NCBI GenBank assembly: GCA_017849585.1
Contig: JAFIGT010000003.1
Coordinates: forward strand, 62,001 to 126,000
DNA from: Verrucomicrobium sp.
GTDB taxonomy: Bacteria; Verrucomicrobiota; Verrucomicrobiia; Methylacidiphilales; UBA1321
Direction: 5' to 3'
Length of the DNA stretch: 64,000 nt
The notes below the pieces were generated by a model. The model was given only the letters and a program-made list of their open reading frames with translations. It was not told where the DNA came from and made no database searches. A program made the position numbers and the translations under genes. The first letter of the stretch is position 1; each line of letters starts with the position of its first letter. This document shows, in pieces, positions 1 to 64,000 of the stretch.

Positions 1-182
1 TGATTCACTTTGGCGATCAGGCCCCAGACCAAACGATGCATCCCGAAGTGACGATTATTCAGTTGAGCCTCATTGAGGGCGGAAAAAAGGCCGCGGAAGC
101 CTTGTGCCGCACCAGTTTGCTGGCGCAGCCTTTGGAGTCCATCAGCCTGCCTTACCAGATTCATTGGGCGACTGGAGCCTAA
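1..182 (+). CDS. C-terminal end of a LacI/GalR-like regulator (partial)
   Basis: The open frame enters the window at base 3 and gives 59 residues before TAA at 180-182. The stretch HPEVTIIQLSLIEGGKKAAE resembles the end of LacI/GalR effector-binding domains, where a TxxP-type motif, a strand and a helix of the form GxxAAxxL precede a short strand near the C-terminus. Such proteins are dimeric sugar- or nucleoside-responsive repressors. The DNA-binding half lies outside the window, so neither target nor ligand can be inferred. The call rests on a short tail and could equally be another periplasmic-binding-protein-like domain. Confidence 0.5.
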   Translation, partial: IHFGDQAPDQTMHPEVTIIQLSLIEGGKKAAEALCRTSLLAQPLESISLPYQIHWATGA

Positions 183-232
183 GCAGGCTCTAAGCGCCCG
201 GTTGGGCTTCGGCAGAGCCAGCGGCAGGCTGG

Positions 233-2149
233 CTAGAACTGCAGGTAAGTCGACGCCTTGAGGCCCTGTTCGTACGATTCCAGCAGACGCATGCCTTCGT
301 TGGGCTTGAGCACGTCGGCCTTGATGGCGGCATCAATTTGGCTCTTCAGCGCACGCTCGATGGTAGCGGTGTCATACTGCACATCGGCGAGCACCTGTCC
401 GATCGTATTGCCCGGAATTGTTTCCTCGATGTAAAAGCCGCTTTCTTCATCCGGGTCGAGGAAGATATGGGCTTCGTTCACGCGGCCGAAGAGATTGTGC
501 AGGTCACCCATGATGTCCTGGTACGCCCCCATCAGGAAAATGCCAAGGTAGTACGGCTTGCCGTTGAGGGTATGGAGCGGAAGCGTTTCCGACATGACGC
601 CTTCATTGTCGATGAACTTCGAAATCTTGCCGTCGGAGTCGCACGTGATGTCCACCAGAGTCGCGTGATGTTGCGGTCGTTCGTTGAGGCGATGGATGGG
701 GGCGATGGGGAAAAGTTGGCCGAGCGCCCAGTGATCGAGCATGGACTGGAAGACACTGAAGTTGCAAAGGAACTGATCGCCGAGGGAAGGCAGCAGGTTG
801 CGGACTTCCACAGGCATCGACTTGGGGTTCGGGTAGGAGTGGATGACTTCCTCGACAATTTCCCAGAAGAGCACTTCGACCTGGGCCTTGGTGGTCAAGT
901 CGAGCAAGCCGAGATCGAACCGAGACTGGGTGTCTTCCTTGATCTGGACGGCGTCGTGGAATTGCTCGCGGCGATTCTTCTTGTTCAGGTTCTGTTTGAT
1001 CTCGAGGAGGTCGGCGACGAGCTTGTGTGTGGGGGTGATATCGCTGCTCTCCTTGGCCACTTTCGTTTTCTCGATCACGCCGAGCACGTCGACGATGAGC
1101 ACGGAATGATGCGCCACGATGGCGCGACCGCTTTCGCTGACGATATTCGGATGCGGCACTTTTTCGTCATTGAGAATTTCCAGAATGTTGTAGACCACAT
1201 CGCGGGTGTATTCCGTGAGGGTGTAATTCATGCTGCTGTCAAGCGAGGTACGGCTGCCGTCGTAGTCGACGCCCAAACCGCCGCCGACGTCGATATAGCC
1301 GAGCGGAAAACCGAGCTGCCAGATTTTGGCATAGAAACGGGCGGCTTCGCGCACGGCGCGCTTCACGGTTTGAATGTCGGGAATTTGCGAGCCGATGTGG
1401 AAATGGAGCAGCTTGAAACGATCCGTGAGATTATGCTGCTTGAGTAGTTCCGTCGCTTGAAGCAGATCACTGGTGGAGAGACCGAATTTGGCGTTCTCGC
1501 CGCCGGAGGTGGCCCACTTGCCCGCGCCCTTGCTTTGCAGGCGGACGCGAATGCCGATGTACGGCTTGATGCCGACGGATTCAGAGACTTCGATAATAGC
1601 GCGGAGTTCCTCGAGTTTTTCCACCACCATCACGACCGTCTTGCCGATTTTGCAACCGAGCAATGCCATCTGGATGAAGAGGGGATCTTTGTATCCGTTG
1701 CAGATGACGAGGCTCTCGTTGTCCTGATGCATGGCCAGCGCGGCGAAGAGCTCGGGCTTGCTGCCGACTTCGATGCCGTAATGATACGGAGCACCCGCAT
1801 CGACGATTTCCTCGACCACTTCGCGCAGTTGGTTCACCTTGATCGGGAACACGCCGCGGTATTGCCCCTGATAGCCGGATTCCTTGATCGCGGCGCGAAA
1901 CTCTTCATTGAGGGTTTGCACGCGGTGGCGCAGCAAATCCTGAAAGCGGAGCAATAGCGGGAAACTGAGACCGCGCTCGCGGGCTTCCTGCACAACTTTG
2001 GTGATGTCGAGTTCGGCTCCTTGCTCTTGCAACGGACGTACGGAGACATTGCCTTCGGCGTTCACGCCAAAATAGCCGACTCCCCAACGCTCGATATTGT
2101 AGGTTTCCGCCGCTTGCGCGATATCCCAGGGAGTCTCTTTGTCTGCCAT
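233..2149 (-). CDS. speA: Biosynthetic arginine decarboxylase
   Basis: A 638-residue protein close in length to E. coli SpeA (658). It decarboxylates L-arginine to agmatine, the first step of the agmatine route to putrescine, and uses PLP. The PLP lysine is K104 in VFPIKVNQ. The barrel motifs HFHIGSQ (249-255) and DVGGGLGVDYDG (287-298) follow, then SESGRA and, in the C-terminal sheet domain, the CDSDG motif whose Asp contacts substrate in this fold. ATG at 2149 (MADKETPWDIA) is chosen because the upstream in-frame extension has no family likeness and runs into the neighbouring gene. It is divergent from the DUF151 gene with 127 bp between starts. No other polyamine gene is in the window. Confidence 0.95.
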   Translation of the reverse strand: MADKETPWDIAQAAETYNIERWGVGYFGVNAEGNVSVRPLQEQGAELDITKVVQEARERGLSFPLLLRFQDLLRHRVQTLNEEFRAAIKESGYQGQYRGVFPIKVNQLREVVEEIVDAGAPYHYGIEVGSKPELFAALAMHQDNESLVICNGYKDPLFIQMALLGCKIGKTVVMVVEKLEELRAIIEVSESVGIKPYIGIRVRLQSKGAGKWATSGGENAKFGLSTSDLLQATELLKQHNLTDRFKLLHFHIGSQIPDIQTVKRAVREAARFYAKIWQLGFPLGYIDVGGGLGVDYDGSRTSLDSSMNYTLTEYTRDVVYNILEILNDEKVPHPNIVSESGRAIVAHHSVLIVDVLGVIEKTKVAKESSDITPTHKLVADLLEIKQNLNKKNRREQFHDAVQIKEDTQSRFDLGLLDLTTKAQVEVLFWEIVEEVIHSYPNPKSMPVEVRNLLPSLGDQFLCNFSVFQSMLDHWALGQLFPIAPIHRLNERPQHHATLVDITCDSDGKISKFIDNEGVMSETLPLHTLNGKPYYLGIFLMGAYQDIMGDLHNLFGRVNEAHIFLDPDEESGFYIEETIPGNTIGQVLADVQYDTATIERALKSQIDAAIKADVLKPNEGMRLLESYEQGLKASTYLQF

Positions 2150-2276
2150 TGGGGACTTATAAACTCTGCCGCCCAATTTGCAATGGGGTTTATGAAAAAT
2201 TACGAAGACTTTTTTCGATGGCACGGGAAACCCAACTCCTCCTTGTTTTCTCCGGGGCGGATGATAGGTTAAAAGT

Positions 2277-2768
2277 GTGAATTCTGAAGTCGTACGCATC
2301 GATGTGCTCGACGTTTTCCCAACCGAGCAGCAGACCCTTGCGATTTTTGTTGGTAATGACGAGAAGTGCTTTGTCATCCATGTGGAGCCGTCCGTTGGGC
2401 GGGCCATTGCCATGTCGCTACGCGAGCAAAAAAGTGAGCGACCGCTGACCCACGAGTTGATGGGCTATATCTTTCAGGCGTTCAGCATCAAGGTGGAGCG
2501 GGTCATCATCAATGCCTTGCGCAGTAATACTTACTTTGCCCGCATCATCCTTCGCGCCGAAAATGAGGTGCATAAGAAGGTGATCGAAATCGATGCGCGT
2601 CCCAGCGACTGCCTGGCCATTGCGTTGCAAGCCAAGGCCGCGATCTACGTCAGTTCCGATTTGTGGGACGAGGTGGAAGACCGCACCGAGGAGCTGGAGA
2701 AAATCCGGCAGGCGATGCGGGAAAAGCAATCCGGTTCGGACGATCCCGATTTCAACGAGGAAGTCTAG
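2277..2768 (+). CDS. Bifunctional nuclease (BFN/DUF151) family protein
   Basis: A 163-residue protein with a complete DUF151 domain at about residues 20-135. Diagnostic stretches are VGRAIAMSL, the RPLTHELMGYI helix and the C-terminal DARPSDCLAIALQAKAAIYV segment that is most conserved in the family. Relatives have been described as DNases/RNases, but most bacterial members are uncharacterised. The last 30 residues are acidic and charged and look like a disordered tail. Translation appears to start at GTG 2277, since no ATG fits the conserved N-terminus. It faces the M48 protease gene tail to tail, with a palindromic element between. Confidence 0.85.
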   Translation: MNSEVVRIDVLDVFPTEQQTLAIFVGNDEKCFVIHVEPSVGRAIAMSLREQKSERPLTHELMGYIFQAFSIKVERVIINALRSNTYFARIILRAENEVHKKVIEIDARPSDCLAIALQAKAAIYVSSDLWDEVEDRTEELEKIRQAMREKQSGSDDPDFNEEV

Positions 2769-2788
2769 CCTGCGCGGCGCGTGAAGAA

Positions 2789-2870
2789 CGGCTCAGCGAG
2801 AGGTCTCCCCGCCTCATTACAGGTTCTTGGGAGAGGTTTGTAACGGGGAGGTGAGCCCCCCGCCGAGCCG
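2789..2870. repeat. Long imperfect palindrome between converging genes
   Basis: The left arm 2789-2820 begins CGGCTCAGCGAGAGG and ends CCTCATTAC. The right arm 2840-2870 begins GTAACGGGGAGG and ends GCCGAGCCG. The outer arms are complementary with a few mismatches, and the inner ends ATTAC/GTAAC also pair. It fills the space between the DUF151 and M48 genes, so it may terminate transcription from both sides. The lack of a clear T-run makes a dispersed palindromic element equally likely. Confidence 0.55.
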
Positions 2871-2882
2871 CCAAATTCAATT

Positions 2883-3713
2883 TTAACGGGACGACTTTTT
2901 CAGCAGGGCCGAACCGCTTTCCTCGTTGCTGGAGGAAGATTTCGCGGTGGTGCTGGCGGTGCCGCCCAATTTTTCAATCCGCTCGGAGAGGTCCGGGTGG
3001 GTCGAGAAGATCGACTTGTTGTCGAGCTTGAGTGTTTGCAATTTCTGCAGGAAGGTGACGAGTCCGTTGCGGGCGAAACCGGTGTTGGTCGCCAGTTCGC
3101 GGCCCATCCGGTCGGCATCGAATTCGCTGCCGCTGTCGTAACCGGTTTTCAACATTGTGTTGGTCACCTTGTCCACGCCCATGTCGTACGCGGCAAAGTC
3201 GCCACTGGAACCGGCCGCTACATCGGTCACGCCCGAGATGAATTCGCTGCGGGAGATAATCCGCAGCGCGTGTCGCCGGGTGACGTGGCAAATCTCGTGC
3301 GCGAGGATGGCGGCGAGTTGGTCGTCGTTTTCCGCGGCGAGGTACGCGCCCTTGGTGATGAAGACGTAACCGCCGGGGGCAGAGAATCCATTGACGATGT
3401 CGGTGTTGAGGATCGCGAAACGGAACTGGAGCGTGGGCCGGTCGGAGTAGCGGGCAAGCGATTTGCCGATCAGGTTGACGCGACGTGTGGCCGCTTCGTC
3501 CTTCCAGACGCCTCCTTCCATGGCCACGATTTCCACTGCGACGGAACCGCCGATGCTCATCTCTTCCTTCAAGCCGACGCCGGAGGAACCCTTGGCGATT
3601 TTGGTCGCGCCGCTGGCGAGCTTGAACGGGTCCACATCGAGACCGAACTGCGCATGGGCGCTGCCGATGAACAAGGTGAGTAAGAGTGCGTGTAGTGCGA
3701 CTGCGGTTTTCAT
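2883..3713 (-). CDS. M48 family zinc metalloprotease, exported
   Basis: 276 residues. An N-terminal signal sequence (about 1-21, ending SAHAQ) suggests export to the periplasm. The M48 core is clear: FSAPGGYVFITKGAY (110-124), the zinc motif HEICH (139-143) and EFDADRMG with the third ligand E197. HPDLSERIEKL near the end is the usual substrate-side motif. Relatives such as BepA and LoiP act in outer-membrane protein quality control. The tail after 250 is rich in S/T. The start ATG at 3713 overlaps the stop of the SH3 gene (ATGA), so translation is probably coupled. Third gene of a three-gene operon with the SH3 protein and adenylate cyclase. Confidence 0.9.
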   Translation of the reverse strand: MKTAVALHALLLTLFIGSAHAQFGLDVDPFKLASGATKIAKGSSGVGLKEEMSIGGSVAVEIVAMEGGVWKDEAATRRVNLIGKSLARYSDRPTLQFRFAILNTDIVNGFSAPGGYVFITKGAYLAAENDDQLAAILAHEICHVTRRHALRIISRSEFISGVTDVAAGSSGDFAAYDMGVDKVTNTMLKTGYDSGSEFDADRMGRELATNTGFARNGLVTFLQKLQTLKLDNKSIFSTHPDLSERIEKLGGTASTTAKSSSSNEESGSALLKKSSR

Positions 3714-4195
3714 TTGCCGTAATCTCCCAATCCTTTTTCCTGCATGTAGGTATTCACCTGGGCGCGGGTCACCGCATCGGCCTGTTTCTCGGCCCATTCC
3801 ACATCGGCGGCGGCCTCGCCGAGACTTTTGCGGCTCGCGTATTTCTTGGACGATTCGCTGAGCGGTCGCGCGGCGACAGCGGCGGTGGTGTCGGCGGCCG
3901 TGGTGGGCAGGAAATCGTTCTTGTTCTCGGCGGGCGGTTTCACGCTGCTGACGTTGCCAGCGTAGACCCACCCTTTGGTGTCGCCGTCGGTCACGTGCAG
4001 CCAGCGGCCTTGCTCGGCGAGCACCTTGAGCGGCTTGCCCCATTCCACCGTGCCGACCTTGGCGGCTTCGCGATCAGCGGTGGCGAGCAGAGGTGTGGTG
4101 GCTTGTTTGGAGAAGCAGGTTTGGCCCACTTCATAGGCCAGGACAGCGCTGGCCATGAGCATAAGGGAGAGGGTGAAGTACGGTACGGTTTTCAT
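3710..4195 (-). CDS. Exported SH3-domain protein
   Basis: 161 residues with a signal peptide at about 1-20 (MKTVPYFTLSLMLMASAVLA). A bacterial SH3 (SH3_3-type) domain spans about 28-85 and ends in the typical GRWLHVTDGDTKGWVYAGNV strand pair. The second half is low-complexity and charged, and ends GLGDYGK. SH3b domains in exported proteins often bind peptidoglycan or partner proteins. The gene overlaps both neighbours by 4 bp (ATGA at each end), which places it as the middle gene of the cyclase-SH3-protease operon. A function as adaptor for the M48 protease is only an inference from position. Confidence 0.8.
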   Translation of the reverse strand: MKTVPYFTLSLMLMASAVLAYEVGQTCFSKQATTPLLATADREAAKVGTVEWGKPLKVLAEQGRWLHVTDGDTKGWVYAGNVSSVKPPAENKNDFLPTTAADTTAAVAARPLSESSKKYASRKSLGEAAADVEWAEKQADAVTRAQVNTYMQEKGLGDYGK

Positions 4196-6243
4196 TTGTC
4201 TTTCATGACGAATACGCCGTCCCAATCCGGGCCGGGCGGTTCTTTCTGGAACTGACGGCAGCGGTCGATGTAAATCTGGCTGAGCTTATCCTCGACATGA
4301 TGTCCGCGGACTTTTTCGAACAGGACCACGGCGGCATTGAAGTCCCGCTGCTGGTACAAATGGTACGCATTCTCAAATAACGAGCTGATTTCCAGAACTT
4401 GCGCGGAAGCTTCCGATTTTAGCGCGAGTAGTTCATAGGTCTGAATTGGTTGCTGCTTGCCCTTCACGCGGAGGAGTTCCACCGGGCGGGTGACGATGCT
4501 GGATCGCGCCAGTTCCTGCGTGCGCATGCCGAGGAGAATGGTGGTGCCGAATTGCTTGTTCGCGCCCTCGAGGCGGGAGGCGAGATTGACCGGATCGCCG
4601 ACAACGGTGTAGTTGCGTTTGCGGCCGGAGCCGACGTTGCCAACGGTCATGTCGCCCGTATTGATCCCGATGCGGGCATGCAGCGTGCGGCCTTCCTCGA
4701 CGAGCAGCCGCTGGTTCAGTGCGAGCAGATGATCCCGGCTGCGGAGCGCGGCGCGGCAGGCGGCGAGGGCGTGATTGGGCAGTTCCTCGGGTGAACCGAA
4801 GACGCCCATGATCGCGTCGCCGATATATTTATCCAGATAGCCATGTTCCTCGAGAATGAACTCGGACATTTCGCTGAGGTAGAGATTCACCAACCGCATG
4901 AGCGGCTCCGGGGCCATGGTCTCGCTCATGTCGGTGAATCCGGCGAGATCGGAAAAGTAAACGGTCAGTTCCTTCTTCTCGCCGCCGAGCTTGAGCGAGT
5001 CGGGATCTTCCATCAGGCGCTTCACCACCGTGGGCGAGACGTAGCTGCCGAAGATGTCCTGCACCTCGCGCTTACGCCGGGTTTCCTCCACCCAATGGCG
5101 AATGGTCAGCACGATGAGCGCGAGGACGAGCGCCGTCACGGGGGCGAACGGCGGGAAATACAGCAGCGGCAGAATGAAGTAGGAGAGGCAGAACAGAGCG
5201 AGCGTTCCCAATGCGGTCGCGATCGTGAGCACGCGCACATTGGGCCGAGACCAACCCCAATGCGTGATGGTCCACGCCAACACTAAGGCCAGCGCGGCGC
5301 TCAACGAAAAATGTCCGATGCGGTCGAACTCCGGGATGAACGCATTCTGCTTTGCATTGGCCCACGCGGTGAAATGGACCAGCACGCCCGGCTCAACGCG
5401 ACTGACGGGCACGGCTTTCACGTCGAACGTTCCCGCGGCGTTGGTGCCGATGAAGACGGTTTTTCCTCTCAACGAACCGCGGGCGATGGCGGGCAAGCGT
5501 TGAAACGCGGTGCGCAGGGCATTGGGATCATACTCGTCGACTTTCAGGGCGCGCATTTGACTGAGCAGTCCGCTGGAGCCATAACCGGCCTCGAGGAAAG
5601 GCTGGGCCGAGAGCACCTGGAGCAGGGGCAGATCTTTCTGTCCGCCGTACCAGCGGAGGAGAACGTTTTGTTTGCCCGCGTGCGAACGCTCGGCCCGCTC
5701 GGCCAACGATCCGGCCCACGGATAATGCCGCACCACGCCATCGGGATCGGCGTGATATTCCGCGTGGCCAATCCGCTCGTGCAAATTGAGGCCGGAGTGG
5801 GTTTCCAGAAAGTCCCTGGGCCAGAAAATGGGCGTCGTGTGGCGGGGCGGCAGCACGGCGAGAATGACGCCTCGACACGCGGCGGCGTAGGAGCCGAGCA
5901 GGTCGTCGAGCTCTGTGCGGTCGGAGTTCTCGAGGAACATCAGGTCGACCACGGTTTGCTTCGCCCCGGCCTGATTGATCGCGAGCAACAGCGCGGCGAA
6001 GACATCGCGCGACCACGGCCAGCGCTGGTTGTACGTGCGCTGCATGTAGTCGAGACTCGGCTCGTCGATGAGGAGGAGCACGCCGTCCTCGGGCGGGCGC
6101 AGGGCGGGGGCCTGCAGGCGCAGGGAGAAATCGAGGAACGCGCGGTTGACGACATCCAACGCGCCCGTCACAGCCAACACCAGAACGGTCAGCGCCACGC
6201 CCACCGAGGCCAGCGTCCGGGAATGCACCTGCGGCAGCTTCAT
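4192..6243 (-). CDS. CHASE2-domain adenylate/guanylate cyclase
   Basis: 683 residues. TM1 at about 12-30, a large extracytoplasmic CHASE2 sensor at about 30-305, three further membrane segments (about 311-327, 338-358, 366-382), then a cytoplasmic class III cyclase at about 425-610. The metal aspartates are D432 in YFSDLAGF and D476 in YIGDAIMGVFG. NYTVVGDPVNLASRLEGANK carries the transition-state Asn and Arg. K472 and the D of VVGD are consistent with ATP recognition, so cAMP is the likelier product. A helical tail follows. It is the first gene of a coupled operon with the SH3 and M48 genes, which suggests envelope stress or cell-surface signalling. Confidence 0.92.
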   Translation of the reverse strand: MKLPQVHSRTLASVGVALTVLVLAVTGALDVVNRAFLDFSLRLQAPALRPPEDGVLLLIDEPSLDYMQRTYNQRWPWSRDVFAALLLAINQAGAKQTVVDLMFLENSDRTELDDLLGSYAAACRGVILAVLPPRHTTPIFWPRDFLETHSGLNLHERIGHAEYHADPDGVVRHYPWAGSLAERAERSHAGKQNVLLRWYGGQKDLPLLQVLSAQPFLEAGYGSSGLLSQMRALKVDEYDPNALRTAFQRLPAIARGSLRGKTVFIGTNAAGTFDVKAVPVSRVEPGVLVHFTAWANAKQNAFIPEFDRIGHFSLSAALALVLAWTITHWGWSRPNVRVLTIATALGTLALFCLSYFILPLLYFPPFAPVTALVLALIVLTIRHWVEETRRKREVQDIFGSYVSPTVVKRLMEDPDSLKLGGEKKELTVYFSDLAGFTDMSETMAPEPLMRLVNLYLSEMSEFILEEHGYLDKYIGDAIMGVFGSPEELPNHALAACRAALRSRDHLLALNQRLLVEEGRTLHARIGINTGDMTVGNVGSGRKRNYTVVGDPVNLASRLEGANKQFGTTILLGMRTQELARSSIVTRPVELLRVKGKQQPIQTYELLALKSEASAQVLEISSLFENAYHLYQQRDFNAAVVLFEKVRGHHVEDKLSQIYIDRCRQFQKEPPGPDWDGVFVMKDK

Positions 6244-6640
6244 GTGAGGTCAGTCTCTACCAAATGGACTGGAGTGGTCAATCACGCAGGCAAAGGACCG
6301 TGGGAAGCGGGTGGCGGAAGTTTTTGGGATCGCGCTCCGAAGCGCTCCGAACGTCACCAGTCTCTCCTTTCCCCCGGTGGCACCCGGAATGGTAAAGGAC
6401 GCGAACGACAGCGCGGAAATGGCGGGGCTTTCATGGACTCGATGGCTGGGCTTGAGTCCTATTAAAACAGATTCCGGGCCGAAACGTTAGGCTTAGGTGA
6501 GCTACGTTGGCTACGTGTGCGAGATTTTTAGTGGGGCGGCTGTTTTTGTGCGGAAAAGATGCCTGTCCCTATTTTCTTTTGTGCGGAAAAGATGCCTGTC
6601 CCTATTTTCTTTTCCTGTCCCTATTTTCTTTTCACCCAAA
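6244..6640. other. Intergenic stretch with short tandem repeats
   Basis: No convincing gene is seen. Bases 6244-6540 show nothing recognisable beyond scattered G+C-rich inverted bits. From 6544 a 33-bp unit is repeated (listed separately). A short plus-strand open frame through the repeats has only repeat-derived coding content and is not considered a gene. Confidence 0.6.
6544..6628. repeat. 33-bp tandem repeat, two full copies and one partial
   Basis: Copies 6544-6576 and 6577-6609 are identical and contain GCGGAAAAGATGCCTGTCCC followed by TATTTTC. A third copy, 6610-6628, lacks 14 internal bases but keeps CCTGTCCCTATTTTC. A near-complement, GAAATAGGGGACAGG, lies at 6903-6917 on the other side of the zinc-ribbon gene. 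AATAGGGACAGG-like motifs are reminiscent of the flanks of REP-associated (RAYT/IS200-like) elements, but no transposase is present. Confidence 0.75.
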
Positions 6641-6853
6641 TCAATCTAGCATCTTCACCTGTTGCCAAGAGGCCGTGATTCCATTTTTTTGCATGTACTG
6701 AGTGAAGTCGACATAAGCGGCTTCGTCCCGGATTTCATCTTGCGTATCCCACAGCGAATCACACTCCTCGCAAAGGTAAACGACTCTATTATCTAGAGCA
6801 GTAAGGGACACACGGTGAAGACCGCTCTGCCCGCAACGTGGACATGTTTTCAT
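6641..6853 (-). CDS. Small zinc-ribbon protein
   Basis: 70 residues. CPRCG at 4-8 and CEECDSLW at about 28-35 form a two-knuckle zinc ribbon; the rest is acidic and helical, ending ITASWQQVKMLD. Such mini-proteins are common but rarely characterised; they may bind nucleic acid or a protein partner. The gene lies between the 33-bp repeats and a similar motif in opposite orientation, so it may have travelled with that element. The base composition is more A+T-rich than its neighbours, which agrees with transfer. Start ATG 6853; no strong Shine-Dalgarno. Confidence 0.65.
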   Translation of the reverse strand: MKTCPRCGQSGLHRVSLTALDNRVVYLCEECDSLWDTQDEIRDEAAYVDFTQYMQKNGITASWQQVKMLD

Positions 6854-7002
6854 AACTTAATAAGGGTATGCTGTAATAATATTAGAAGTTCCCGGCTGTA
6901 GGGAAATAGGGGACAGGAGTAATTTCGAGTGCTGAATGCAATCGCGCAAGCAAGGCCAAAGTCAATTGCCAGCAATACGAGTTAACCATTCCGAAAAAAG
7001 GG

Positions 7003-7398
7003 CTAACTCCGCAGAGGAATCAGCGCGCGGAGTCGTGGTTCGCGGAGGTAGAGGCCGGCCCAGAGCATGACTCCCAGAATCACGGTGGCGATGTAGGCGT
7101 CGCCGACGCGGAGGGTGCTGACGATGGCGCCACCGAGATAACCGGTGAGCAGGATGGCGCCGAGGATGGCGGTGCGGGGAATGATGTAGAGGAGGGTACA
7201 GGCGAGTTCGAGGAGTCCGATTCCGAGCGCGAGATGTTCCGGGAGGCCAAGATGGGCGAAACCTTCCAGCACGGGCGCGGGTTTGGCGAGTTTCATGACG
7301 CCGCTGAGGATGAGGAGCAGCACGGGCAGGGTGCTGAGGACGTAACCGGTCCAGAGCGCTTTTTTCGAGTTGAGGAGGTCTTGGATGGAGGTGGACAT
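7003..7398 (-). CDS. DoxX-like membrane protein
   Basis: 131 residues with four predicted membrane helices (about 18-36, 52-72, 77-96, 101-118). VLSTLPVLLLILSGVMKLAKP followed by LGLPEHLALGIGLLELACTLLYIIPRTA is the usual DoxX/DoxD-like pattern. Members are small quinone- or thiol-linked membrane proteins of uncertain role and are often paired with SRPBCC (AHSA1) proteins, as here: the SRPBCC gene lies 46 bp upstream on the same strand. The two probably form one transcript. Confidence 0.85.
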   Translation of the reverse strand: MSTSIQDLLNSKKALWTGYVLSTLPVLLLILSGVMKLAKPAPVLEGFAHLGLPEHLALGIGLLELACTLLYIIPRTAILGAILLTGYLGGAIVSTLRVGDAYIATVILGVMLWAGLYLREPRLRALIPLRS

Positions 7399-7444
7399 AA
7401 TGGGGAATAGGGTTGGATGGGAATAACGAAATGAGAGGGTATGC

Positions 7445-7948
7445 TCACTCGGTCATGGCCCACGGGCAGGACTGATCCCAAGGCTGGCCGACGCCTGTTT
7501 CCAGATAGGCGCGCAGGCTGACGTTCAGGAAGAAGTTCCATCCGTGGCGGCAGTCGTCGTAGCATTCCAATTGCGGAAGTTGGGTGTGTGTGAAATCGAG
7601 TTGCGAGCGGTCCTTGCCCAGATCTCGAATCTCGAAGCGAATGCGGGTGCCTTCCCAGTCATGCAGGTTGCTATTGCCGGAGTCTTCACTGTGCTTGGAA
7701 TCGATGCATTCCCATTCCAGCAAGCGGGGCGATTCGCGTTGGAGGATTTTCATGACGGCATGAAACCCCGCGTTGGTGAAGTAAAAGGACGACAAGCCGC
7801 CGATGGCTTCGCTGCCGCGACTGGACAAGGTCCACCATTTCTTGGTGCCGTCCTCGGTGGCGATGGCGTCGAAGAGTCGTTCCGCCGAAACCTTAAAGCT
7901 GAGATGGAGTTCGAAATTCGCGGGACGGGTTATTAAATCGGCTGTCAT
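7445..7948 (-). CDS. SRPBCC (AHSA1-like) domain protein
   Basis: 167 residues. The pattern of an N-terminal strand FELHLSFKVSAERLFDAIATEDGTKKWW, central strands with W-rich segments, and a C-terminal helix (DDCRHGWNFFLNVSLRAYLETG) is that of START-like AHSA1 proteins, which bind hydrophobic ligands or assist Hsp90 in eukaryotes. No ligand can be inferred. It is the upstream partner of the DoxX gene, a pairing seen in many bacteria. Confidence 0.85.
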   Translation of the reverse strand: MTADLITRPANFELHLSFKVSAERLFDAIATEDGTKKWWTLSSRGSEAIGGLSSFYFTNAGFHAVMKILQRESPRLLEWECIDSKHSEDSGNSNLHDWEGTRIRFEIRDLGKDRSQLDFTHTQLPQLECYDDCRHGWNFFLNVSLRAYLETGVGQPWDQSCPWAMTE

Positions 7949-8049
7949 GATCGTTGGCTTTCTAATAGGTGCTCGAAATAAGACGAACGATCAAGCCGAA
8001 TCGGGACAAGGATTTTCCCGTGTGGGTTCACGGGAACAAGTAAAAGGGG

Positions 8050-8287
8050 AGGTGAGGGCTGGAATCGAACCAGCGTGTGCAGCCTTTGCAGGGCTGTGCC
8101 TTAGCCGTCAGTATTCCAAACCTCACGCCCGGTCATGAGTTTTTCCGAGACCAAGACTTTGTTGCGCGTCGGTCACTTATTGATGTTCAATAAGCTTCCT
8201 CCTTGCGCCTCGTCTTGATCTCGGAAAATTCTCAATCCCAAGCATGAGGTTTGGAATACTGACGGCTAACCACTTGGCTACCCCACC
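8050..8287 (-). tRNA. tRNA-Cys(GCA) interrupted in the D loop by an inserted element
   Basis: The minus strand from 8287 reads acceptor GGTGGGG (8287-8281), TA, D stem GCC (8278-8276) and AAGTGGTTA, and then breaks off. The rest resumes at 8103 with TAA, D stem GGC (8100-8098), anticodon stem CAGCC/GGCTG around loop CTGCAAA (anticodon GCA, 8087-8089), variable CACAC, T stem GCTGG/CCAGC around TTCGATT, acceptor CCTCACC and discriminator T at 8050. Removing 163 bp plus one copy of a duplicated TA leaves exactly 73 nt with every stem paired (one G-U). U73 and GCA fit tRNA-Cys. CCA is not encoded. Whether a functional tRNA is made is unknown; it may be a dead copy. Confidence 0.85.
8104..8266. 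mobile_element. 163-bp palindromic MITE with TA target duplication, Tc1/mariner (IS630)-like
   Basis: The ends are perfect 22-bp terminal inverted repeats, 8104-8125 and 8245-8266, starting GCCGTCAGTATTCC. They are flanked by TA at 8102-8103 and TA at 8267-8268, and joining the flanks with one TA restores the tRNA. Inner arms 8136-8157 and 8212-8234 also pair almost fully, and CTTATTGA (8176-8183) pairs with TCAATAAG (8187-8194) around the three-base loop 8184-8186. Position 8185 is the exact centre, so the element is one long imperfect hairpin. There is no open frame, so movement would have to be driven in trans. TA duplication points to the IS630/Tc1/mariner superfamily. Confidence 0.88.
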
Positions 8288-8293
8288 GGAAAA

Positions 8294-8458
8294 TTACTTC
8301 GCTTTGCTTTCGGCCACGCGCTGGGGAGCGGGGGCGGAGAGGTAATTGTAGTCCATGCCAAAGGCGTTATCGCGGATGACGTGGCGGAAGATGTCGAGGG
8401 TGAGGCGTTGGTGGATGGCCTCAAAGCGGGAGCGGATGGTTTTCTTGCGGATTTTCAT
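8294..8458 (-). CDS. Hypothetical 54-residue basic protein
   Basis: ATG at 8458 gives 54 residues, starting MKIRKKTIRSRFEAIHQRL and ending VAESKAK, with TAA at 8296-8294. The first 30 residues are strongly basic and likely helical (IHQRLTLDIFRHVIRD); a tyrosine-containing loop (GMDYNYLSAP) follows. I do not recognise the family. It lies 24 bp downstream of the NIL-domain gene on the same strand and only 6 bp before the tRNA-Cys gene, so it was probably co-transcribed with the NIL gene and perhaps with the tRNA. It could also be a chance frame, but the clean spacing favours a real gene. Confidence 0.5.
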   Translation of the reverse strand: MKIRKKTIRSRFEAIHQRLTLDIFRHVIRDNAFGMDYNYLSAPAPQRVAESKAK

Positions 8459-8482
8459 GACAGCAGGAGGGTGGGGAGAGGA

Positions 8483-8737
8483 TTAGCCTTCGATGACGCT
8501 GAGTTCGATCGGTTCGACGACGACGCCTACGGATTCGAGCCAGTCGACGGCTTCGCCAATGGTGTTGGATTTGCCTTCGACTTCGAGACCGATGATGCCG
8601 AGGTCCGGTTGCATGCAGGAATTGCGGATGTTGAAGATCAGGTCGAATTTGCGGCTGAATTCGTAGACCAGCGGGAGAGGCTGGAACTGAATCGCCGGAT
8701 TGAAGCTAAGCCAGAAGCGACGTTTGATAATGTTCAT
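8483..8737 (-). CDS. Stand-alone NIL-domain protein
   Basis: 84 residues from ATG 8737 (MNIIKRRFWLSF), preceded by AGGAATT. The whole chain is one NIL domain, an ACT-like ferredoxin fold: strand FWLSFNPA, helix VYEFSRKFDLIFNI, strand GIIGLEVEG, helix IGEAVDWLESVGV and last strand VVVEPIE. In MetN the NIL domain binds methionine as an inhibitor of the transporter. Free-standing versions are common near sulfur amino-acid genes. The adjacent tRNA-Cys gene and the palindrome just upstream hint at a sulfur-responsive unit, but ligand and partner are unknown. Confidence 0.82.
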   Translation of the reverse strand: MNIIKRRFWLSFNPAIQFQPLPLVYEFSRKFDLIFNIRNSCMQPDLGIIGLEVEGKSNTIGEAVDWLESVGVVVEPIELSVIEG

Positions 8738-8750
8738 TTGCAATTCCTAT

Positions 8751-8766
8751 TATGTCTATAGACATA
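8751..8766. promoter_or_regulatory. Perfect 16-bp palindrome, likely operator of the NIL-domain gene
   Basis: TATGTCTATAGACATA is fully self-complementary and ends 14 bp upstream of the NIL-domain ATG (8737) in an A+T-rich stretch, where a promoter is expected. A dimeric regulator is the natural binder. The architecture resembles sites of small winged-helix repressors such as the Rrf2 family, but no regulator gene is adjacent and the identity is open. It could also act on the divergent receiver-like gene that starts at 8856. Confidence 0.5.
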
Positions 8767-8855
8767 GATAATTAATTGCGAATGGCAAGAAGAATCTTTG
8801 AAGATCATTCACTTTTTCTGGACAGAAACTCGGGACTCGTACTAGGCTTTTCCCG

Positions 8856-9260
8856 TTGCCATACAGTAAAACTCTGGTCCTGGTAATTGAAGACGACAGC
8901 CACATCTCGCGGCTGGTGCGCAATCATTTTGAAAAGGCCTTCCCGAGCGTCCGGGTTGAAATCGCCGGTTCCCCCGCCAAAGCGCAGATGATCTGCGAGC
9001 GGTTCAAGCCTCATGTAATTATCTGGGACGGTGAACCCAACGAGCGAGGCACGCGTGAAGAATACGCCGCCTGCATTCCCGATCATTTTTGGAAGCGGGT
9101 CATTCCGATTTCCTCCGTGCCGGAAAGCCAGACGCACGCCCAGACCAAGGGCGCGTTACCTGCCTTGCCGAAGCCGCAGGAGTCGTTGAACGCATGGGCG
9201 GCTCAAGTCACTGCGGCAGCGAAGTCCATCCTAGCCCCGCCGAAGCCGGGCAAGCGGTAG
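8856..9260 (+). CDS. Degenerate response-regulator receiver-like protein
   Basis: 134 residues from TTG 8856, the only start that keeps the first strand. TLVLVIEDDSHISRLVRNHFEKAF is a typical receiver beta1-alpha1 with the acidic pair ED-D. The phospho-acceptor region reads PHVIIWDGEPNERG, where W-D aligns with the usual D of beta3. The later T/S and K positions are hard to find and the fold may be shortened. A Pro/Lys-rich tail (PPKPGKR) ends the chain and there is no output domain, so it may be a pseudo-receiver or a single-domain regulator. No histidine kinase is adjacent. Confidence 0.6.
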   Translation: MPYSKTLVLVIEDDSHISRLVRNHFEKAFPSVRVEIAGSPAKAQMICERFKPHVIIWDGEPNERGTREEYAACIPDHFWKRVIPISSVPESQTHAQTKGALPALPKPQESLNAWAAQVTAAAKSILAPPKPGKR

Positions 9261-9304
9261 GACTCTCTGCTAACAGGCTCTAAACCTGTCGTCGCGGCGA
9301 CGCT

Positions 9305-9733
9305 TCAGCCTCTACCCGGATTCCGCTTCGACATCGGCACCATCGTGCGCGCCTTTTGGGTCTTGTCCCAATAGCCCAGCTTCAGGAAGAACTCGTGCAA
9401 ATCCGTGAACGGCATCGCGTACATCGGCACGCCCTGAAAATGCGTTTCCACCGCCTTGACCAACGCGCGACCAATGCCATGCCGTTGCGCCTCGGGCCGC
9501 ACCAGCACCATGTCCACGAATGTCGTGAACACCCCGTCGCTCAACGCGCTCACGTAACCGAGCAACTTCCCCTTCTCATCCCGCGCATGCGCGAGGAACG
9601 TCGTCCCCTGAATCGCATACGTCAGATCGCCATCGCCGTTGTACCAACCTACTGCTGAAAATAAATCGGCCAGCTCCGCCGCCGTGACGTTCTTGTCCGA
9701 GTGAATCGTATAGTTCAGGGTATCGATGCTCAT
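9305..9733 (-). CDS. GNAT family N-acetyltransferase
   Basis: 142 residues. The acetyl-CoA pyrophosphate loop is RPEAQRHGIGRALV (about 80-93), preceded by the beta4 strand TTFVDMVLV, and the family's C-terminal strand and helix MPFTDLHEFFLKLGYWDKTQKARTMV follow. The N-terminal half (ELADLFSAVGWYNGD) is typical of single-domain GNATs acting on small amines or peptides. The substrate cannot be deduced. It is the last gene on this strand before the divergent receiver-like gene; the 44 bp between hold nothing clear. Confidence 0.88.
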   Translation of the reverse strand: MSIDTLNYTIHSDKNVTAAELADLFSAVGWYNGDGDLTYAIQGTTFLAHARDEKGKLLGYVSALSDGVFTTFVDMVLVRPEAQRHGIGRALVKAVETHFQGVPMYAMPFTDLHEFFLKLGYWDKTQKARTMVPMSKRNPGRG

Positions 9734-9777
9734 GTGGTCTCCTCCAGTTGTGGTTGTTTGCGGTATTCAGATCAAAT

Positions 9778-10245
9778 TTAGCGAAAGTCATCTTCCGTCA
9801 GTCCATGACTCTTCAAGAGGGTCAGTAAATACTGGCGACTGTCCTCCGTAAGAGTCGCATCGCCCAGCCACCACATGGCGCGAACACGATGCCCGTGATG
9901 TAAGGCCACTGAAGTAATCAACTTTGATCCCTTGTAAAAATCGAAGGTCGGATTTCCCTGACTTCCACAGCTTATAATCATATTACCGGGATCAATAATT
10001 CGAAGGTTATCTATCAACTCCCTAACAGCATGAGGTTCGTCAACCTCAAACCATATTTTCGGGGTCACTCCAGTTCTCGGAACCATGCCACCCTGGCGTA
10101 CTTCCACGCGCGTTGCATCCGATACCACCCAACGGAAGAAACGCTCGGATGGTCTTGTGGCATAAAACAGGGCAACCCCGGCAATGACGAGAAGTGCCAA
10201 CAGCGAGCCACAACCAATCGCCAATCGGTTCAGCCACTTTTTCAT
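9778..10245 (-). CDS. Hypothetical membrane-anchored protein
   Basis: 155 residues from ATG 10245 (MKKWLNRLAIG). One membrane helix at about 8-29 (IGCGSLLALLVIAGVALFY), positive-inside N-terminus, so the remaining 125 residues are outside the cytoplasm. That domain alternates strands with short helices and ends in a helical SRQYLLTLLKSHGLTEDDF. No family is recognised. It lies 25 bp downstream of the TPR-like membrane protein gene on the same strand, and both have one N-terminal membrane anchor. Confidence 0.65.
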   Translation of the reverse strand: MKKWLNRLAIGCGSLLALLVIAGVALFYATRPSERFFRWVVSDATRVEVRQGGMVPRTGVTPKIWFEVDEPHAVRELIDNLRIIDPGNMIISCGSQGNPTFDFYKGSKLITSVALHHGHRVRAMWWLGDATLTEDSRQYLLTLLKSHGLTEDDFR

Positions 10246-10270
10246 GACTCGCTTTTCTTTCCAGCTGAAG

Positions 10271-10777
10271 CTACGGCTTCGCCTTAGCCGGAGTGGTGGT
10301 TGCAGGAGCCGCCGCAGGCGCGCCATTTCCGTTCACGACGGGCGTCTTCGGTTTGGGCTTCAAGGCGCTCACCGCGTCGCGGTATTTCAGAATCGGAAAG
10401 AGATCATACGCGGTCTGAAAGCTTTTCAGTGCGCCTTCCTTGTCGCCGAGCATCAAGAGGATTTCGCCCTTCTTGTAGTGGCCATCGAAATCGCCCGGAT
10501 TCTTGGCGAGTAATTGATCCGCCATTTCGAGCGCTTTCGTCAAGTCCCCCTTGGCACGAGACGTGCACACACTATTCCAATCCACCGCCGTCCGCTTGGC
10601 CTTCCCCGTCACCGCCAATCCATACGCCAGCGCACACCAGGCCGAGGCGATGACGATGAGCATGAGCACCGCCCCCATCGTCCAATACGTCAATTTCCGG
10701 GTGTCGATCTGTTGCGCTTCCGCCCGCTCGGCAATGACTTTGAGATAATGCAGCGGATCGTTCGATGATGAGTCCAT
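10271..10777 (-). CDS. Membrane protein with TPR-like repeats
   Basis: 168 residues from ATG 10777 (MDSSSNDPLHYL). An N-terminal coiled helix (VIAERAEAQQIDTRKLTYW) precedes one membrane segment at about 32-54. Two degenerate TPR units follow at about 70-140: AKGDLTKALEMADQLLAKNPGDFDGHYKKGEILLMLGDKEGALKSFQTAYDLFP. The C-terminus is Pro/Ala/Thr-rich and disordered. TPRs mediate protein contacts; the partner may be the next gene product. Upstream in-frame codons back to 10966 lack likeness and are not included. Confidence 0.7.
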   Translation of the reverse strand: MDSSSNDPLHYLKVIAERAEAQQIDTRKLTYWTMGAVLMLIVIASAWCALAYGLAVTGKAKRTAVDWNSVCTSRAKGDLTKALEMADQLLAKNPGDFDGHYKKGEILLMLGDKEGALKSFQTAYDLFPILKYRDAVSALKPKPKTPVVNGNGAPAAAPATTTPAKAKP

Positions 10778-10965
10778 AAAAGTTCTTTCGTCCCTTTCAA
10801 ATTGGTTTACCTGAAATTCTCCAGATTCATTTCCCACCGGAAAACGAATCCCTCCCTGTCCTTGACTGAACTCCGTGATTTTTCTCCCAATCTGGCCGTT
10901 GGCAATCCTGATTACAAAAAAACTTCGCCACCGGAAAATCCGATGACGAAGTCCTTTTGATTCCA

Positions 10966-10995
10966 CTTCGTCCCAGGGGTCAGTCTGGGGCGAAG
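10966..10995 (-). terminator. Possible hairpin downstream of the hsp20 pair
   Basis: CTTCGTCCCAG (10966-10976) pairs with CTGGGGCGAAG (10985-10995) over 11 positions with one G-U, loop of 8. It sits 25 bp past the last hsp20 stop. There is no T-run on the minus strand, so intrinsic termination is uncertain; it may protect the 3' end instead. Confidence 0.3.
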
Positions 10996-11019
10996 CGTCG
11001 CCGTACTCCGCGGGGGGAG

Positions 11020-11394
11020 TTACGAGCTGATCTCGATCCGGCGGGGCTTGACCGCCTCGGCCTTGGGCAGCATGACCGTGAGGATGCCGTTCGTGAGGTG
11101 AGCCTTCAGCGCATCGCGGTTCACGCGATGGTCGAGGCGCAACACGAGGCGGTAATCCACCGCTGGAATTTCCTCATGGAGGAGTTTCCAGTTGTCAGGC
11201 TGCTTCCAGGTCCGTTTGCCGGTGATGACGAGGTCATCGCCATCAATCACCGTTTCGACCGCGCTGCGGTCCACGCCGGGTATTCGCGCGGTAATCACGA
11301 ATTCCTCGGGTGTCTCGGCGATGTCATAGACCGGCTGTTGGGTCGGGACTGGCGTTTCGACGACTTCAGTGGAGGGAGTCTTTTCCGTATTCAT
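11020..11394 (-). CDS. Hsp20 family small heat-shock protein
   Basis: 124 residues with an alpha-crystallin domain at about 22-120. Landmarks are VYDIAETPEEFVITARIPGVDRSAV, the central strands DDLVITGKR, and the NGILTVMLPKAE motif near the end. The C-terminal IxI-like element is RRIEIS. The N-terminal arm is short and Pro/Thr-rich. Small heat-shock proteins bind unfolding clients without ATP. Second of two hsp20 genes on this strand, separated by 31 bp; the two are unequal in sequence, so hetero-oligomers are possible. Confidence 0.93.
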   Translation of the reverse strand: MNTEKTPSTEVVETPVPTQQPVYDIAETPEEFVITARIPGVDRSAVETVIDGDDLVITGKRTWKQPDNWKLLHEEIPAVDYRLVLRLDHRVNRDALKAHLTNGILTVMLPKAEAVKPRRIEISS

Positions 11395-11425
11395 GGTTGT
11401 GTTCTCCTTTCGTGGAATGGTCCGG

Positions 11426-11875
11426 TTATTTCACGTCGATGGCGATTTGCCGCGGCTTGGTTTCCGGCCGCTTCGGCAAGGTCACCGTGAGGACGCCGTT
11501 CGTGTACTCGGCCTTGATGGCCGTGGCATCGACTTCATCCGGCAGCGGTACCGTGCGGGTGAACCGGGCCTCGGAGCTTTCCTCCAATTTCTTGCTCTTG
11601 TCTTCGCGATGGCTGTGGCCGCTCAGGATGAGCGATCCATCGACGACTTCGAGTGTGAGGTCTTTCTTGTCGAATCCCGGTATCTCGGCGCGGAGAACAT
11701 AGCGGTCCTCTTCGCGGTAGAGATTGATCGGGCAGGGCGTGCTCCAGATCGGGGAAGTCGCGCCACGAAATACGGGGAAAGTATGGCCGAAGAAGCGGTC
11801 CATCTCCTCGCGGAAATCGGCGAGACTATCGATCGGGTCCATCAGCAGACTGGGATTATAACGTATCAGTTTCAT
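11426..11875 (-). CDS. Hsp20 family small heat-shock protein
   Basis: 149 residues. N-terminal arm with PIDSLADFREEMDRFFG, as in class A bacterial Hsp20. The alpha-crystallin domain at about 48-142 has VLRAEIPGFDKKDLTLEV, DGSLILSGHSH and the signature NGVLTVTLPKR. The C-terminal IAIDVK supplies an IxI-type anchor. A good ribosome site (AAGGAG, 11883-11888 on the minus strand) precedes ATG 11875. It is the first gene of the pair, and a sigma-54-like promoter lies 42 bp upstream. Confidence 0.95.
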   Translation of the reverse strand: MKLIRYNPSLLMDPIDSLADFREEMDRFFGHTFPVFRGATSPIWSTPCPINLYREEDRYVLRAEIPGFDKKDLTLEVVDGSLILSGHSHREDKSKKLEESSEARFTRTVPLPDEVDATAIKAEYTNGVLTVTLPKRPETKPRQIAIDVK

Positions 11876-11916
11876 AGGTAGTCTCCTTTGTTTGGGTTTC
11901 TGTCTACCTTTACTAC

Positions 11917-11932
11917 TGCATAGCGAATGCCA
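11917..11932 (-). promoter_or_regulatory. Sigma-54-like promoter for the hsp20 operon
   Basis: The minus strand reads TGGCATTCGCTATGCA: GG, then ten bases, then GC, matching the -24/-12 spacing of RpoN promoters (TGGCAC-N5-TTGCA) with three mismatches. A start point about 12 nt downstream would leave a leader of roughly 30 nt with the AAGGAG site. Neither RpoN nor an enhancer-binding protein is in the window, so this is suggestive only. Confidence 0.4.
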
Positions 11933-12070
11933 AGGAGCCGAATTTCGGGATGATATCTGATTATCAATTAGTTACGAAAATAGTCTCATAAAATAAGAGA
12001 GACATAATGACTCTATCTGAAAGCGCGGGGCTTGACTGGAGAGTAATTTTGACGCATTGCTTGATGTGTG

Positions 12071-12868
12071 CTAGGCCGCGCCATTCCACTGTCGTTTGCG
12101 GTATTCCTTGGGCGAAAGTTGGGTGATTTTTTTGAACTGCGCGCAGAACGCGGCCGCTGTGGGAAAACCGCATCGACTGGAAACACTTTTGACCGGGTCA
12201 TTCGTGCTCGCGAGCAACTCGCGCGCGGCCTGAATCCGGCGCCGAATCAGCGCTTGATGCGGAGAAAGTCCGAGCTCCTCCTTGAAACGATCATGCAGAT
12301 GCGGCACCGACCATTCCGCCGCTTTCGCGAGTTCTTTCAAGCGCAGCGGCTCGGCATAATGCTGCTCGAGGTATTGCATCGCCCGTTGCAATTCACTGGG
12401 CAGGCCGCGTTGTGATTGGCCGCGGCGATAAAGCTCCGCTTGAAATTGCAACCGGCTCACGATGTAGCGTAGCAACATCAGTGAATCGAATTGATCGTCC
12501 GCATGAAGCCGCACCACCTGCCGGGTGAAGCGCCGCACCTCGTCGATTTCATCCCAATGCGTAATTCGGGTCACCGTCCGCTTGCTGAATTCATCGCCCT
12601 GAAAACGCACCGCAAGGCAATGATACGGATTTGTAAACTCGCTGCGACCGATGGTGTAATCGCCCGGCATATGCCAAAGTAGATCGCCCGGATTCACCTC
12701 CACCCATTGTCCATCGCACTCGACCCAACCACGGCCACCTGTCATCAATTCAAAGCATTGCGTTCCCTCGGGGACCGGGTTTGGAACTGGATTGCAGCCC
12801 TCGCGCTGATGATAATGAGAGACTGCGAGTAACTTGGATTTAATGGGGGTCGGTTCGTTTTTCGCCAT
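12071..12868 (-). CDS. AraC family transcriptional regulator
   Basis: 265 residues from ATG 12868 (MAKNEPTPIKSK). A cupin-type sensor at about 15-145 (CFELMTGGRGWVECDGQWVEVNPGDLLWHMPGD) precedes the double helix-turn-helix at about 165-262: LRLKELAKAAEWSVPHLHDRFKEELGLSPHQALIRRRIQAARELLAS, then VSSRCGFPTAAAFCAQFKKITQLSPKEYRKR. It is transcribed away from the oxidoreductase/isomerase pair with about 120 bp between starts, so it most likely regulates that pair in response to a sugar or its breakdown product. An in-frame ATG at 12937 would add 23 weakly conserved residues. Confidence 0.92.
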   Translation of the reverse strand: MAKNEPTPIKSKLLAVSHYHQREGCNPVPNPVPEGTQCFELMTGGRGWVECDGQWVEVNPGDLLWHMPGDYTIGRSEFTNPYHCLAVRFQGDEFSKRTVTRITHWDEIDEVRRFTRQVVRLHADDQFDSLMLLRYIVSRLQFQAELYRRGQSQRGLPSELQRAMQYLEQHYAEPLRLKELAKAAEWSVPHLHDRFKEELGLSPHQALIRRRIQAARELLASTNDPVKSVSSRCGFPTAAAFCAQFKKITQLSPKEYRKRQWNGAA

Positions 12869-12990
12869 GGAAAAATCGGAATTACAGCAATCCGAAGTTT
12901 CGGTAACAAATCCTAGCTTTTTACTACTTTTGCGCATTGAAGATTTTTCCCTGTAGGTGTTTAGTCCATTTAACCCTATTTTTTATAAAA

Positions 12991-14058
12991 ATGAAAACAT
13001 TATCCACGGTTCGCTTTGGAATTATTGGTGCCGGTCAAATCTCTGGTTACGCCGCCGATTCGATCCTTCGCCACCCCCACGCCAAGCTGATCGCCGCGCA
13101 AGATCTGAACCCGGAACGCCTGCAAGCGTTGAAGGACAAATACAAACTTCCGGTCACCTACGCGACCGCGAAGGAGCTCTTCGCCGATGCGAATATCGAC
13201 GCCGTGTATATCGCCACGCCGAATAAATTCCACGTCCCGCTCGCCAAGCTGGCGCTCGAAGCCGGCAAGCATGTGATTCTGGAAAAGCCGTTCGCGATGA
13301 ATGCGCAGGAAGCCGAGGAAGCGATCGCCCTTGCGAAAAAGGTTGGCTGCGTGCTCACGCTCGGCATGAACCAACGCTTCGATGTGAACTCGCAGCAAAT
13401 CAAGAGCCTCGTGGAGCAGGGCGTCTTCGGCGAGATCTACCACGCCAAGGCTTACTGGATGCGCCGCGCGGGCATTCCGAAACTCGGCACATGGTTCGGC
13501 AACATGGAACTGGCGGGTGGCGGATCGCTCTACGACATCGGCGTGCACATGCTCGATCTTTGCCTCTACACCATCAACAATTACGAACCCGTTTCCGTGG
13601 TCGGCGCGACCTACACCAAGTTCGGCCATCGCGGTCTCGGCGAAGGCGGCTGGGGCATGTCCGAACGCTCGGACATCAAGTTCGATGTGGACGATTTCGC
13701 CTCGGCCTTCATCCGTTTCGCCAATGGCGCGACGGTGACGCTCGACACCACGTGGGCCTGTCACACCGCTTTGGGCAACAAGGACAACGTGGAAATCTTC
13801 GGCACGGAAGGCGGCGCAACGCTCCGTCCCGCCCGTATCTTCCGCTCGGGAAAAACGCCGGAAGCCTCCTACGAGATCGTCGACCAGGTCAAGGCTCCCC
13901 TCGCTTTCCCGCATCAGGATCGATTCCACAACTTCATCAACTACCTGCGTGGCGAGGAAAAACTCTGCACCGAGATTTCCCAGGGGCTCGTTGTTCAGAA
14001 GATCCTCGACGGCATCGCGGAATCGGCCCGCACCGGCAAGGAAGTACGCCTCGCCTAA
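12991..14058 (+). CDS. Gfo/Idh/MocA family oxidoreductase
   Basis: 355 residues from ATG 12991. The Rossmann loop is FGIIGAGQISGY (about 9-20), and AVYIATPNKFHVPLAKLALEAGKHVILEKPFA carries the EKP motif with the catalytic lysine. The GGGSLYDIGVHMLDL segment is the usual GGGxxxDxGxHxxD element of the substrate side. Members use NAD(P) to oxidise or reduce sugars, inositols and derivatives. The gene is followed 37 bp later by a sugar isomerase-like gene and lies opposite an AraC regulator; together they look like a small sugar catabolic unit of unknown substrate. Start lacks a clear Shine-Dalgarno. Confidence 0.93.
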   Translation: MKTLSTVRFGIIGAGQISGYAADSILRHPHAKLIAAQDLNPERLQALKDKYKLPVTYATAKELFADANIDAVYIATPNKFHVPLAKLALEAGKHVILEKPFAMNAQEAEEAIALAKKVGCVLTLGMNQRFDVNSQQIKSLVEQGVFGEIYHAKAYWMRRAGIPKLGTWFGNMELAGGGSLYDIGVHMLDLCLYTINNYEPVSVVGATYTKFGHRGLGEGGWGMSERSDIKFDVDDFASAFIRFANGATVTLDTTWACHTALGNKDNVEIFGTEGGATLRPARIFRSGKTPEASYEIVDQVKAPLAFPHQDRFHNFINYLRGEEKLCTEISQGLVVQKILDGIAESARTGKEVRLA

Positions 14059-14095
14059 CCCTTTCAACCATCCAATCCCCAACCTTAATTCATCT

Positions 14096-14839
14096 ATGAG
14101 CAAAGCCCTCGACTTCGGTGTGCAAAGCTGGTGTTTCCGCGAAACCAAAACCAATGCGGAACTGGTCAAAAAAGTCCGTGAAATCGGTCTCGATAAAGTG
14201 GAACTGTGCGGCGTCCACGCCAAATTTCATGAACCTTCCACCTGGAAGGAAGTCGCGAAGACCTATAGCGACGCTGGCGTGAAAATCATTTCCATCGGTG
14301 TGGAAACGCTGGTGGGCGATCCCAAGGAGCGCGACCTGTTCGAATTTGTCTCGCTCGTCGGCGCGAAGCACATCTCGGTGCATTTCAAGGTCGACTCCTT
14401 CCCCAAGGCGGTCGAGCAGGCCCGCAAGCTGTCCGATGAGTACGGCGTGCGCGTCGGCATTCATTGCCATGGCGGTTACATGTTCGGTGGCCAGCCCGAT
14501 GTGCTGGATCACTTGATCAAGATCGGCGCGCCACAAATCGGCATCAATATCGACACCGCTTGGTGCATGCAGATCGGGCCGAACCTCGGTAAGCCGGTGG
14601 AATGGGTCAAACGTTTCGCGGGCCACATCTACGGGCTGCACTACAAGGATTTCACCTTCGATCGCAACGGCCAATGGCACGACACCATCGTGGGCGAAGG
14701 CAATCTCGACCTGCCCGCCTTCGTGAAGGCACTCGATGAGGCCAACTTCGACGGCATGGCTGTCATCGAGTACGAGGCCGATCCGCAGAACCCGACTCCC
14801 GCGCTCAAGCGCTGCGTCGAAGCCATGCGCAAACAATAA
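14096..14839 (+). CDS. Sugar phosphate isomerase/epimerase-like TIM barrel protein
   Basis: 247 residues from ATG 14096 (MSKALDFGVQSWCF). A xylose-isomerase-like barrel: FGVQSWCFRE (beta1), VELCGVH (beta2), IHCHGGYMF (beta5, metal-site region), GINIDTAWCMQIG (beta6) and YGLHYKDFTF (beta7), with VIEYEADP at the end. His, Asp and Glu at these strand ends match the metal ligands of the family. Probably works with the Gfo/Idh/MocA enzyme upstream; such pairs convert keto-sugars or inositol-type compounds. Confidence 0.88.
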   Translation: MSKALDFGVQSWCFRETKTNAELVKKVREIGLDKVELCGVHAKFHEPSTWKEVAKTYSDAGVKIISIGVETLVGDPKERDLFEFVSLVGAKHISVHFKVDSFPKAVEQARKLSDEYGVRVGIHCHGGYMFGGQPDVLDHLIKIGAPQIGINIDTAWCMQIGPNLGKPVEWVKRFAGHIYGLHYKDFTFDRNGQWHDTIVGEGNLDLPAFVKALDEANFDGMAVIEYEADPQNPTPALKRCVEAMRKQ

Positions 14840-15236
14840 GCCGGTCGCCGGCTCGTCGAGTAAGAGTTACTGACGGGCAGGTGAACGAAAGAGCGATCTC
14901 ATTTCCCGGTTTCCTTTTGCGGGGACTGTCCGGGAAAGTGGGATCGCTCCGAGCGGTACCGTGTCCGGATAGCGATTGATTTTCCGACGGCAGTGCTTGG
15001 CAAAAGGGGACAGGAACTTCCGAGGAGTGCGAGCGGCTAATACGAGAACAGGTAAGTCCATGCCTGCTATTTAGGAGCAGTTTTTCGTGGAAGCGTTAGG
15101 CTTGGGCATGCTGTGTGTGCTTTTTTTGCCTTTCTCGTTGTGAAGGGAGCCGGATTCCATTATAAGATTTTCAGCTTGGGCGGAGGCGGATTGACGCTTG
15201 AGGTCATTTTTAATGAGCTTAAGTTAAGAGGGAAAT
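14840..15236. other. Intergenic region with hairpin and repeat-like motifs
   Basis: No gene is supported. It holds the hairpin listed at 14891-14949, a GGGGACAGG motif at 15006-15014 like those near 6.6-6.9 kb, and the leader of the PEP-CTERM gene with GAGGG about 6 bp before its ATG. The remainder shows nothing I can name. Confidence 0.6.
14891..14949. repeat. Palindromic hairpin after the sugar isomerase gene
   Basis: GAGCGATC (14891-14898) pairs with GATCGCTC (14942-14949), and TTTCCCGG (14902-14909) pairs with CCGGGAAA (14930-14937), separated by a short asymmetric bulge. The loop is about 20 nt. It may terminate the operon ending at 14839, though there is no T-run, or be a remnant of a small mobile palindrome. 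Confidence 0.6.
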
Positions 15237-16343
15237 ATGGGACGGAAACTTACTTTGCCAACACTGTTGGTTGGCGTATTGATTATCAGCTTTCTCGGCA
15301 GTTTGGCGCTTCATGCGCAGCAGCTTACCTCTCTGGGGACCTTTGGTGGGACCAAGAGCAGCGCGAGTGACATCAATGACTTGGGGCAGATTGTAGGGAC
15401 TTACACGACGAGTGGAGGTCAGGCTCACGCCTTTTATTATGAAAACGGCAGCATGACCGATCTGAATACCTCTGTTGGAGGGGTGTCGAGTTCCGCCAAT
15501 GCCATCAATAAATGGGGGCAGATCGTAGGTGCCTCTACGACTGGTGGCGTGAATAGGGCCTTTATCTATTCCGGTGGATCCGTGAGTTACATCAATACCT
15601 TTGGCGGCACTCATAGCACCGCGTACGGTATCAATGATGCGGGGCAGGTGGTGGGCGCTGCCAGTACGAGTTCGGGAAACCCCAATGCGTTTCTCTATTC
15701 CGGTGGAACCCTGACTAACCTAGGGACCTTGGGCGGCAACATAAGCTCGGCCTTCCATATCAACAGCGGGGGTCAAATCGCGGGATATGCTACGGTGAAT
15801 ATTGGAGTTGTGCATGCGGCGCTCTTTTCGGGCGGACAAGTGACCAATCTGAGTGCGTATTCCAGTTCGGCTTTGAGCATTAATGACGCCGGACAAATCG
15901 TGGGTAGCACGGTGTTGGCGAGTGGGAAAATGCATGCCTTTTTGTACGCGAATGAGACGTTGACTGATCTGGGTATTTCGAGTGGGTATGACTCTAGCCG
16001 CGCCAACGATATTAATGATGCGGGTTTGATCGTCGGCGAATCGCGAATGGATACCGGCTTGGCGCGGGCTTTTCTTTATGCCAATGGCACATTCTCCGAA
16101 TTGAATAGTCTCTACTCTTCGTTGCTCGTGAGCGGGACCGATAGCGAGGAAGGATTTATTTCACTGGATTTTGCCACGGCTATCAATAATGCGGGTGATA
16201 TCGTGGGGCAGGGTACCTATTGGGATGGTACCCAGACGTTCTCGCAAGCGTTCATGCTCCAAGGTGTTCCCGAGCCTTCGACTTTTGCGATGATGGGGGT
16301 TGGTCTGCTTCTGGCCGGGGCGGTTTTGCGTCGGCGGAACTGA
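15237..16343 (+). CDS. HAF-repeat protein with PEP-CTERM sorting signal
   Basis: 368 residues. Signal peptide at about 1-27 (LLVGVLIISFLGSLALHAQQ). The body is built of about seven HAF repeats, each with a core like INDLGQIVG followed by AFYYENGSMTDL, which probably fold as a beta-propeller. The C-terminus is a full PEP-CTERM anchor: VPEPSTFAMM, a hydrophobic stretch and RRRN. Exosortase would remove this anchor and pass the protein to the surface or matrix; no exosortase gene is in the window. Ribosome site AGAGGG precedes ATG 15237. Confidence 0.93.
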   Translation: MGRKLTLPTLLVGVLIISFLGSLALHAQQLTSLGTFGGTKSSASDINDLGQIVGTYTTSGGQAHAFYYENGSMTDLNTSVGGVSSSANAINKWGQIVGASTTGGVNRAFIYSGGSVSYINTFGGTHSTAYGINDAGQVVGAASTSSGNPNAFLYSGGTLTNLGTLGGNISSAFHINSGGQIAGYATVNIGVVHAALFSGGQVTNLSAYSSSALSINDAGQIVGSTVLASGKMHAFLYANETLTDLGISSGYDSSRANDINDAGLIVGESRMDTGLARAFLYANGTFSELNSLYSSLLVSGTDSEEGFISLDFATAINNAGDIVGQGTYWDGTQTFSQAFMLQGVPEPSTFAMMGVGLLLAGAVLRRRN

Positions 16344-16551
16344 GCGGAGGGGCGCGATGGCATCGCGTCACGGCGCTTCACCGAAGCGCCCTACAGAAGA
16401 GGAGTCAACTGGGAGTTCGCGTTGCCGAGAGACCCCGTCAGTGAGCTTGTGCCCGCCGAAGCCACCGGATTCGGCTACAACGGAGACACATCAATAGACA
16501 AAAGAAAGCTCTCCGGCGACGCGCAACGCGCGTCAGCTAATGGGTGCAGCG

Positions 16552-18228
16552 TCACGCTGCGGGAGCGGCACACGCCGGTTGCGTGGCGGGGAGGGGTTTG
16601 ACGAGGAGGAGTTCGTTGCCGGGGTCGCAGTCGTGGAATTCGACGGTGGTGAAGACCATGTTGAGGAGGTGGAGGCCGAGGCCGCCGGGTTTGACGTCGT
16701 GGAGTTCGCGGCCTTTGAGTTTGTCTTTGTCGATGGGGGGGCCGAAGTCGCGGATTTTGAGGCGGAAGTCGTCGGGGGTGATGGTGACGGTGAGGGCGAC
16801 TTTGTGGTGGGCTTCGTTTTGGTAGGTGTGGCGAAGGACGTTGGTGAAGGCTTCGTCGACGGCGAGGACGATCTGGCCGCGTTCGAGGTCGCTGTAGCCG
16901 GCGAGGAGGGTCCAGCTTTCGATGTATTGGCGGACGATCTTGCAGTTGCCGGGGGCGCAGATGGTTTCCAGCGTGGCGGGGGGATGGGTGGCGAGGAGGA
17001 GGAGGCAGGCGTCGTCGTGGAGGTCGTCGGGGTTGACGAACTGGCTCCAGGCTTTCCAGGCGGAGTCGATGACGCGGCGTGGGCTGCTGCTGACGAGGCT
17101 TTCTTTGAGGCGGTCGAAGCCGAAGTCTTCTTCTTTTTGGTTGCGGCCTTCGTTGATGCCGTCGCTGAAGAGAATCCATTTGTCGCCGCTTTGACAGGAG
17201 AAGGTGGTGGCTTCGTAGGGGTATTGGGCGAAGACGCCGAGGGGGAGGGCGCGGGGGACTTGCATGATGTCCCATTTTTCGCCGGTCCAGTGCCAGGGTT
17301 CGAATTGTCCGGCGCAGATGACTTCCATGGTGGCGGCGTGGGGGTCGTGGAGGAGGAAGGTGGTGGCGACGAAACGGCCGGCGGCGAGTCGGCCGCAGAG
17401 TCCGCGGTTGATGCGGTGGACGAGGTCTTTGAGTCCGGTGTGGGCGAGGCCGGAGAGGGCGTTGAGTTCGCCGGTGACTTGGGCGGTGGTGAGGGCGGCG
17501 GGGATGCCTTTGCCGCTGACGTCGCCGATGGCGGCGAGGAGGCGGTCGCCGGGGAGTTGGACGACGGCGTAGAAGTCGCCGCCGATGGTGCGGGCGGGTT
17601 GGTAGTGGACGAGCATCTCGGCGCGGGCGGTGAGGAGCTCGGGCGGGGGGAGGAAGGCGCGTTGGATTTCGTGGGCGAGGGTGAGTTCTTGCTGGAACTT
17701 GGCTTCTTCCTTGGCGCGGGCTTCGCGGTCGAGGCGGACGAGGGCGCTGGTGACGACTCCGGCGAGGCCTTCGAAGATCTCCTGGTCGATGTCGCTGAAG
17801 GCGGGGGTGCGGACGGGGTTGAGGGCTTGGAGGACGCCGATGCATTGGCCGCGGTCGAGCAGCGGGATGGTGAGCATGGCGCGGGTGACGAAGGTGGATT
17901 TGGAGCTGACGCCGCGGAAGATGCGGGGGTCGTTTTCAGCGTCGTCGATGCGGACGACTTCGCTGGTCTGGTAGACGAGTCCGGCGATGCCTTTGTCCCA
18001 CGGGATGCGGGCGGTGTGGAAGTGTTCGTCCTCGCTGCCGCGGGCGGAGTAAATGATGAGTTCTTTGGTCTTGGGGTCGGGGAGATACATGGAGCAGGCT
18101 TCGGCCTGCATCATGTCGAGGGAGTGGCGGAGGATGTTCTCAACGACTTCGTCCAGGGTGGTGAGGGTGAAGAGGCTGCGGGCGGCCTGGAGGAGGGCGC
18201 GGTAGCGTTCGTTGAGGAGGTTGTCCAT
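16552..18228 (-). CDS. GAF - PP2C (SpoIIE/RsbU) phosphatase - HATPase anti-sigma kinase
   Basis: 558 residues, three domains. GAF at about 20-165; a coiled linker (AKEEAKFQQELTLAHEIQRAFLPPP); PP2C-type phosphatase at about 200-410 with metal motifs GGDFY (216-220) and GDVSGKG (235-241) and the distal DD of HDDACLLLL; and an RsbW/SpoIIAB-like HATPase at about 425-545 with VDEAFTNVLRH (N box), RDFGPPID and GGLGLHLL. A single chain can thus dephosphorylate a STAS protein and also phosphorylate or bind a partner. A STAS gene lies upstream in the same gene string. It is soluble and has no signal peptide. Confidence 0.93.
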   Translation of the reverse strand: MDNLLNERYRALLQAARSLFTLTTLDEVVENILRHSLDMMQAEACSMYLPDPKTKELIIYSARGSEDEHFHTARIPWDKGIAGLVYQTSEVVRIDDAENDPRIFRGVSSKSTFVTRAMLTIPLLDRGQCIGVLQALNPVRTPAFSDIDQEIFEGLAGVVTSALVRLDREARAKEEAKFQQELTLAHEIQRAFLPPPELLTARAEMLVHYQPARTIGGDFYAVVQLPGDRLLAAIGDVSGKGIPAALTTAQVTGELNALSGLAHTGLKDLVHRINRGLCGRLAAGRFVATTFLLHDPHAATMEVICAGQFEPWHWTGEKWDIMQVPRALPLGVFAQYPYEATTFSCQSGDKWILFSDGINEGRNQKEEDFGFDRLKESLVSSSPRRVIDSAWKAWSQFVNPDDLHDDACLLLLATHPPATLETICAPGNCKIVRQYIESWTLLAGYSDLERGQIVLAVDEAFTNVLRHTYQNEAHHKVALTVTITPDDFRLKIRDFGPPIDKDKLKGRELHDVKPGGLGLHLLNMVFTTVEFHDCDPGNELLLVKPLPATQPACAAPAA

Positions 18229-18240
18229 CGGGGAAAGTTC

Positions 18241-18339
18241 GAGGTTTTCAGTTCGAAGTAGTTGGGCTGCGTGTTCTGGATATTAATAAGGTCTCAATAC
18301 CATGAAGATGCAAGTGCCTTTCACTGAAAACTGAAAACC
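18241..18339. repeat. Inverted repeat between mlaD and the phosphatase gene
   Basis: GGTTTTCAGTT at 18243-18253 is the exact complement of AACTGAAAACC at 18329-18339. The 75 bp between are A+T-richer than both flanking genes. The right arm contains a short direct repeat, ACTGAAAACTGAAAACC. It could be a small palindromic element or an attenuating structure that separates the phosphatase from the Mla genes. Confidence 0.45.
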
Positions 18340-18361
18340 GAGAACTTTGAACTCATTCGCC

Positions 18362-19189
18362 CTAGTTCGTGGCGGGCTTGACCTCGATCACGTTTTTAAT
18401 CGGGATGGGTTCGTTGGATTTGAGGACTTGGGATTCGGGGGGAATGGGATTGGTGGGGCCGCCCCAGATGAGGCGCCAGGGTTTCTGGGCGAGGGTGGAG
18501 GTGAGGGCTTTGGCGTTGGTGGTGACAACTTTGAGGTTGTCGGTGATGACGCCGAGGTTGGCAAGGAGTTTGTTGATGCGGGCCTTGTTCTCGGGGGTTG
18601 TGGTGATTTTAAGCAGGGAGTTGGCCTCGACCATGATCTCGTTGATGTTCTCGGTGAGCGTGGGGAGGGATTCGTTGAGGAGCTGGCTGATGCCGTTGAG
18701 GTTCTTGGCGACGGGGATCAGTTCGGTGATGAGTTCTTGTCCGGAGTTGGCGAGGTCATTGAAGTCGGCGCTGTAGTGGGCCTTGAGGGTGGCACCTTCG
18801 GCGAGGAGGGGGGAGTCCTTGCTGACGGGGACGAGGGCGATGTAGTTGGAGCCGAGCATGCCGTCTTGTTTGACGGAGACTTTGACGTCGTCGCCGATTT
18901 CGACTTTGGGGTTGAGGGCGAGGCCGAGTTCGATGCAGTAGAGGCCGTGGCGGCTGGGTTCCTGTTTGCTGCGGGGGAGGACGGTGATGGTTTCGACGCG
19001 GCCGATGGGGGCTCCGGCGAATTTGACGGGGGTGTTGGGGATGACGCCGGCAGCGGATTCGACCCAGACGTTGATGTGTTTCTGGCCACCCGCGTAGCGG
19101 AGCTTGCCAATGCTATAGGCGAGGATCGCGGTAAAGATGAGCGCGCCGAGGATGACGGCGGAGGCGATCAGGTATTCGGGTTTTTTCAT
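18362..19189 (-). CDS. mlaD: MlaD-like (MCE domain) lipid transport protein
   Basis: 275 residues with one N-terminal membrane helix (about 7-28) and an MCE domain at about 38-120: INVWVESAAGVIPNTPVKFAGAPIGRVETI, then DGMLGSNYIALVP, the motif after the central pore loop. A long helical region follows. MlaD rings in the periplasm guide phospholipids between MlaFE in the inner membrane and the outer membrane. It is the third of the Mla genes here (MlaE, MlaF, MlaD, 13 bp after mlaF). No MlaC or MlaA is visible. Confidence 0.9.
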   Translation of the reverse strand: MKKPEYLIASAVILGALIFTAILAYSIGKLRYAGGQKHINVWVESAAGVIPNTPVKFAGAPIGRVETITVLPRSKQEPSRHGLYCIELGLALNPKVEIGDDVKVSVKQDGMLGSNYIALVPVSKDSPLLAEGATLKAHYSADFNDLANSGQELITELIPVAKNLNGISQLLNESLPTLTENINEIMVEANSLLKITTTPENKARINKLLANLGVITDNLKVVTTNAKALTSTLAQKPWRLIWGGPTNPIPPESQVLKSNEPIPIKNVIEVKPATN

Positions 19190-19202
19190 GGGATGTCCTT
19201 AT

Positions 19203-20015
19203 TTAGTCTACGCTGAGGAGTCGCTTGATGTAATCGTCGCGGGAGAGTTTGAGGGGGATGGGGCCGTCGGCTTCGCCCTTGATGAATTGCTGGAGGCGGG
19301 GGTCGGGATTGTTGCGGATTTCGTCGGGGCTGCCCTGAGCGATGATCTGGCCTTCGAAGAGCATGATCATTTTGTTGGCGATGCGAAAGGCGCTGGTCAT
19401 GTCGTGGGTGACGACGACGGCGGTGATGCCGAGCTTGTGGACCATGTCGAGGGTGAGCTGGTCGATGACGGCGGTCATGACGGGGTCGAGGCCGGAGGTG
19501 GGCTCGTCGCAGAAGAGGAGTTCGGGATCGAGCGCGAGGGCGCGGGCCATGCCGACGCGTTTGCGCATGCCGCCGGAAATCTCGGAGGGCTTGAGGTGCT
19601 CGAAGCCGGTGAGGCCGACGAGTTCGAGTTTCAATTTCACGACGAGGTCGGCAATGCTTTCGCTGACGTTGCCGCTTTCCAGCAGGGGCAGGGCGACGTT
19701 CTGGCCGACGGTGAGGGAGTTCAGCAGGGCGCCGAACTGGTGCATCATGGCGAAGCGGCGGCGGACCTTGGCGAGGCCATCGTCGTCGAGCTTGGTGATG
19801 TCGGTGCCGAGGACGTGGATTTCGCCTTCGTTGGGCTTGAGGACGCCGATGAGGTGGCGCAGGAGGGTGCTCTTGCCGCAACCGCTGCCGCCCATGATGA
19901 CGAGGATTTCGCCGCGCTTCAGGTTGAAGCTGATGTCATTGAGCACGGTACGATTGCCGAACTTTTTGACGAGTCCGCGCACTTCGAGGGCGTGTGTGGA
20001 TTTTGTCTCGCTCAT
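19203..20015 (-). CDS. mlaF: MlaF-like ABC transporter ATPase
   Basis: 270 residues. Walker A GGSGCGKST (42-50), Q-loop HQFGALLNSLTV, signature SGGMRKRVGMARAL and Walker B ELLFCDEPTSGLDP are all present, followed by the switch region TAVVVTHDM. SGGMRKRV is the form seen in MCE-linked ATPases. It powers MlaE for lipid transport. The start ATG 20015 overlaps the mlaE stop (ATGA), so the ATPase and permease are translationally coupled. Confidence 0.95.
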   Translation of the reverse strand: MSETKSTHALEVRGLVKKFGNRTVLNDISFNLKRGEILVIMGGSGCGKSTLLRHLIGVLKPNEGEIHVLGTDITKLDDDGLAKVRRRFAMMHQFGALLNSLTVGQNVALPLLESGNVSESIADLVVKLKLELVGLTGFEHLKPSEISGGMRKRVGMARALALDPELLFCDEPTSGLDPVMTAVIDQLTLDMVHKLGITAVVVTHDMTSAFRIANKMIMLFEGQIIAQGSPDEIRNNPDPRLQQFIKGEADGPIPLKLSRDDYIKRLLSVD

Positions 20016-20755
20016 GTGGCAAAGAAGAAGATGGCGGTGAGGATGGCATCCATGCCGAGCATGGCGAGGAGACAGCTCACGACCGAGCGGGTGGTGTTGC
20101 GGCCGACGCCTTCGGCGCCGTCGCGTACTTCCATGCCGTAGGTGCAGGCGATGGAACCAATGAGGAATCCAAAGACGAGGGACTTGAAGAGGCCGGTGTA
20201 GAGGTCCTTGAGGTCGACGGCCTGCAGCGAGCGGGTGATGTAGAGGAGGGGATCGAGGCTGAGGGAGTTGACGCCGAGGAGCCAGCCGCCGAAGAGGCCG
20301 AGCGCTTCGCCGATGATGGTGAGGCAGGGCATCATGATGACCATGGCGAGGAGGCGGGGGACGACAAGGTATCGGACGGGATCGATGGCCATGACTTCGA
20401 GGGCTTCGATTTCCTCGGAGACTTTCATGGTGCCGAGCTCGGCGGTGATGGAGGAGCCGGAGCGGCCAATGACGACGACAGCGGTGATGAGGGGGCCGAT
20501 TTCGCGCAGCATGGCGAAGGAGACGAGATCGGCGACGCGTTCGGTGGCGCCGAGCTGGGCGAGCTGTCCGGCCGATTGCATGGCGAGGACGAGGCCCATG
20601 AAGAGACAGGCGAGGCCGACGGTGGGCAGGGAGTTGACGCCCACGTTGACCATCTGGACGAAGGTGGCGTGGACGCGAAGGGTGCTGCGGCCACTTAGCG
20701 AGCGACCAATGCTGGCGAAGGCGCGGAGCGTGAGACTCGTGTAGGCGAGGAGCAC
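20012..20755 (-). CDS. mlaE: MlaE-like ABC transporter permease
   Basis: 247 residues, five to six membrane helices. The family motif region SITAELGTMKVSEEIEALEVMAIDPVRYLVVPRLLA (about 107-143) is the coupling helix and interface with MlaF; PCLTIIGEALGLFGG follows. GTG 20755 is the only start that gives a full-length MlaE; ATG codons are internal. It follows the STAS gene by 24 bp and overlaps mlaF. Confidence 0.94.
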   Translation of the reverse strand: MLLAYTSLTLRAFASIGRSLSGRSTLRVHATFVQMVNVGVNSLPTVGLACLFMGLVLAMQSAGQLAQLGATERVADLVSFAMLREIGPLITAVVVIGRSGSSITAELGTMKVSEEIEALEVMAIDPVRYLVVPRLLAMVIMMPCLTIIGEALGLFGGWLLGVNSLSLDPLLYITRSLQAVDLKDLYTGLFKSLVFGFLIGSIACTYGMEVRDGAEGVGRNTTRSVVSCLLAMLGMDAILTAIFFFAT

Positions 20756-20779
20756 AGCTTGAAATTAAGTCTGGCGCGT

Positions 20780-21118
20780 TTAGCTATTCAACGCGGCCAG
20801 AGCGGAGTTGGTGTCGGGGTGAAGGGAGAAGATCTGCTCGAGGCGGACGATCTCAAAAACATTGCGCACCCGGGGGCTGAGCGAGGAGAGGGCCAGTTTG
20901 CCCTTGAAGGGTTGCGTGGCCTGAAAGTATTCGATGAGCGTGGCCAACCCGGAGGAATCGATATAGCTGACACCGGCGAAGTCCAGCAGGAGCTTCGCGC
21001 ATTTGGAAGAACTCTTGGTCTTGAGGAACTCCCGAAGTTTGGGCGATGATTCGAGATCGATATCGCCTTTGATGGTCACAACGGGGATTTCGCCTTCAAG
21101 CCGCTCACTAATTTCCAT
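20780..21118 (-). CDS. STAS-domain protein (MlaB or anti-sigma factor antagonist type)
   Basis: 112 residues from ATG 21118 (MEISERLEGEIPVV); an upstream ATG at 21190 would add 24 polar residues. The chain is one STAS domain. VSYIDSSGLATLIEY holds the DSSG motif (54-57) with the serine that is phosphorylated in SpoIIAA/RsbV-type antagonists. MlaB in E. coli is also STAS and stabilises MlaF, but lacks the phosphorylation role. Here it heads a string STAS-mlaE-mlaF-mlaD-phosphatase/kinase, so it could serve as MlaB, as a partner-switch antagonist, or as both. Confidence 0.88.
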   Translation of the reverse strand: MEISERLEGEIPVVTIKGDIDLESSPKLREFLKTKSSSKCAKLLLDFAGVSYIDSSGLATLIEYFQATQPFKGKLALSSLSPRVRNVFEIVRLEQIFSLHPDTNSALAALNS

Positions 21119-21398
21119 GTGGTAAGAGGTAACAAGATTTCCGAGAGTGGAAAGCTTTTTTTGTTGTTGAATTGGAACTGGTTGCTGCATGGAGCGATTG
21201 CTATGAATGAAACTTCACGGTCAGGTGTCGATTGTGTGTCGATGGAGATTGTCTGGAAAGGGGGATTCGCCTTCCCTTTTTTAACGAAGTGTGTGGGGCA
21301 ACTTGCGGGATTTTTCGAGCCGCGCGTGATCGGTCTCGCACCTTTTGCTTATCGACGAGCTGGGTTTCATTCTGAGGGAAATCTGCTAGAACTGCGGG

Positions 21399-22100
21399 AT
21401 GAAGACGGTCTGGGGAGTGGTGATCATGATGGCGCTGGTTGTGGGTTCGGTCGTGGCGCAGGAGAAAGTGGCGGGGAAAGTCTGGCTGGATTTTAAGGAT
21501 TATCCGCCAGCGAAGGAAAAGGGGTGGGGGTATTCCAGATGCATTACTGCATTGGAGGAAAGGCCATTGAGAGTCCTTGCTCGCGAAAGTGCTGCTGTTT
21601 ACCGGTTGATTTATTGTCCGACATGGAATTCAGTCTTGATTGTTACAATCAGAAAATCAGCAGACCGCGCGACCATCCACACGAAGCAATCGAGCGGACA
21701 AGGCGGGTATCGAATAGGTAGCGTTGGATGGGAATCGCAACGTGAGTTGACTCAAGCCGAATGGAATATTTTTCAGGATCTGTTTGTAAAATCTGATTTT
21801 TACGGGACCAAGCCATTTAATGATTCCAGTTTCCTAGACGGGGCGGAATGGATTATGGAAGCGCAAGTTGATGGAAGGTATTACTATGTAGTTTGGGGTG
21901 ATCCTGACTGTCGGTCGGGTGGAAAGCATTTTGCGGCTGTTGGTCAATGGATGATGCGTCAAGTTCCCCTGAGAGGATGTGTGGAAGTTCTCTCGGATGA
22001 TAATTTTGGAGGACTGAGTGTGAGCAAAGGGACTGGAGTGGTTTTAGGTTGTGGCAGTCCGTCGCGATCTTCCTCGAAGCATTTATCGGGTAAGCGATAA
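21399..22100 (+). CDS. Hypothetical exported protein
   Basis: 233 residues with a signal peptide at about 1-21 (VVIMMALVVGSVVAQE). No domain is recognised. The centre is beta-rich with several aromatic residues (WGYSRC, YRLIYCPTWNSVLIVTI, YYYVVWGDPDCRSGG), and six or seven cysteines could form disulfides in the periplasm. The last 30 residues are Ser/Gly/Lys-rich and look disordered. It stands alone between the Mla string and bioA, with a 280-bp leader region that shows no clear promoter. Confidence 0.65.
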   Translation: MKTVWGVVIMMALVVGSVVAQEKVAGKVWLDFKDYPPAKEKGWGYSRCITALEERPLRVLARESAAVYRLIYCPTWNSVLIVTIRKSADRATIHTKQSSGQGGYRIGSVGWESQRELTQAEWNIFQDLFVKSDFYGTKPFNDSSFLDGAEWIMEAQVDGRYYYVVWGDPDCRSGGKHFAAVGQWMMRQVPLRGCVEVLSDDNFGGLSVSKGTGVVLGCGSPSRSSSKHLSGKR

Positions 22101-22124
22101 GCTCTGAATCACACGCCTATAGTG

Positions 22125-23492
22125 TCACGCGGGGAGTTCTTCGCAGAGTCCGCGATAGAGCGCTTCGACCATTTTATCGAGCTGCTCCTTCGTGGTGGAG
22201 TAGGGCGGCATGAGGATGAGGACGTTGCCCGCGCCGCGCGCGAGGAGTCCATACCGCTTGGCGCGTTCGCTGACGTGGTAGGCGATGCGGCGCTCGAAGG
22301 GGAAGGGTTTCCGCGTGGTGAAATCCTCGACGAGTTCAATGCCGAGGATGAGGCCATCCTGCCGGATGTCGCCGACGTGGGGATGTTGCCAGAAAATCTG
22401 GCTGAGGGATTTGAGCTGGGCGGCGCGGTCGCGGATTTTGTCGAGGGTGTGCTCGGTGTCGAAGAGTTCGAGATTGGCGAGGGCGGCGGCGCAGCCGAGT
22501 TGATTGCCGCAATAACTGTGACCGTGGTAGAAGGTGCGTTCGATGGGACCTCGATAGCTCTGGAAAATTTCTTCGCGAATGAGTGTGGCGCCGAGCGGGA
22601 GGTAGCCGCCGGTTAATCCCTTTGCGAGCGCGATGAGATCGGCTTTCACACCTTCGTGATCGGCGGCGAACATTTCGCCGGTGCGGCCAAAGCCGGTCAT
22701 GACTTCATCGAGGATGAGCATCGCGCCAGCGTCCTTGGCGATCTTGGCGGCTTTTGCGAGGTACCCTTCCGGATGCATCACCATGCCCGCAGCGCCTTGC
22801 ACGCGGGGTTCGAGGACGAGAGCGGCGATTTCGTTGCCGCGTTCCTGAAAGACTTTTTCGAGTGAGGCGAGACATTGCCATTCGCACTGGCGATAGGCGC
22901 GGGCGTCGGCGCGTTCGGGCGTGGCGCGATTGCAGAGGCAACGGTAGCAGCCGGGTTGCATCACTTCGATGGAGGGAAACATGAGGCTGTTGAAGTGGCC
23001 GGTGTGAAAGGAGCTGTGGCCGACGCTCATCGCGCCAACAGTGTCGCCATGGTAGCCGTTCCCGAGCGAGACGAAGAGGCGGCGTTGCGGCTGGTTGATC
23101 TGGTCGAAGTGTTGGAGCGTGATCTTGAGCGCGGCTTCAATCGCGGTGGCGCCGTCGTCGGAATAGAAGACGCGGTATTTGTCGGGGCCGACGAGCGCGG
23201 TGAGCTTCTCTCCGAGCCGCGAGCCGGGACCATGGCCGAGGCCGAGGTAGGAGGTGTGCGCGACGCGGTCGAGTTGGTCCTTGATGGCCTGGTTGATGAC
23301 GGGGTGATTGTGCCCGTGCATGTTGGTCCAGATGGAGGAGTTGCCATCGAGGTAGGCATTGCCCTCTTCGTCGAGGAGCACGGAGCCGCGCGCGCTGGCG
23401 ATCATGACGGGCTTGAAGTGCGGATCGAACCACGCGTCGGTCGGAGTGAACGGATGCCAGACGTGGGCGCGGTCGAGATCAACGGAGTTCAT
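22125..23492 (-). CDS. bioA: Adenosylmethionine-8-amino-7-oxononanoate aminotransferase
   Basis: 455 residues; transfers the amino group of SAM to KAPA to give DAPA in biotin synthesis, PLP-dependent. PLP lysine K291 in LALAKGLTGGYLPLGATL, DEV at 262-264 for the cofactor pyridine N, and GNGYHGDTVGAMSVG as in BioA. WHPFT at 12-16 is a BioA hallmark that separates it from other class III aminotransferases. A Cys-rich insert (GCYRCLC to CEWQC, about 181-207) may bind metal or stabilise the fold. No other bio gene is near. Confidence 0.94.
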   Translation of the reverse strand: MNSVDLDRAHVWHPFTPTDAWFDPHFKPVMIASARGSVLLDEEGNAYLDGNSSIWTNMHGHNHPVINQAIKDQLDRVAHTSYLGLGHGPGSRLGEKLTALVGPDKYRVFYSDDGATAIEAALKITLQHFDQINQPQRRLFVSLGNGYHGDTVGAMSVGHSSFHTGHFNSLMFPSIEVMQPGCYRCLCNRATPERADARAYRQCEWQCLASLEKVFQERGNEIAALVLEPRVQGAAGMVMHPEGYLAKAAKIAKDAGAMLILDEVMTGFGRTGEMFAADHEGVKADLIALAKGLTGGYLPLGATLIREEIFQSYRGPIERTFYHGHSYCGNQLGCAAALANLELFDTEHTLDKIRDRAAQLKSLSQIFWQHPHVGDIRQDGLILGIELVEDFTTRKPFPFERRIAYHVSERAKRYGLLARGAGNVLILMPPYSTTKEQLDKMVEALYRGLCEELPA

Positions 23493-23585
23493 GCGAGCTC
23501 CGAGAATAAACCGAAGCGGCCGAATTGACGAAAGGAATTTCTGGCAGGGAAGAGTCCGCCGATTTCGCGGATCGCAGACAGGCTC

Positions 23586-23960
23586 CTAGAACCGCTTCGG
23601 AATGCCGCCTTTTTCCGTGAGGCCGGGATTGATCTTGTCTTCGAGAACGGGAGTTTTGTCGAGGAGTTCGGCTTGCCGCTTCTTCTGCTCGTCGTTGAGC
23701 TGCGCGCGCTTGAGCATGGCGCGGATCTTTTCCTTTTGCTCTTCGGTCAGTTGTACTTCGCCGTTGGAGACCTTGAGATTCTCGGTCGTGACAGTGCCGG
23801 AAACGCTGTTGTCGGGCGGCGGCAGGGTGAGCACGGCGTTATTTGTGCTGGAGGAGTTTGTCGTGGTGACGGGTGCATTCGTGGCGGTCTGGGCGGGGGC
23901 CAGAATGGGGAAAGCGATCAGGCTGAGGAGAATCAGGAGGCTCCGGGAGGTCCACTTCAT
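23586..23960 (-). CDS. Hypothetical exported protein with charged helix
   Basis: 124 residues from ATG 23960 with a signal peptide at about 1-23 (LLILLSLIAFPILAPAQ). A Thr/Asn/Ser-rich linker is followed by a highly charged helix LTEEQKEKIRAMLKRAQLNDEQKKRQAELLD (about 73-105), like Spy/LTXXQ-type periplasmic segments, though only one such motif is present. Its role is unknown. It is divergent from the ECF sigma gene and may belong to its stress regulon; that is inference from position. Confidence 0.6.
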   Translation of the reverse strand: MKWTSRSLLILLSLIAFPILAPAQTATNAPVTTTNSSSTNNAVLTLPPPDNSVSGTVTTENLKVSNGEVQLTEEQKEKIRAMLKRAQLNDEQKKRQAELLDKTPVLEDKINPGLTEKGGIPKRF

Positions 23961-24048
23961 GGGAAGTAGCCTAGCGCGGGGGGCTTCGGATGGCAAAACG
24001 TTCCTCTGTCCCTTATGTCCGTACAGTTCACATTCCCTAATAAAAATT

Positions 24049-24076
24049 TGAATTTCCACCGGGCTGTCGGCGTCTA
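24049..24076 (+). promoter_or_regulatory. Possible ECF-type promoter of the sigma gene
   Basis: TGAATT (24049-24054), 16 bp, then CGTCTA (24071-24076) resembles the -35/-10 layout of ECF-dependent promoters, which would fit autoregulation. The -10 lies only 12 bp before ATG 24089, so a very short leader would result; this weakens the call. Confidence 0.28.
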
Positions 24077-24088
24077 AGGTATGCGGGA

Positions 24089-24664
24089 ATGTCCGAGGAC
24101 CATAGCCTACAAGAACTCAAAGCCGGCAACGAAGCGGCTTGGGCGCGGTTGCATCAGGAGCACTTCCCGCGCTTGTGGAGCACGGTGAACCGGATTATCA
24201 ACAACCCAGCGCTGAGCGACGACGTTCTGCAGCAGACCTTTATCAAGGCCTACCGCGAGATCGAGCGCTTCAGTGGGCAGGCGCAAATCGGCACCTGGCT
24301 GTACCGCATTGCGGTCAATCAGGCGCTCGATGCCGTGCGCAAGCAGGGCCGGCTTTCACGCTGGCTGTCGTTCTTTTCGCCTGTGGCGGAGGGCGAGGGC
24401 GTGGTGGCGTTGCCGGAAATGCCGGTGGCTCCGGGCAGCAGCACGGGATTGGAGCGGTCCGACCTGGCGCGGGAGATTACGGCAGCCATGGCGGAACTGA
24501 GTCCGGAACACCGGGCCGTAGTGCAATTGCGGTTGGTGGACGATTTATCCCTGGAGGAGACGGCGAAGCTTTTGCATTGCAAGACAGGCACGGTGAATTC
24601 GCGGCTGCATTACGCGTGTGAAAAGCTTCGGGGAAAATTGAAGAATAAATTGAGCGAGGTGTGA
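24089..24664 (+). CDS. ECF-type RNA polymerase sigma factor
   Basis: 191 residues. Region 2 at about 15-80 (WSTVNRIINNPALSDDVLQQTFIKAYREIERFSG then TWLYRIAVNQALDAVRKQ) and region 4 at about 125-185 (LSPEHRAVVQLRLVDDLSLEETAKLLHCKTGTVNSRLHYACEKLRGKL) are both clear. The linker is long and Pro/Gly-rich. The next gene encodes a single-span membrane protein that starts 2 bp after the stop, the position of a cognate anti-sigma factor. Three exported or membrane proteins follow in the same direction. Confidence 0.93.
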   Translation: MSEDHSLQELKAGNEAAWARLHQEHFPRLWSTVNRIINNPALSDDVLQQTFIKAYREIERFSGQAQIGTWLYRIAVNQALDAVRKQGRLSRWLSFFSPVAEGEGVVALPEMPVAPGSSTGLERSDLAREITAAMAELSPEHRAVVQLRLVDDLSLEETAKLLHCKTGTVNSRLHYACEKLRGKLKNKLSEV

Positions 24665-24666
24665 TC

Positions 24667-25035
24667 ATGGAAACGCAAGACATTCAAAAACGATTGGGCT
24701 CCGTGCAGGACGAGTCGCTCGCGATCGCGGCGGGCCGCCAAATGCGCGCCTGGCATCGTTTGCAACCGGCGTTGTGGGGCGAGGTGAGTGAGGAAACGAG
24801 CGCCCCGGCGGACTTCTGGGCGTCGCGCTTATTGACGCTGGGAGCGGTCGCGGCCATCGCGCTCGCGGTGGGGTTGGTGGCCTTTTTGCCGCTGACTCCG
24901 GGCGGGGAATCGCATTACGCCACGGCGCAACAGCCGGACATTTACGCGACGACTTTTTATTCCTCCCAAGCCCACGCCGATGTGGTATGGATCTCGGGTC
25001 TGCAAGCAGTGGAAGCAACCGGAAATACACCGTGA
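24667..25035 (+). CDS. Putative membrane anti-sigma factor
   Basis: 122 residues from ATG 24667. A cytoplasmic segment of about 50 residues (IQKRLGSVQDESLAIAAGRQMRAWHRLQ), one membrane helix at about 56-76 (LTLGAVAAIALAVGLVAFLPL) and a short outer tail. There is no zinc-binding HxxxCxxC motif, so it is not a ZAS anti-sigma, but size, topology and position directly after an ECF gene make an anti-sigma role likely. The stop overlaps the GTG start of the next gene (GTGA). Confidence 0.6.
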   Translation: METQDIQKRLGSVQDESLAIAAGRQMRAWHRLQPALWGEVSEETSAPADFWASRLLTLGAVAAIALAVGLVAFLPLTPGGESHYATAQQPDIYATTFYSSQAHADVVWISGLQAVEATGNTP

Positions 25036-25469
25036 AATTGCGTTACCTCTTGCTGCTATGGAGCGTGCTGACCGTGGGGCTGCTGGCGGCCCCGGCGCAG
25101 GAACCGATCTGGGTGGGCTTGGTCAAAGCGGACAATACCCTCCCGACGGAAGAGGAACGGTTGGTGAAACTGCAACACCGGTTGAAATGCGTGTTTGGTT
25201 TCGAGGCGTACCATTTGATGCATGAAGCGACGGTTGCCAGCGGCGAGAAGTACGCCCAATGGGTGCTGCCGCGCAAGGATTTCTACCTGAAGCTGGAACC
25301 GCAGGCGGGCTCGGGCATTCATTACGAATTGTACCGCGACAAGACGCTGCTGGTGGAGGGCCGGGTGGACCCAAAGCCGGGACGTCCGCTCTTCATCTCC
25401 GGGCCGAACTATCTCGATGGCCGCCTGATTTTCATCCTGCAACGAGTCCCCGCTGAGAAACAACCCTGA
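25032..25469 (+). CDS. Hypothetical exported protein
   Basis: 145 residues from GTG 25032, which overlaps the previous stop and marks coupling. Signal peptide at about 1-23 (LLLLWSVLTVGLLAAPAQE). The mature part has alternating strands (FGFEAYHLMHEAT, YLKLEPQAGSGIHYELYRD, LFISGPNYLDGRLIFILQRV) that suggest a small beta-sandwich. No family is recognised. It sits between the presumed anti-sigma and a secretin-like protein, so it may belong to the same envelope assembly. Confidence 0.65.
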   Translation: MKLRYLLLLWSVLTVGLLAAPAQEPIWVGLVKADNTLPTEEERLVKLQHRLKCVFGFEAYHLMHEATVASGEKYAQWVLPRKDFYLKLEPQAGSGIHYELYRDKTLLVEGRVDPKPGRPLFISGPNYLDGRLIFILQRVPAEKQP

Positions 25470-25482
25470 CTTTTTCCCCAGC

Positions 25483-26346
25483 ATGAATCAGCCCACCTTG
25501 CGCAGGCTTCTGCTGGTTGGTTATTTTCTGGCTTCCTGTCTGGTGCTGCAGGCGGAGACACCGCTCGTGTCGAAGACGTTTCCCTATGGCAGTGCGACGG
25601 TGGAGGAGTTGAAGGAAGCGCTGCCCCAAGTGCTGTCACCACGCGGAAAGATGATCTTTGTCGAGGCCACGCGCAAGGTGGTGGTGCAGGACGAGGCGGA
25701 AAACGTGGAAGCGGCGGGCGCGATCATTGCGGAGCTTTCCAAAGTACCGGCCAATGCGCGCAACGTGCGCATCGAAGTCACCCTGCAGGAAATCGGTGGC
25801 ACGCGCGAACGCAGCTTGAGCACGCGGGGGACGATTCATGTCGACCCGATTGAAAAGAATGGTCTCCAGATCAGCGGAACAGATCAGAGTCGAGGCGGCG
25901 ACCGGGTGGTCAGTCAATTTCTCCTCGTCCAGAGCGGGCGTAGCGCGACGCTGCAAGTAGGCGAGGAAATTCCGATGGTGGACTATTTCTACAACTTTGC
26001 GATCGAGGGCGGCTATATCCAGCCGAGCACGGTGCGCTGGCAGAATATCGGTTCGCGATTGTCAGTATTGCCGCGGATTGTCGGCAACCAGATCGAGATC
26101 ACAGTAACGCCGGAAATCACCACGCTCGTCGATGCCCGGGAGCAGGTCGTCAGTTTCACCAAGCTCGCCACCACCATCACCGTGGCCGATGGCGGCACGA
26201 TGCAACTCGGAGGCTTCGATGGCGCCAGCGCGGAGTTCAACAAGGGTTTCTTCTCCCGGGGGAGTCGCTCCACCACGCGGGTGGGGAGTTTCACCCTGAA
26301 GGCGTTCATCGAGACGACGGGGAAGGAAAACGAGAGTCTGCGCTAA
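25483..26346 (+). CDS. Secretin-like (GspD/PilQ-type) exported protein
   Basis: 287 residues with a signal peptide at about 1-24. An N-domain-like segment FVEATRKVVVQDEAENVEAAGAIIAELSK (about 57-88) is typical of secretin N1/KH folds. The second part (VRIEVTLQEIGG, LQVGEEIPMVDY, LSVLPRIVGNQIEITVTPEITTL, ITVADGGTMQLGG) matches the conserved beta-barrel core of type II/III secretins, but the whole is much shorter than a true secretin (500-700). It may be a mini-secretin or a secretin-derived periplasmic protein rather than a pore. Confidence 0.75.
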   Translation: MNQPTLRRLLLVGYFLASCLVLQAETPLVSKTFPYGSATVEELKEALPQVLSPRGKMIFVEATRKVVVQDEAENVEAAGAIIAELSKVPANARNVRIEVTLQEIGGTRERSLSTRGTIHVDPIEKNGLQISGTDQSRGGDRVVSQFLLVQSGRSATLQVGEEIPMVDYFYNFAIEGGYIQPSTVRWQNIGSRLSVLPRIVGNQIEITVTPEITTLVDAREQVVSFTKLATTITVADGGTMQLGGFDGASAEFNKGFFSRGSRSTTRVGSFTLKAFIETTGKENESLR

Positions 26347-26440
26347 GATTTTTCCGGTTTCTTCTAATAAAATTCCCGCCCGCCCGTTTGACTCTATAAA
26401 CACAGACAAATGGGTACGCAAGACACAGGGCAGGGGATGA

Positions 26441-27769
26441 GTGCGCCGGTTCCTCGAGCAGGGGCAACGTCCGCCCGCCGACGCGGTGCGCATCGAGGAG
26501 ATGGTAAATTACTTCCCGTACAACTACGCGCAGCCCGAGGGGAGCGATCCCTTCGCGGCGAACGTGGAAATAGCGGACTGCCCGTGGGATCGCGAGCATC
26601 GGCTGGTGCGGGTGGGATTGAAGGGCCGCGAGATTACGCAGAATAATCGTCCTGCCAGCAATCTGGTGTTCCTCATCGACGTGTCAGGTTCGATGAATGA
26701 ACCGGCCAAGTTGCCGCTGGTGAAGGCGTCGCTGCAACTGCTCGTGAATATACTCACGGCGCGGGATCGCATCGCCATCGTGGTATATGCGGGCAGTTCG
26801 GGACTCGTGTTGCGCTCGACCTCGATCACTTCTGCCAACAAGGCGGCTGTGCTTGAAACACTGGACCGTCTCGAAGCGGGCGGATCGACCAATGGCGGCG
26901 AGGGGATTCAACTCGCCTATGCGGTGGCGCGGGAGAACTTCATCAAGGGGGGCACGAATCGCGTTATCCTCTGCACGGACGGCGACTTCAATGTCGGTGT
27001 GACGAGTCAGGGTGCCCTCGTGGATCTGATCAAACAGGAAGCCAAAAGTGGCGTATTCCTGAGCGTGTTCGGCTTCGGTTCGGGCAACCTGAAGGATTCC
27101 ACGATGATAAACCTCGCGGACAAGGGCAACGGCAACTACGCGTACATCGACAGCTTGAAGGAAGGCCGCAAGGTCTTCGTCGAGCAGATGTCCGGCACGC
27201 TGGTGACCATTGCGAAAGACGTGAAGATTCAGATTGAGTTCAATCCCGCCAAGGTCGGCGCGTATCGCCTGATCGGTTACGAAAAGCGGATGCTGGCGAA
27301 GGAGGACTTCAACAACGACAAGAAGGATGCGGGCGAGATCGGGGCGGGTCATACGGTGACGGCACTCTATGAAGTCATCCCGGCGGGTCAACCGGTGAAG
27401 CCTGCGGTCGATGCGCTGAAGTATCAGGCGAATCCTCCGGTGCGTGCCGGTGTCGATGAGCTCCGCTCAGTCAGCAGCGACCTGCTCACGCTGAAGATTC
27501 GCTACAAGCAGCCGGATGGTGCGACCAGTAAGAAACTGGAATTCCCGATTCGCGATCAGGGTGCGAAATGGGAGTCGGCGTCGGGTGACTTCAAGTTCGC
27601 GGCGTCCGTGGCCGCGTTCGGGATGATCCTGCGGGAGTCGCCATTGCGCGGCGATGTGGACTACGGTCTCGTGCTGAAGCTGGCCCGGGAAGGCAAGGGC
27701 GAAGACGAGGAAGGGTACCGCTCGGAGTTCATCCGGCTCGTGAAAACGACCGCTGAGATGGGCCGATAG
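26441..27769 (+). CDS. von Willebrand factor A domain protein, N-terminally short
   Basis: 442 residues from GTG 26441. VRRFLEQGQRPPADAVRIEEMVNYF is the conserved entry of YfbK-like VWA proteins; the VWA domain follows at about 74-250 with the MIDAS motif DVSGSMN (80-86) and TDGDFNVGV. A C-terminal DUF3520-like domain runs from about 330 to 440. In relatives a signal peptide, a linker and a SIDVDTASYAN-type segment precede this point. Here the in-frame codon just before the GTG is TGA and no such segment is found in any frame, so the 5' part is missing or the protein is a cytosolic variant. Confidence 0.82.
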   Translation: MRRFLEQGQRPPADAVRIEEMVNYFPYNYAQPEGSDPFAANVEIADCPWDREHRLVRVGLKGREITQNNRPASNLVFLIDVSGSMNEPAKLPLVKASLQLLVNILTARDRIAIVVYAGSSGLVLRSTSITSANKAAVLETLDRLEAGGSTNGGEGIQLAYAVARENFIKGGTNRVILCTDGDFNVGVTSQGALVDLIKQEAKSGVFLSVFGFGSGNLKDSTMINLADKGNGNYAYIDSLKEGRKVFVEQMSGTLVTIAKDVKIQIEFNPAKVGAYRLIGYEKRMLAKEDFNNDKKDAGEIGAGHTVTALYEVIPAGQPVKPAVDALKYQANPPVRAGVDELRSVSSDLLTLKIRYKQPDGATSKKLEFPIRDQGAKWESASGDFKFAASVAAFGMILRESPLRGDVDYGLVLKLAREGKGEDEEGYRSEFIRLVKTTAEMGR

Positions 27770-27910
27770 GCGGATCCTTCTCTGTGGAATCAGAAGTCCC
27801 TTCGGTGCTGGCACCGGAGGGGCTTGCCGTTATCAGGGCTTGGTTGTTTTATAGATTAAGCTGCTGCATTCTGGATCGCGTTTCTTTCGGACTCATAATA
27901 CGGTGCAGAT

Positions 27911-30034
27911 ATGTTGCCTCAAATCAGGATGTTACCGGGAAAGAATTTGGCTGTCATGATGTGGAATTTCTATATGGCGCAATGGGTTCGCTTGAGTTGT
28001 ATTGGCGGCTTACTTCTCGGAGGGTGTGGGAGCTTCGAGAGTTCCCATGCCGAGGTCAGTTTACCCTCTCTTTTTTCCACGCATGCGGTGCTGCAAAAAT
28101 CCGATCGTGTGCCGATCTGGGGCAAGGGCGCTCCGGGGGAAGCAGTCAATGTGACGCTGGACGCTGCCACCGCTACAGCGCAAACGGGCGCGGATGGACG
28201 TTGGAAAACGGTGTTGGATCTTTCCCGTTCCGGTTCCGGTCCTTTCGAACTGGTGGTCAAGGGCAACAACACTCTCACCGTTTCCGATGTGATGGTTGGC
28301 GAAGTCTGGCTGGCCTCGGGTCAGTCGAATATGGAGTGGGTTATCTATAATTCGACGGGTGCCAAAGAGGTGATCGCCCAGTCGGCGAATAACGCCATCC
28401 GGCAGTTTCGCGTGAAACAGGTTGCCACCGCTACACAAGCGGCGGACGTGATCGGGGAGTGGAAAGTGGCTGATCCCGCCACGACTGGAAGTTTCACGGC
28501 AGTGGGTTATTTTTTCGCGAAGGATTTGCAGCGGACACTCAATTGTCCCGTCGGTTTGATCAACTCAAGTTGGGGCGGCACCCCAATCGAAGCGTGGACG
28601 AGTCTCGAGGCATTGAGCCGCGATGCAGACTTGAAAGCGACCACGCTTCGCCAGCACACCGACAAAAACTCTTTTCCCGAAAAGCTCAAGGAGTACGCCT
28701 CGAAGTTTCAGGCATGGTCACAACAGTACCAACGCGCGGATGCCGCAACGGCGGACGTCAAAGCCATCACGGCACCGGAACTGCCCGCCACTCTGACGTG
28801 GAAACCGGTCGAGCTGCCGGCGGATTCCTCGGCGAATTTGCCTCCGGCGGGAGCGGTCTGGTTGCGCCGGACGTTTACCATTCCGGCAGAAGCGGCGAAT
28901 ATTCAGCAAACGCTGTCCATTGGTCGTATCGACGGCTTTTACACGGTCTATTTCAACGGAGAAAAATCGGCAGAGATTAATGCGACGACCGGTGCAAGCA
29001 AGCCGGGGCCGATCTATCTGAATCCCAAACTCGTCAAAGCGGGCGAGGCGGTCGTCGCCATTCGCATTTATAATCCTGCGGGAACTCCCTCCATTCGCTC
29101 CGGCCAGCCGTTGCGGTTCATGAATCAGGAGCTCACTGGCACCTGGCAGTCGTATACGGAACTCTCCCTGCCTGCCCCCGAGCCCGCGGCGCTGGCGGCG
29201 ATGCCTTCCCCGCCCGAACAACCGCCTCAGGATCGGCTGATCAATACCTATCTCTACAACGGCATGATTGCGCCGCTCATGCCCTATGCCATCCGGGGGG
29301 CAATCTGGTATCAGGGCGAAAGCAATGGCGGCCGGGGGTGGCAATACCGGACCGCGTTCGCGCTGCTCATTGAGGATTGGCGCGGTCGCTGGGAACAGGG
29401 TGCCTTTCCCTTCTATTTTTGTCAGTTGGCCAATTTTGGTCAGAAGAACGCCAAACCAGAGGAACATGCATGGGCCGAATTACGCGAGTCGCAGGCGTTG
29501 GCGCTGAAACTTCGCGCGACCGGTCAGGCGATTCTGATCGATGTCGGCGAAGCGGACGATGTGCATTGGCGCAATAAAATCGTGGGTGGTGAACGTCTCT
29601 CCCGCATTGCGTTGGCGAACACGTATGGCAAGCCGATGGAATTTTCGGGGCCGGTGTATGAATCGAAAAAGGTGGAGCAAGATAAGATCCGGCTGACGTT
29701 CACGCATGTCGAAGGCGGACTGAAGGCGGCGCCGTTGCCCTCCACCTATCAGCCGCGCTCGACCATTGACCGCACGGTTCCGCTGGTGCGCAATAGTCCC
29801 AACAGCGAGCTCGAAGGCTTCGCCATTTGTGGTTCCGACAAAAAATGGGTCTGGGCGCAGGCCCGGATCGATGGGAATACTGTGATCGTCTGGTCACCGG
29901 AAATCAAGGAGCCCACGGAAGTGCGCTATGCCTGGGCGATGAATCCAACGTGCAATTTAACGAACGGTTCCGGGTTGCCGGCTTCGCCATTCCGCACGGA
30001 TGATTTTCCGCTGACCACACGCAATGCAAAGTGA
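27911..30034 (+). CDS. Sialate O-acetylesterase-like lipoprotein
   Basis: 707 residues. A lipoprotein signal is present, with LLLGGC ending at C39 when counted from ATG 27911; ATGs at 27956, 27959 and 27974 are also possible starts. The SGNH esterase core starts with LASGQSNMEW (nucleophile S139) and includes SSWGGTPIEAWTS and WYQGESNGG; it is split by a jelly-roll insert at about 290-405, as in SASA-type esterases. It removes O-acetyl groups from sugars such as sialic acid or plant glycans. It is unlinked to the ECF operon upstream (140-bp gap). Confidence 0.9.
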   Translation: MLPQIRMLPGKNLAVMMWNFYMAQWVRLSCIGGLLLGGCGSFESSHAEVSLPSLFSTHAVLQKSDRVPIWGKGAPGEAVNVTLDAATATAQTGADGRWKTVLDLSRSGSGPFELVVKGNNTLTVSDVMVGEVWLASGQSNMEWVIYNSTGAKEVIAQSANNAIRQFRVKQVATATQAADVIGEWKVADPATTGSFTAVGYFFAKDLQRTLNCPVGLINSSWGGTPIEAWTSLEALSRDADLKATTLRQHTDKNSFPEKLKEYASKFQAWSQQYQRADAATADVKAITAPELPATLTWKPVELPADSSANLPPAGAVWLRRTFTIPAEAANIQQTLSIGRIDGFYTVYFNGEKSAEINATTGASKPGPIYLNPKLVKAGEAVVAIRIYNPAGTPSIRSGQPLRFMNQELTGTWQSYTELSLPAPEPAALAAMPSPPEQPPQDRLINTYLYNGMIAPLMPYAIRGAIWYQGESNGGRGWQYRTAFALLIEDWRGRWEQGAFPFYFCQLANFGQKNAKPEEHAWAELRESQALALKLRATGQAILIDVGEADDVHWRNKIVGGERLSRIALANTYGKPMEFSGPVYESKKVEQDKIRLTFTHVEGGLKAAPLPSTYQPRSTIDRTVPLVRNSPNSELEGFAICGSDKKWVWAQARIDGNTVIVWSPEIKEPTEVRYAWAMNPTCNLTNGSGLPASPFRTDDFPLTTRNAK

Positions 30035-30129
30035 CTGCTCTTGATCTTTGAGGGCATCTTTTCGCCGGCCGCTCGGCTTCGGACCAAGATCTGTCGCGTG
30101 CGCAAAGCCTCTGGGAAGGTAGGATTTCT

Positions 30130-31020
30130 CTACAACCGCATCGTCTTCAGGACGGCGCGGACCTTGGCGATTTCGTGAGTGCGCAGGAGGTCGGTTTGGC
30201 CGAGGAGCGCGAGCACGGCGAAAAAAGGTTCGGCGCAGCGGACTTCCTCCTCGAAGCATTCGAATGCGTGCGGAAGCGCGTGGCAGACGGGCCAGCCGAG
30301 TTGGCGCAGGCGGAAGGTGTTGAGAAAGACGTTCATCTGGTGCCGGATTCGCGCCGAGCTGTCCTGCAAGTTGCGGTAATAAAATCCGAGGCCGGGATCG
30401 ATCCAGATTTTTTTCACGCCGCAGCGAGTGGCTTCATCGATCATGAGCGCGAAGTAGGAATAGAGCGCCTCGATGGGATCATTGCCAAGGGAGAGGTCGG
30501 TGACGTCGCGGACGTTGTTGCCTTGCACGAAGCAGAGGATCACTCCGGCGTCATGATCGGCCACTTCGCGGAAGAGTTCGCTCGTGTTCACCGTGCCGGT
30601 GAGGTTCAAGACTTTCGCGCCCGCCTTGAGGCAGGCGGTGGTGACGGAGGGATGGTACGTTTCAACCGAGACGAGAAGCCCGGCTTTGGCGAGTTCCGTG
30701 ACAACGGGGACGAGTACGCTTTGTTGCGCCGCTTCGCCGACGCGCGCGGCGTGGGCGAGGGTCGATTCCGCGCCGATGTCAATCAGGTGCGCGCCTTGGG
30801 CGTGGAGGACGTGCCCACGGCGGATGGCGGCGTCGGCGGTCAAGCAGACGCTTTCGCGATACCACGAGTCGGCGGAAAGATTGATCACGCCCATCAGGTA
30901 TTTTTCTGAGTTGAAATGGAAGGAGTGCGAGCCGAGCGAGAATTCTGCGACCTGCGCCGCCGCCGCTTCGGGGTGGGTTGCGTGGAGCTTGGCGAGCGAG
31001 GCGAGGTCAATCATTGACAT
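30130..31020 (-). CDS. Dihydropteroate-synthase-like protein
   Basis: 296 residues from ATG 31020 (or 31014). A pterin-binding TIM barrel is indicated by YLMGVINLSADSWY (cf. MGILNVTPDSF), AHLIDIGAESTLAHA (cf. DIGGESTRPGA), AKVLNLTG and KKIWIDPGLGFYY. The canonical SRK motif for the pyrophosphate and lysine near the C-terminus is not found; the matching place reads WPVCHALPHAFEC. A true folate role is therefore doubtful; corrinoid methyltransferase-like pterin binding is another option. It overlaps the upstream transporter gene by 14 bp and ends the operon. Confidence 0.75.
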   Translation of the reverse strand: MSMIDLASLAKLHATHPEAAAAQVAEFSLGSHSFHFNSEKYLMGVINLSADSWYRESVCLTADAAIRRGHVLHAQGAHLIDIGAESTLAHAARVGEAAQQSVLVPVVTELAKAGLLVSVETYHPSVTTACLKAGAKVLNLTGTVNTSELFREVADHDAGVILCFVQGNNVRDVTDLSLGNDPIEALYSYFALMIDEATRCGVKKIWIDPGLGFYYRNLQDSSARIRHQMNVFLNTFRLRQLGWPVCHALPHAFECFEEEVRCAEPFFAVLALLGQTDLLRTHEIAKVRAVLKTMRL

Positions 31021-32650
31021 AAGGTTTCCGGTGGGGTTTGGACGGTGCGGCAGGGGCGGGTTCACTGAGGGAACGGAGAAAATCGCGGGCGACGTCAGCG
31101 GGCTCCTGATGCTCCACTTCCACGGCGTAGTTGAGCCGTCGCATGGTGACTTCATTGATCCGTCCGGCGAGGGCGCTATTTAATTGGGTGAGCAAATCGG
31201 GGTCCTGGGTGATGAGCTTGGTGCGGAGGACCGGCGCCGCATCGTAGCGGGGGAAGACTTGGCGGTCGTCGGTGAGCACCACATAGTCTTGGGAAACGAG
31301 TCGTCCATCGGTCGCAAAGGCGACGACCGCGTCGACGGCACCGGTGTCCAGCGACGGATAGATCAATCCGACATCGAGTGTCCTAACCTCTCCGAAATTC
31401 AGGCCGTACTTCTTTTGCAATGCAGGATAACCATCCGGCCGATCGATGAACTCGGCATTTAATCCAAGCTTGAGTGACGGCGCGAGGGCGACAAGTTGCG
31501 AGAGCGTGGTGAGCGATCCGGCCTTGCCGTCGCGGCGGACAATGACGGCGTAGGAGTTGCTGAAGCCGAGCGAATGGAGCCACTCGAGGCCGAAGCTGCC
31601 ATGATAAAGCAGCCGCAATCCGGCATGGCTGGGATCATTGGTGGAGGCTTGGCGGAGCTTGAGGATGTTGAGTTCGGCCGTGCCGGAGTATTCCACGTAG
31701 AGATCGATTTCACCCGCCATGATGGCGTTGTGGATGATGGCGGTGCTGCCGAGGCCGAACTTGCGCTCGACGCGGTAGCGGCCCATTTCCTCCAGTGTCT
31801 GCGCAACGATTTCACCCAGAATCATCTGCTCGACGAAATTCTTCGCGCCGACACGAATCACCGGTCGGCCATCGTTCTCCACAGGTGTCGGGGATTGGTG
31901 CAGAAAGATGGCGAGATTCGCGGCCAGTGCGAGCAGGATGCCGATTATGCAGGCCGCTTTACGAGGAGAGATTTGGTAGGACTGGCCGCTTTTCCATAAC
32001 TGTGCCGCGATCTCGATCTGGCCGAGGAGTGAGTCGATTCCGAGCGCGAGCAATGCGGCGGGGATCGCCCCGTAGAGCAAGAGCGCGGTGTCGTTGCGGG
32101 CGAGGCCGATGGTGATGAATTGACCAAGACCACCCGCGCCAATGAACGCGCTGAGCGTGGCCGTGCCGACGCTGAGCACAAACGCCACGCGCAGGCCGGA
32201 AATCAGTTGGGGCAAGCCCTGCGGCAATCGCACATGCCAGAGCAGTTGCAGGGAATTCATACCCATCACGCGGCCTGCATCGAGCAGGTCATCCGGCGAA
32301 TCACTCAGGGCCGTGATCGTCGAGCGCATGATCGGGAGCACCGCATAGAGCGTGAGCGCCACCACTGCGGGCAGGAAGCCGAGACCGAGCAGGGGGAGCA
32401 ACAGGGCGAGCAATGCGAGGCTCGGGATCGTCTGGAAAAGATTGCAGAAGCCCACGACAAGCGAGCGCCAGCGGGGGCGATTCCAGACCAGCGCGGCCAG
32501 CGGATAACCGATGAGGGCGGCGATGCCGACGGCGACAAAGGTGAGCTCCAGATGTTCGAGCAGGCGCCGCCACAAATCATGGAGCGAATGGGGGCTCAGA
32601 AGGGGGAGCAGGCGTTCAAGGAAAGTGTGTTGCAGAGAATGAGGTGTCAT
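31007..32650 (-). CDS. Fused permease/substrate-binding protein of an OpuC/EgtU-type ABC transporter
   Basis: 547 residues. The N-terminal 215 residues form a ProW/OpuCB permease (FVAVGIAALIGYPLAALVW, NLFQTIPSLALLALLLPLLGLG, then AGRVMGMNSLQLLWHVRLPQGLP, the ATPase-contact loop). A further membrane segment lies at about 226-243. Residues 260-530 are an OpuAC-type binding domain (RVGAKNFVEQMILGEIVAQTLEE, YVEYSGTAELNIL, VDAVVAFATDGRL). Such fusions import glycine betaine, choline or ergothioneine. No ATPase gene is in this operon. It overlaps its upstream neighbour by ATGA. Confidence 0.9.
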   Translation of the reverse strand: MTPHSLQHTFLERLLPLLSPHSLHDLWRRLLEHLELTFVAVGIAALIGYPLAALVWNRPRWRSLVVGFCNLFQTIPSLALLALLLPLLGLGFLPAVVALTLYAVLPIMRSTITALSDSPDDLLDAGRVMGMNSLQLLWHVRLPQGLPQLISGLRVAFVLSVGTATLSAFIGAGGLGQFITIGLARNDTALLLYGAIPAALLALGIDSLLGQIEIAAQLWKSGQSYQISPRKAACIIGILLALAANLAIFLHQSPTPVENDGRPVIRVGAKNFVEQMILGEIVAQTLEEMGRYRVERKFGLGSTAIIHNAIMAGEIDLYVEYSGTAELNILKLRQASTNDPSHAGLRLLYHGSFGLEWLHSLGFSNSYAVIVRRDGKAGSLTTLSQLVALAPSLKLGLNAEFIDRPDGYPALQKKYGLNFGEVRTLDVGLIYPSLDTGAVDAVVAFATDGRLVSQDYVVLTDDRQVFPRYDAAPVLRTKLITQDPDLLTQLNSALAGRINEVTMRRLNYAVEVEHQEPADVARDFLRSLSEPAPAAPSKPHRKPYVND

Positions 32651-33045
32651 TCTTCATTGACCGGCTGTCGCCGAGCTTTTTTCACTGTCGCGCGCTGCGC
32701 CTTGAACTTCACCAGTTCGCGCTTGAGCCAGTTCGGGCGCTTGCGTTTCTGGCGGCGTTGCTGTTCGCGTTCGGAGCGGGCGGCGGCGGCTTTGGACTTT
32801 TTAAGCGCAATCACTTTATCGCGCAAGAGATTCCATGCTGTTGCGCGGTTGCCCGCCTGCGTGCGGCCATCCTGCATCTTGATTGTGAGATGCAACGGCG
32901 CGTAGTGCAGCACCACGCAGGTGGAGACCTTGTTCACATTCTGGCCACCCGCGCCCTGCGAGCGGACAAAGCTTTCCTCCACCCGGTTGACGTCCACTCC
33001 GAGCGCGGTCAGATGATTGCGGAGTTTGTCGTCGGGGATGCTCAC
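32647..33045 (-). CDS. RF-1 domain peptide chain release factor-like protein
   Basis: 132 residues. VRSQGAGGQNVNKVST at about 28-43 carries the GGQ motif that triggers hydrolysis of peptidyl-tRNA. The C-terminal half is strongly basic (KKSKAAAARSEREQQRRQKRKRP), as in ArfB/YaeJ-type rescue factors whose tail enters the mRNA channel. No codon-recognition domain is present, so stop-codon-independent ribosome rescue is the likely role. It is sandwiched by 4-bp ATGA overlaps between the CDF and transporter genes, an odd operon for a rescue factor. Confidence 0.88.
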   Translation of the reverse strand: MSIPDDKLRNHLTALGVDVNRVEESFVRSQGAGGQNVNKVSTCVVLHYAPLHLTIKMQDGRTQAGNRATAWNLLRDKVIALKKSKAAAARSEREQQRRQKRKRPNWLKRELVKFKAQRATVKKARRQPVNEE

Positions 33046-33986
33046 GAATGCCCTTTGGGAACGGTCGGCGCTTTGGGCGCGCTGGATAAATACGCGGCGG
33101 TTTTCACGTCGTGGATCGGATGGGGATACGGCTCCACGTGGATGAGCACATCGGCGATGGTTGGGATTTCCGCGCGCAAGCGGTCCTTCGCGAGGTGGGC
33201 GATCTTGTGGCCTTCGCTCACGGTTTGGTTGGGATCGACTTCGAGATGGAGGTCGACCATCAGTTGCAACCCCATCTTGCGCACGAGCACCTTGTCCACT
33301 CCGAGCACGCCGGGGGAATTCAGGCAGGTGAGCCGGATCTGCGCGATGATTTCCGGGTCGGTCGATGTCTCCATGATTTCATCCACGGCGGGGCGTAGCA
33401 GCAACAGGCCGTTCCAGCCCATCCATAAACTCGCCAGAATGGCCGCGATGCTATCCGCTTGGTTCCAGCCGGTGAACACGGCGATGGCGATGCCGACGCC
33501 TGCCGCGAGTGAGGTGTACATGTCGCTGCGGTGATGCCACGCCTCGACCTTCACCGCCTGGCTGCCGGTTTTTTTGCTGACATTCAGGAGGTAGCGGAAG
33601 GCGAGTTCCTTCAGCACCACGATGATCAGGAGCACGACGAGCGTCCATGCATTCGGGCTTTCGCGTTTGGTGAAAAGGCTGTTCGCGGCACTGACGCCGA
33701 TCAGGACCGCACCCCCCATCAGGATCAGTGCCCCGGCGGCGGCGGCGATCGTTTCGGCGCGGCCATGGCCGTAGGGATGATTCTGGTCGGCGGGCTCCTT
33801 GGAAAGTCGCAACCCGTTATAGATGAGGGCCGAACTGAAGATGTCGACGGTCGACTCCATGCCGTCCGCGATCAAGGCATAGGAATGGCCCACGAGGCCG
33901 CCGATGATTTTCGCGAGGGCCATGCAGGCATTGAAAAACATGCTGCCACGGGTGGCTCGCATGCTGATTTCGGTGGGAGTACTCAC
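33042..33986 (-). CDS. Cation diffusion facilitator (CDF) metal transporter
   Basis: 314 residues, six membrane helices in the first 210 residues, then a cytoplasmic ferredoxin-like domain. Metal sites: SYALIADGMESTVD in TM2 (D41, D48-type pair), HPYGHGRAE in the loop, and WHHRSD in TM5 (HxxxD). The C-terminal domain has DLHLEVDPNQTVSEGHKIAH and DVLIHVEPYPH, as in ZitB/FieF-like dimers. It exports Zn2+, Fe2+ or related ions in exchange for protons. First gene of the four-gene coupled operon. Confidence 0.94.
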   Translation of the reverse strand: MSTPTEISMRATRGSMFFNACMALAKIIGGLVGHSYALIADGMESTVDIFSSALIYNGLRLSKEPADQNHPYGHGRAETIAAAAGALILMGGAVLIGVSAANSLFTKRESPNAWTLVVLLIIVVLKELAFRYLLNVSKKTGSQAVKVEAWHHRSDMYTSLAAGVGIAIAVFTGWNQADSIAAILASLWMGWNGLLLLRPAVDEIMETSTDPEIIAQIRLTCLNSPGVLGVDKVLVRKMGLQLMVDLHLEVDPNQTVSEGHKIAHLAKDRLRAEIPTIADVLIHVEPYPHPIHDVKTAAYLSSAPKAPTVPKGHS

Positions 33987-34072
33987 TGGATTGTCAGGAT
34001 GGGGGAATTCTTGGAACGGTGCAAGGGCAACATGACAGGGGACTCCTTGCTTTCTCCGCCGGGAGTTGACGG

Positions 34073-35383
34073 ATGTCCACTATTAGTAGAAACTATCATC
34101 TTATGTCGATGACTGTTAATGCTGCCGGTAAAGTTAATTTGCGCACCCCTGAAGTCATGAGCCTCGTACAGGCTCAGGTCGAGAGCCACTATCGCAGCCC
34201 GATTGTGGAATATCTCCGCCACACGCGCATGCCGCTTTCCTCGGCGGGTCTGACCGTGAAACTGGCCAAGGCGTTCGGCTTTTGCTACGGCGTCGAGCGC
34301 GCCATCGACCTCGCCTACGCGGCGGCGAAGGTGTTCAAGGACAAAAATATCTATCTCCTTGGCGAAATCATTCACAACCCCGAAGTCAACGACCAGCTTC
34401 GCGGCATGAACATCAAGCAGCTCAAGGAAGTCAACGGTACCTACCAGCTCGACGATTTGAAGAAGGACGACGTCGTCATCGTTCCCGCATTTGGCGCGGA
34501 AGTGAAGGTGATGAACCGCCTGAAAGAGATCGGCTGTCAACTGGTCGACACGACCTGCGGCGACGTGATGACCGTGTGGAAGCGCGTCCGCCAGTACACC
34601 CGCGAAGGCGTCACCTCGATCATCCACGGCAAGGCGTGGCATGAGGAAACCAAGGCAACCTCTTCCCGCGCGATCAGTGAAAACGGCTCCAGTCATTATC
34701 TTGTCGTCTTCACGCTGGCCGAGACCGATTACGTCTGCGACTACATCCGCAACGGCGGCAACAAGGAGGAATTTCTCAAGAAATTCGCCGGAGCCTACTC
34801 GCATAATTTCGATCCCGACAAGCATCTCGCGGCGGTCGGCGTGGCGAATCAAACGACCATGATGCGCAACGAAACCGAAGAAGTGCAACGCCGCATCCGG
34901 CAAGCCATTGTGGACCGTTACGGCGAAGCCGAAGTGGGCAATCACTTCCGTTATTTCGATACCATTTGCGGTGCGACGCAGGAACGCCAGGACGCGCTCA
35001 ACCAACTGCTCGATTTCGAGAAGATGGATCTCCTCATCGTCGTGGGTGGTTACAATAGCAGTAACACGTCCCACCTCGCGGAGATGGGCGAAGCCAAGCT
35101 CCCGACCTATTTCATCAAGAACTCGGAGAAACTCATCTCGCCGCAGAAAATCTCGCACTGGAACCAGCACGAGAATCACGAGGTCTTCACCGAGAACTGG
35201 TTGCCAGAAGGCAACGTCGTCGTGGGCATCACGGCGGGCGCTTCGTGTCCGAACAATCTGATCGAGGAAACGATCCATCGCCTGTTTGAATTCCGCGGCA
35301 TCGAAGTGGAGAATCTTCTCCCGGCCGATTACAAGGAAGCGGCCGGTCTGAACGCGCCGAAGGACAAGCCGCCTGGCCACTAA
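34073..35383 (+). CDS. ispH: 4-hydroxy-3-methylbut-2-enyl diphosphate reductase
   Basis: 436 residues. It makes IPP and DMAPP from HMBPP at the end of the MEP pathway with a 4Fe-4S cluster. Cluster cysteines: C71 in KAFGFCYGVERA, one in DTTCGDV, and one in GASCPNNLIE. Other landmarks are GEIIHNPEVN, PAFGAEV, and the SSNTSHLAEM loop for the substrate. About 60 residues precede the core, as in related PVC-type IspH, and the central part is longer than in E. coli (316). ATG 34073 is favoured because GGGAG lies 7 bp upstream; ATG 34103 is the alternative. Confidence 0.95.
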   Translation: MSTISRNYHLMSMTVNAAGKVNLRTPEVMSLVQAQVESHYRSPIVEYLRHTRMPLSSAGLTVKLAKAFGFCYGVERAIDLAYAAAKVFKDKNIYLLGEIIHNPEVNDQLRGMNIKQLKEVNGTYQLDDLKKDDVVIVPAFGAEVKVMNRLKEIGCQLVDTTCGDVMTVWKRVRQYTREGVTSIIHGKAWHEETKATSSRAISENGSSHYLVVFTLAETDYVCDYIRNGGNKEEFLKKFAGAYSHNFDPDKHLAAVGVANQTTMMRNETEEVQRRIRQAIVDRYGEAEVGNHFRYFDTICGATQERQDALNQLLDFEKMDLLIVVGGYNSSNTSHLAEMGEAKLPTYFIKNSEKLISPQKISHWNQHENHEVFTENWLPEGNVVVGITAGASCPNNLIEETIHRLFEFRGIEVENLLPADYKEAAGLNAPKDKPPGH

Positions 35384-35439
35384 ATTCCGTTGAGGAACGG
35401 AATGGAAGGGCGGGGGATGTTGCATTATCCCCGCCCCAT
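35384..35439 (+). terminator. Hairpins after ispH
   Basis: ATTCCGTT (35384-35391) pairs exactly with AACGGAAT (35396-35403). A second G+C-rich hairpin follows: GGGCGGGGGAT (about 35408-35418) with ATCCCCGCCCC (about 35427-35437), then ATTTTCCCC. The second resembles an intrinsic terminator with a weak T-run. pepA follows after a further 60 bp. Confidence 0.55.
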
Positions 35440-35497
35440 TTTCCCCATTTCGTAAAGGCGGCCCCTTTTTTTCTTAATTGAACATCGAAAGGTTATT

Positions 35498-36916
35498 GTG
35501 AAAGAAGTTCGAATTTCAGTCAGTGCCAACGCCAAAGCTGCGGATCGCGTCATTTTTGTCAGCAAGGACGGCGGTCATCTCCCGAAGGGAATCAAGAAGG
35601 AAGAATTTCAGGGCGAGAAAGGCTCCACGCTGCTCCTCCACTCCGAAAAGGGCCGCACGCTCTACGTAGGTGTTGGTGAAAAAGAAAAGATCGAGATCGA
35701 CCTCTTGCGCCGCGCGGCCGGTGTTGCGATCAAACAATTTCTCAAGATCGGTGCCGAAGTACTCGCCGTTGAACTGGGCGAGTGGAATGAATGCGCGCAG
35801 GCGATTGTGGAAGGCGCATTGCTCGCCTCGTACCGCTTCGAGGATTTCAAACTCCCCGCCAGCCGCCGCAAGAACGCGCTGAAGGAACTGCAACTCGTCA
35901 CTACCGCCAGTCATTTCGTCGCGGTGAAAAAAGCGGCGCTCGTGGGCCAGATTCTCGCCGAATCGACCAACTACACCCGCTCCATTGGCAACCAGCCGCC
36001 GAACGAGCTCACTCCCGCCGCGCTCGCGGACGAGGCGAAAGCGTTGGCGAAGGATGTCGGGCTCAAGGTCACCATCTTCGACGAGAAGAAACTCAAGGCT
36101 GATAAATTCGGCGGCATACTCGCCGTCGGGCAGGGGTCTGCCGCCGCGCCGCGACTGATCGTCCTCGAATATTGGGGCGGCAGCGCCAAGACCAAGCCGG
36201 TCGCGCTCATCGGCAAGGCCATCACTTTCGACACGGGCGGCATTTCCATCAAGCCCGGCGCGTCGATGGATGAAATGAAATTCGACAAGATGGGCGGCTG
36301 CGCCGTCCTCGGCGCCATGCAGGCCATCGCACGCCTGAAGCTCCCGATCAATGTTGTCGCGGCCGTCGCTTCGGCGGAGAACATGCCCAGCGACCGCGCG
36401 TATCGTCCCGGCGATATCATCACAATGTACGGCGGCAAGACGGTTGAAATTTTGAACACCGACGCGGAAGGCCGTCTCGTTCTGGCCGACGCCATCACGT
36501 ATGTCCGCGAAAAATTCCAGCCGCGCTCGCTCGTCGATTTTGCCACGCTCACCGGCGCTTGCGTCGTGGCGCTCGGCGCGAACCGTGCGGGATTCTTCAC
36601 CGACAGCGTCACTTTGCGCGACAGTCTGAACAAGGCCGGCAAGGAAACGGGCGATCTCGTTTGGGAACTCCCGCTCGGCGAAGAGTACGATGCCGAGATG
36701 AAGAGCGATGTGGCTGTGGTGAAAAATGCGGGTTCCCGTTGGGGTGGCGCGTGCACCGCGGCGGCGTTTTTGAAGGTGTTTGTCGAAGAAACTCCTTGGG
36801 CGCATCTCGATATCGCCGGTACGGCCTGGATCACCTCCGACAAGCCGCACCTTGAAAAAGGCGCGACCGGGTTCGGCGTACGCCTGATCGTCGAAGCACT
36901 GCGTGCACAGCACTAG
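35498..36916 (+). CDS. pepA: Leucyl aminopeptidase, M17 family
   Basis: 472 residues from GTG 35498 (AAAGG lies 6 bp upstream). The C-terminal catalytic domain has all M17 features: IGKAITFDTGGISIKPG (metal K and D), DEMKFDKMGGCAVLGAM, and the signature NTDAEGRLVLADAITY with metal D and E and the active-site Arg. It trims N-terminal Leu and other residues and often forms hexamers. The N-terminal domain (about 1-160) is diverged but has the usual length. It lies 75 bp upstream of a sigma factor gene in the same direction. Confidence 0.95.
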   Translation: MKEVRISVSANAKAADRVIFVSKDGGHLPKGIKKEEFQGEKGSTLLLHSEKGRTLYVGVGEKEKIEIDLLRRAAGVAIKQFLKIGAEVLAVELGEWNECAQAIVEGALLASYRFEDFKLPASRRKNALKELQLVTTASHFVAVKKAALVGQILAESTNYTRSIGNQPPNELTPAALADEAKALAKDVGLKVTIFDEKKLKADKFGGILAVGQGSAAAPRLIVLEYWGGSAKTKPVALIGKAITFDTGGISIKPGASMDEMKFDKMGGCAVLGAMQAIARLKLPINVVAAVASAENMPSDRAYRPGDIITMYGGKTVEILNTDAEGRLVLADAITYVREKFQPRSLVDFATLTGACVVALGANRAGFFTDSVTLRDSLNKAGKETGDLVWELPLGEEYDAEMKSDVAVVKNAGSRWGGACTAAAFLKVFVEETPWAHLDIAGTAWITSDKPHLEKGATGFGVRLIVEALRAQH

Positions 36917-36990
36917 AATTGACGGTTTCCGATTGTCAATGGCGGGTAGACATTTGCACGGCAACACGATAAAGTGGGCAAACTCTACCT

Positions 36991-37689
36991 ATGTCCCTCG
37001 CGAAAAGTTCTTACGACGACGATATTGATTTAGCCAAGGCGTGCCTGGCGGGGGAGAACGAGGCCGCGACGAAGCTTCAGTTGCTTTATAACCAGCGTCT
37101 TCTGGGACTTTTGATCAGCCGAGGCGCAACGAATACCGAGGCGTCCGACCTGCTGGGTGATCTCTGGGGGGAATTGAGCGTGGGCCGCATTGACCGCGAA
37201 GGCTTGCTCCATAAATACCACGGCAAGTGCAGTCTCTACACATGGCTCGCTACCGTGGCGACGCATCGCCTGGTGGATCTGAAACGCCGCCAACGGTTTC
37301 AGGGCAATCTGCCGAACGTGCAGGATCACGCTGATCAGGGCAGCGATTTTGATATGCTCCCGGCGCGGACGGCGGACTATTCTGAGTCGGCGTTGACCCA
37401 GCTGATGCGCGATGCCTTGCGCAAATCCTTGCAGGAGTGCCCCCCGGACGCCTATCTGTTGTTGCAACTGGTTTATATTCATGGAGTCATGCAGCGGGAA
37501 GCTGCCCGGATGTTCGGCTGGCACGAATCGAAGGTCAGCCGCACGCTGGACCAAGCCATGGCCGATATCGCCTCGCGCACGCTGCGGAATTTGCGGGCGA
37601 CCGACCCGTGGCTCGAAGTCAACTGGGAGGATTTTCTCCAGCTCTGCCAATCGGGTGAGGACCTCTTCACCCTGAGCCCCCGGAGTTGA
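36991..37689 (+). CDS. ECF-like RNA polymerase sigma factor
   Basis: 232 residues. Region 2 is diverged but visible at about 10-100 (AGENEAATKLQLLYNQRLLGLLISRG, LLHKYHGKCSLYTWLATVATHRLVDLKRR). Region 4 is at about 140-200 with a helix-turn-helix YIHGVMQREAARMFGWHESKVSRTLDQAM. The remaining tail (WLEVNWEDFLQLCQSGEDLF) is extra. ESKVSRTLDQAM resembles PVC-type sigma-70-like and ECF factors. It starts a co-oriented cluster: sigma, an 80-residue helical protein, a GAF protein and a cytoplasmic subtilase. An anti-sigma with a membrane span is absent. Confidence 0.85.
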   Translation: MSLAKSSYDDDIDLAKACLAGENEAATKLQLLYNQRLLGLLISRGATNTEASDLLGDLWGELSVGRIDREGLLHKYHGKCSLYTWLATVATHRLVDLKRRQRFQGNLPNVQDHADQGSDFDMLPARTADYSESALTQLMRDALRKSLQECPPDAYLLLQLVYIHGVMQREAARMFGWHESKVSRTLDQAMADIASRTLRNLRATDPWLEVNWEDFLQLCQSGEDLFTLSPRS

Positions 37690-37784
37690 GTTAAGTTAAT
37701 GGCCCTCCGATCCGATGATGATAAAAGCTTAAAATTCCCTGCAATTTAAATAAACCTGCGAGTCTAATTTCCAGAACGACGCCT

Positions 37785-38027
37785 ATGCCAAACCCCTTTG
37801 AACAGATCATTCAGTTTCTGGGTCACTTTGAAGAAGAAGTGCAGGGACGCGAGGCGGTCCGGCCCGAGGGCGAGCTGCGCAACCGTCTCGATCGTTTTGC
37901 GCGCGGCGATTGCTCCGAATCCGAGCGCTCCGAATTGTGCCAGCTCGTCATGCAGCGGCCCGAATTGGTCGGGTATCTGGCGCAGAGCGTCAAACAACTG
38001 CGCGGCACGGCGGGTTCGGTTTCATAA
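37785..38027 (+). CDS. Small helical protein of a sigma-linked cluster
   Basis: 80 residues, all helical in character: FEQIIQFLGHFEEEVQ, then ELRNRLDRFARGDCSESERSELCQLVMQRPELVGYLAQSVKQLR. Helix spacing and a single GDCSESER turn recall the cytoplasmic anti-sigma (zf-HC2-like) start, but only one of the zinc ligands is visible and there is no membrane helix. It may bind the sigma factor upstream or the GAF protein downstream. The gene fits between them with 95 and 42 bp gaps. Confidence 0.6.
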   Translation: MPNPFEQIIQFLGHFEEEVQGREAVRPEGELRNRLDRFARGDCSESERSELCQLVMQRPELVGYLAQSVKQLRGTAGSVS

Positions 38028-38069
38028 CCATGGCGTTTGGGTGAACTGGACGCTTCATCCCGAAGTAAC

Positions 38070-38663
38070 ATGGGCGCACGACTTAACATTCTTCCCGATG
38101 AGCGGATCAGTTCGCTGACTCCGTCGTTGGAGAATCGTCTCATCTCCGTCGGCGAGCAGGTTCGTCCGGAAAATTTCCCCAGCCTGTGCGACGGCATGAT
38201 CCGTCACGTTCTCGAGCAGGGGTTCGAACTCGCCGGGGCCGATAGCGGGCTCGTCTGGCTCCTCGATGCGACCCGCGAGAATCTCGTGCCGTGCTATGGC
38301 GTGGGCGAGTCTGCGGAAAAGCTGGTCCTGAATTACCGTCAGCCCCTGCGCGAAGGCATTGTCAGCATGGTCATGATGAGCGAACAGCCCTTCGTGGAAA
38401 ACGAAGTCTTTAAGAACGCGCACCACAGCAAGATCGTCGACATGAAATTGCAGCAGCAGACATACGCCATGATCGTCGTGCCGTTTTACTTTTTGCGGCA
38501 GTGCCGTGGGGTCATTTCCTGCGTGCAGCTCAAGGAGCCCGGCTCCGATGATATCGATCCGCCCGGATTCCGGGCCGAACATCTTCAGGCGATCCAGCGC
38601 GCGGCCTCGGTGCTCACCGAGTTGATCGATTACCGCCTCCTGCGGCAAACCGTGCAATGGTAA
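38070..38663 (+). CDS. GAF-domain protein
   Basis: 197 residues from ATG 38070; an in-frame TTG at 38037 would add 11. A single GAF domain fills about 35-185: LEQGFELAGADSGLVWLLDATRENLVPCYGVGE, GIVSMVMMSEQPFVENEVF, QQTYAMIVVPFYFLRQCRGVISCVQL, and a final helix AIQRAASVLTELIDYRLL. GAF domains sense small ligands, nitric oxide or redox. There is no output domain, so it presumably acts through a partner such as the sigma factor or the protease in this cluster. Confidence 0.82.
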   Translation: MGARLNILPDERISSLTPSLENRLISVGEQVRPENFPSLCDGMIRHVLEQGFELAGADSGLVWLLDATRENLVPCYGVGESAEKLVLNYRQPLREGIVSMVMMSEQPFVENEVFKNAHHSKIVDMKLQQQTYAMIVVPFYFLRQCRGVISCVQLKEPGSDDIDPPGFRAEHLQAIQRAASVLTELIDYRLLRQTVQW

Positions 38664-38712
38664 TCGTGGACTTGTCGTCCCACGATTCATTTCCTATAAT
38701 CTGGTCTCGCTC

Positions 38713-39504
38713 ATGAACAAGCTTTTGAGTCTGGACGTCGCGCGGCAATCCCTCCGGGAGGGAACCGGTCGTGGAGTCAAGATCGCCATCATCGATTCCG
38801 GCATTGACGTGTCGCATCCTGCGCTGGCCGGGCTCACGCTCGCGGACGACATCGCGGTGGTGGATAAGGGGCACTATATCGACGTCATTCCCGGCGGCGG
38901 CGTGGACCTGTACGGTCACGGCACCGCCATCGCGTACATCATTCACTCCATCGCGCCGGAAGCGGAGATTGGCAGTATTCGCGTGCTGGGGGATCGACTG
39001 AATTCCCGCACGGCCATTATTCAAGAAGGAGCCCGGCAGGCGCTCGACCTCGGCTATCACATTCTCAATTGTAGTTTTGGTTGCGGTATCGAGGAGCATA
39101 TTCTCAAGTATAAGGCGTGGATTGACGAGGCCTACCTCAAGGGCGTGCACATCGTCGCCGCCTGCAATAATATCGATTTTCACAAGCCTGAGTGGCCCGG
39201 CTATTTCCCGTCTGTCTTTACCGTGAACTTCTGCCAGACCGAACGGCCCGACCAGTTCTTCTATTCTCCCGGCTACATGGTTGAATTCGCCGCGCGCGGC
39301 GAAGATGTGGAAGTGCCGTGGAGTGGCGGCGGCTACAAGAAGGTCACTGGCACCAGCTACGCCACGCCGCACATTGTCGGCATGCTCGCGCGGCTCATCA
39401 GCCGCATCCCCGGCATTCGTCCACTCGAAGCCAAGGCGCTCATGCAACGGCTCGCCGATGCCCCACCGCCTCAGGGCGAGGCTCGCCAGGAACTGGTATC
39501 GTAA
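38713..39504 (+). CDS. Cytoplasmic subtilisin-like (S8) serine protease
   Basis: 263 residues; the whole chain is the catalytic domain. D28 in IAIIDSGID, H69 in YGHGTAIAYI and S215 in TGTSYATPHIVG form the triad; the oxyanion Asn is in AACNNID (152-153). There is no signal peptide or propeptide, so it should be active or controlled inside the cell. It ends the sigma/small protein/GAF cluster. The short size and lack of a prodomain are unusual, though some intracellular subtilisins also lack large propeptides. Confidence 0.9.
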   Translation: MNKLLSLDVARQSLREGTGRGVKIAIIDSGIDVSHPALAGLTLADDIAVVDKGHYIDVIPGGGVDLYGHGTAIAYIIHSIAPEAEIGSIRVLGDRLNSRTAIIQEGARQALDLGYHILNCSFGCGIEEHILKYKAWIDEAYLKGVHIVAACNNIDFHKPEWPGYFPSVFTVNFCQTERPDQFFYSPGYMVEFAARGEDVEVPWSGGGYKKVTGTSYATPHIVGMLARLISRIPGIRPLEAKALMQRLADAPPPQGEARQELVS

Positions 39505-39603
39505 ACGGAAATTCCGGCAAAAAGCGCACTCTCCCTCGTTCTACACAGGAGTTGCAATGGGTGGGAGATAGTGCCAAATTGGCAAAACCTCGAATTGGAA
39601 AAT

Positions 39604-40176
39604 ATGTTGCTGGTCATCGATAACTACGACTCTTTCACCTACAATCTCGTGCAATACTTTGGCGAGATGGGGGCCACGGTGCTGGTGAAGCGCAATGACG
39701 AAATCACGCTCGATGAAATCGCCGCGCTCAAACCTGCCAAGATCATCATTTCCCCCGGACCCTGCACGCCGAAGGAAGCCGGTCTTTCCAATGCGGTGAT
39801 TCAAAAGTTCGGCCCCACCACGCCGCTGCTCGGCGTCTGTCTCGGGCACCAGTGCATCGGCGAAGTCTACGGCGGCCACGTCATCCGCGCGCCCCGCCTC
39901 ATGCATGGCAAGACCTCGCCCATCCATCACAACGGGCAGGGGGTTTTCGCCAAGCTGCCGGACCCGTTTGAAGCCACGCGCTATCATTCGCTGATCGTCG
40001 AGCGCGAAACTTTCCCCGATACGGTTCTTGAAATCACGGCCGAGACTGCGGAAAAGGAAATCATGGGCCTGCGCCACCGCCAGTACCCGATCTACGGCGT
40101 GCAGTTCCATCCCGAATCCATTTTGACGCAGCACGGTAAAAACCTTCTCCGGAATTTTCTCGAACTCTCCGCATGA
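39604..40176 (+). CDS. pabA: Class I glutamine amidotransferase, PabA/TrpG type
   Basis: 190 residues from ATG 39604. C79 in [13 protein letters not shown] and the H/E pair in [10 protein letters not shown] are the glutaminase triad; [19 protein letters not shown] is the standard start. It supplies ammonia for 4-amino-4-deoxychorismate (folate) or anthranilate (Trp). Neither pabB nor trpE is adjacent, so the choice between PabA and TrpG cannot be made; many bacteria use one for both. It overlaps the glutamate dehydrogenase gene by ATGA, linking glutamine use to ammonia recapture. Confidence 0.92.
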
Positions 40177-41429
40177 AAGTTCTGTTGCAGAATCCGACTT
40201 TTCGGATGGCCTGCCAGCAGTTCGATGGGGCCGCCGATTTTTTGGGACTCGATGCCTCGATTCGCGAACGGGTGAAATGGCCCAAGCGGCTCATCAGCGT
40301 GGCCGTGCCGGTGAAGCTCGACAACGGCGACGTCAAAGTCTTTGAAGGTCACCGCGTCCAACATCACCTCACTCTCGGCCCGACCAAGGGCGGTTTGCGT
40401 TTCAGTCCCAGCGTGGATATCGGCGAAGTCGCCGCGCTCGCGATGTGGATGAGCTGGAAGTGCGCGCTCGCGGGATTGCCCTATGGTGGCGCGAAGGGCG
40501 GCATCGCCTGCGATCCGCTCCGGATGAGCCCGCGCGAACTCGAAGCGCTCACACGCCGTTACACCGTGGAAATGATTCCCTTCATCGGGCCGCACATCGA
40601 TGTGATGGCGCCCGACATGGGCACGAACGAACAAACCATGGCGTGGATGTACGACACCTATTCCACCCATGCCGGTCACGCGGTGCCGAGCATCGTCACC
40701 GGCAAGCCGGTCAGCATTGGTGGTTCCATGGGCCGCCGGGAAGCGACCGGTCGCGGCGTGGCGTTTGTCACCAGTCGTGCTTTGGAAATTTTGAAGATGC
40801 CCGCCGATAGCCGCATCATCGTGCAAGGCTTCGGCAATGTCGGCAGCTATGCGGCTTACGGACTCGCCAAGTACGGCGCGAAGATCGTCGGCGTCGGCGA
40901 CCGGACGGGGGCGTTGTACGATCCCAACGGCCTCGACGTGGAGAAGTTGTTTGTTCATTTTCAAACGCACGCCACGCTGGAAAATTTCCCCCAGGGCGAG
41001 CGCATGACGAACGAGGAATTGCTCGTGCAATCATGCGACGTCTTGATTCCCGCCGCGACGGAGCGTGTGATCACTGCCGAGATTGCTGCCAAATTGCAAT
41101 GTCGCGTGTTGGCGGAGGCGGCAAATGGCCCGACCACGTTCGAAGCCGATGCGGTGTTGAAACAGCGCGGCGACATCTTTGTGATTCCTGACGTACTCTG
41201 CAACGCGGGCGGAGTCATTGTCAGTTACTTTGAGTGGGTGCAGGATTTGCAGAATTTCTTTTGGACTGAAGTCGAAGTGTTCGACAAACTCTACCGGATT
41301 TTGTCGCAGACCTTCGACCAGGTGCTGAAAGAAGCGCGCCAGAAAAACATCGACCACCGCACCGCCGCACTCACGCTTGGAATTCAAAAAGTGGTCGACG
41401 CGAAGAAAATCAGAGGATTGTTTCCGTGA
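40173..41429 (+). CDS. gdhA: Glutamate dehydrogenase
   Basis: 418 residues, the size of hexameric GDHs. The glutamate-binding motif is [14 protein letters not shown], and [10 protein letters not shown] holds the catalytic lysine. The dinucleotide fold begins at [17 protein letters not shown]. It interconverts 2-oxoglutarate plus ammonia with glutamate; the nucleotide preference (NAD or NADP) is not decided here. It overlaps pabA at the start and the next gene at the stop (GTGA), so it forms a tight three-gene unit. Confidence 0.95.
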
Positions 41430-42253
41430 TCGATTGTACCCGTTGGGCTCGTTTCCTTTTTGTTTGGGCCATCATCTGTTTGTCAGGCCCTGTCATGCCG
41501 CTGGTCGCCGCAGAAGGCACGGAGACTCCCGCCAAGCTTACAGGCAAGATGATCACGCTTGGCGATTTCGGCGCGGAGGATCTCGGCTATCTGGTCTTGC
41601 CACTCGTTGCCCCGGCGGGTGGCGTGGTCATCATTCACGACCGTTTCGGTCTCGATGAACACACCAAGCGGCTCACTGAGGAATTTGCCGGCAAAGGTTA
41701 CCTCGCCATCGCGGTCGACCTCTACAATGGCCGCAGCTCCAACGATCCGGCCCAGGCCAATGTTCTGCTCTCGAACATGCGCGTCGAATCTGCCATGAAA
41801 ACCATTCAGGCCGGCGAACGCCTGCTCAAGGAAAGCCCCCGGCTCAAAGTCCCCCGCGTCGCGCTGGTAGGCTGCAATTCCGGTGGAACCATCGCCATTC
41901 TCGCAGCGCAGCAGATCAAGGACATTGACGCCGTGGCCGCCGTGAATCCCATGATCGCGCCGCGCGAAAAGAAGATCTCCAAGTATCGCGTTCCCATCAT
42001 CCTGATCAATGCCGGAACCCCGCCCGCCGGTCTGGAAGAATTCCAGAAGCTCATGGATGACATGCGCAATCCGCTCGCAGTTTACACACTCGAAGGTGTG
42101 CCCGAAGGTTTCGCCGATCCCCGCAGCGCCAATCACAATGCCTCGCACGCCGCGAAGGCGTGGCAGATGGTCGACGACTTCCTGAAACGCGAATTCGCCA
42201 AGCCCGAAAAAGCCCCCTCGATCATCGATAAGGTTGAGGATTTCTTTAAATAA
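41426..42253 (+). CDS. Dienelactone-hydrolase-like exported protein with altered active site
   Basis: 275 residues from GTG 41426, with a signal peptide at about 1-29. The alpha/beta-hydrolase fold of dienelactone hydrolases is clear: GGVVIIHDRFGLDEHTKRLTEEFAGKGYLAIAVDLYNGR. The nucleophile elbow usually reads GFCMGG; here it is VGCNSGG with N151 at the Cys/Ser place, though the next residue is Ser. The histidine region, usually HGF, is PEGF with E227. The protein may therefore be a binding protein or use a shifted serine. It is coupled to gdhA by GTGA. Confidence 0.82.
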   Translation: MIDCTRWARFLFVWAIICLSGPVMPLVAAEGTETPAKLTGKMITLGDFGAEDLGYLVLPLVAPAGGVVIIHDRFGLDEHTKRLTEEFAGKGYLAIAVDLYNGRSSNDPAQANVLLSNMRVESAMKTIQAGERLLKESPRLKVPRVALVGCNSGGTIAILAAQQIKDIDAVAAVNPMIAPREKKISKYRVPIILINAGTPPAGLEEFQKLMDDMRNPLAVYTLEGVPEGFADPRSANHNASHAAKAWQMVDDFLKREFAKPEKAPSIIDKVEDFFK

Positions 42254-42270
42254 AAGAGGGGAAGTACTCG

Positions 42271-42705
42271 GTTCTAGGTACTAAGTACGAGGTATAGTAA
42301 CGTGGCGATCATTCGTGATTTTAAAGATCTAAAGGCTTGGCAGGAAGCTCGCGCCCTGACTCGTGCGATCTACGAATACTGCCGGACCACCTCGATCCAA
42401 AAAGACTGGGGTTTGAAGGATCAGATTCAGCGCGCATCAGTATCTGTCATGTCCAATATCGCTGAAGGTTTCGAGCGAGGCGGGCAAGCGGAGCGGTTGC
42501 AGTTTTTGAATATTGCTCGAGCCAGTTGCGCGGAGGTGCGGAGTCTGCTCTGCGTCTGCGAAGATGCCGGGTACTTGACTTCTGCTCAATGTCTGGCACT
42601 TGAGAAATCATGTGTTTAAATTAATTTGCTGGTAACTGGGTTGATGAAAGTGGTCAAAGAGCATCGCTTCGCAAAACCTAGTACCTAGTACTTAGAACCT
42701 AGAAC
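42271..42705. mobile_element. Inverted-repeat-bounded element carrying a four-helix-bundle gene
   Basis: The left end 42271-42294 (GTTCTAGGTACTAAGTAC...) and the right end 42682-42705 are 24-bp inverted repeats matching at 22 positions. Between them lies one gene for a 23S-rRNA-intervening-sequence-type four-helix-bundle protein. IVS elements in rRNA genes carry the same protein and are also bounded by inverted repeats. Here the element lies between the dienelactone-hydrolase-like gene and the lipoate ligase gene and disrupts neither. Confidence 0.65.
42302..42619 (+). pseudogene. Four-helix-bundle (S23/IVP-type) protein, shortened by a stop codon
   Basis: GTG 42302 gives 105 residues: FKDLKAWQEARALTRAIYEY (helix 1), WGLKDQIQRASVSVMSNIAEGFERGG (family motif), RLQFLNIARASCAEVRSLLCVCEDAG and SAQCLALEKSCV. 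After TAA at 42617-42619 the same frame continues INLLVTGLMKVVKEHR up to TAG at 42686, which matches the usual last helix. A point change seems to have cut the fourth helix. A 105-residue protein might still fold, so function is not excluded. Confidence 0.75.
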
Positions 42706-42716
42706 TGCCCCGGCTC

Positions 42717-43379
42717 ATGCATTGGAGATTGATTTTAGATCCCGCCTCCTCCGCCGCCTACAATATGGCGGCGGACGAAGCGTTGTTGCGCGAAGTGACG
42801 GTTCCGATTCTGCGGATTTACAATTGGGCGGACGATGCGCAGACGATTGGGTATTTCCAAAAAGCCGAAGTCGCAATTCCCGGCGTGCCGATGGTGCGCC
42901 GTTACACGGGCGGGGGATTGGTCGATCATCGGCACGATCAGACGTACACCGTGATCCTGCCCCGCTCGCATCCGTGGATGGAATTGCCGACACCGGAGAG
43001 CTACTCGAAAATTCACGAAGGCGTGCTTGCGGCGATTCAGCGGCTCGGCATTCCTGCGCAACTCGCACCCTGCTGCGATGAGAACGAATCCGCCGCCTGT
43101 TTTCAAAAAGCGGTGAAGTACGACATCACCGCGCCCGATGGCGTCAAGATTTCCGGAGCCGCGCAACGTCGCACCCGCGAAGGCTTGTTGCATCAGGGTA
43201 GTATCTTGTTGCCGGACCCGACCCAAAACAAGGCGCTCTACGAACTCCTCGGGCAGGTGATGGGCGAGACTTTGGGGTTCGATTGGACACTCGGCGAATT
43301 GACCGAATCGGAGCAAAAACGCGCTCACGTTTTGGCGGTCGAGCGTTATGCGACCGACGCCTGGAACCTTCGCGTGTAG
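42717..43379 (+). CDS. Lipoate-protein ligase A family protein
   Basis: 220 residues, a biotin/lipoate A/B ligase (BPL_LplA_LipB) domain. VRRYTGGGLVDH is the lipoyl-binding motif (RRxTGGGxVxH) and DGVKISGAAQRRTREGLLHQGSI supplies the catalytic lysine and substrate loop. NMAADEALL near the start is a family hallmark. It attaches lipoate to dehydrogenase E2 subunits or moves octanoyl groups (LipM/LipL type); the size fits either. ATG 42717 sits just after the inverted-repeat element. Confidence 0.88.
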   Translation: MHWRLILDPASSAAYNMAADEALLREVTVPILRIYNWADDAQTIGYFQKAEVAIPGVPMVRRYTGGGLVDHRHDQTYTVILPRSHPWMELPTPESYSKIHEGVLAAIQRLGIPAQLAPCCDENESAACFQKAVKYDITAPDGVKISGAAQRRTREGLLHQGSILLPDPTQNKALYELLGQVMGETLGFDWTLGELTESEQKRAHVLAVERYATDAWNLRV

Positions 43380-43441
43380 CGATTAGTTTGGTCGCGCTGC
43401 AAGCTATTGACGGATAATGGTTTGGGTTTTTACTTTTTTAG

Positions 43442-46096
<2,655 letters not shown>

Positions 46097-46119
46097 TCTA
46101 CTACACCTGACATAATACT

Positions 46120-48726
46120 ATGCCTCCTGAACCTCAAGATCCGGCATCTTCCTTATTCGCCCAGAACGAACGTCTGGGCAAAATCAACGTCGCCGACGAA
46201 ATCAAGAATTCGTTCCTTGATTACTCCATGTCGGTCATCATCTCGCGCGCCCTGCCGGACGTGCGTGATGGGTTGAAGCCCTCGCAGCGCCGCATTTTGT
46301 TGGCGATGCACGATCTCAATCTCTATCCCGGACGCCAACATCGTAAGTGCGCCAAGATTTGCGGTGACACCTCTGGTAATTATCACCCCCACGGTGAAGC
46401 CGTCATCTACCCCACGCTCGTCCACATGGCGCAGTCATGGGCCATGCGCGAGATGCTCGTCGACGGTCAGGGTAACTTCGGCTCGGTGGAAGGTGACCCG
46501 CCCGCCGCCATGCGTTATACGGAAGCCCGTTTGACGCACATGGGAGCCGCCCTCATGGCGGACATGGACCAGGACACCGTCGATTTCGTCCCGAACTACG
46601 ACGAAACCCGCACCGAGCCGGTCGTTTTCCCCGCTGCGATCCCGAACCTGCTGGTCAACGGCGGCACGGGTATTGCCGTCGGTATGGCGACCAACCTGCC
46701 GCCGCATAATCTCACGGAAGTCATCGACGGCATCTGCGCCCAGATCGACAACCCGGAAATCACCATTCCCCAGTTGATGAAGATCATCAAGGGACCTGAT
46801 TTCCCCACCGGTTGCAGCATCCTCGGCACGGAAGGCATCAAGAACTACTTCAACACCGGCCGCGGCAGCGTGAAGGTGCGCGGTCGCATCCACACCGAAG
46901 AGCACAAGGGTGGTCGCGAATTCATCGTCATCACGGAAATCCCGTATAACGTGAATCGCGCCGATCTCGTCTCGCGCATTGCGGAGCTGGTCAATGAAAA
47001 AACATTGCCCGACATCACCGCCATCCGCGATGAATCGGACGAGAACACCCGCGTGGTCATCGAGCTCAAGCGCGATGCCGTCACGAAGATCGTCATCAAC
47101 AACCTCTACAAGCTGACCGCGCTCGAATCCTCCTTCTCGGCCAACATGCTCGCTATCGACGGTGGTCGCCCGAAGATCCTGAATCTCAAGGAGCTGATCA
47201 ACTGCTACATCGAGCACCGCCGCGAAGTCATCCTGCGCCGGACCCGCTACCTGCTGCGCAAGGCTCAGGTTCGCGCCGAAGTGTTGGAAGGTTACCTCAT
47301 CGCGTTGTCGAACCTCGATGAGTTCATCCGCATCATCCGCGAATCCGCCAACCGCGACGAAGCCCGCATCCAACTCCTCGCCTACGAATTCACCAAGGCG
47401 AAGGTGGAGCACTTCGGCATCGTCGTGCATCAGCCCTCGCGCCTCACCAATGGCCGTTACCTCATCAGCGAGGAACAGGTCAACGCCATCCTCGAATTGC
47501 GCCTCTATCAGCTCACCGGGCTGGAACGCGACAAGATCGCGGAAGAATACAAGGCCTTGCTCGAAACCATCGCCGACCTCATGGACATCCTCGCGAAGGA
47601 AATCCGTGTGCTCACGATCATCAAGCAGGAACTGCGCGCCATCAAGGAGAAGCACGGCGAAAAGCGCCGCACCGACATCATTCCCGACGAAGGCGAAATG
47701 GCGATTGAAGACTTGATCGCCAACGAAGGCGTGATCATCACCATCACCCACAACAGCCTCATCAAACGCACCAATATCAGCAGCTACCGCGCGCAAAAAC
47801 GCGGCGGCAAGGGCGTTATTGGCATGACCACCCGCGAGGGAGACAAGCCGGAGGACTCGGACTTCGTCGAGCATCTCTTCACCGCTTCCACGCACGACTA
47901 CCTCATGTTCTTCACGAACACGGGCCGCGTCTATGTCGAGCGAGTGCACGAGATTCCCGACATGGGCCGCGCGGCCAAAGGCCGTAGCATAGCGAACCTG
48001 CTCGAATTCAAGACCGGCGAGAAAGTCGCCGCCTTGATCCGCATCACCTCCCGCAAAGATGCCAAGGGCGAGGACGCCACCTGGAAATCGGGTGAATTCC
48101 TCCTCTTCGCCACCGCGCAAGGCACGGTCAAGAAAACCTCACTGGAAGACTTCGCCAACGTCCGCAAGGGCGGCATCATTGCCATCGGCATTGAGGCGGG
48201 CGACTCGCTCATCGAGGTCAAGCTCACCAGCGGCCACGACGAAGCCGTCCTCATCACTCGCGAGGGCATGAGCATCCGCTTCGAGGAATCCGACGTCCGC
48301 TGCATGGGCCGTCCCGCCACCGGCGTGCGCGGCATTACCCTTGAAAAAGGCGACAATGTGGTGGCGCTTGCCATCGTGAACCCGCAGGCCACCTTGCTGG
48401 TTGCAGGCGAAAACGGCATTGGCAAACGCACCGCGTTCGACGAATACCGCAAGCAATCCCGCGGCGGCAAGGGCATCATCACGATGAAGACCACCGACAA
48501 GACCGGCAAGGTCGTTGGTGCCCTCAGCGTGACCGATTCCGACGAGATCATGCTCCTCACCCAGGGCGGCCAGATGGTTCGCACTCCGGTGAATAACATC
48601 CGCGAGGCCGGCCGCAACACACAGGGCGTGAAGCTGGTCGATCTCGAGGACAAGGACAAGCTCCTCGCCATCGCTCCCGTCATTACCGACGAGCAGGAAG
48701 AAAAGGAAAGCGAGACGGAAGCGTAA
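46120..48726 (+). CDS. gyrA: DNA gyrase subunit A
   Basis: 868 residues. Y133 in AAMRYTEARL is the DNA-cleaving tyrosine. The quinolone region reads GNYHPHGEAVIYPTL, with A94 and P98 at the places of E. coli S83 and D87. The C-terminal pinwheel contains AQKRGGKGV, the GyrA-box, which marks gyrase rather than topoisomerase IV. The tail is acidic (EQEEKESETEA). Partner of gyrB; together they introduce negative supercoils. The last blade repeats are complete. Confidence 0.97.
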   Translation: MPPEPQDPASSLFAQNERLGKINVADEIKNSFLDYSMSVIISRALPDVRDGLKPSQRRILLAMHDLNLYPGRQHRKCAKICGDTSGNYHPHGEAVIYPTLVHMAQSWAMREMLVDGQGNFGSVEGDPPAAMRYTEARLTHMGAALMADMDQDTVDFVPNYDETRTEPVVFPAAIPNLLVNGGTGIAVGMATNLPPHNLTEVIDGICAQIDNPEITIPQLMKIIKGPDFPTGCSILGTEGIKNYFNTGRGSVKVRGRIHTEEHKGGREFIVITEIPYNVNRADLVSRIAELVNEKTLPDITAIRDESDENTRVVIELKRDAVTKIVINNLYKLTALESSFSANMLAIDGGRPKILNLKELINCYIEHRREVILRRTRYLLRKAQVRAEVLEGYLIALSNLDEFIRIIRESANRDEARIQLLAYEFTKAKVEHFGIVVHQPSRLTNGRYLISEEQVNAILELRLYQLTGLERDKIAEEYKALLETIADLMDILAKEIRVLTIIKQELRAIKEKHGEKRRTDIIPDEGEMAIEDLIANEGVIITITHNSLIKRTNISSYRAQKRGGKGVIGMTTREGDKPEDSDFVEHLFTASTHDYLMFFTNTGRVYVERVHEIPDMGRAAKGRSIANLLEFKTGEKVAALIRITSRKDAKGEDATWKSGEFLLFATAQGTVKKTSLEDFANVRKGGIIAIGIEAGDSLIEVKLTSGHDEAVLITREGMSIRFEESDVRCMGRPATGVRGITLEKGDNVVALAIVNPQATLLVAGENGIGKRTAFDEYRKQSRGGKGIITMKTTDKTGKVVGALSVTDSDEIMLLTQGGQMVRTPVNNIREAGRNTQGVKLVDLEDKDKLLAIAPVITDEQEEKESETEA

Positions 48727-48745
48727 ACGAGAGCCAAGCCACATC

Positions 48746-48849
48746 GTCAAAGTCAAAGGTCAAAGCGACAGCGGAAAAGGTGAAACTTTTTCGCTGTCAA
48801 CGTCGATGAGGGCGTTGAGTTGATTAAATGCAGCTTTTGACTTTTTGAT
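48746..48849. repeat. Nested palindromic element after gyrA
   Basis: Inner hairpin: GACAGCGGAAAA (48767-48778) with TTTTTCGCTGTC (48787-48798). Outer arms: GTCAAAGTCAAAGGTCAAAGC (48746-48766) with GCTTTTGACTTTTTGAT (48833-48849), imperfect. The structure could end the gyrBA transcript, but the nested 100-bp layout looks more like a small palindromic repeat element. Confidence 0.55.
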
Positions 48850-48862
48850 TTAACTCTATTTT

Positions 48863-49492
48863 ATGATTATCAAACCTGACGACGTTGTACTTTTCACCGG
48901 TGATAGCATCACCGACTGCGGTCGTGACCGCGCAGACTCCAATCATCTGGGGAATGGCTATGCCATGCTCGCTGCCGGGCAACTCTACTCGCAAATCGCT
49001 TCACCTGCGCTGAAAGTTTACAACCGCGGCATCAGCGGCAATCGCGTGTACGATCTCGAAGCGCGGATCGAACCCGATCTCCTCGCACTCAAACCCACCA
49101 TCCTCTCCATCCTGATTGGGATCAACGACACGTGGCGTCGTTTCGATAGCAATATGATTTCCGCCACGGCGGACTACAAGGCATCGTACCAGCGCATCCT
49201 CAGCCGCGTGCAAAAGGAATTGCCCGAGACCCAGATCATCCTGCTCGAACCGTTCCTCCTGCCGGTGCCGGAAGATCGCAAGAACTGGCGCGAAGACCTC
49301 GATCCGAAGATCACCGCTGTGCGCGAACTCGCCATTGAATTCGGTACGGAATACATCCCGTTCGATGGGATCTTTGCCGAAGCGGCGACTCGTGCTCCGG
49401 CGGGTTATTGGCTTCCCGATGGCGTGCATCCGTCGCTAGCGGGGCATACGCTCATCGCCGACGCCTGGCTCGACCACGCCCAGATCGGGTAA
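48863..49492 (+). CDS. SGNH/GDSL-family hydrolase
   Basis: 209 residues without a signal peptide. Block I LFTGDSITDCGRD (nucleophile S), block II NRGISGNRV, block III IGINDTWRR and block V DGVHPSLAGH complete the SGNH set. Relatives deacetylate sugars or act as lysophospholipases; many Verrucomicrobia carry several. A cytoplasmic acetylxylan-type esterase is possible. It ends just before a strong bidirectional terminator. Confidence 0.93.
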   Translation: MIIKPDDVVLFTGDSITDCGRDRADSNHLGNGYAMLAAGQLYSQIASPALKVYNRGISGNRVYDLEARIEPDLLALKPTILSILIGINDTWRRFDSNMISATADYKASYQRILSRVQKELPETQIILLEPFLLPVPEDRKNWREDLDPKITAVRELAIEFGTEYIPFDGIFAEAATRAPAGYWLPDGVHPSLAGHTLIADAWLDHAQIG

Positions 49493-49524
49493 CGGTTGGG
49501 GAGGTTGCCTTACCCCTTTGACAG

Positions 49525-49559
49525 AAAAAGCCGTTTGGCGCAGAGCCAAACGGCTTTTT
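49525..49559. terminator. Strong bidirectional terminator
   Basis: AAAAAGCCGTTTGGC (49525-49539) and GCCAAACGGCTTTTT (49545-49559) form a perfect 15-bp stem with a 5-nt loop; A- and T-runs on both sides allow termination in either direction. It separates the converging SGNH hydrolase and LysM genes. Confidence 0.92.
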
Positions 49560-49602
49560 CGTTGCGATGAGAATTCTCAGTGAATCGCGTGACGATGCCC
49601 TG

Positions 49603-49971
49603 CTATTGAGCGGCGGGGACTTTGATGACCTGACCGGGCATCAACTTATCATTCGTCATGCCGTTCAAGGCTTTGATCTTGGCCACCGACGTGCGGTGAT
49701 CGCGCGCGATCTTCCAGAGCGAGTCGCCGGTAACCACTGTATAATCGATCGCCATCACCGTCGTGGTGGTGGTCGTCTGCGTCACCGCGCTATTGGCGGC
49801 GGGAGCACTGGCCGTCGGCAGGGTTTCCACCGGCTGCGTCGCGGCCGGAGCGTTGGCCGGCACCGGCAGATCATTGCCGGAAGCCGTGGTCTTCTTGTCC
49901 GCGTCAGAGGACGAACAACCGATGAGAAGCGTGGTCAAACCGATAAGAGCCAAGGTGCTAAACGATTTCAT
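49603..49971 (-). CDS. LysM-domain lipoprotein
   Basis: 122 residues from ATG 49971. Lipoprotein signal LALIGLTTLLIGC with the lipid-modified Cys at about residue 19. A Thr/Ala/Pro-rich linker (about 25-70) leads to one LysM domain at about 76-119 (DYTVVTGDSLWKIARDHRTSVAKIKALNGMTNDKLMPGQVIKVP), which binds peptidoglycan. It is probably attached to the outer membrane and holds the cell wall. Monocistronic, ended by the bidirectional terminator. Confidence 0.9.
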   Translation of the reverse strand: MKSFSTLALIGLTTLLIGCSSSDADKKTTASGNDLPVPANAPAATQPVETLPTASAPAANSAVTQTTTTTTVMAIDYTVVTGDSLWKIARDHRTSVAKIKALNGMTNDKLMPGQVIKVPAAQ

Positions 49972-50469
49972 GGGTCCAACGATAGACACATCCCCGCTCG
50001 GAACGAAAGCGATAAATGCACGAGTGTGATACGAGGGGGAGGAAAGTATATTCCCTCTCGCGTGGCCCATCATGGTGGCGATACCACCTCAGGGCGACTT
50101 TCCCGAGTTCAGCTTCGCACTTCCTCAGGGTTGTTTTTATCCGGCACTTCCAAAATATTTCGCACACGCAGCTCACGTAGCAAACCTAACGCAAACGTCT
50201 TTCTGCCAAACCATGCTTAAATAGGAGCATGCACGACAACTCTCATCGATCTGGACAGAGAGGGGCGGCGTTACGGATGGGTGACAATTCTGCTTCTTGC
50301 TGGTTACTTCGGGCCGCGATAACGCCAGATCAGGAACTTGGAAAAAATGGTGACGTTGGGAGCGCTTGGGAGTGCGAGTCGCAACATATTCTCAATCTGC
50401 GCGCCTTCACTCCTCGCATTCAAACGGGAAAATTAGACTTATCTGCGATTGCGGATCTCGATTTCGATT

Positions 50470-50487
50470 AACTATAAGCTTATAGTT
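50470..50487. promoter_or_regulatory. 18-bp perfect palindrome
   Basis: AACTATAAGCTTATAGTT is fully self-complementary and lies at the edge of the A+T-rich island, about 280 bp before fabD. It may be an operator for a dimeric regulator or the end of a small inserted element. Confidence 0.35.
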
Positions 50488-50713
50488 TCAAATTATTTAG
50501 CTAAATATGGCTGTTTTTCGTCAAAATAAAGCCTGAAATGGTCATTTATTATCTTATTTAATACTTTTCTCAACATGCTGCCAATGATAAGTTTTTCATA
50601 CTTTTTAGGGTATTTCCCGACAAAAGACTTGCCAATTTTGAGGCGTCGCGAGATGGTTTTTTCTTCGTTGATCGCCTCGGTGGTTAAAATCGTATTAGGA
50701 CGCAACGGCGCAT

Positions 50714-50737
50714 GCGGGTGCCCGGCGTCGAACCGGG
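50714..50737 (-). other. tRNA-like T-arm and acceptor fragment
   Basis: The minus strand reads CCGGGTTCGACG-type features: stem CCCGG, loop TTCGACG, stem CCGGG, then CACCCGC. This looks like the 3' end of a tRNA (T arm plus acceptor strand, as in tRNA-Leu with a GCGGGTG 5' strand). The other tRNA parts are missing. It could be an attachment-site remnant or chance. Confidence 0.25.
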
Positions 50738-50765
50738 TGGAAAACGGATCGAAAAGGACTTCTAA

Positions 50766-51698
50766 ATGCATAAAAAACGGGCGTTGATTTTTTCCGGACA
50801 AGGGGCTCAGTGCGTAGGCATGGGGGCGGATTTGCTGGAGCACAGTTCAGCGGTGCGACATCTCTATAATGAAGCGGACGATACGCTTCAGTTTCCCCTC
50901 AGCCAGTATTGCTTCGAGGGACCGCAGGAGAAATTGACCGAAACTGCCGTGTGCCAACCAGCACTCTATGTGCACGGTCTCGCCCTTCTGGCCATGGTGA
51001 AGGAGCACCACCCCCACTTCAAGTTTGCCGCAACGGCGGGCCTTTCCCTCGGGGAATACACCGCCCACGCTGCCGCCGGAACGTTCGACTTTTCCACGGG
51101 ATTAAAACTCGTTTTCCATCGCGGACGCCTCATGCAGGAAGCCTGCGACGCTACGCGCGGTGGGATGCTTGCCCTCGTCGGAGCGACGGCGGAACAGGGA
51201 CGCGAAATTGCCCGCGCGGTCGATCTCGACGCGGCGAACTTCAATGCCCCCGGTCAAGTGGTACTCTCCGGCGACGAGCGCAAGATCCCGGCCGCCGTTG
51301 AAGCGGCCAAGCAAATGGGTATTCGCAAGGCCATTCCCCTCAAGGTGGCAGGCGCCTACCATTCCCGCCTCATGAAGAAGGCGCAGGACGGCTTGCGTCC
51401 CTACCTCGACGAAGCGAAGATTTCCAATCCCCCCATGCCCGTCATGGCGAATATCTCGGGGCAGGAAATTTCCGAACCGGCCGCGATCCGCGACGCGCTT
51501 TCCGCTCAGGTCTGTGGCAGCGTACTCTGGGAGGATTGCATTCGCTCGCTGATTGCGCGGGGAATTACCGAATTCATCGAGTTCGGTCCCGGCGGCGTTC
51601 TGGCTGGAATGGTGAAACGGATTGACCCCGCGGTGCATTGTCTCTCTATTGGCACCTACGCAAATTACAAGGAACACATTCATGTCTTCGCTCAATAA
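50766..51698 (+). CDS. fabD: Malonyl-CoA:ACP transacylase
   Basis: 310 residues. FSGQGAQCVGMG at the start, nucleophile S94 in AGLSLGEYTAH, and the histidine in VAGAYHSRLM (about 204) are the active site; FIEFGPGGVLAGMVKRI is the conserved end. It loads malonate on ACP for fatty acid synthesis. First gene of the fab operon; it overlaps fabG by 17 bp. Confidence 0.95.
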   Translation: MHKKRALIFSGQGAQCVGMGADLLEHSSAVRHLYNEADDTLQFPLSQYCFEGPQEKLTETAVCQPALYVHGLALLAMVKEHHPHFKFAATAGLSLGEYTAHAAAGTFDFSTGLKLVFHRGRLMQEACDATRGGMLALVGATAEQGREIARAVDLDAANFNAPGQVVLSGDERKIPAAVEAAKQMGIRKAIPLKVAGAYHSRLMKKAQDGLRPYLDEAKISNPPMPVMANISGQEISEPAAIRDALSAQVCGSVLWEDCIRSLIARGITEFIEFGPGGVLAGMVKRIDPAVHCLSIGTYANYKEHIHVFAQ

Positions 51699-52425
51699 TA
51701 AAAAAGCCCTCGTGACCGGTGCCAGCCGCGGTCTGGGTCGCGCCATCGCGGTGCGCCTAGCCAAAGCCGGAGCCGATGTGGCCTGCATCAGCCGCTCTGT
51801 CGAATCGGTCGCGCAGACCGTGGAAGAAATCAACGCCCTCGGACGCAAAGCCAAGGGCTACGCCGTGGACGTCGCGGACGGTGCTGCCGTCGAAGCCGCC
51901 GTGGGCGAGATCGCCACGGAATTCGGCGCGATTGATATCCTCGTAAACAACGCCGGCGTCACCCGCGACGGCCTGCTCATGCGCATGAGCGCGGAGGACT
52001 GGGATGCCGTCATCAACACCAATCTCAAGGGCGCGTTCCACTGGACCAAGCCGGTAAGCCGCCTCATGGCCAAGCAGCGCGCGGGCAAGATCGTTAATAT
52101 CGCCAGCGTCATCGGATTGATCGGCAACGCCGGTCAGGCCAATTACGCCGCCTCCAAAGCGGGCCTGATTGGCTTCAGCAAATCGGTGGCCAAGGAGTTC
52201 GCGTCACGCGGTATCACTTGCAATGTGGTGTGTCCCGGCTTTATTGACACCGACATGACCAAGGTCCTTTCAGAAGAGATTAAGAAAAAACTCTTGGAGC
52301 GCATTCCGCTACAGCGATTTGGACAGCCGGAAGACGTCGCCGGAGTTGTGGAATTTTTGTGCGGACAAGCCGCCGATTACGTTACCGGACAAGTGGTTAC
52401 GGTTGACGGCGGCATGGTCATCTAA
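51682..52425 (+). CDS. fabG: 3-oxoacyl-ACP reductase
   Basis: 247 residues from ATG 51682 (MSSLNNKKALVTGASRG). SDR motifs: TGASRGLGRA for the cofactor, NNAG at about 86-89, the Ser of IASVIG and YAASKAG (catalytic Tyr and Lys), then PGFIDTDMT. NADPH reduces 3-oxoacyl-ACP in each elongation cycle. The overlap with fabD implies coupling; acpP follows after 90 bp with its own strong ribosome site. Confidence 0.96.
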   Translation: MSSLNNKKALVTGASRGLGRAIAVRLAKAGADVACISRSVESVAQTVEEINALGRKAKGYAVDVADGAAVEAAVGEIATEFGAIDILVNNAGVTRDGLLMRMSAEDWDAVINTNLKGAFHWTKPVSRLMAKQRAGKIVNIASVIGLIGNAGQANYAASKAGLIGFSKSVAKEFASRGITCNVVCPGFIDTDMTKVLSEEIKKKLLERIPLQRFGQPEDVAGVVEFLCGQAADYVTGQVVTVDGGMVI

Positions 52426-52515
52426 CCCAAGAATAAAAAAAAAGAAAATTTTTGTTGCCAAAGATAGGCGGGAGCCTTACTAACGCACCATCACTTTTAC
52501 AGGAGATAAGATTTT

Positions 52516-52761
52516 ATGGCAGAAAAAACGATCGAAGAGAAGGTAAAGGACATCATCGTCGAGCAACTCGGCGTCAACCCCGAACAGGTCACCACCACCG
52601 CCAAGTTTATTGAAGACTTGGGCGCGGATTCCCTCGACACCGTCGAGCTGGTCATGGCCTTTGAAGAAGAGTTCAACGTCGAAGTTCCGGATGAAGAAGC
52701 CGAAAAGCTTCAGACCGTCGGCGACGTCATCAAGTACATCGAAGAAAAAGGCAGCAAGTAA
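52516..52761 (+). CDS. acpP: Acyl carrier protein
   Basis: 81 residues, acidic. [20 protein letters not shown] carries the serine for 4'-phosphopantetheine. AGGAG (52501-52505) lies about 10 bp before the ATG, one of the few strong ribosome sites here, as expected of a highly made protein. The 90 bp upstream of the gene are A+T-rich with an A-run and probably hold a separate promoter. A terminator follows. Confidence 0.97.
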
Positions 52762-52781
52762 TTAGCTGTAAGAATCGTGCG

Positions 52782-52809
52782 AAAAGGCACCCTTCCATGG
52801 GTGCCTTTT
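52782..52809 (+). terminator. Intrinsic terminator after acpP
   Basis: AAAAGGCACCC (52782-52792) pairs with GGGTGCCTTTT (52799-52809) around a 6-nt loop and is followed by T. It would reduce read-through into fabF and make acpP mRNA abundant. Confidence 0.88.
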
Positions 52810-52829
52810 TGCTTCAACCACTTTAGCAC

Positions 52830-54074
52830 ATGAGTTATCGTCGGGTAGTCATCACCGGCATGGGCGCGGTTACGCCCTTGGGAAACGACGTGCCCACCAC
52901 TTGGTCGCAGTTAATCGCCGGCCAGAGCGGAATTGGGAACATCACCGCCTTCGACGCGAGCGCCTATGATTGCCGCTTCGCGGGTGAAGTGAAAAATTTC
53001 GAGCCGGCCAAATATTTTAACACCCCCAAGGACGCCCGCCGCACGGATCGTTACGTCCAACTGGCCATGGCTGCTTCGAAGGAAGCGGTTGCACAGGCCA
53101 AGCTCAAGGATGTGGATCTCGACTTCGACCGGGTCGGCGTGATGATCGGTTCCGGTATTGGTGGCCTCGGATCGCTGTCCGAACAGCACCAGATTCTCCT
53201 CGCGAAGGGACCGGGCCGTGTCTCTCCCTTCATGATCCCGATGATGATCAGCAACATGGCCTCGGGCATCATCTCCATGGAATTTGGCTACCGCGGACCG
53301 AACTTCGCGGTCGTCACCGCCTGCGCGACCGCCAATCAATGTATTGGCGAAGCCTGGCGCATTATCCGCACCGGCGATGCCGATGCGATCGTGGCCGGAG
53401 GCAGTGAAGCTGCCGTGGTTCCGCTCGGCATTGGTGGCTTTGCCGCCATGAAAGCCCTCAGCACCCGCAACGACGAACCCACCCGCGCTTCCCGTCCGTT
53501 CGACAAGGATCGCGATGGTTTTGTCATGGGTGAAGGCGCTGGCGTTGTCGTTTTGGAAGAACTCGAGCACGCCGTTCGCCGCGGTGCTCACATCTTTGCC
53601 GAATTGACCGGTTACGGCATCACGGCGGATGCGTACCACATGACCTCCCCGTCGCCCGAAGGCGCAGGCGGAGCCCGTGCGGTCATCTCCGCACTCAAGC
53701 ATGCCCAGCTCAACCCCGAGCAGATTGATTACATCAACGCCCACGGCACCTCCACGGGCCAGGGCGACATCTGCGAAACGCAGGGCATCAAGAGCGTCTT
53801 TGGCCAATACGCCAAGAAAGTCATGGTCAGCTCAACAAAGTCGATGACCGGCCACTTGCTCGGCGCGGCGGGTTCCGTCGAACTCATTGCCTGTATCAAG
53901 GCGATCGAGACCGGCGTCGTTCCCCCGACCATCAATCTCGATAATCCTGATCCCGAATGCGACCTCGACTACGTGCCCAACAAGGCTCGCGAAGTCAAGG
54001 TGACCCGCGCGCTGAACAACTCGTTTGGCTTCGGCGGACACAACGCCTCGGTGATTGTTGAGAAATTCGTTTGA
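52830..54074 (+). CDS. fabF: 3-oxoacyl-ACP synthase II
   Basis: 414 residues. Catalytic Cys in VTACATANQCIGEA, His in NAHGTSTGQGD and His in STKSMTGHLLGAAGSVE form the elongating KAS II triad. The family ending NNSFGFGGHNASV is intact. It condenses malonyl-ACP with acyl-ACP. Downstream of acpP after the terminator, 20 bp away, so its expression depends on read-through or on a promoter within the terminator region. Confidence 0.96.
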   Translation: MSYRRVVITGMGAVTPLGNDVPTTWSQLIAGQSGIGNITAFDASAYDCRFAGEVKNFEPAKYFNTPKDARRTDRYVQLAMAASKEAVAQAKLKDVDLDFDRVGVMIGSGIGGLGSLSEQHQILLAKGPGRVSPFMIPMMISNMASGIISMEFGYRGPNFAVVTACATANQCIGEAWRIIRTGDADAIVAGGSEAAVVPLGIGGFAAMKALSTRNDEPTRASRPFDKDRDGFVMGEGAGVVVLEELEHAVRRGAHIFAELTGYGITADAYHMTSPSPEGAGGARAVISALKHAQLNPEQIDYINAHGTSTGQGDICETQGIKSVFGQYAKKVMVSSTKSMTGHLLGAAGSVELIACIKAIETGVVPPTINLDNPDPECDLDYVPNKAREVKVTRALNNSFGFGGHNASVIVEKFV

Positions 54075-54111
54075 TACTCACCACGATTCACGTATACTCC
54101 TTAGCTCCCTT

Positions 54112-54348
54112 ATGAAAGCCGATACACATCCTGATTACATCGAGACGACCATTACCTGTGCCTGTGGCACGGTGTACAACACCCGCTCGACCAAGCAAAA
54201 CCTCCGTATCGGTATCTGCGCCGCTTGCCACCCGTTCTTTACTGGTCAGCAAAAGTTCGTTGATACCGCCGGACGCGTCGAGAAGTTCACCCGTCGCTTC
54301 GGCGCCACCCGCATGGCGGGCAAGGCTGCTGCCACGAAGAAGAAATAG
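54112..54348 (+). CDS. rpmE: Ribosomal protein L31
   Basis: 78 residues from ATG 54112. ITCACGTVYNTRSTK and GICAACHPFFTGQQKFVDTAGRVEKFTRRF are L31 motifs; the CxC and CxxC cysteines mark the zinc-binding (C+) form. It has a Lys/Ala-rich tail. Follows fabF by 37 bp and precedes prfA, a common L31-RF1 order. Confidence 0.96.
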   Translation: MKADTHPDYIETTITCACGTVYNTRSTKQNLRIGICAACHPFFTGQQKFVDTAGRVEKFTRRFGATRMAGKAAATKKK

Positions 54349-54362
54349 CTTCCGCGCAAGAA

Positions 54363-54407
54363 GGGCGACTGGCCTCCCAATGGGAGGTGAGTCGCCCTCT
54401 TTGTTTT
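54363..54407 (+). terminator. Intrinsic terminator after rpmE
   Basis: GGGCGACT (54363-54370) pairs with AGTCGCCC (54390-54397), with an inner stem CCTCCC/GGGAGG around AAT, then TCTTTGTTTTT. prfA therefore likely has its own promoter or depends on read-through. Confidence 0.85.
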
Positions 54408-54438
54408 TATTGCACGACAGCCAGACTGTTTTTTTTCC

Positions 54439-55515
54439 ATGGATCTCAAGCCGCACATCGAGCGATTTCGCAGACGGTTCACCGAATTGGAAGCCGAGTT
54501 GGCCAAGCCCGACCTCTACTCCAATGCGAGCCGTGCGCAGGAGTTGACCCGCGAGCACTCGCGCCTCAAACAGACTCTGGCTGATGCGGCCCGCTGGGCC
54601 AAGCTGGAGGAGGAAATCGTTGCGGCCGAGGACATGCTTAAAAGCGGTGATTCGCAACTCGCCGAAATGGCCGAGGAGGAATTGCGTTCTCTTCGCCCCG
54701 CATCCGAAAAGGTGCAGCAAGCGATCCGTTACGCCATCATCCCGCCGGACGAAGCCGATTCGCGCAACACCATCGTGGAAATTCGCGCCGGCACCGGGGG
54801 CAATGAAGCGGCCCTGTTTGCCGCCGACCTCTATCGCATGTACAGCCGCTATGCCGAGCGCCACGGCTGGAAGTGCGAGATGATGGAGTACAGCCCTGCC
54901 GATCTCGGCGGCGTGAAGGAAGTCATTTTTCAAGTGAATGGCGAGGACGTTTTCAAGAAACTCCGCTACGAAAGCGGTGTGCATCGCGTGCAACGCGTAC
55001 CCGCCACCGAAGCGCAGGGGCGTATTCACACATCAACCGCCACGGTGGCCGTCTTGCCGGAAGCAAAGGAAGTCGATCTCGTCATCAAGCCGGAAGAGCT
55101 TCGCATCGAAGTCTGCCGCTCGGGCGGTCCCGGTGGGCAGGGTGTGAACACGACAGACTCCGCCGTCCAGATTTTGCATATTCCCACCGGCACCATCGTC
55201 CGCTGTCAGGATGGCCGTTCGCAGATCAAGAATCGCGAAAAAGCGATGGGCGTTTTGCGCGCCCGACTGCTTGAGGTCAAGCGCAGCGAGGAAGAAGCCA
55301 AGTACGCGGAACACCGCCGCAGCCAGATCGGTCGCGGCGATCGCAATGAAAAGATTCGCACCTACAATTTTCCGCAGAACCGCATCACCGATCACCGGAT
55401 CAATTACACGGCGCACAACTTGCCCGAAACTCTCGACGGCGATCTCGATGATCTCATCGAGAAGTTAATTTCTACGGTGCTCGAAGAGAAGCTCGCTGAA
55501 ATCGAAAAAGGCTAA
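54439..55515 (+). CDS. prfA: Peptide chain release factor 1
   Basis: 358 residues. [23 protein letters not shown] includes the PAT tripeptide that reads UAA/UAG, and [18 protein letters not shown] has the GGQ motif for peptidyl-tRNA hydrolysis. The coiled domain 1 (about 1-100) is intact. Its stop TAA overlaps by two bases the TAG stop of the converging GH130-like gene. Confidence 0.97.
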
Positions 55516-56963
55516 GCCGGGATCATCTCGGCCAGCAGTTCAGGCAAGGGTACGGTCATGAATGAGCTGGCCGTGTCAGACATGGCATAGGGCAGAATCA
55601 GAATATCGTTGTGCACGAGGGCGCCGCAGCTATAGACCACGTTCGGCACATAACCTTCCCGTTCGGTCTCATTGGGGGTTAACAGGGGTTGTTTAAGCCG
55701 CCCAATCACTCGTTCAGGATTCTCCCGGTCCAACAGGATCGCGCCGATGCAATATTTGCGCATTGGCCCCACGCCATGAGTTAGCACCAGCCAGCCCGTG
55801 TCCGTTTCTATGGGCGAGCCACAGTTTCCGAGTTGAAGAAATTCCCAGGAATAGGTGGGTTTGAGCAGAGGAATCTTCGTATGCCAGAAGTGAAGCTCCT
55901 CGGAAAACATGATATAGAGATTTTCCCCATCCTGTCGCGAGAGTGTGACGTAACGCCCATTGATTTTTCGTGGAAAAAGAGCCATACCCTTGTTCTGCAC
56001 TTCCGGCCCATTCAGGGTGGAGATGCGGAAGTGCGAGAAGTCGCGAGTTTCCAATAACTGCGGAATCGTGACGCGTCCATCGTACGCCGTGTAGGTGGCG
56101 AGATAGGTGATGGAACCGTCCTCTTCCATGAAGCGTACGAACCGGGCATCCTCAATGCCATTCGATTCATTCGGAGAGTGGGGGAAAATAATGCGTTCGG
56201 TAATCGGCTGGTCAGGGGTATAGACGACCTCGTAGTTGGAGAGTGCCAGGTTGAGTAAACGGCTCGCACTTCGGTCGAACTCCGTATTACGATGCCGGGC
56301 ATGGCGGCGCAGGAACGTGATTTCCTGCGTCAGCTCGTCCACGGTGAAGCTTGGGCTCATGTTGTTAAGAATGATTTCCGAGACAGAGTCCGCCACGCCG
56401 AGTTCCTGCAGCTTTCTCCAAAAGAGAGTCTTGTCATAGGAGGCATGCGGGATGTGCTCTGGGGTGGTGACGAATCGGGTGGGGGTATCGACCGTGATGT
56501 GCCCGGTATCACTCACGGTCCCGGTACGGAAGGTAATGGAGGAAAGGTGACCTTCCCCCGTGGCGCGTAGGCTGAGGATAAACCGGAGGACCCCGTGCGG
56601 CAGGCGGGTTTGATCCGGGTGAGGGATGATGGAGGGGTTGAAGAGTGCGGCCGCTTCAAGGGAATATTCCTGCGTAAAGTAGGAAGCGATCAGAAGTTGA
56701 CGTTGCTCCGAGAGGGGTTGATTGGTAGGCAGAAGATGCTGCACCGCTTGAAAGCGAGCGAGGAAGTAATCGCGCAGTCGTTGGTGGCGAGTGTGAAATT
56801 CAGCCAGCACCTGCGTGAGCGTTCCTCCGACCTCCTCTTCCGACAAGGCCAGGACACGTGCGAGCACGCGCAGGCAGCGTTGGTCATCGAGAAACTGAAG
56901 CGGACGAAAGAGCACGCGGGAGGGATCGGGCTTCAGTACAATGCCGGTACGTTGAATGTTCAT
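55512..56963 (-). CDS. GH130-like glycoside phosphorylase
   Basis: 483 residues. The five-blade propeller pattern of GH130 is seen: [51 protein letters not shown], and [41 protein letters not shown] with GYVPNVVYS near the catalytic side. The N-terminal 200 residues are an extra helical region. GH130 enzymes phosphorolyse beta-mannosides. It is 14 bp downstream of a GT4 gene on the same strand, suggesting that the pair makes or recycles one glycan. Confidence 0.85.
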
Positions 56964-56977
56964 GACGGAAGGGGTAT

Positions 56978-59272
56978 TTAGACGGCTACTTCGGCTTCGG
57001 GCTGTTTCTGAAATGACTTTAGATCGTGCTCCAGCAATTCCATTTCGCTGAGACTGATGAGGTAGGCGAGGGTCGATTCAGCTCCTTGATTCTGGTTCAC
57101 GCGGTCGATGTGCAAACCATCGCAGCAGCCGCCGGTTTTCGGATCATAAAGTGGAAGACCGAGATCGTTGCGTCCCAAAAACCATTCGAAGGCGGTACGA
57201 GCTTCGTCTTGCCAGAACGTGTCCTTGGTGGTGCGGTAGGCTTCGAGACATGCCGAAATGGTGGCATGGGCTTCGATGGGTTGCTGGTCGAACTTCGCCG
57301 CCTTGCCATTTCGTGGATAGAAGCCGTTGGAACCGATGGGGCGAAAATGACCCTGAGGTGTTTTTTGTACGGAAACAAGCCATCGCAATGAACGCAGGCC
57401 AATGTCATAGGCCCGGGAATTGTCCGCCCACCGTCCCGCGAGAATGAGTACTTCGGGCAAACGGGCGTTCGCGTAAGTGAGGATATCTTCAAACCATAGC
57501 CAATCGTCAGTGGCGGCTTTTTCGAATAACCCAATAAGGCGCTCTGTGAGTATATCGCGGATTTGCGCTGCCGACCGATTGCCACTCAAGCGACGGAAAT
57601 ATTCATAGATGCCGAGCAGTGTGAATGCCCAGGCGCGTGGTGAAGTGGTGTCGAGAATGGACGGGAGGGCGCGGTCAAAAAGCTGCGCCGACCATGCTTG
57701 CAGGTCGCGGTGATTGGACCGGCCCGTGCAGGTTCCGAGCGCCCACAATGCGCGGCCCTGACTGTCTTCGGAACCTTCCTCTTCGAGCCAACGCCGGTCA
57801 TAACCCATGAAGTTGCGGAATCTCTTTTTCTCCGGATTATAGGCGTACTGCATGAAGCTGGCGTAGGTCTCGGCCAGACGATGCAGGTCGCGACCTTCGA
57901 CTTCGAGCTCTTCAAGTAGGACTGTCGCGATCAACGCGCGGGCGTTGTCATCGACGCAATAGCCATGATGATAATCGGGCAGGGAATAGATCGCATGTTG
58001 AAAGATCCCGGTCGAATCGGACAGGCGGTTGAGGTGATCCAGGCGCAGATCAGGCAGCTCGAGCCGGTCTTCGGCCAGAGTCTTCACTTTGAGACGACGT
58101 AGCGACACGCTGGTCGGACTCCGGCGCGCCTTTTCGAAGGACTTCATGTAAAGCTGGGCGGTTTTACTCCAGACCATTTCCCGGCCCATAAGGTACGCGC
58201 GCTTGCGCATGGCGTGGCGCCGGCTGTCGTCCTGCAGGAGGGAGAGGATTGCATCGGCCATGGCCTTGGAATCGCCAAAGGGCACGAGTAATCCGTGATC
58301 GTCTTTTAGCAATTCGGCGGCATGCCAGTAAGGCGTCGAGATGACGGCCTTGCCGCAGCCGAAGGCATACGCAAGAGTGCCGGAAGTGGTCTGGGCGGCG
58401 TTCTGGTACGGTGTGATGTAGAGGTCCGCTACGCCGAGGAATTCCTTGAGCTCCTCTAGTTCCACGAAGCGGTTGTAGAAACTGATGTTGCGCTTGATGC
58501 CGAGATCCTTCGCAAGCCGCTCCAGGCTTAAGCGATATGCCTCGCCATGTTCCCGGACGAGATTGGGATGTGTGGCGCCGAGAACGATATAGACGAGATT
58601 CGGGAACACCTTGACCACCTCGGGCAGCGCGCGCAGGACATTCTCGATGCCTTTATTGGGCGAGAGCAAACCGAAGGTGAGAAGGACATGCTTGCCCTCC
58701 ACATCGAACTGGTCCTTGTAAAAGTTCGGGTCGACGAAAGGCATGTCCGGAATGCCGTGGGGAATCAGATCAATTTTTTCCGGAGGCACGCCATAGATCT
58801 TTTGCAGCATCGAGCGGCCATGCTCGGTCATCACCACGAGTCGCGCGGAGAGAACGGAGAGTTCTTGCAACACGCGGCGCTGGTCAACGCCCGGCTCCTG
58901 CAGGATCGTGTGCAATGTCGTCACCACAGGAATGCGCAGATCGCGCAACAGGGCGAGGATGAAGCTGCCTGCCGGACCGCCATAGATGCCGTATTCATGC
59001 TGGAGGCAGACAACGTCGGCATTGCTGAAGTTCAGGTAATCGGCGGTGCGACGATAGGAATCGAGGTCATTCTCGTTGAATTCGAAGCGTGCCTCATCTG
59101 GATATTCGTAACCGGAGGTGATGTCATTGACGGGTGCGACAAAGCTTTCGATCTGGGGATAACCCTCGGTGAGGGCGCTTCGCAGGTCGGCGGTGAATGT
59201 CGCAATACCGCATTTGCGGGGAAGATAATCACCAATCAAGGCGATTTTCTTGATCTCTGAGGCGAGGTGCAT
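56978..59272 (-). CDS. GT4 glycosyltransferase with C-terminal helical (alpha/alpha-barrel-like) domain
   Basis: 764 residues from ATG 59272 (AAAGGA lies about 6 bp upstream). GT-B fold at about 5-390: GDYLPRKCGIATFTADL, LHTILQEPG, LTFGLLSPNKGIENVLRALP and YITPYQNAAQTTSGTLAYAFGCGKAVISTPYWHAAELL. Residues about 410-750 form a helical repeat domain with DYHHGYCVDDNARALIA and WFEDILTYANARLPE, reminiscent of (alpha/alpha)6 glycosidases. Fusion with a GH130-like neighbour suggests a glycan-making and -trimming unit; the product is unknown. Confidence 0.88.
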   Translation of the reverse strand: MHLASEIKKIALIGDYLPRKCGIATFTADLRSALTEGYPQIESFVAPVNDITSGYEYPDEARFEFNENDLDSYRRTADYLNFSNADVVCLQHEYGIYGGPAGSFILALLRDLRIPVVTTLHTILQEPGVDQRRVLQELSVLSARLVVMTEHGRSMLQKIYGVPPEKIDLIPHGIPDMPFVDPNFYKDQFDVEGKHVLLTFGLLSPNKGIENVLRALPEVVKVFPNLVYIVLGATHPNLVREHGEAYRLSLERLAKDLGIKRNISFYNRFVELEELKEFLGVADLYITPYQNAAQTTSGTLAYAFGCGKAVISTPYWHAAELLKDDHGLLVPFGDSKAMADAILSLLQDDSRRHAMRKRAYLMGREMVWSKTAQLYMKSFEKARRSPTSVSLRRLKVKTLAEDRLELPDLRLDHLNRLSDSTGIFQHAIYSLPDYHHGYCVDDNARALIATVLLEELEVEGRDLHRLAETYASFMQYAYNPEKKRFRNFMGYDRRWLEEEGSEDSQGRALWALGTCTGRSNHRDLQAWSAQLFDRALPSILDTTSPRAWAFTLLGIYEYFRRLSGNRSAAQIRDILTERLIGLFEKAATDDWLWFEDILTYANARLPEVLILAGRWADNSRAYDIGLRSLRWLVSVQKTPQGHFRPIGSNGFYPRNGKAAKFDQQPIEAHATISACLEAYRTTKDTFWQDEARTAFEWFLGRNDLGLPLYDPKTGGCCDGLHIDRVNQNQGAESTLAYLISLSEMELLEHDLKSFQKQPEAEVAV

Positions 59273-59506
59273 CGGGTCCTTTCGTTGACATGGCCAATTT
59301 CCAGTCACGCAGATGTTGTGCCGCGAGGGGCACGTATCTTATTGCCTACAGGCTGATTGAGAGCCTGATCAGAAAGCGGACGCTCGCTGAACCTGACGAA
59401 GATTCTGCTCTTCCAAATGGATTCTGTCTATAAGTTCCCGAAGAACCCTCGCGATTTGCAAGGGCTCGAAATGGTCGATTTGCAAAATGCGATGTCGACG
59501 TGGTGG

Positions 59507-60598
59507 CTAGTTGAGCAGCGTGTACCAGTTATTGCGCTGGTGCGGGGTATAGCCCATCTCGCGAATGAGCCGTTGAATTTCCTGAACGGTGAGGTGGAAG
59601 GTGGTACCCGCTGAGGAGACCACGTTTTCCTCCATCATTACGCTGCCGAAATCGTTCGCGCCGAATTGAAGAGCAAGCTGGCCGATTTTCGGTCCCTGTG
59701 TCACCCAACTGGCTTGCACATTCGGGAAGTTATCCAGAAAGATGCGTGCTAGCGCTTGCATGCGGAGATATTCGTGCGAACCGACGGGCGTGGCTTTGAG
59801 GACCGTATTCTCGGGTTGGAAGGTCCAGCAAATGAACGCGGTGAAACCCTTGGTCTCGTCTTGCAAGTCGCGCAGGCGCGTGAGGTGCTCGATACGATCT
59901 TCCATCGTTTCCACGTGACCGAACATCATGGTCGCGGAGGAGTTTAATCCCTGGCGATGCGCCTGACGCATGACTTCGAGCCATGCATCGGATTTGCACT
60001 TGAGCGGAGCGATGCGATCGCGCACGCGGTCGACGAGAATCTCACCCCCACCTCCGGGAATGGAACCAAGACCGGCTTCTTTGAATTTGGCAATGACTTC
60101 GGCGATCGACAGGCCAAAGACTTCGGAAAAGTGGTTGAATTCGGGCGGAGAAAAACCGTGAACATTGATTGTGGGATGATTGCGCCGGATATGGGCGAGC
60201 ATTTCGAGGTAGTAATCGATTTTGAGCTTCGGATGATGACCGCCCTGCAGCAGAACCTGCGTGCCGCCGAGTGACTCAAGTTCGCGGATCTTGACGCTGA
60301 GTTGCTCGTGATTGAGTACGTAATGGTCGTCGTCCTTTTCTGTGCGATAGAACGCGCAGAATTTGCAATAGACGTTGCAGACGTTGGTGTAATTGATGTT
60401 GCGGTCAATCAGGTACGTGACGATCTCGTTGCCCTGACCGTCATAGGCGGGGGCCTTGATCGCGCGACGACGGGCGTCGGCGAGGGCGCCAAGTTCATGC
60501 AATGGCGCGTAGGCGAGGTCAAGCGCTTCGGCAGGAGTGATGCGTTCTCCGGCGAGGACTTTGCTTTTGGTTTCAGCGTTGAGCAGGGGCTGGATCAT
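59507..60598 (-). CDS. mqnC: Cyclic dehypoxanthine futalosine synthase
   Basis: 363 residues, radical SAM. The cluster motif is C74-x3-C78-x2-C81 (NVCNVYCKFCAF), and QGGHHPKLKIDYY and SIPGGGGEILVDRVR are MqnC hallmarks. It cyclises dehypoxanthine futalosine in the futalosine route to menaquinone. Last gene of the mqn operon, 21 bp after mqnA. Confidence 0.95.
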   Translation of the reverse strand: MIQPLLNAETKSKVLAGERITPAEALDLAYAPLHELGALADARRRAIKAPAYDGQGNEIVTYLIDRNINYTNVCNVYCKFCAFYRTEKDDDHYVLNHEQLSVKIRELESLGGTQVLLQGGHHPKLKIDYYLEMLAHIRRNHPTINVHGFSPPEFNHFSEVFGLSIAEVIAKFKEAGLGSIPGGGGEILVDRVRDRIAPLKCKSDAWLEVMRQAHRQGLNSSATMMFGHVETMEDRIEHLTRLRDLQDETKGFTAFICWTFQPENTVLKATPVGSHEYLRMQALARIFLDNFPNVQASWVTQGPKIGQLALQFGANDFGSVMMEENVVSSAGTTFHLTVQEIQRLIREMGYTPHQRNNWYTLLN

Positions 60599-60619
60599 GG
60601 CGGTGATGGGGTGAAGGAA

Positions 60620-61450
60620 TTAAATCCAGTGCAATTTGGGGAGAGCAGGAATAAGGCCGCATTCGAGTAGATGCTGGGCAAAGCAAACGATGCCACGTTT
60701 CTCTTCGGGGCCAATTTCAAAGCGAACGTTCTTGGTGAGGTAATGATATTCCTCGGGCGTGGCGGCGATCTCTGCCCGCGCTGCCATGCCGCGCACAGCG
60801 GCTTCGCGCAAGGCTTGGGCGATGGAACGATTGCCCACTTTCGGGTGCATCGCCCAGACGGCAAAGACGAAGGGTAGTTTGGTCAGTTGATACCAAGCTG
60901 CGCCAAGGTCGAGCACTTGCTCATCGGGATGCTGCTTGCGGTACGCCATGGCCTGATCGCCGATCCAGAGATGGGCATCGGCGGGAGCCTCGGTGGGAAG
61001 GAATTCAACCGGATGTTTCAGCATCTTGCGCATGAGGACGCGAATCAAAGCGGCGGAGGTTTTGGAGGCGCTATCGAGGGCGATGGTTTTGATTTGTGCG
61101 AAAGTGCAGCGATGAACGAGGATGACGCTGTAGACGGGGCCGCGGCTGGTGACTCCGTAGCCATCGACGATTTGGTAGCTGGGATGTTCCAGACATTCCA
61201 TGATCGGGACATTGGCCACATCGAGTTTGTGATCGCGCAATTGCTGGGCGATTTCCGTTGGATGTCCGTACACCACGTCATCGCCGAGGGTGTGGCAGAG
61301 GGGCTTGGCGTTGAGGTAGCGAACGCAGCCGACGCGCGGCAGGGTGAAATTGGCCGAGGTGAAAATGTCCGGCTGCGGAATGGTCGGTGGACGCGAACTC
61401 TTCTTCGGCGCGGGCCGGCGCGACGCTTCGGGGGCGGCGAGAGTCTTCAT
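60620..61450 (-). CDS. mqnA: Chorismate dehydratase
   Basis: 276 residues from ATG 61450. PRVGCVRYLNAKPLCHTL and DVANVPIMECLEHPSYQIVDGYGVTSRGPVYSVILV are typical of MqnA, which forms 3-enolpyruvylbenzoate as the first step of the futalosine route. A Lys/Pro/Ala-rich lead of about 35 residues precedes the core; a later start is possible but no ATG is better placed. Second-last in the operon. Confidence 0.9.
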   Translation of the reverse strand: MKTLAAPEASRRPAPKKSSRPPTIPQPDIFTSANFTLPRVGCVRYLNAKPLCHTLGDDVVYGHPTEIAQQLRDHKLDVANVPIMECLEHPSYQIVDGYGVTSRGPVYSVILVHRCTFAQIKTIALDSASKTSAALIRVLMRKMLKHPVEFLPTEAPADAHLWIGDQAMAYRKQHPDEQVLDLGAAWYQLTKLPFVFAVWAMHPKVGNRSIAQALREAAVRGMAARAEIAATPEEYHYLTKNVRFEIGPEEKRGIVCFAQHLLECGLIPALPKLHWI

Positions 61451-61496
61451 TTTCTTGGGAGGCTTGTCCACGGATGTGTTTTCGAAATTGAGACGA

Positions 61497-62642
61497 TCAG
61501 ACCACCGCCCCTTCCGGCAGGTCAAGCCGGGCCGGAGGGAGTTCTTCGCCGATGACTTCATAAAAAGTATTGCGCTGGCGCGGGACGCGACCGGCCTCAC
61601 GAATGGCTTTTTCGAGCGCGGCGGTGCTCTGCTCCTGCGGGGTTTTCGATCCGGCCATATGGAAGATCTTTTCCTGCTGGATCGTGCCATGAAGATCGTC
61701 GACTCCATAGCTCAGGGCGATTTGTGCCGTGGCCAATCCCATGCTCACCCAATAGGCGGTGATGTGGTCAAAGTTGTCGAGGTAGATGCGGCAGATCGCC
61801 AGTGTGCGCAGATCTTCGAAAGCGGACGCGCGGTGAAGATTGAGGTGCGAGAGCGCGTTGTTATCCGGTTCGTAAGCGAAAGGAACGATGGCGGTGAAGC
61901 CATGCGTCTCGTCTTGTAATTCGCGTAGGCGGCGCAAGTGATCAATGCGTTGTACCGGGGTTTCAATATGTCCGTAGAGCATCGTGCAGGTGCTGCGCAT
62001 GCCGAGTTGATGCCAGAGACGATGCACTTCCAGCCATTCCTCGGCCGTTTCCTTGCCGCGGCAAATTTGATCGCGGACGGCGGGATCGAAAATTTCCGCA
62101 CCACCACCGGTGAGGGAGTCGAGACCTGCGGCACGGAGAATCTCAAGCGTCTCGCGGAGGGGCTTTTTTGCCACCCGCTCGGCGAGGTGACGGATTTCGA
62201 TGGCGGTAAAGGCTTTTACGGTGAGCTTGGGGCAGGCGGCCTTGAGCTCTCGGATCATGCTCGTGTAGTAATCGAACGGGAGCTTCGGGTGCAGTCCGCC
62301 GACAATGTGCACTTCCGTGATGCCGCGATCATACGCCTCGCGCGTTTGCTTCACCATTTCCTCAACGTCGTACAGGAACGCGCCATCCTGTTTCGGTTTG
62401 CGGGCGAAGGCGCAGAACTGACAGGAGAGGATGCAGATGTTGGAATAATTGAGGTAGAGATTGAAAACGTAGGTGGCGATGTTGCCATGCTTGCGCTCGC
62501 GCACGTGATTGGCCAGCAGGCCGAGAACGTGGAGATCGCGACAGGCGTAAAGACGCGCGGCGTCCTCATCCGAAATGCGTTGCCCGGCGAAAACCTTTTC
62601 ACCGATATCTTCAATACCTGCTCGTTTTAATAGCGCATCCAT
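61497..62642 (-). CDS. mqnE: Aminofutalosine synthase
   Basis: 381 residues, radical SAM with C70-x3-C74-x2-C77 (NICILSCQFCAF). HIVGGLHPKLPFDYY and LDSLTGGGAEIFDPAVR are MqnE features. It joins 3-enolpyruvylbenzoate with SAM to give aminofutalosine. Its ATG 62642 lies 16 bp inside the ubiA coding end, so coupling is likely. Confidence 0.94.
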   Translation of the reverse strand: MDALLKRAGIEDIGEKVFAGQRISDEDAARLYACRDLHVLGLLANHVRERKHGNIATYVFNLYLNYSNICILSCQFCAFARKPKQDGAFLYDVEEMVKQTREAYDRGITEVHIVGGLHPKLPFDYYTSMIRELKAACPKLTVKAFTAIEIRHLAERVAKKPLRETLEILRAAGLDSLTGGGAEIFDPAVRDQICRGKETAEEWLEVHRLWHQLGMRSTCTMLYGHIETPVQRIDHLRRLRELQDETHGFTAIVPFAYEPDNNALSHLNLHRASAFEDLRTLAICRIYLDNFDHITAYWVSMGLATAQIALSYGVDDLHGTIQQEKIFHMAGSKTPQEQSTAALEKAIREAGRVPRQRNTFYEVIGEELPPARLDLPEGAVV

Positions 62643-63529
62643 ACATCCAAGGCTGTTCCAATGAAGAGTGCGACTCCGACGAGCGCATTCATCTGGAAAA
62701 AGGCGACATTGATTTGATCCAGTTTCCCCGTGCGGCTGAGGCGATGCTCGTAGACGAGCGCCCCGGCCACGATGGCCAGGCTGATCCAGTAGGGGGCGCT
62801 CATCGCGGCCAGCCATCCGAAAACAGCTAAGGCTATCCAAGCTAATATATGAAGCAACGTGGCCATGGCAAGGGTGGCGTTCACCCCGTACCGGGCCGGG
62901 AAGGAATGGAGCCCACTGCGGCGGTCGTGTTCGACATCCTGCGTGGCGTAAATCAGATCAAATCCGAAGACCCAAAACCAGACCGCCGCCGCGAGACTCC
63001 ACGGCACGGGCGTGAGCAGATCGCCCGTGACGGCCGCCCAGGCGCCCATCGGCGCGGCCGCCAAAGCCAATCCGAGGAAGGCGTGGGTGTAGGCCGTGAA
63101 CCGCTTCGTCAGCGAGTAACCGAGGATGAGCAGCACGGCGAGGGGGCTGAGCCAGCCGCAGAGCGGGTTGATGAGAATCGACGAGACGACAAACACGGCC
63201 GTGGAGAGTGAGTAGAGGGCGCATGCGGTGGCGCGGGTGACGAGGGTGGAGCGACGGGCTGTGCGGGGATTCGTCTTGTCGAACTCCCAGTCGGCCCAGC
63301 GATTGAACGCCATGGCGGCTGTGCGGGCTGCGACCATGCAGAGGAGAATGAGGAGAACCGTTCGCAGTGTGGGCAACCCGTGCGCGGCGACGATCATGGA
63401 GATCAGTGCGAAGGGCAGGGCGAAAATCGTGTGGCTGAATTTGATGAACTCCAGTGCATTGAACAACCCTTGGAGGTTGAAGCAGCAGGGGCAAGCCGAT
63501 GGATTGGGAGACGTCTGCGGAGTGTTCAT
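62627..63529 (-). CDS. UbiA-family prenyltransferase (MqnP type)
   Basis: 300 residues, about eight membrane helices. The first Asp-rich motif is FNRWADWEFDKTNPRTARR and the second YATQDVEHDRRSGLHS, both for prenyl diphosphate binding through Mg2+. In this operon it most likely prenylates the naphthoate product of the futalosine route. A Cys-rich N-terminus (SACPCCFNLQG) is unusual. It overlaps ubiX by ATGA. Confidence 0.92.
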   Translation of the reverse strand: MNTPQTSPNPSACPCCFNLQGLFNALEFIKFSHTIFALPFALISMIVAAHGLPTLRTVLLILLCMVAARTAAMAFNRWADWEFDKTNPRTARRSTLVTRATACALYSLSTAVFVVSSILINPLCGWLSPLAVLLILGYSLTKRFTAYTHAFLGLALAAAPMGAWAAVTGDLLTPVPWSLAAAVWFWVFGFDLIYATQDVEHDRRSGLHSFPARYGVNATLAMATLLHILAWIALAVFGWLAAMSAPYWISLAIVAGALVYEHRLSRTGKLDQINVAFFQMNALVGVALFIGTALDVWMRY

Positions 63530-64000
63530 TCGGGGCTCTCCGTCGGTTGTTTCCAGCGCTTGATCAAATCATGAGGCACGCCGAGATGGTCGAGCACCCG
63601 CGCGACGACGGTGTCGGCGATCTCGCTCACAGTTTGCGGGCGATGATAGAAAGAAGGCATCGCGGGAATCAGGGTGGCTCCCGCCTCCAGCAGGGCGACC
63701 ACGTTGCGGGCCTGAATCAAATTCCACGGTGTCTCGCGCGGCACGATGATCAGCTTGCGCTTTTCCTTGAGAAACACATCGGCGGCGCGGGTGATCGTGC
63801 TATCGGAATAGCCGTGCGCGATGCGGCCCAGCGTGCCCATCGAGCAGGGAATGATTACCATGGCGTCGAACTTGGCTGAGCCGCTGACGAAGGGGACATC
63901 CATCGTCTTGTCTCCCACAGTGGTGAAGGCCGGGGGGATTTGCAGGCCACCATCGAGTTCAGTCTCGGCTACTTGCCGGGCGTAGGGACTCAGGCAGACA
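63526..64000 (-). CDS. ubiX: UbiX-like flavin prenyltransferase (partial, 5' end beyond window)
   Basis: The frame runs off the end of the window; 157 residues are visible. KFDAMVIIPCSMGTLGRIAHGYSDSTITRAADVFLKEKRKLIIVPRETPWNLIQARNVVALLEAGATLIPAMPSFYHRPQT is the UbiX/Pad1 core. It makes prenyl-FMN for UbiD-type decarboxylases, which in futalosine organisms act on the carboxylated naphthoate intermediate. First visible gene of the mqn operon. Confidence 0.93.
   Translation of the reverse strand, partial: VCLSPYARQVAETELDGGLQIPPAFTTVGDKTMDVPFVSGSAKFDAMVIIPCSMGTLGRIAHGYSDSTITRAADVFLKEKRKLIIVPRETPWNLIQARNVVALLEAGATLIPAMPSFYHRPQTVSEIADTVVARVLDHLGVPHDLIKRWKQPTESPE

Follow-up and report, generated by a model that had tools for sequence, protein, structure and literature searches.

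Palindromic MITEs such as NEMIS/Correia, RUP, ERIC, and Nezha are non-coding elements of 70–300 bp that possess terminal inverted repeats (TIRs) and a robust secondary structure and are present in multiple copies; REP/BIME repeats (GTAG/CGTC families) form another type of repeat, some of which are known in the phylum, in Opitutus terrae (PMC3733652). With regard to target sites, elements of the IS1031 group (IS5 family) generate 3-bp target duplications of TNA (PMC12016507), and the related NuwaII transposons of eukaryotes use the target C|TNA|G, at which it is ambiguous whether 3 or 5 bp are duplicated (PMC4482050).

In the 64-kb window, i.e., the whole stretch of DNA analysed here, a tRNA-Cys(GCA) gene ran on the minus strand from nt 8287 down to nt 8050, its D loop being split by a palindromic element of 163 bp (Table 1). 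Likened by description and not by sequence, this element resembled NEMIS/Correia, RUP, ERIC, and Nezha in size range, lack of coding capacity, TIRs, structure, and multiple copies, but its target was CTNAG and its conserved core was common to elements with other ends. With REP/BIME it shared short palindromes occurring as inverted pairs, but it possessed TIRs and a target duplication and had no linked RAYT gene. Inverted ends and a TNA 3-bp target duplication were shared with IS1031-group (IS5) elements and the MITEs derived from them, although the present family was strict for C and G outside TNA. NuwaII (PHIS superfamily) could be likened by target only, not by ends, having the same C|TNA|G site and the same ambiguity between 3 and 5 bp, but it is eukaryotic and encodes a DDE transposase. 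Neither a tRNA insertion event of this sort nor the element itself was found described in the open-licence literature, and the element family thus seems to be undescribed. Overall, a MITE has landed in a tRNA gene for which a backup exists, an event that is ordinary but well documented, and we put at roughly 0.82 the probability that a non-autonomous element of IS5 type knocked out a redundant tRNA-Cys copy.

Table 1. Features of the interrupted tRNA-Cys locus (positions in the window)
Feature	Position (nt)	Strand	Description or basis
tRNA-Cys 5' part	8267..8287	-	GGTGGGGTAGCCAAGTGGTTA; acceptor 5' strand, D-stem 5' strand, D loop to G18-G19-T-T-A
tRNA-Cys 3' part	8050..8103	-	TAA, D-stem 3' strand, anticodon arm GCA, T arm, acceptor 3' strand, U73
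TTA of target, left copy (C|TNA|G target)	8101..8103	+	Statistics of related ends
TAA, right remnant of target duplication (family expectation TTA)	8267..8269	+	Statistics of related ends
Palindromic mobile element (MITE), 163 bp, non-coding	8104..8266	.	Terminal inverted repeats, hairpin, related copies
Left terminal inverted repeat	8104..8125	+	GCCGTCAGTATTCCAAACCTCA; 22 bp
Right terminal inverted repeat	8245..8266	-	Perfect complement of left repeat
Core hairpin common to elements with other terminal repeats in other Verrucomicrobia	8159..8216	+	R1 match, 77.4 bits

Removal of nt 8104–8266 plus one TA left 73 nt, and ARAGORN run on the joined flanks reported tRNA-Cys(gca), so that the two tRNA halves flanking the element and the 73-nt product with anticodon GCA and U73 described in the original prediction were recovered. 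The 3' part read TAAGGCACAGCC-CTGCAAA-GGCTG...CCTCACCT, the gene resuming after the element with TAAGGCACAGCCCTGCAAAGGCTG...CCTCACCT, and matched the joined query of the tRNA-Cys gene at 98%. The 5' part was orthologous to, and uninterrupted in, a congeneric genome (G002, locus L101). When the interrupted DNA was submitted as such, ARAGORN reported a hybrid tRNA-Cys at nt 8051–8126, the 5' half of which was the left end of the element; its Infernal score of 28.5 bits was slightly under the family cut-off of 29, and the call probably reflects chance complementarity (GTGAGG/CCTCAC). This is an annotation trap, by which automatic annotation would place a wrong tRNA there. A group I intron was also considered for the interruption. 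Such introns have a conserved catalytic core, and those in bacterial tRNAs usually lie in the anticodon loop; here, the insertion was in the D loop, and the interrupted gene and its element had no match in Rfam at gathering score, to an intron or to a ribozyme.

The TIRs were perfect over 22 bp, as had been claimed earlier, and extended to 25 bp when the flanking TTA/TAA was included. The element folded over its full length into a single hairpin (z = -12.6 as DNA), which is far beyond chance, and no transposase or other recognisable gene was found inside its 163 bp. It was thus short and non-coding, with TIRs, dispersed copies, a target duplication, and an empty orthologous site, the properties by which MITEs are recognised. 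Its own genome (G000; 4.79 Mb, 43 contigs, 96% complete) contained one further copy (C25:147,871-148,036) sharing 77% identity, and 41 matches were obtained in the congener 'Candidatus Methylacidiphilaceae bacterium UBA1321' (G001), many of whose contigs ended in the element, as is expected when short-read assembly is broken by a repeat. The element is therefore mobile within the genus, which bears out the idea of a mobile element put forward in the original prediction. Apparent elements of 390–440 bp in G001 turned out not to be longer versions of the element but N-filled gaps in scaffolds. Among the two-ended copies, with flanks joined, no other copy was found to hit a tRNA gene.

Comparison of the hairpin arms revealed concerted change. 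Relative to the second copy in G000, 12 pairs of the hairpin differed on both sides while still pairing, 5 differed on one side, and 3 were broken. Across five distinct copies (nt 8104–8266 of the window versus L056, L051, L139, and L055), two-sided changes were observed in 13 pairs versus 4.8 expected after shuffling, a number reached by none of 500 shuffles, and a slid pairing used as a control gave only 0–2. Several of these changes were transversions lacking a G-U intermediate, which suggests that templated correction from arm to arm, rather than selection on an RNA, drives them. At both ends, the interrupting copy deviated in the same way from the consensus of the family (CAG and TTCC), as would result if one arm had been corrected from the other; such correction could also have turned the TTA of the right end into TAA.

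Two genomes from other families of the class, STC_78 and bin_182, also contained the core of about 55 bp, TTGTTGCGCGTCGGTYAC-loop-CTCCCTCCTTGCGCCTCG, within elements whose ends were different, and a covariance model detected it in all five closely examined genomes plus a few others of the phylum (core-bearing loci L053, L057, L062, L054, L130, L132, L142, and L227-L231). Several of its copies formed inverted pairs about 116 bp apart within branched palindromes of 250–290 bp with outer stems of their own. No Rfam family matched the core. Its opposed strands retained non-complementary blocks, which suggests that they are recognised by something. The wider lead arising from this locus is the core itself, common across the phylum to elements whose ends are unrelated; it may be a recognition site or an RNA motif, and it is independent of the tRNA insertion.

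The bases immediately outside GCCGT were tabulated for 81 distinct ends and were C in 78/81, T in 79/81, any base (N), and A in 79/81. Of 16 two-ended copies, 14 had the same variable N at either end (chance about 0.29 each, p ~2e-6), with 11 of the 16 bridging scaffold gaps in a draft MAG; among the five gap-free copies, 2 had identical trinucleotides and 3 had the same N, with N differing in the interrupting copy and in C158. The target is therefore C|TNA|G, of which at least TNA (at least 3 bp) is duplicated; a duplication of TNA is not distinguishable from one of CTNAG. In the interrupting copy, the duplication read TTA/TAA instead of TTA/TTA, and one or two small changes are needed at the right junction: loss of a single T suffices to explain TTA/TAA from a GCCTTAACC ancestor, and loss of a T plus one substitution explains it from the G002-type GCCTTAGCC. 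The TA duplication reported previously was literally there, TA standing on both sides (TTA|element|TAA); it is, however, the leftover of a TNA duplication, the true target being CTNAG and the duplicated unit TNA or CTNAG.

These statistics bear directly on the IS630/Tc1 origin that had been proposed from the TA. According to that proposal, a MITE of IS630/Tc1-mariner type was inserted at TA in GCCTTAACC with TA alone duplicated, and the TA on either side of the interrupting copy, as well as the plausible 73-nt tRNA obtained by joining without further change, agree with it. A TA-only duplication, however, predicts that C is unconstrained and that N is free and unequal, contrary to the strict C, T, and A flanking the ends and to an N that is free yet equal on both sides; in addition, the empty site in G002 is CTTAG. 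Such an origin is largely refuted and now improbable, and the transposon assignment of the element is corrected away from IS630/Tc1. A REP/BIME-type repeat mobilised by a Y1 (RAYT) transposase, with no target duplication, was likewise weighed, given that inverted core pairs in other genomes resemble REP doublets and that G000 holds one Y1_Tnp gene. Movement of the IS200/IS605 type produces no target duplication. The family shows one, and no core lay beside the single Y1_Tnp gene of G000, making a link to Y1/RAYT highly doubtful. Under the preferred reading, a non-autonomous element of IS5 type, an IS5-type DDE transposase (IS1031-like) cutting C|TNA|G would act in trans on the 22-bp ends, although the IS5 type of this putative mobiliser is drawn by analogy from the type of target duplication only. 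An IS5-family transposase is present in G000, but the TIR of its element (GAGGCCAGTTCAAAAA) is unlike that of the non-coding MITE (GCCGTAACTATTCAAAAC); that element (G000:C38, L182:1066-1986) consists of two overlapping ORFs flanked by TAA/TAA. No transposase with the same 22-bp ends was found by TIR pattern search in G000, G001, G002, G003, G085, and G091, and none of the IS5-family loci of the genus had the ends of the MITE. The same search detected no autonomous partner in 388 genomes of the phylum, and in IMG/VR a single match only (L201), isolated and with no second end. The absence of a partner is weak evidence, since draft assemblies break at repeats.

The insertion itself was documented by G002, in which the orthologous tRNA-Cys gene was uninterrupted (...GTGCCTTAGCCACTTGG...), the neighbouring genes were conserved, and the flanks shared 89–94% identity; the tRNA sequences of the interrupted copy and its orthologue were identical except at the junction. 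Together with the related copies elsewhere, this empty site backs the earlier claim that a MITE had been inserted in a tRNA D loop. A mis-joining of a repeat into the tRNA gene during assembly might be imagined for a draft genome such as G000. The interrupting copy, however, differed by 17–23% from all copies compared, and a unique sequence makes the mis-joining of an identical repeat impossible; moreover, the interrupted locus lies inside a 322-kb contig with DNA syntenic to G002 on either side. Such an artefact is scarcely credible.

An intact tRNA-Cys(GCA) gene was located at G000:C35:9708-9779, among the above-cut-off tRNA matches of the genome. It was identical at 72/72 positions to the second tRNA-Cys gene of G002 despite flanks sharing 92% identity, the pattern to be anticipated if the gene is under selection. 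One to three tRNA-Cys genes, all 72 nt long and with the D loop AAGTGGTAAGGC, were also present in most of the family's other genomes. The concern that the interrupted gene might be the only, and hence essential, tRNA-Cys of the cell was thus dispelled by an intact and perfectly conserved second gene; the original prediction was accurate in reading the sequence, but not in the transposon family or in this concern. It had also held that an intact second tRNA-Cys, together with no expression here, would make the interrupted gene a dead copy; the second gene exists, and judged from sequence the interrupted one is probably dead. Of the two tRNA-Cys genes, one received the MITE in its D loop, at a target resembling CTTAG. 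The insertion parts the two sides of the cloverleaf, and with these separated the interrupted copy most likely yields no functional tRNA. The insertion would have been neutral, and tolerated since cysteine can be decoded by the tRNA-Cys of the second, highly conserved gene. A palindromic element targeting C|TNA|G can thus disrupt a tRNA gene in Verrucomicrobia where a paralogue backs it up, an event documented by the empty site.

Some residual function at the RNA level was considered as well, either as a cloverleaf carrying a very long helix from D-loop position 20 or as a nicked or split tRNA cut by RNase III, at least partly functional in each case. The minimum free energy fold of the entire split gene as RNA (z = -16.6) still contained all four stems of the cloverleaf (acceptor, D, anticodon, and T) surrounding the hairpin, and the break lies immediately past G18-G19, after which the length of the D loop is naturally variable. 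The concerted changes of the hairpin arms would also agree, but the arms co-varied in copies outside tRNA genes as well, which makes the co-variation a property of the element. The halves of the gene had 0 substitutions away from the junction, though its flanks and those of G002 were 8.6% divergent; about 3 changes in the halves would be predicted had the gene evolved neutrally along its entire own branch, so that zero is only marginally unexpected (P0 ~0.05), and a recent insertion fits the unmutated halves as well as residual function does. With the need removed by the intact second gene and with no intron or ribozyme recognised by Rfam, tolerance at the RNA level is most unlikely; a functional tRNA-Cys with an overgrown D arm, as modelled by folding, is possible on paper, but nothing requires it. 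Hardly more probable is the bolder proposal that the locus represents a usable, mobile-element-derived, expanded or split bacterial tRNA-Cys and, separately, that the core marks an unrecognised Verrucomicrobia-wide class of structured palindromes exchanging transposon ends.

Two minor observations concern the same tRNA locus in the congeners. No tRNA-Cys was found in the G001 (UBA1321) assembly, which is 79% complete; one of its contigs (G001:C88; L203, G001:C88:1-42) begins directly beside this locus, which may also bear the repeat there. The intact orthologue in G002 (L101:1501-1573, G002:C17) had one D-loop base more than the other tRNA-Cys genes compared in the family (GTGGCTAAGGC versus GTGGTAAGGC), possibly an excision footprint or mere drift.
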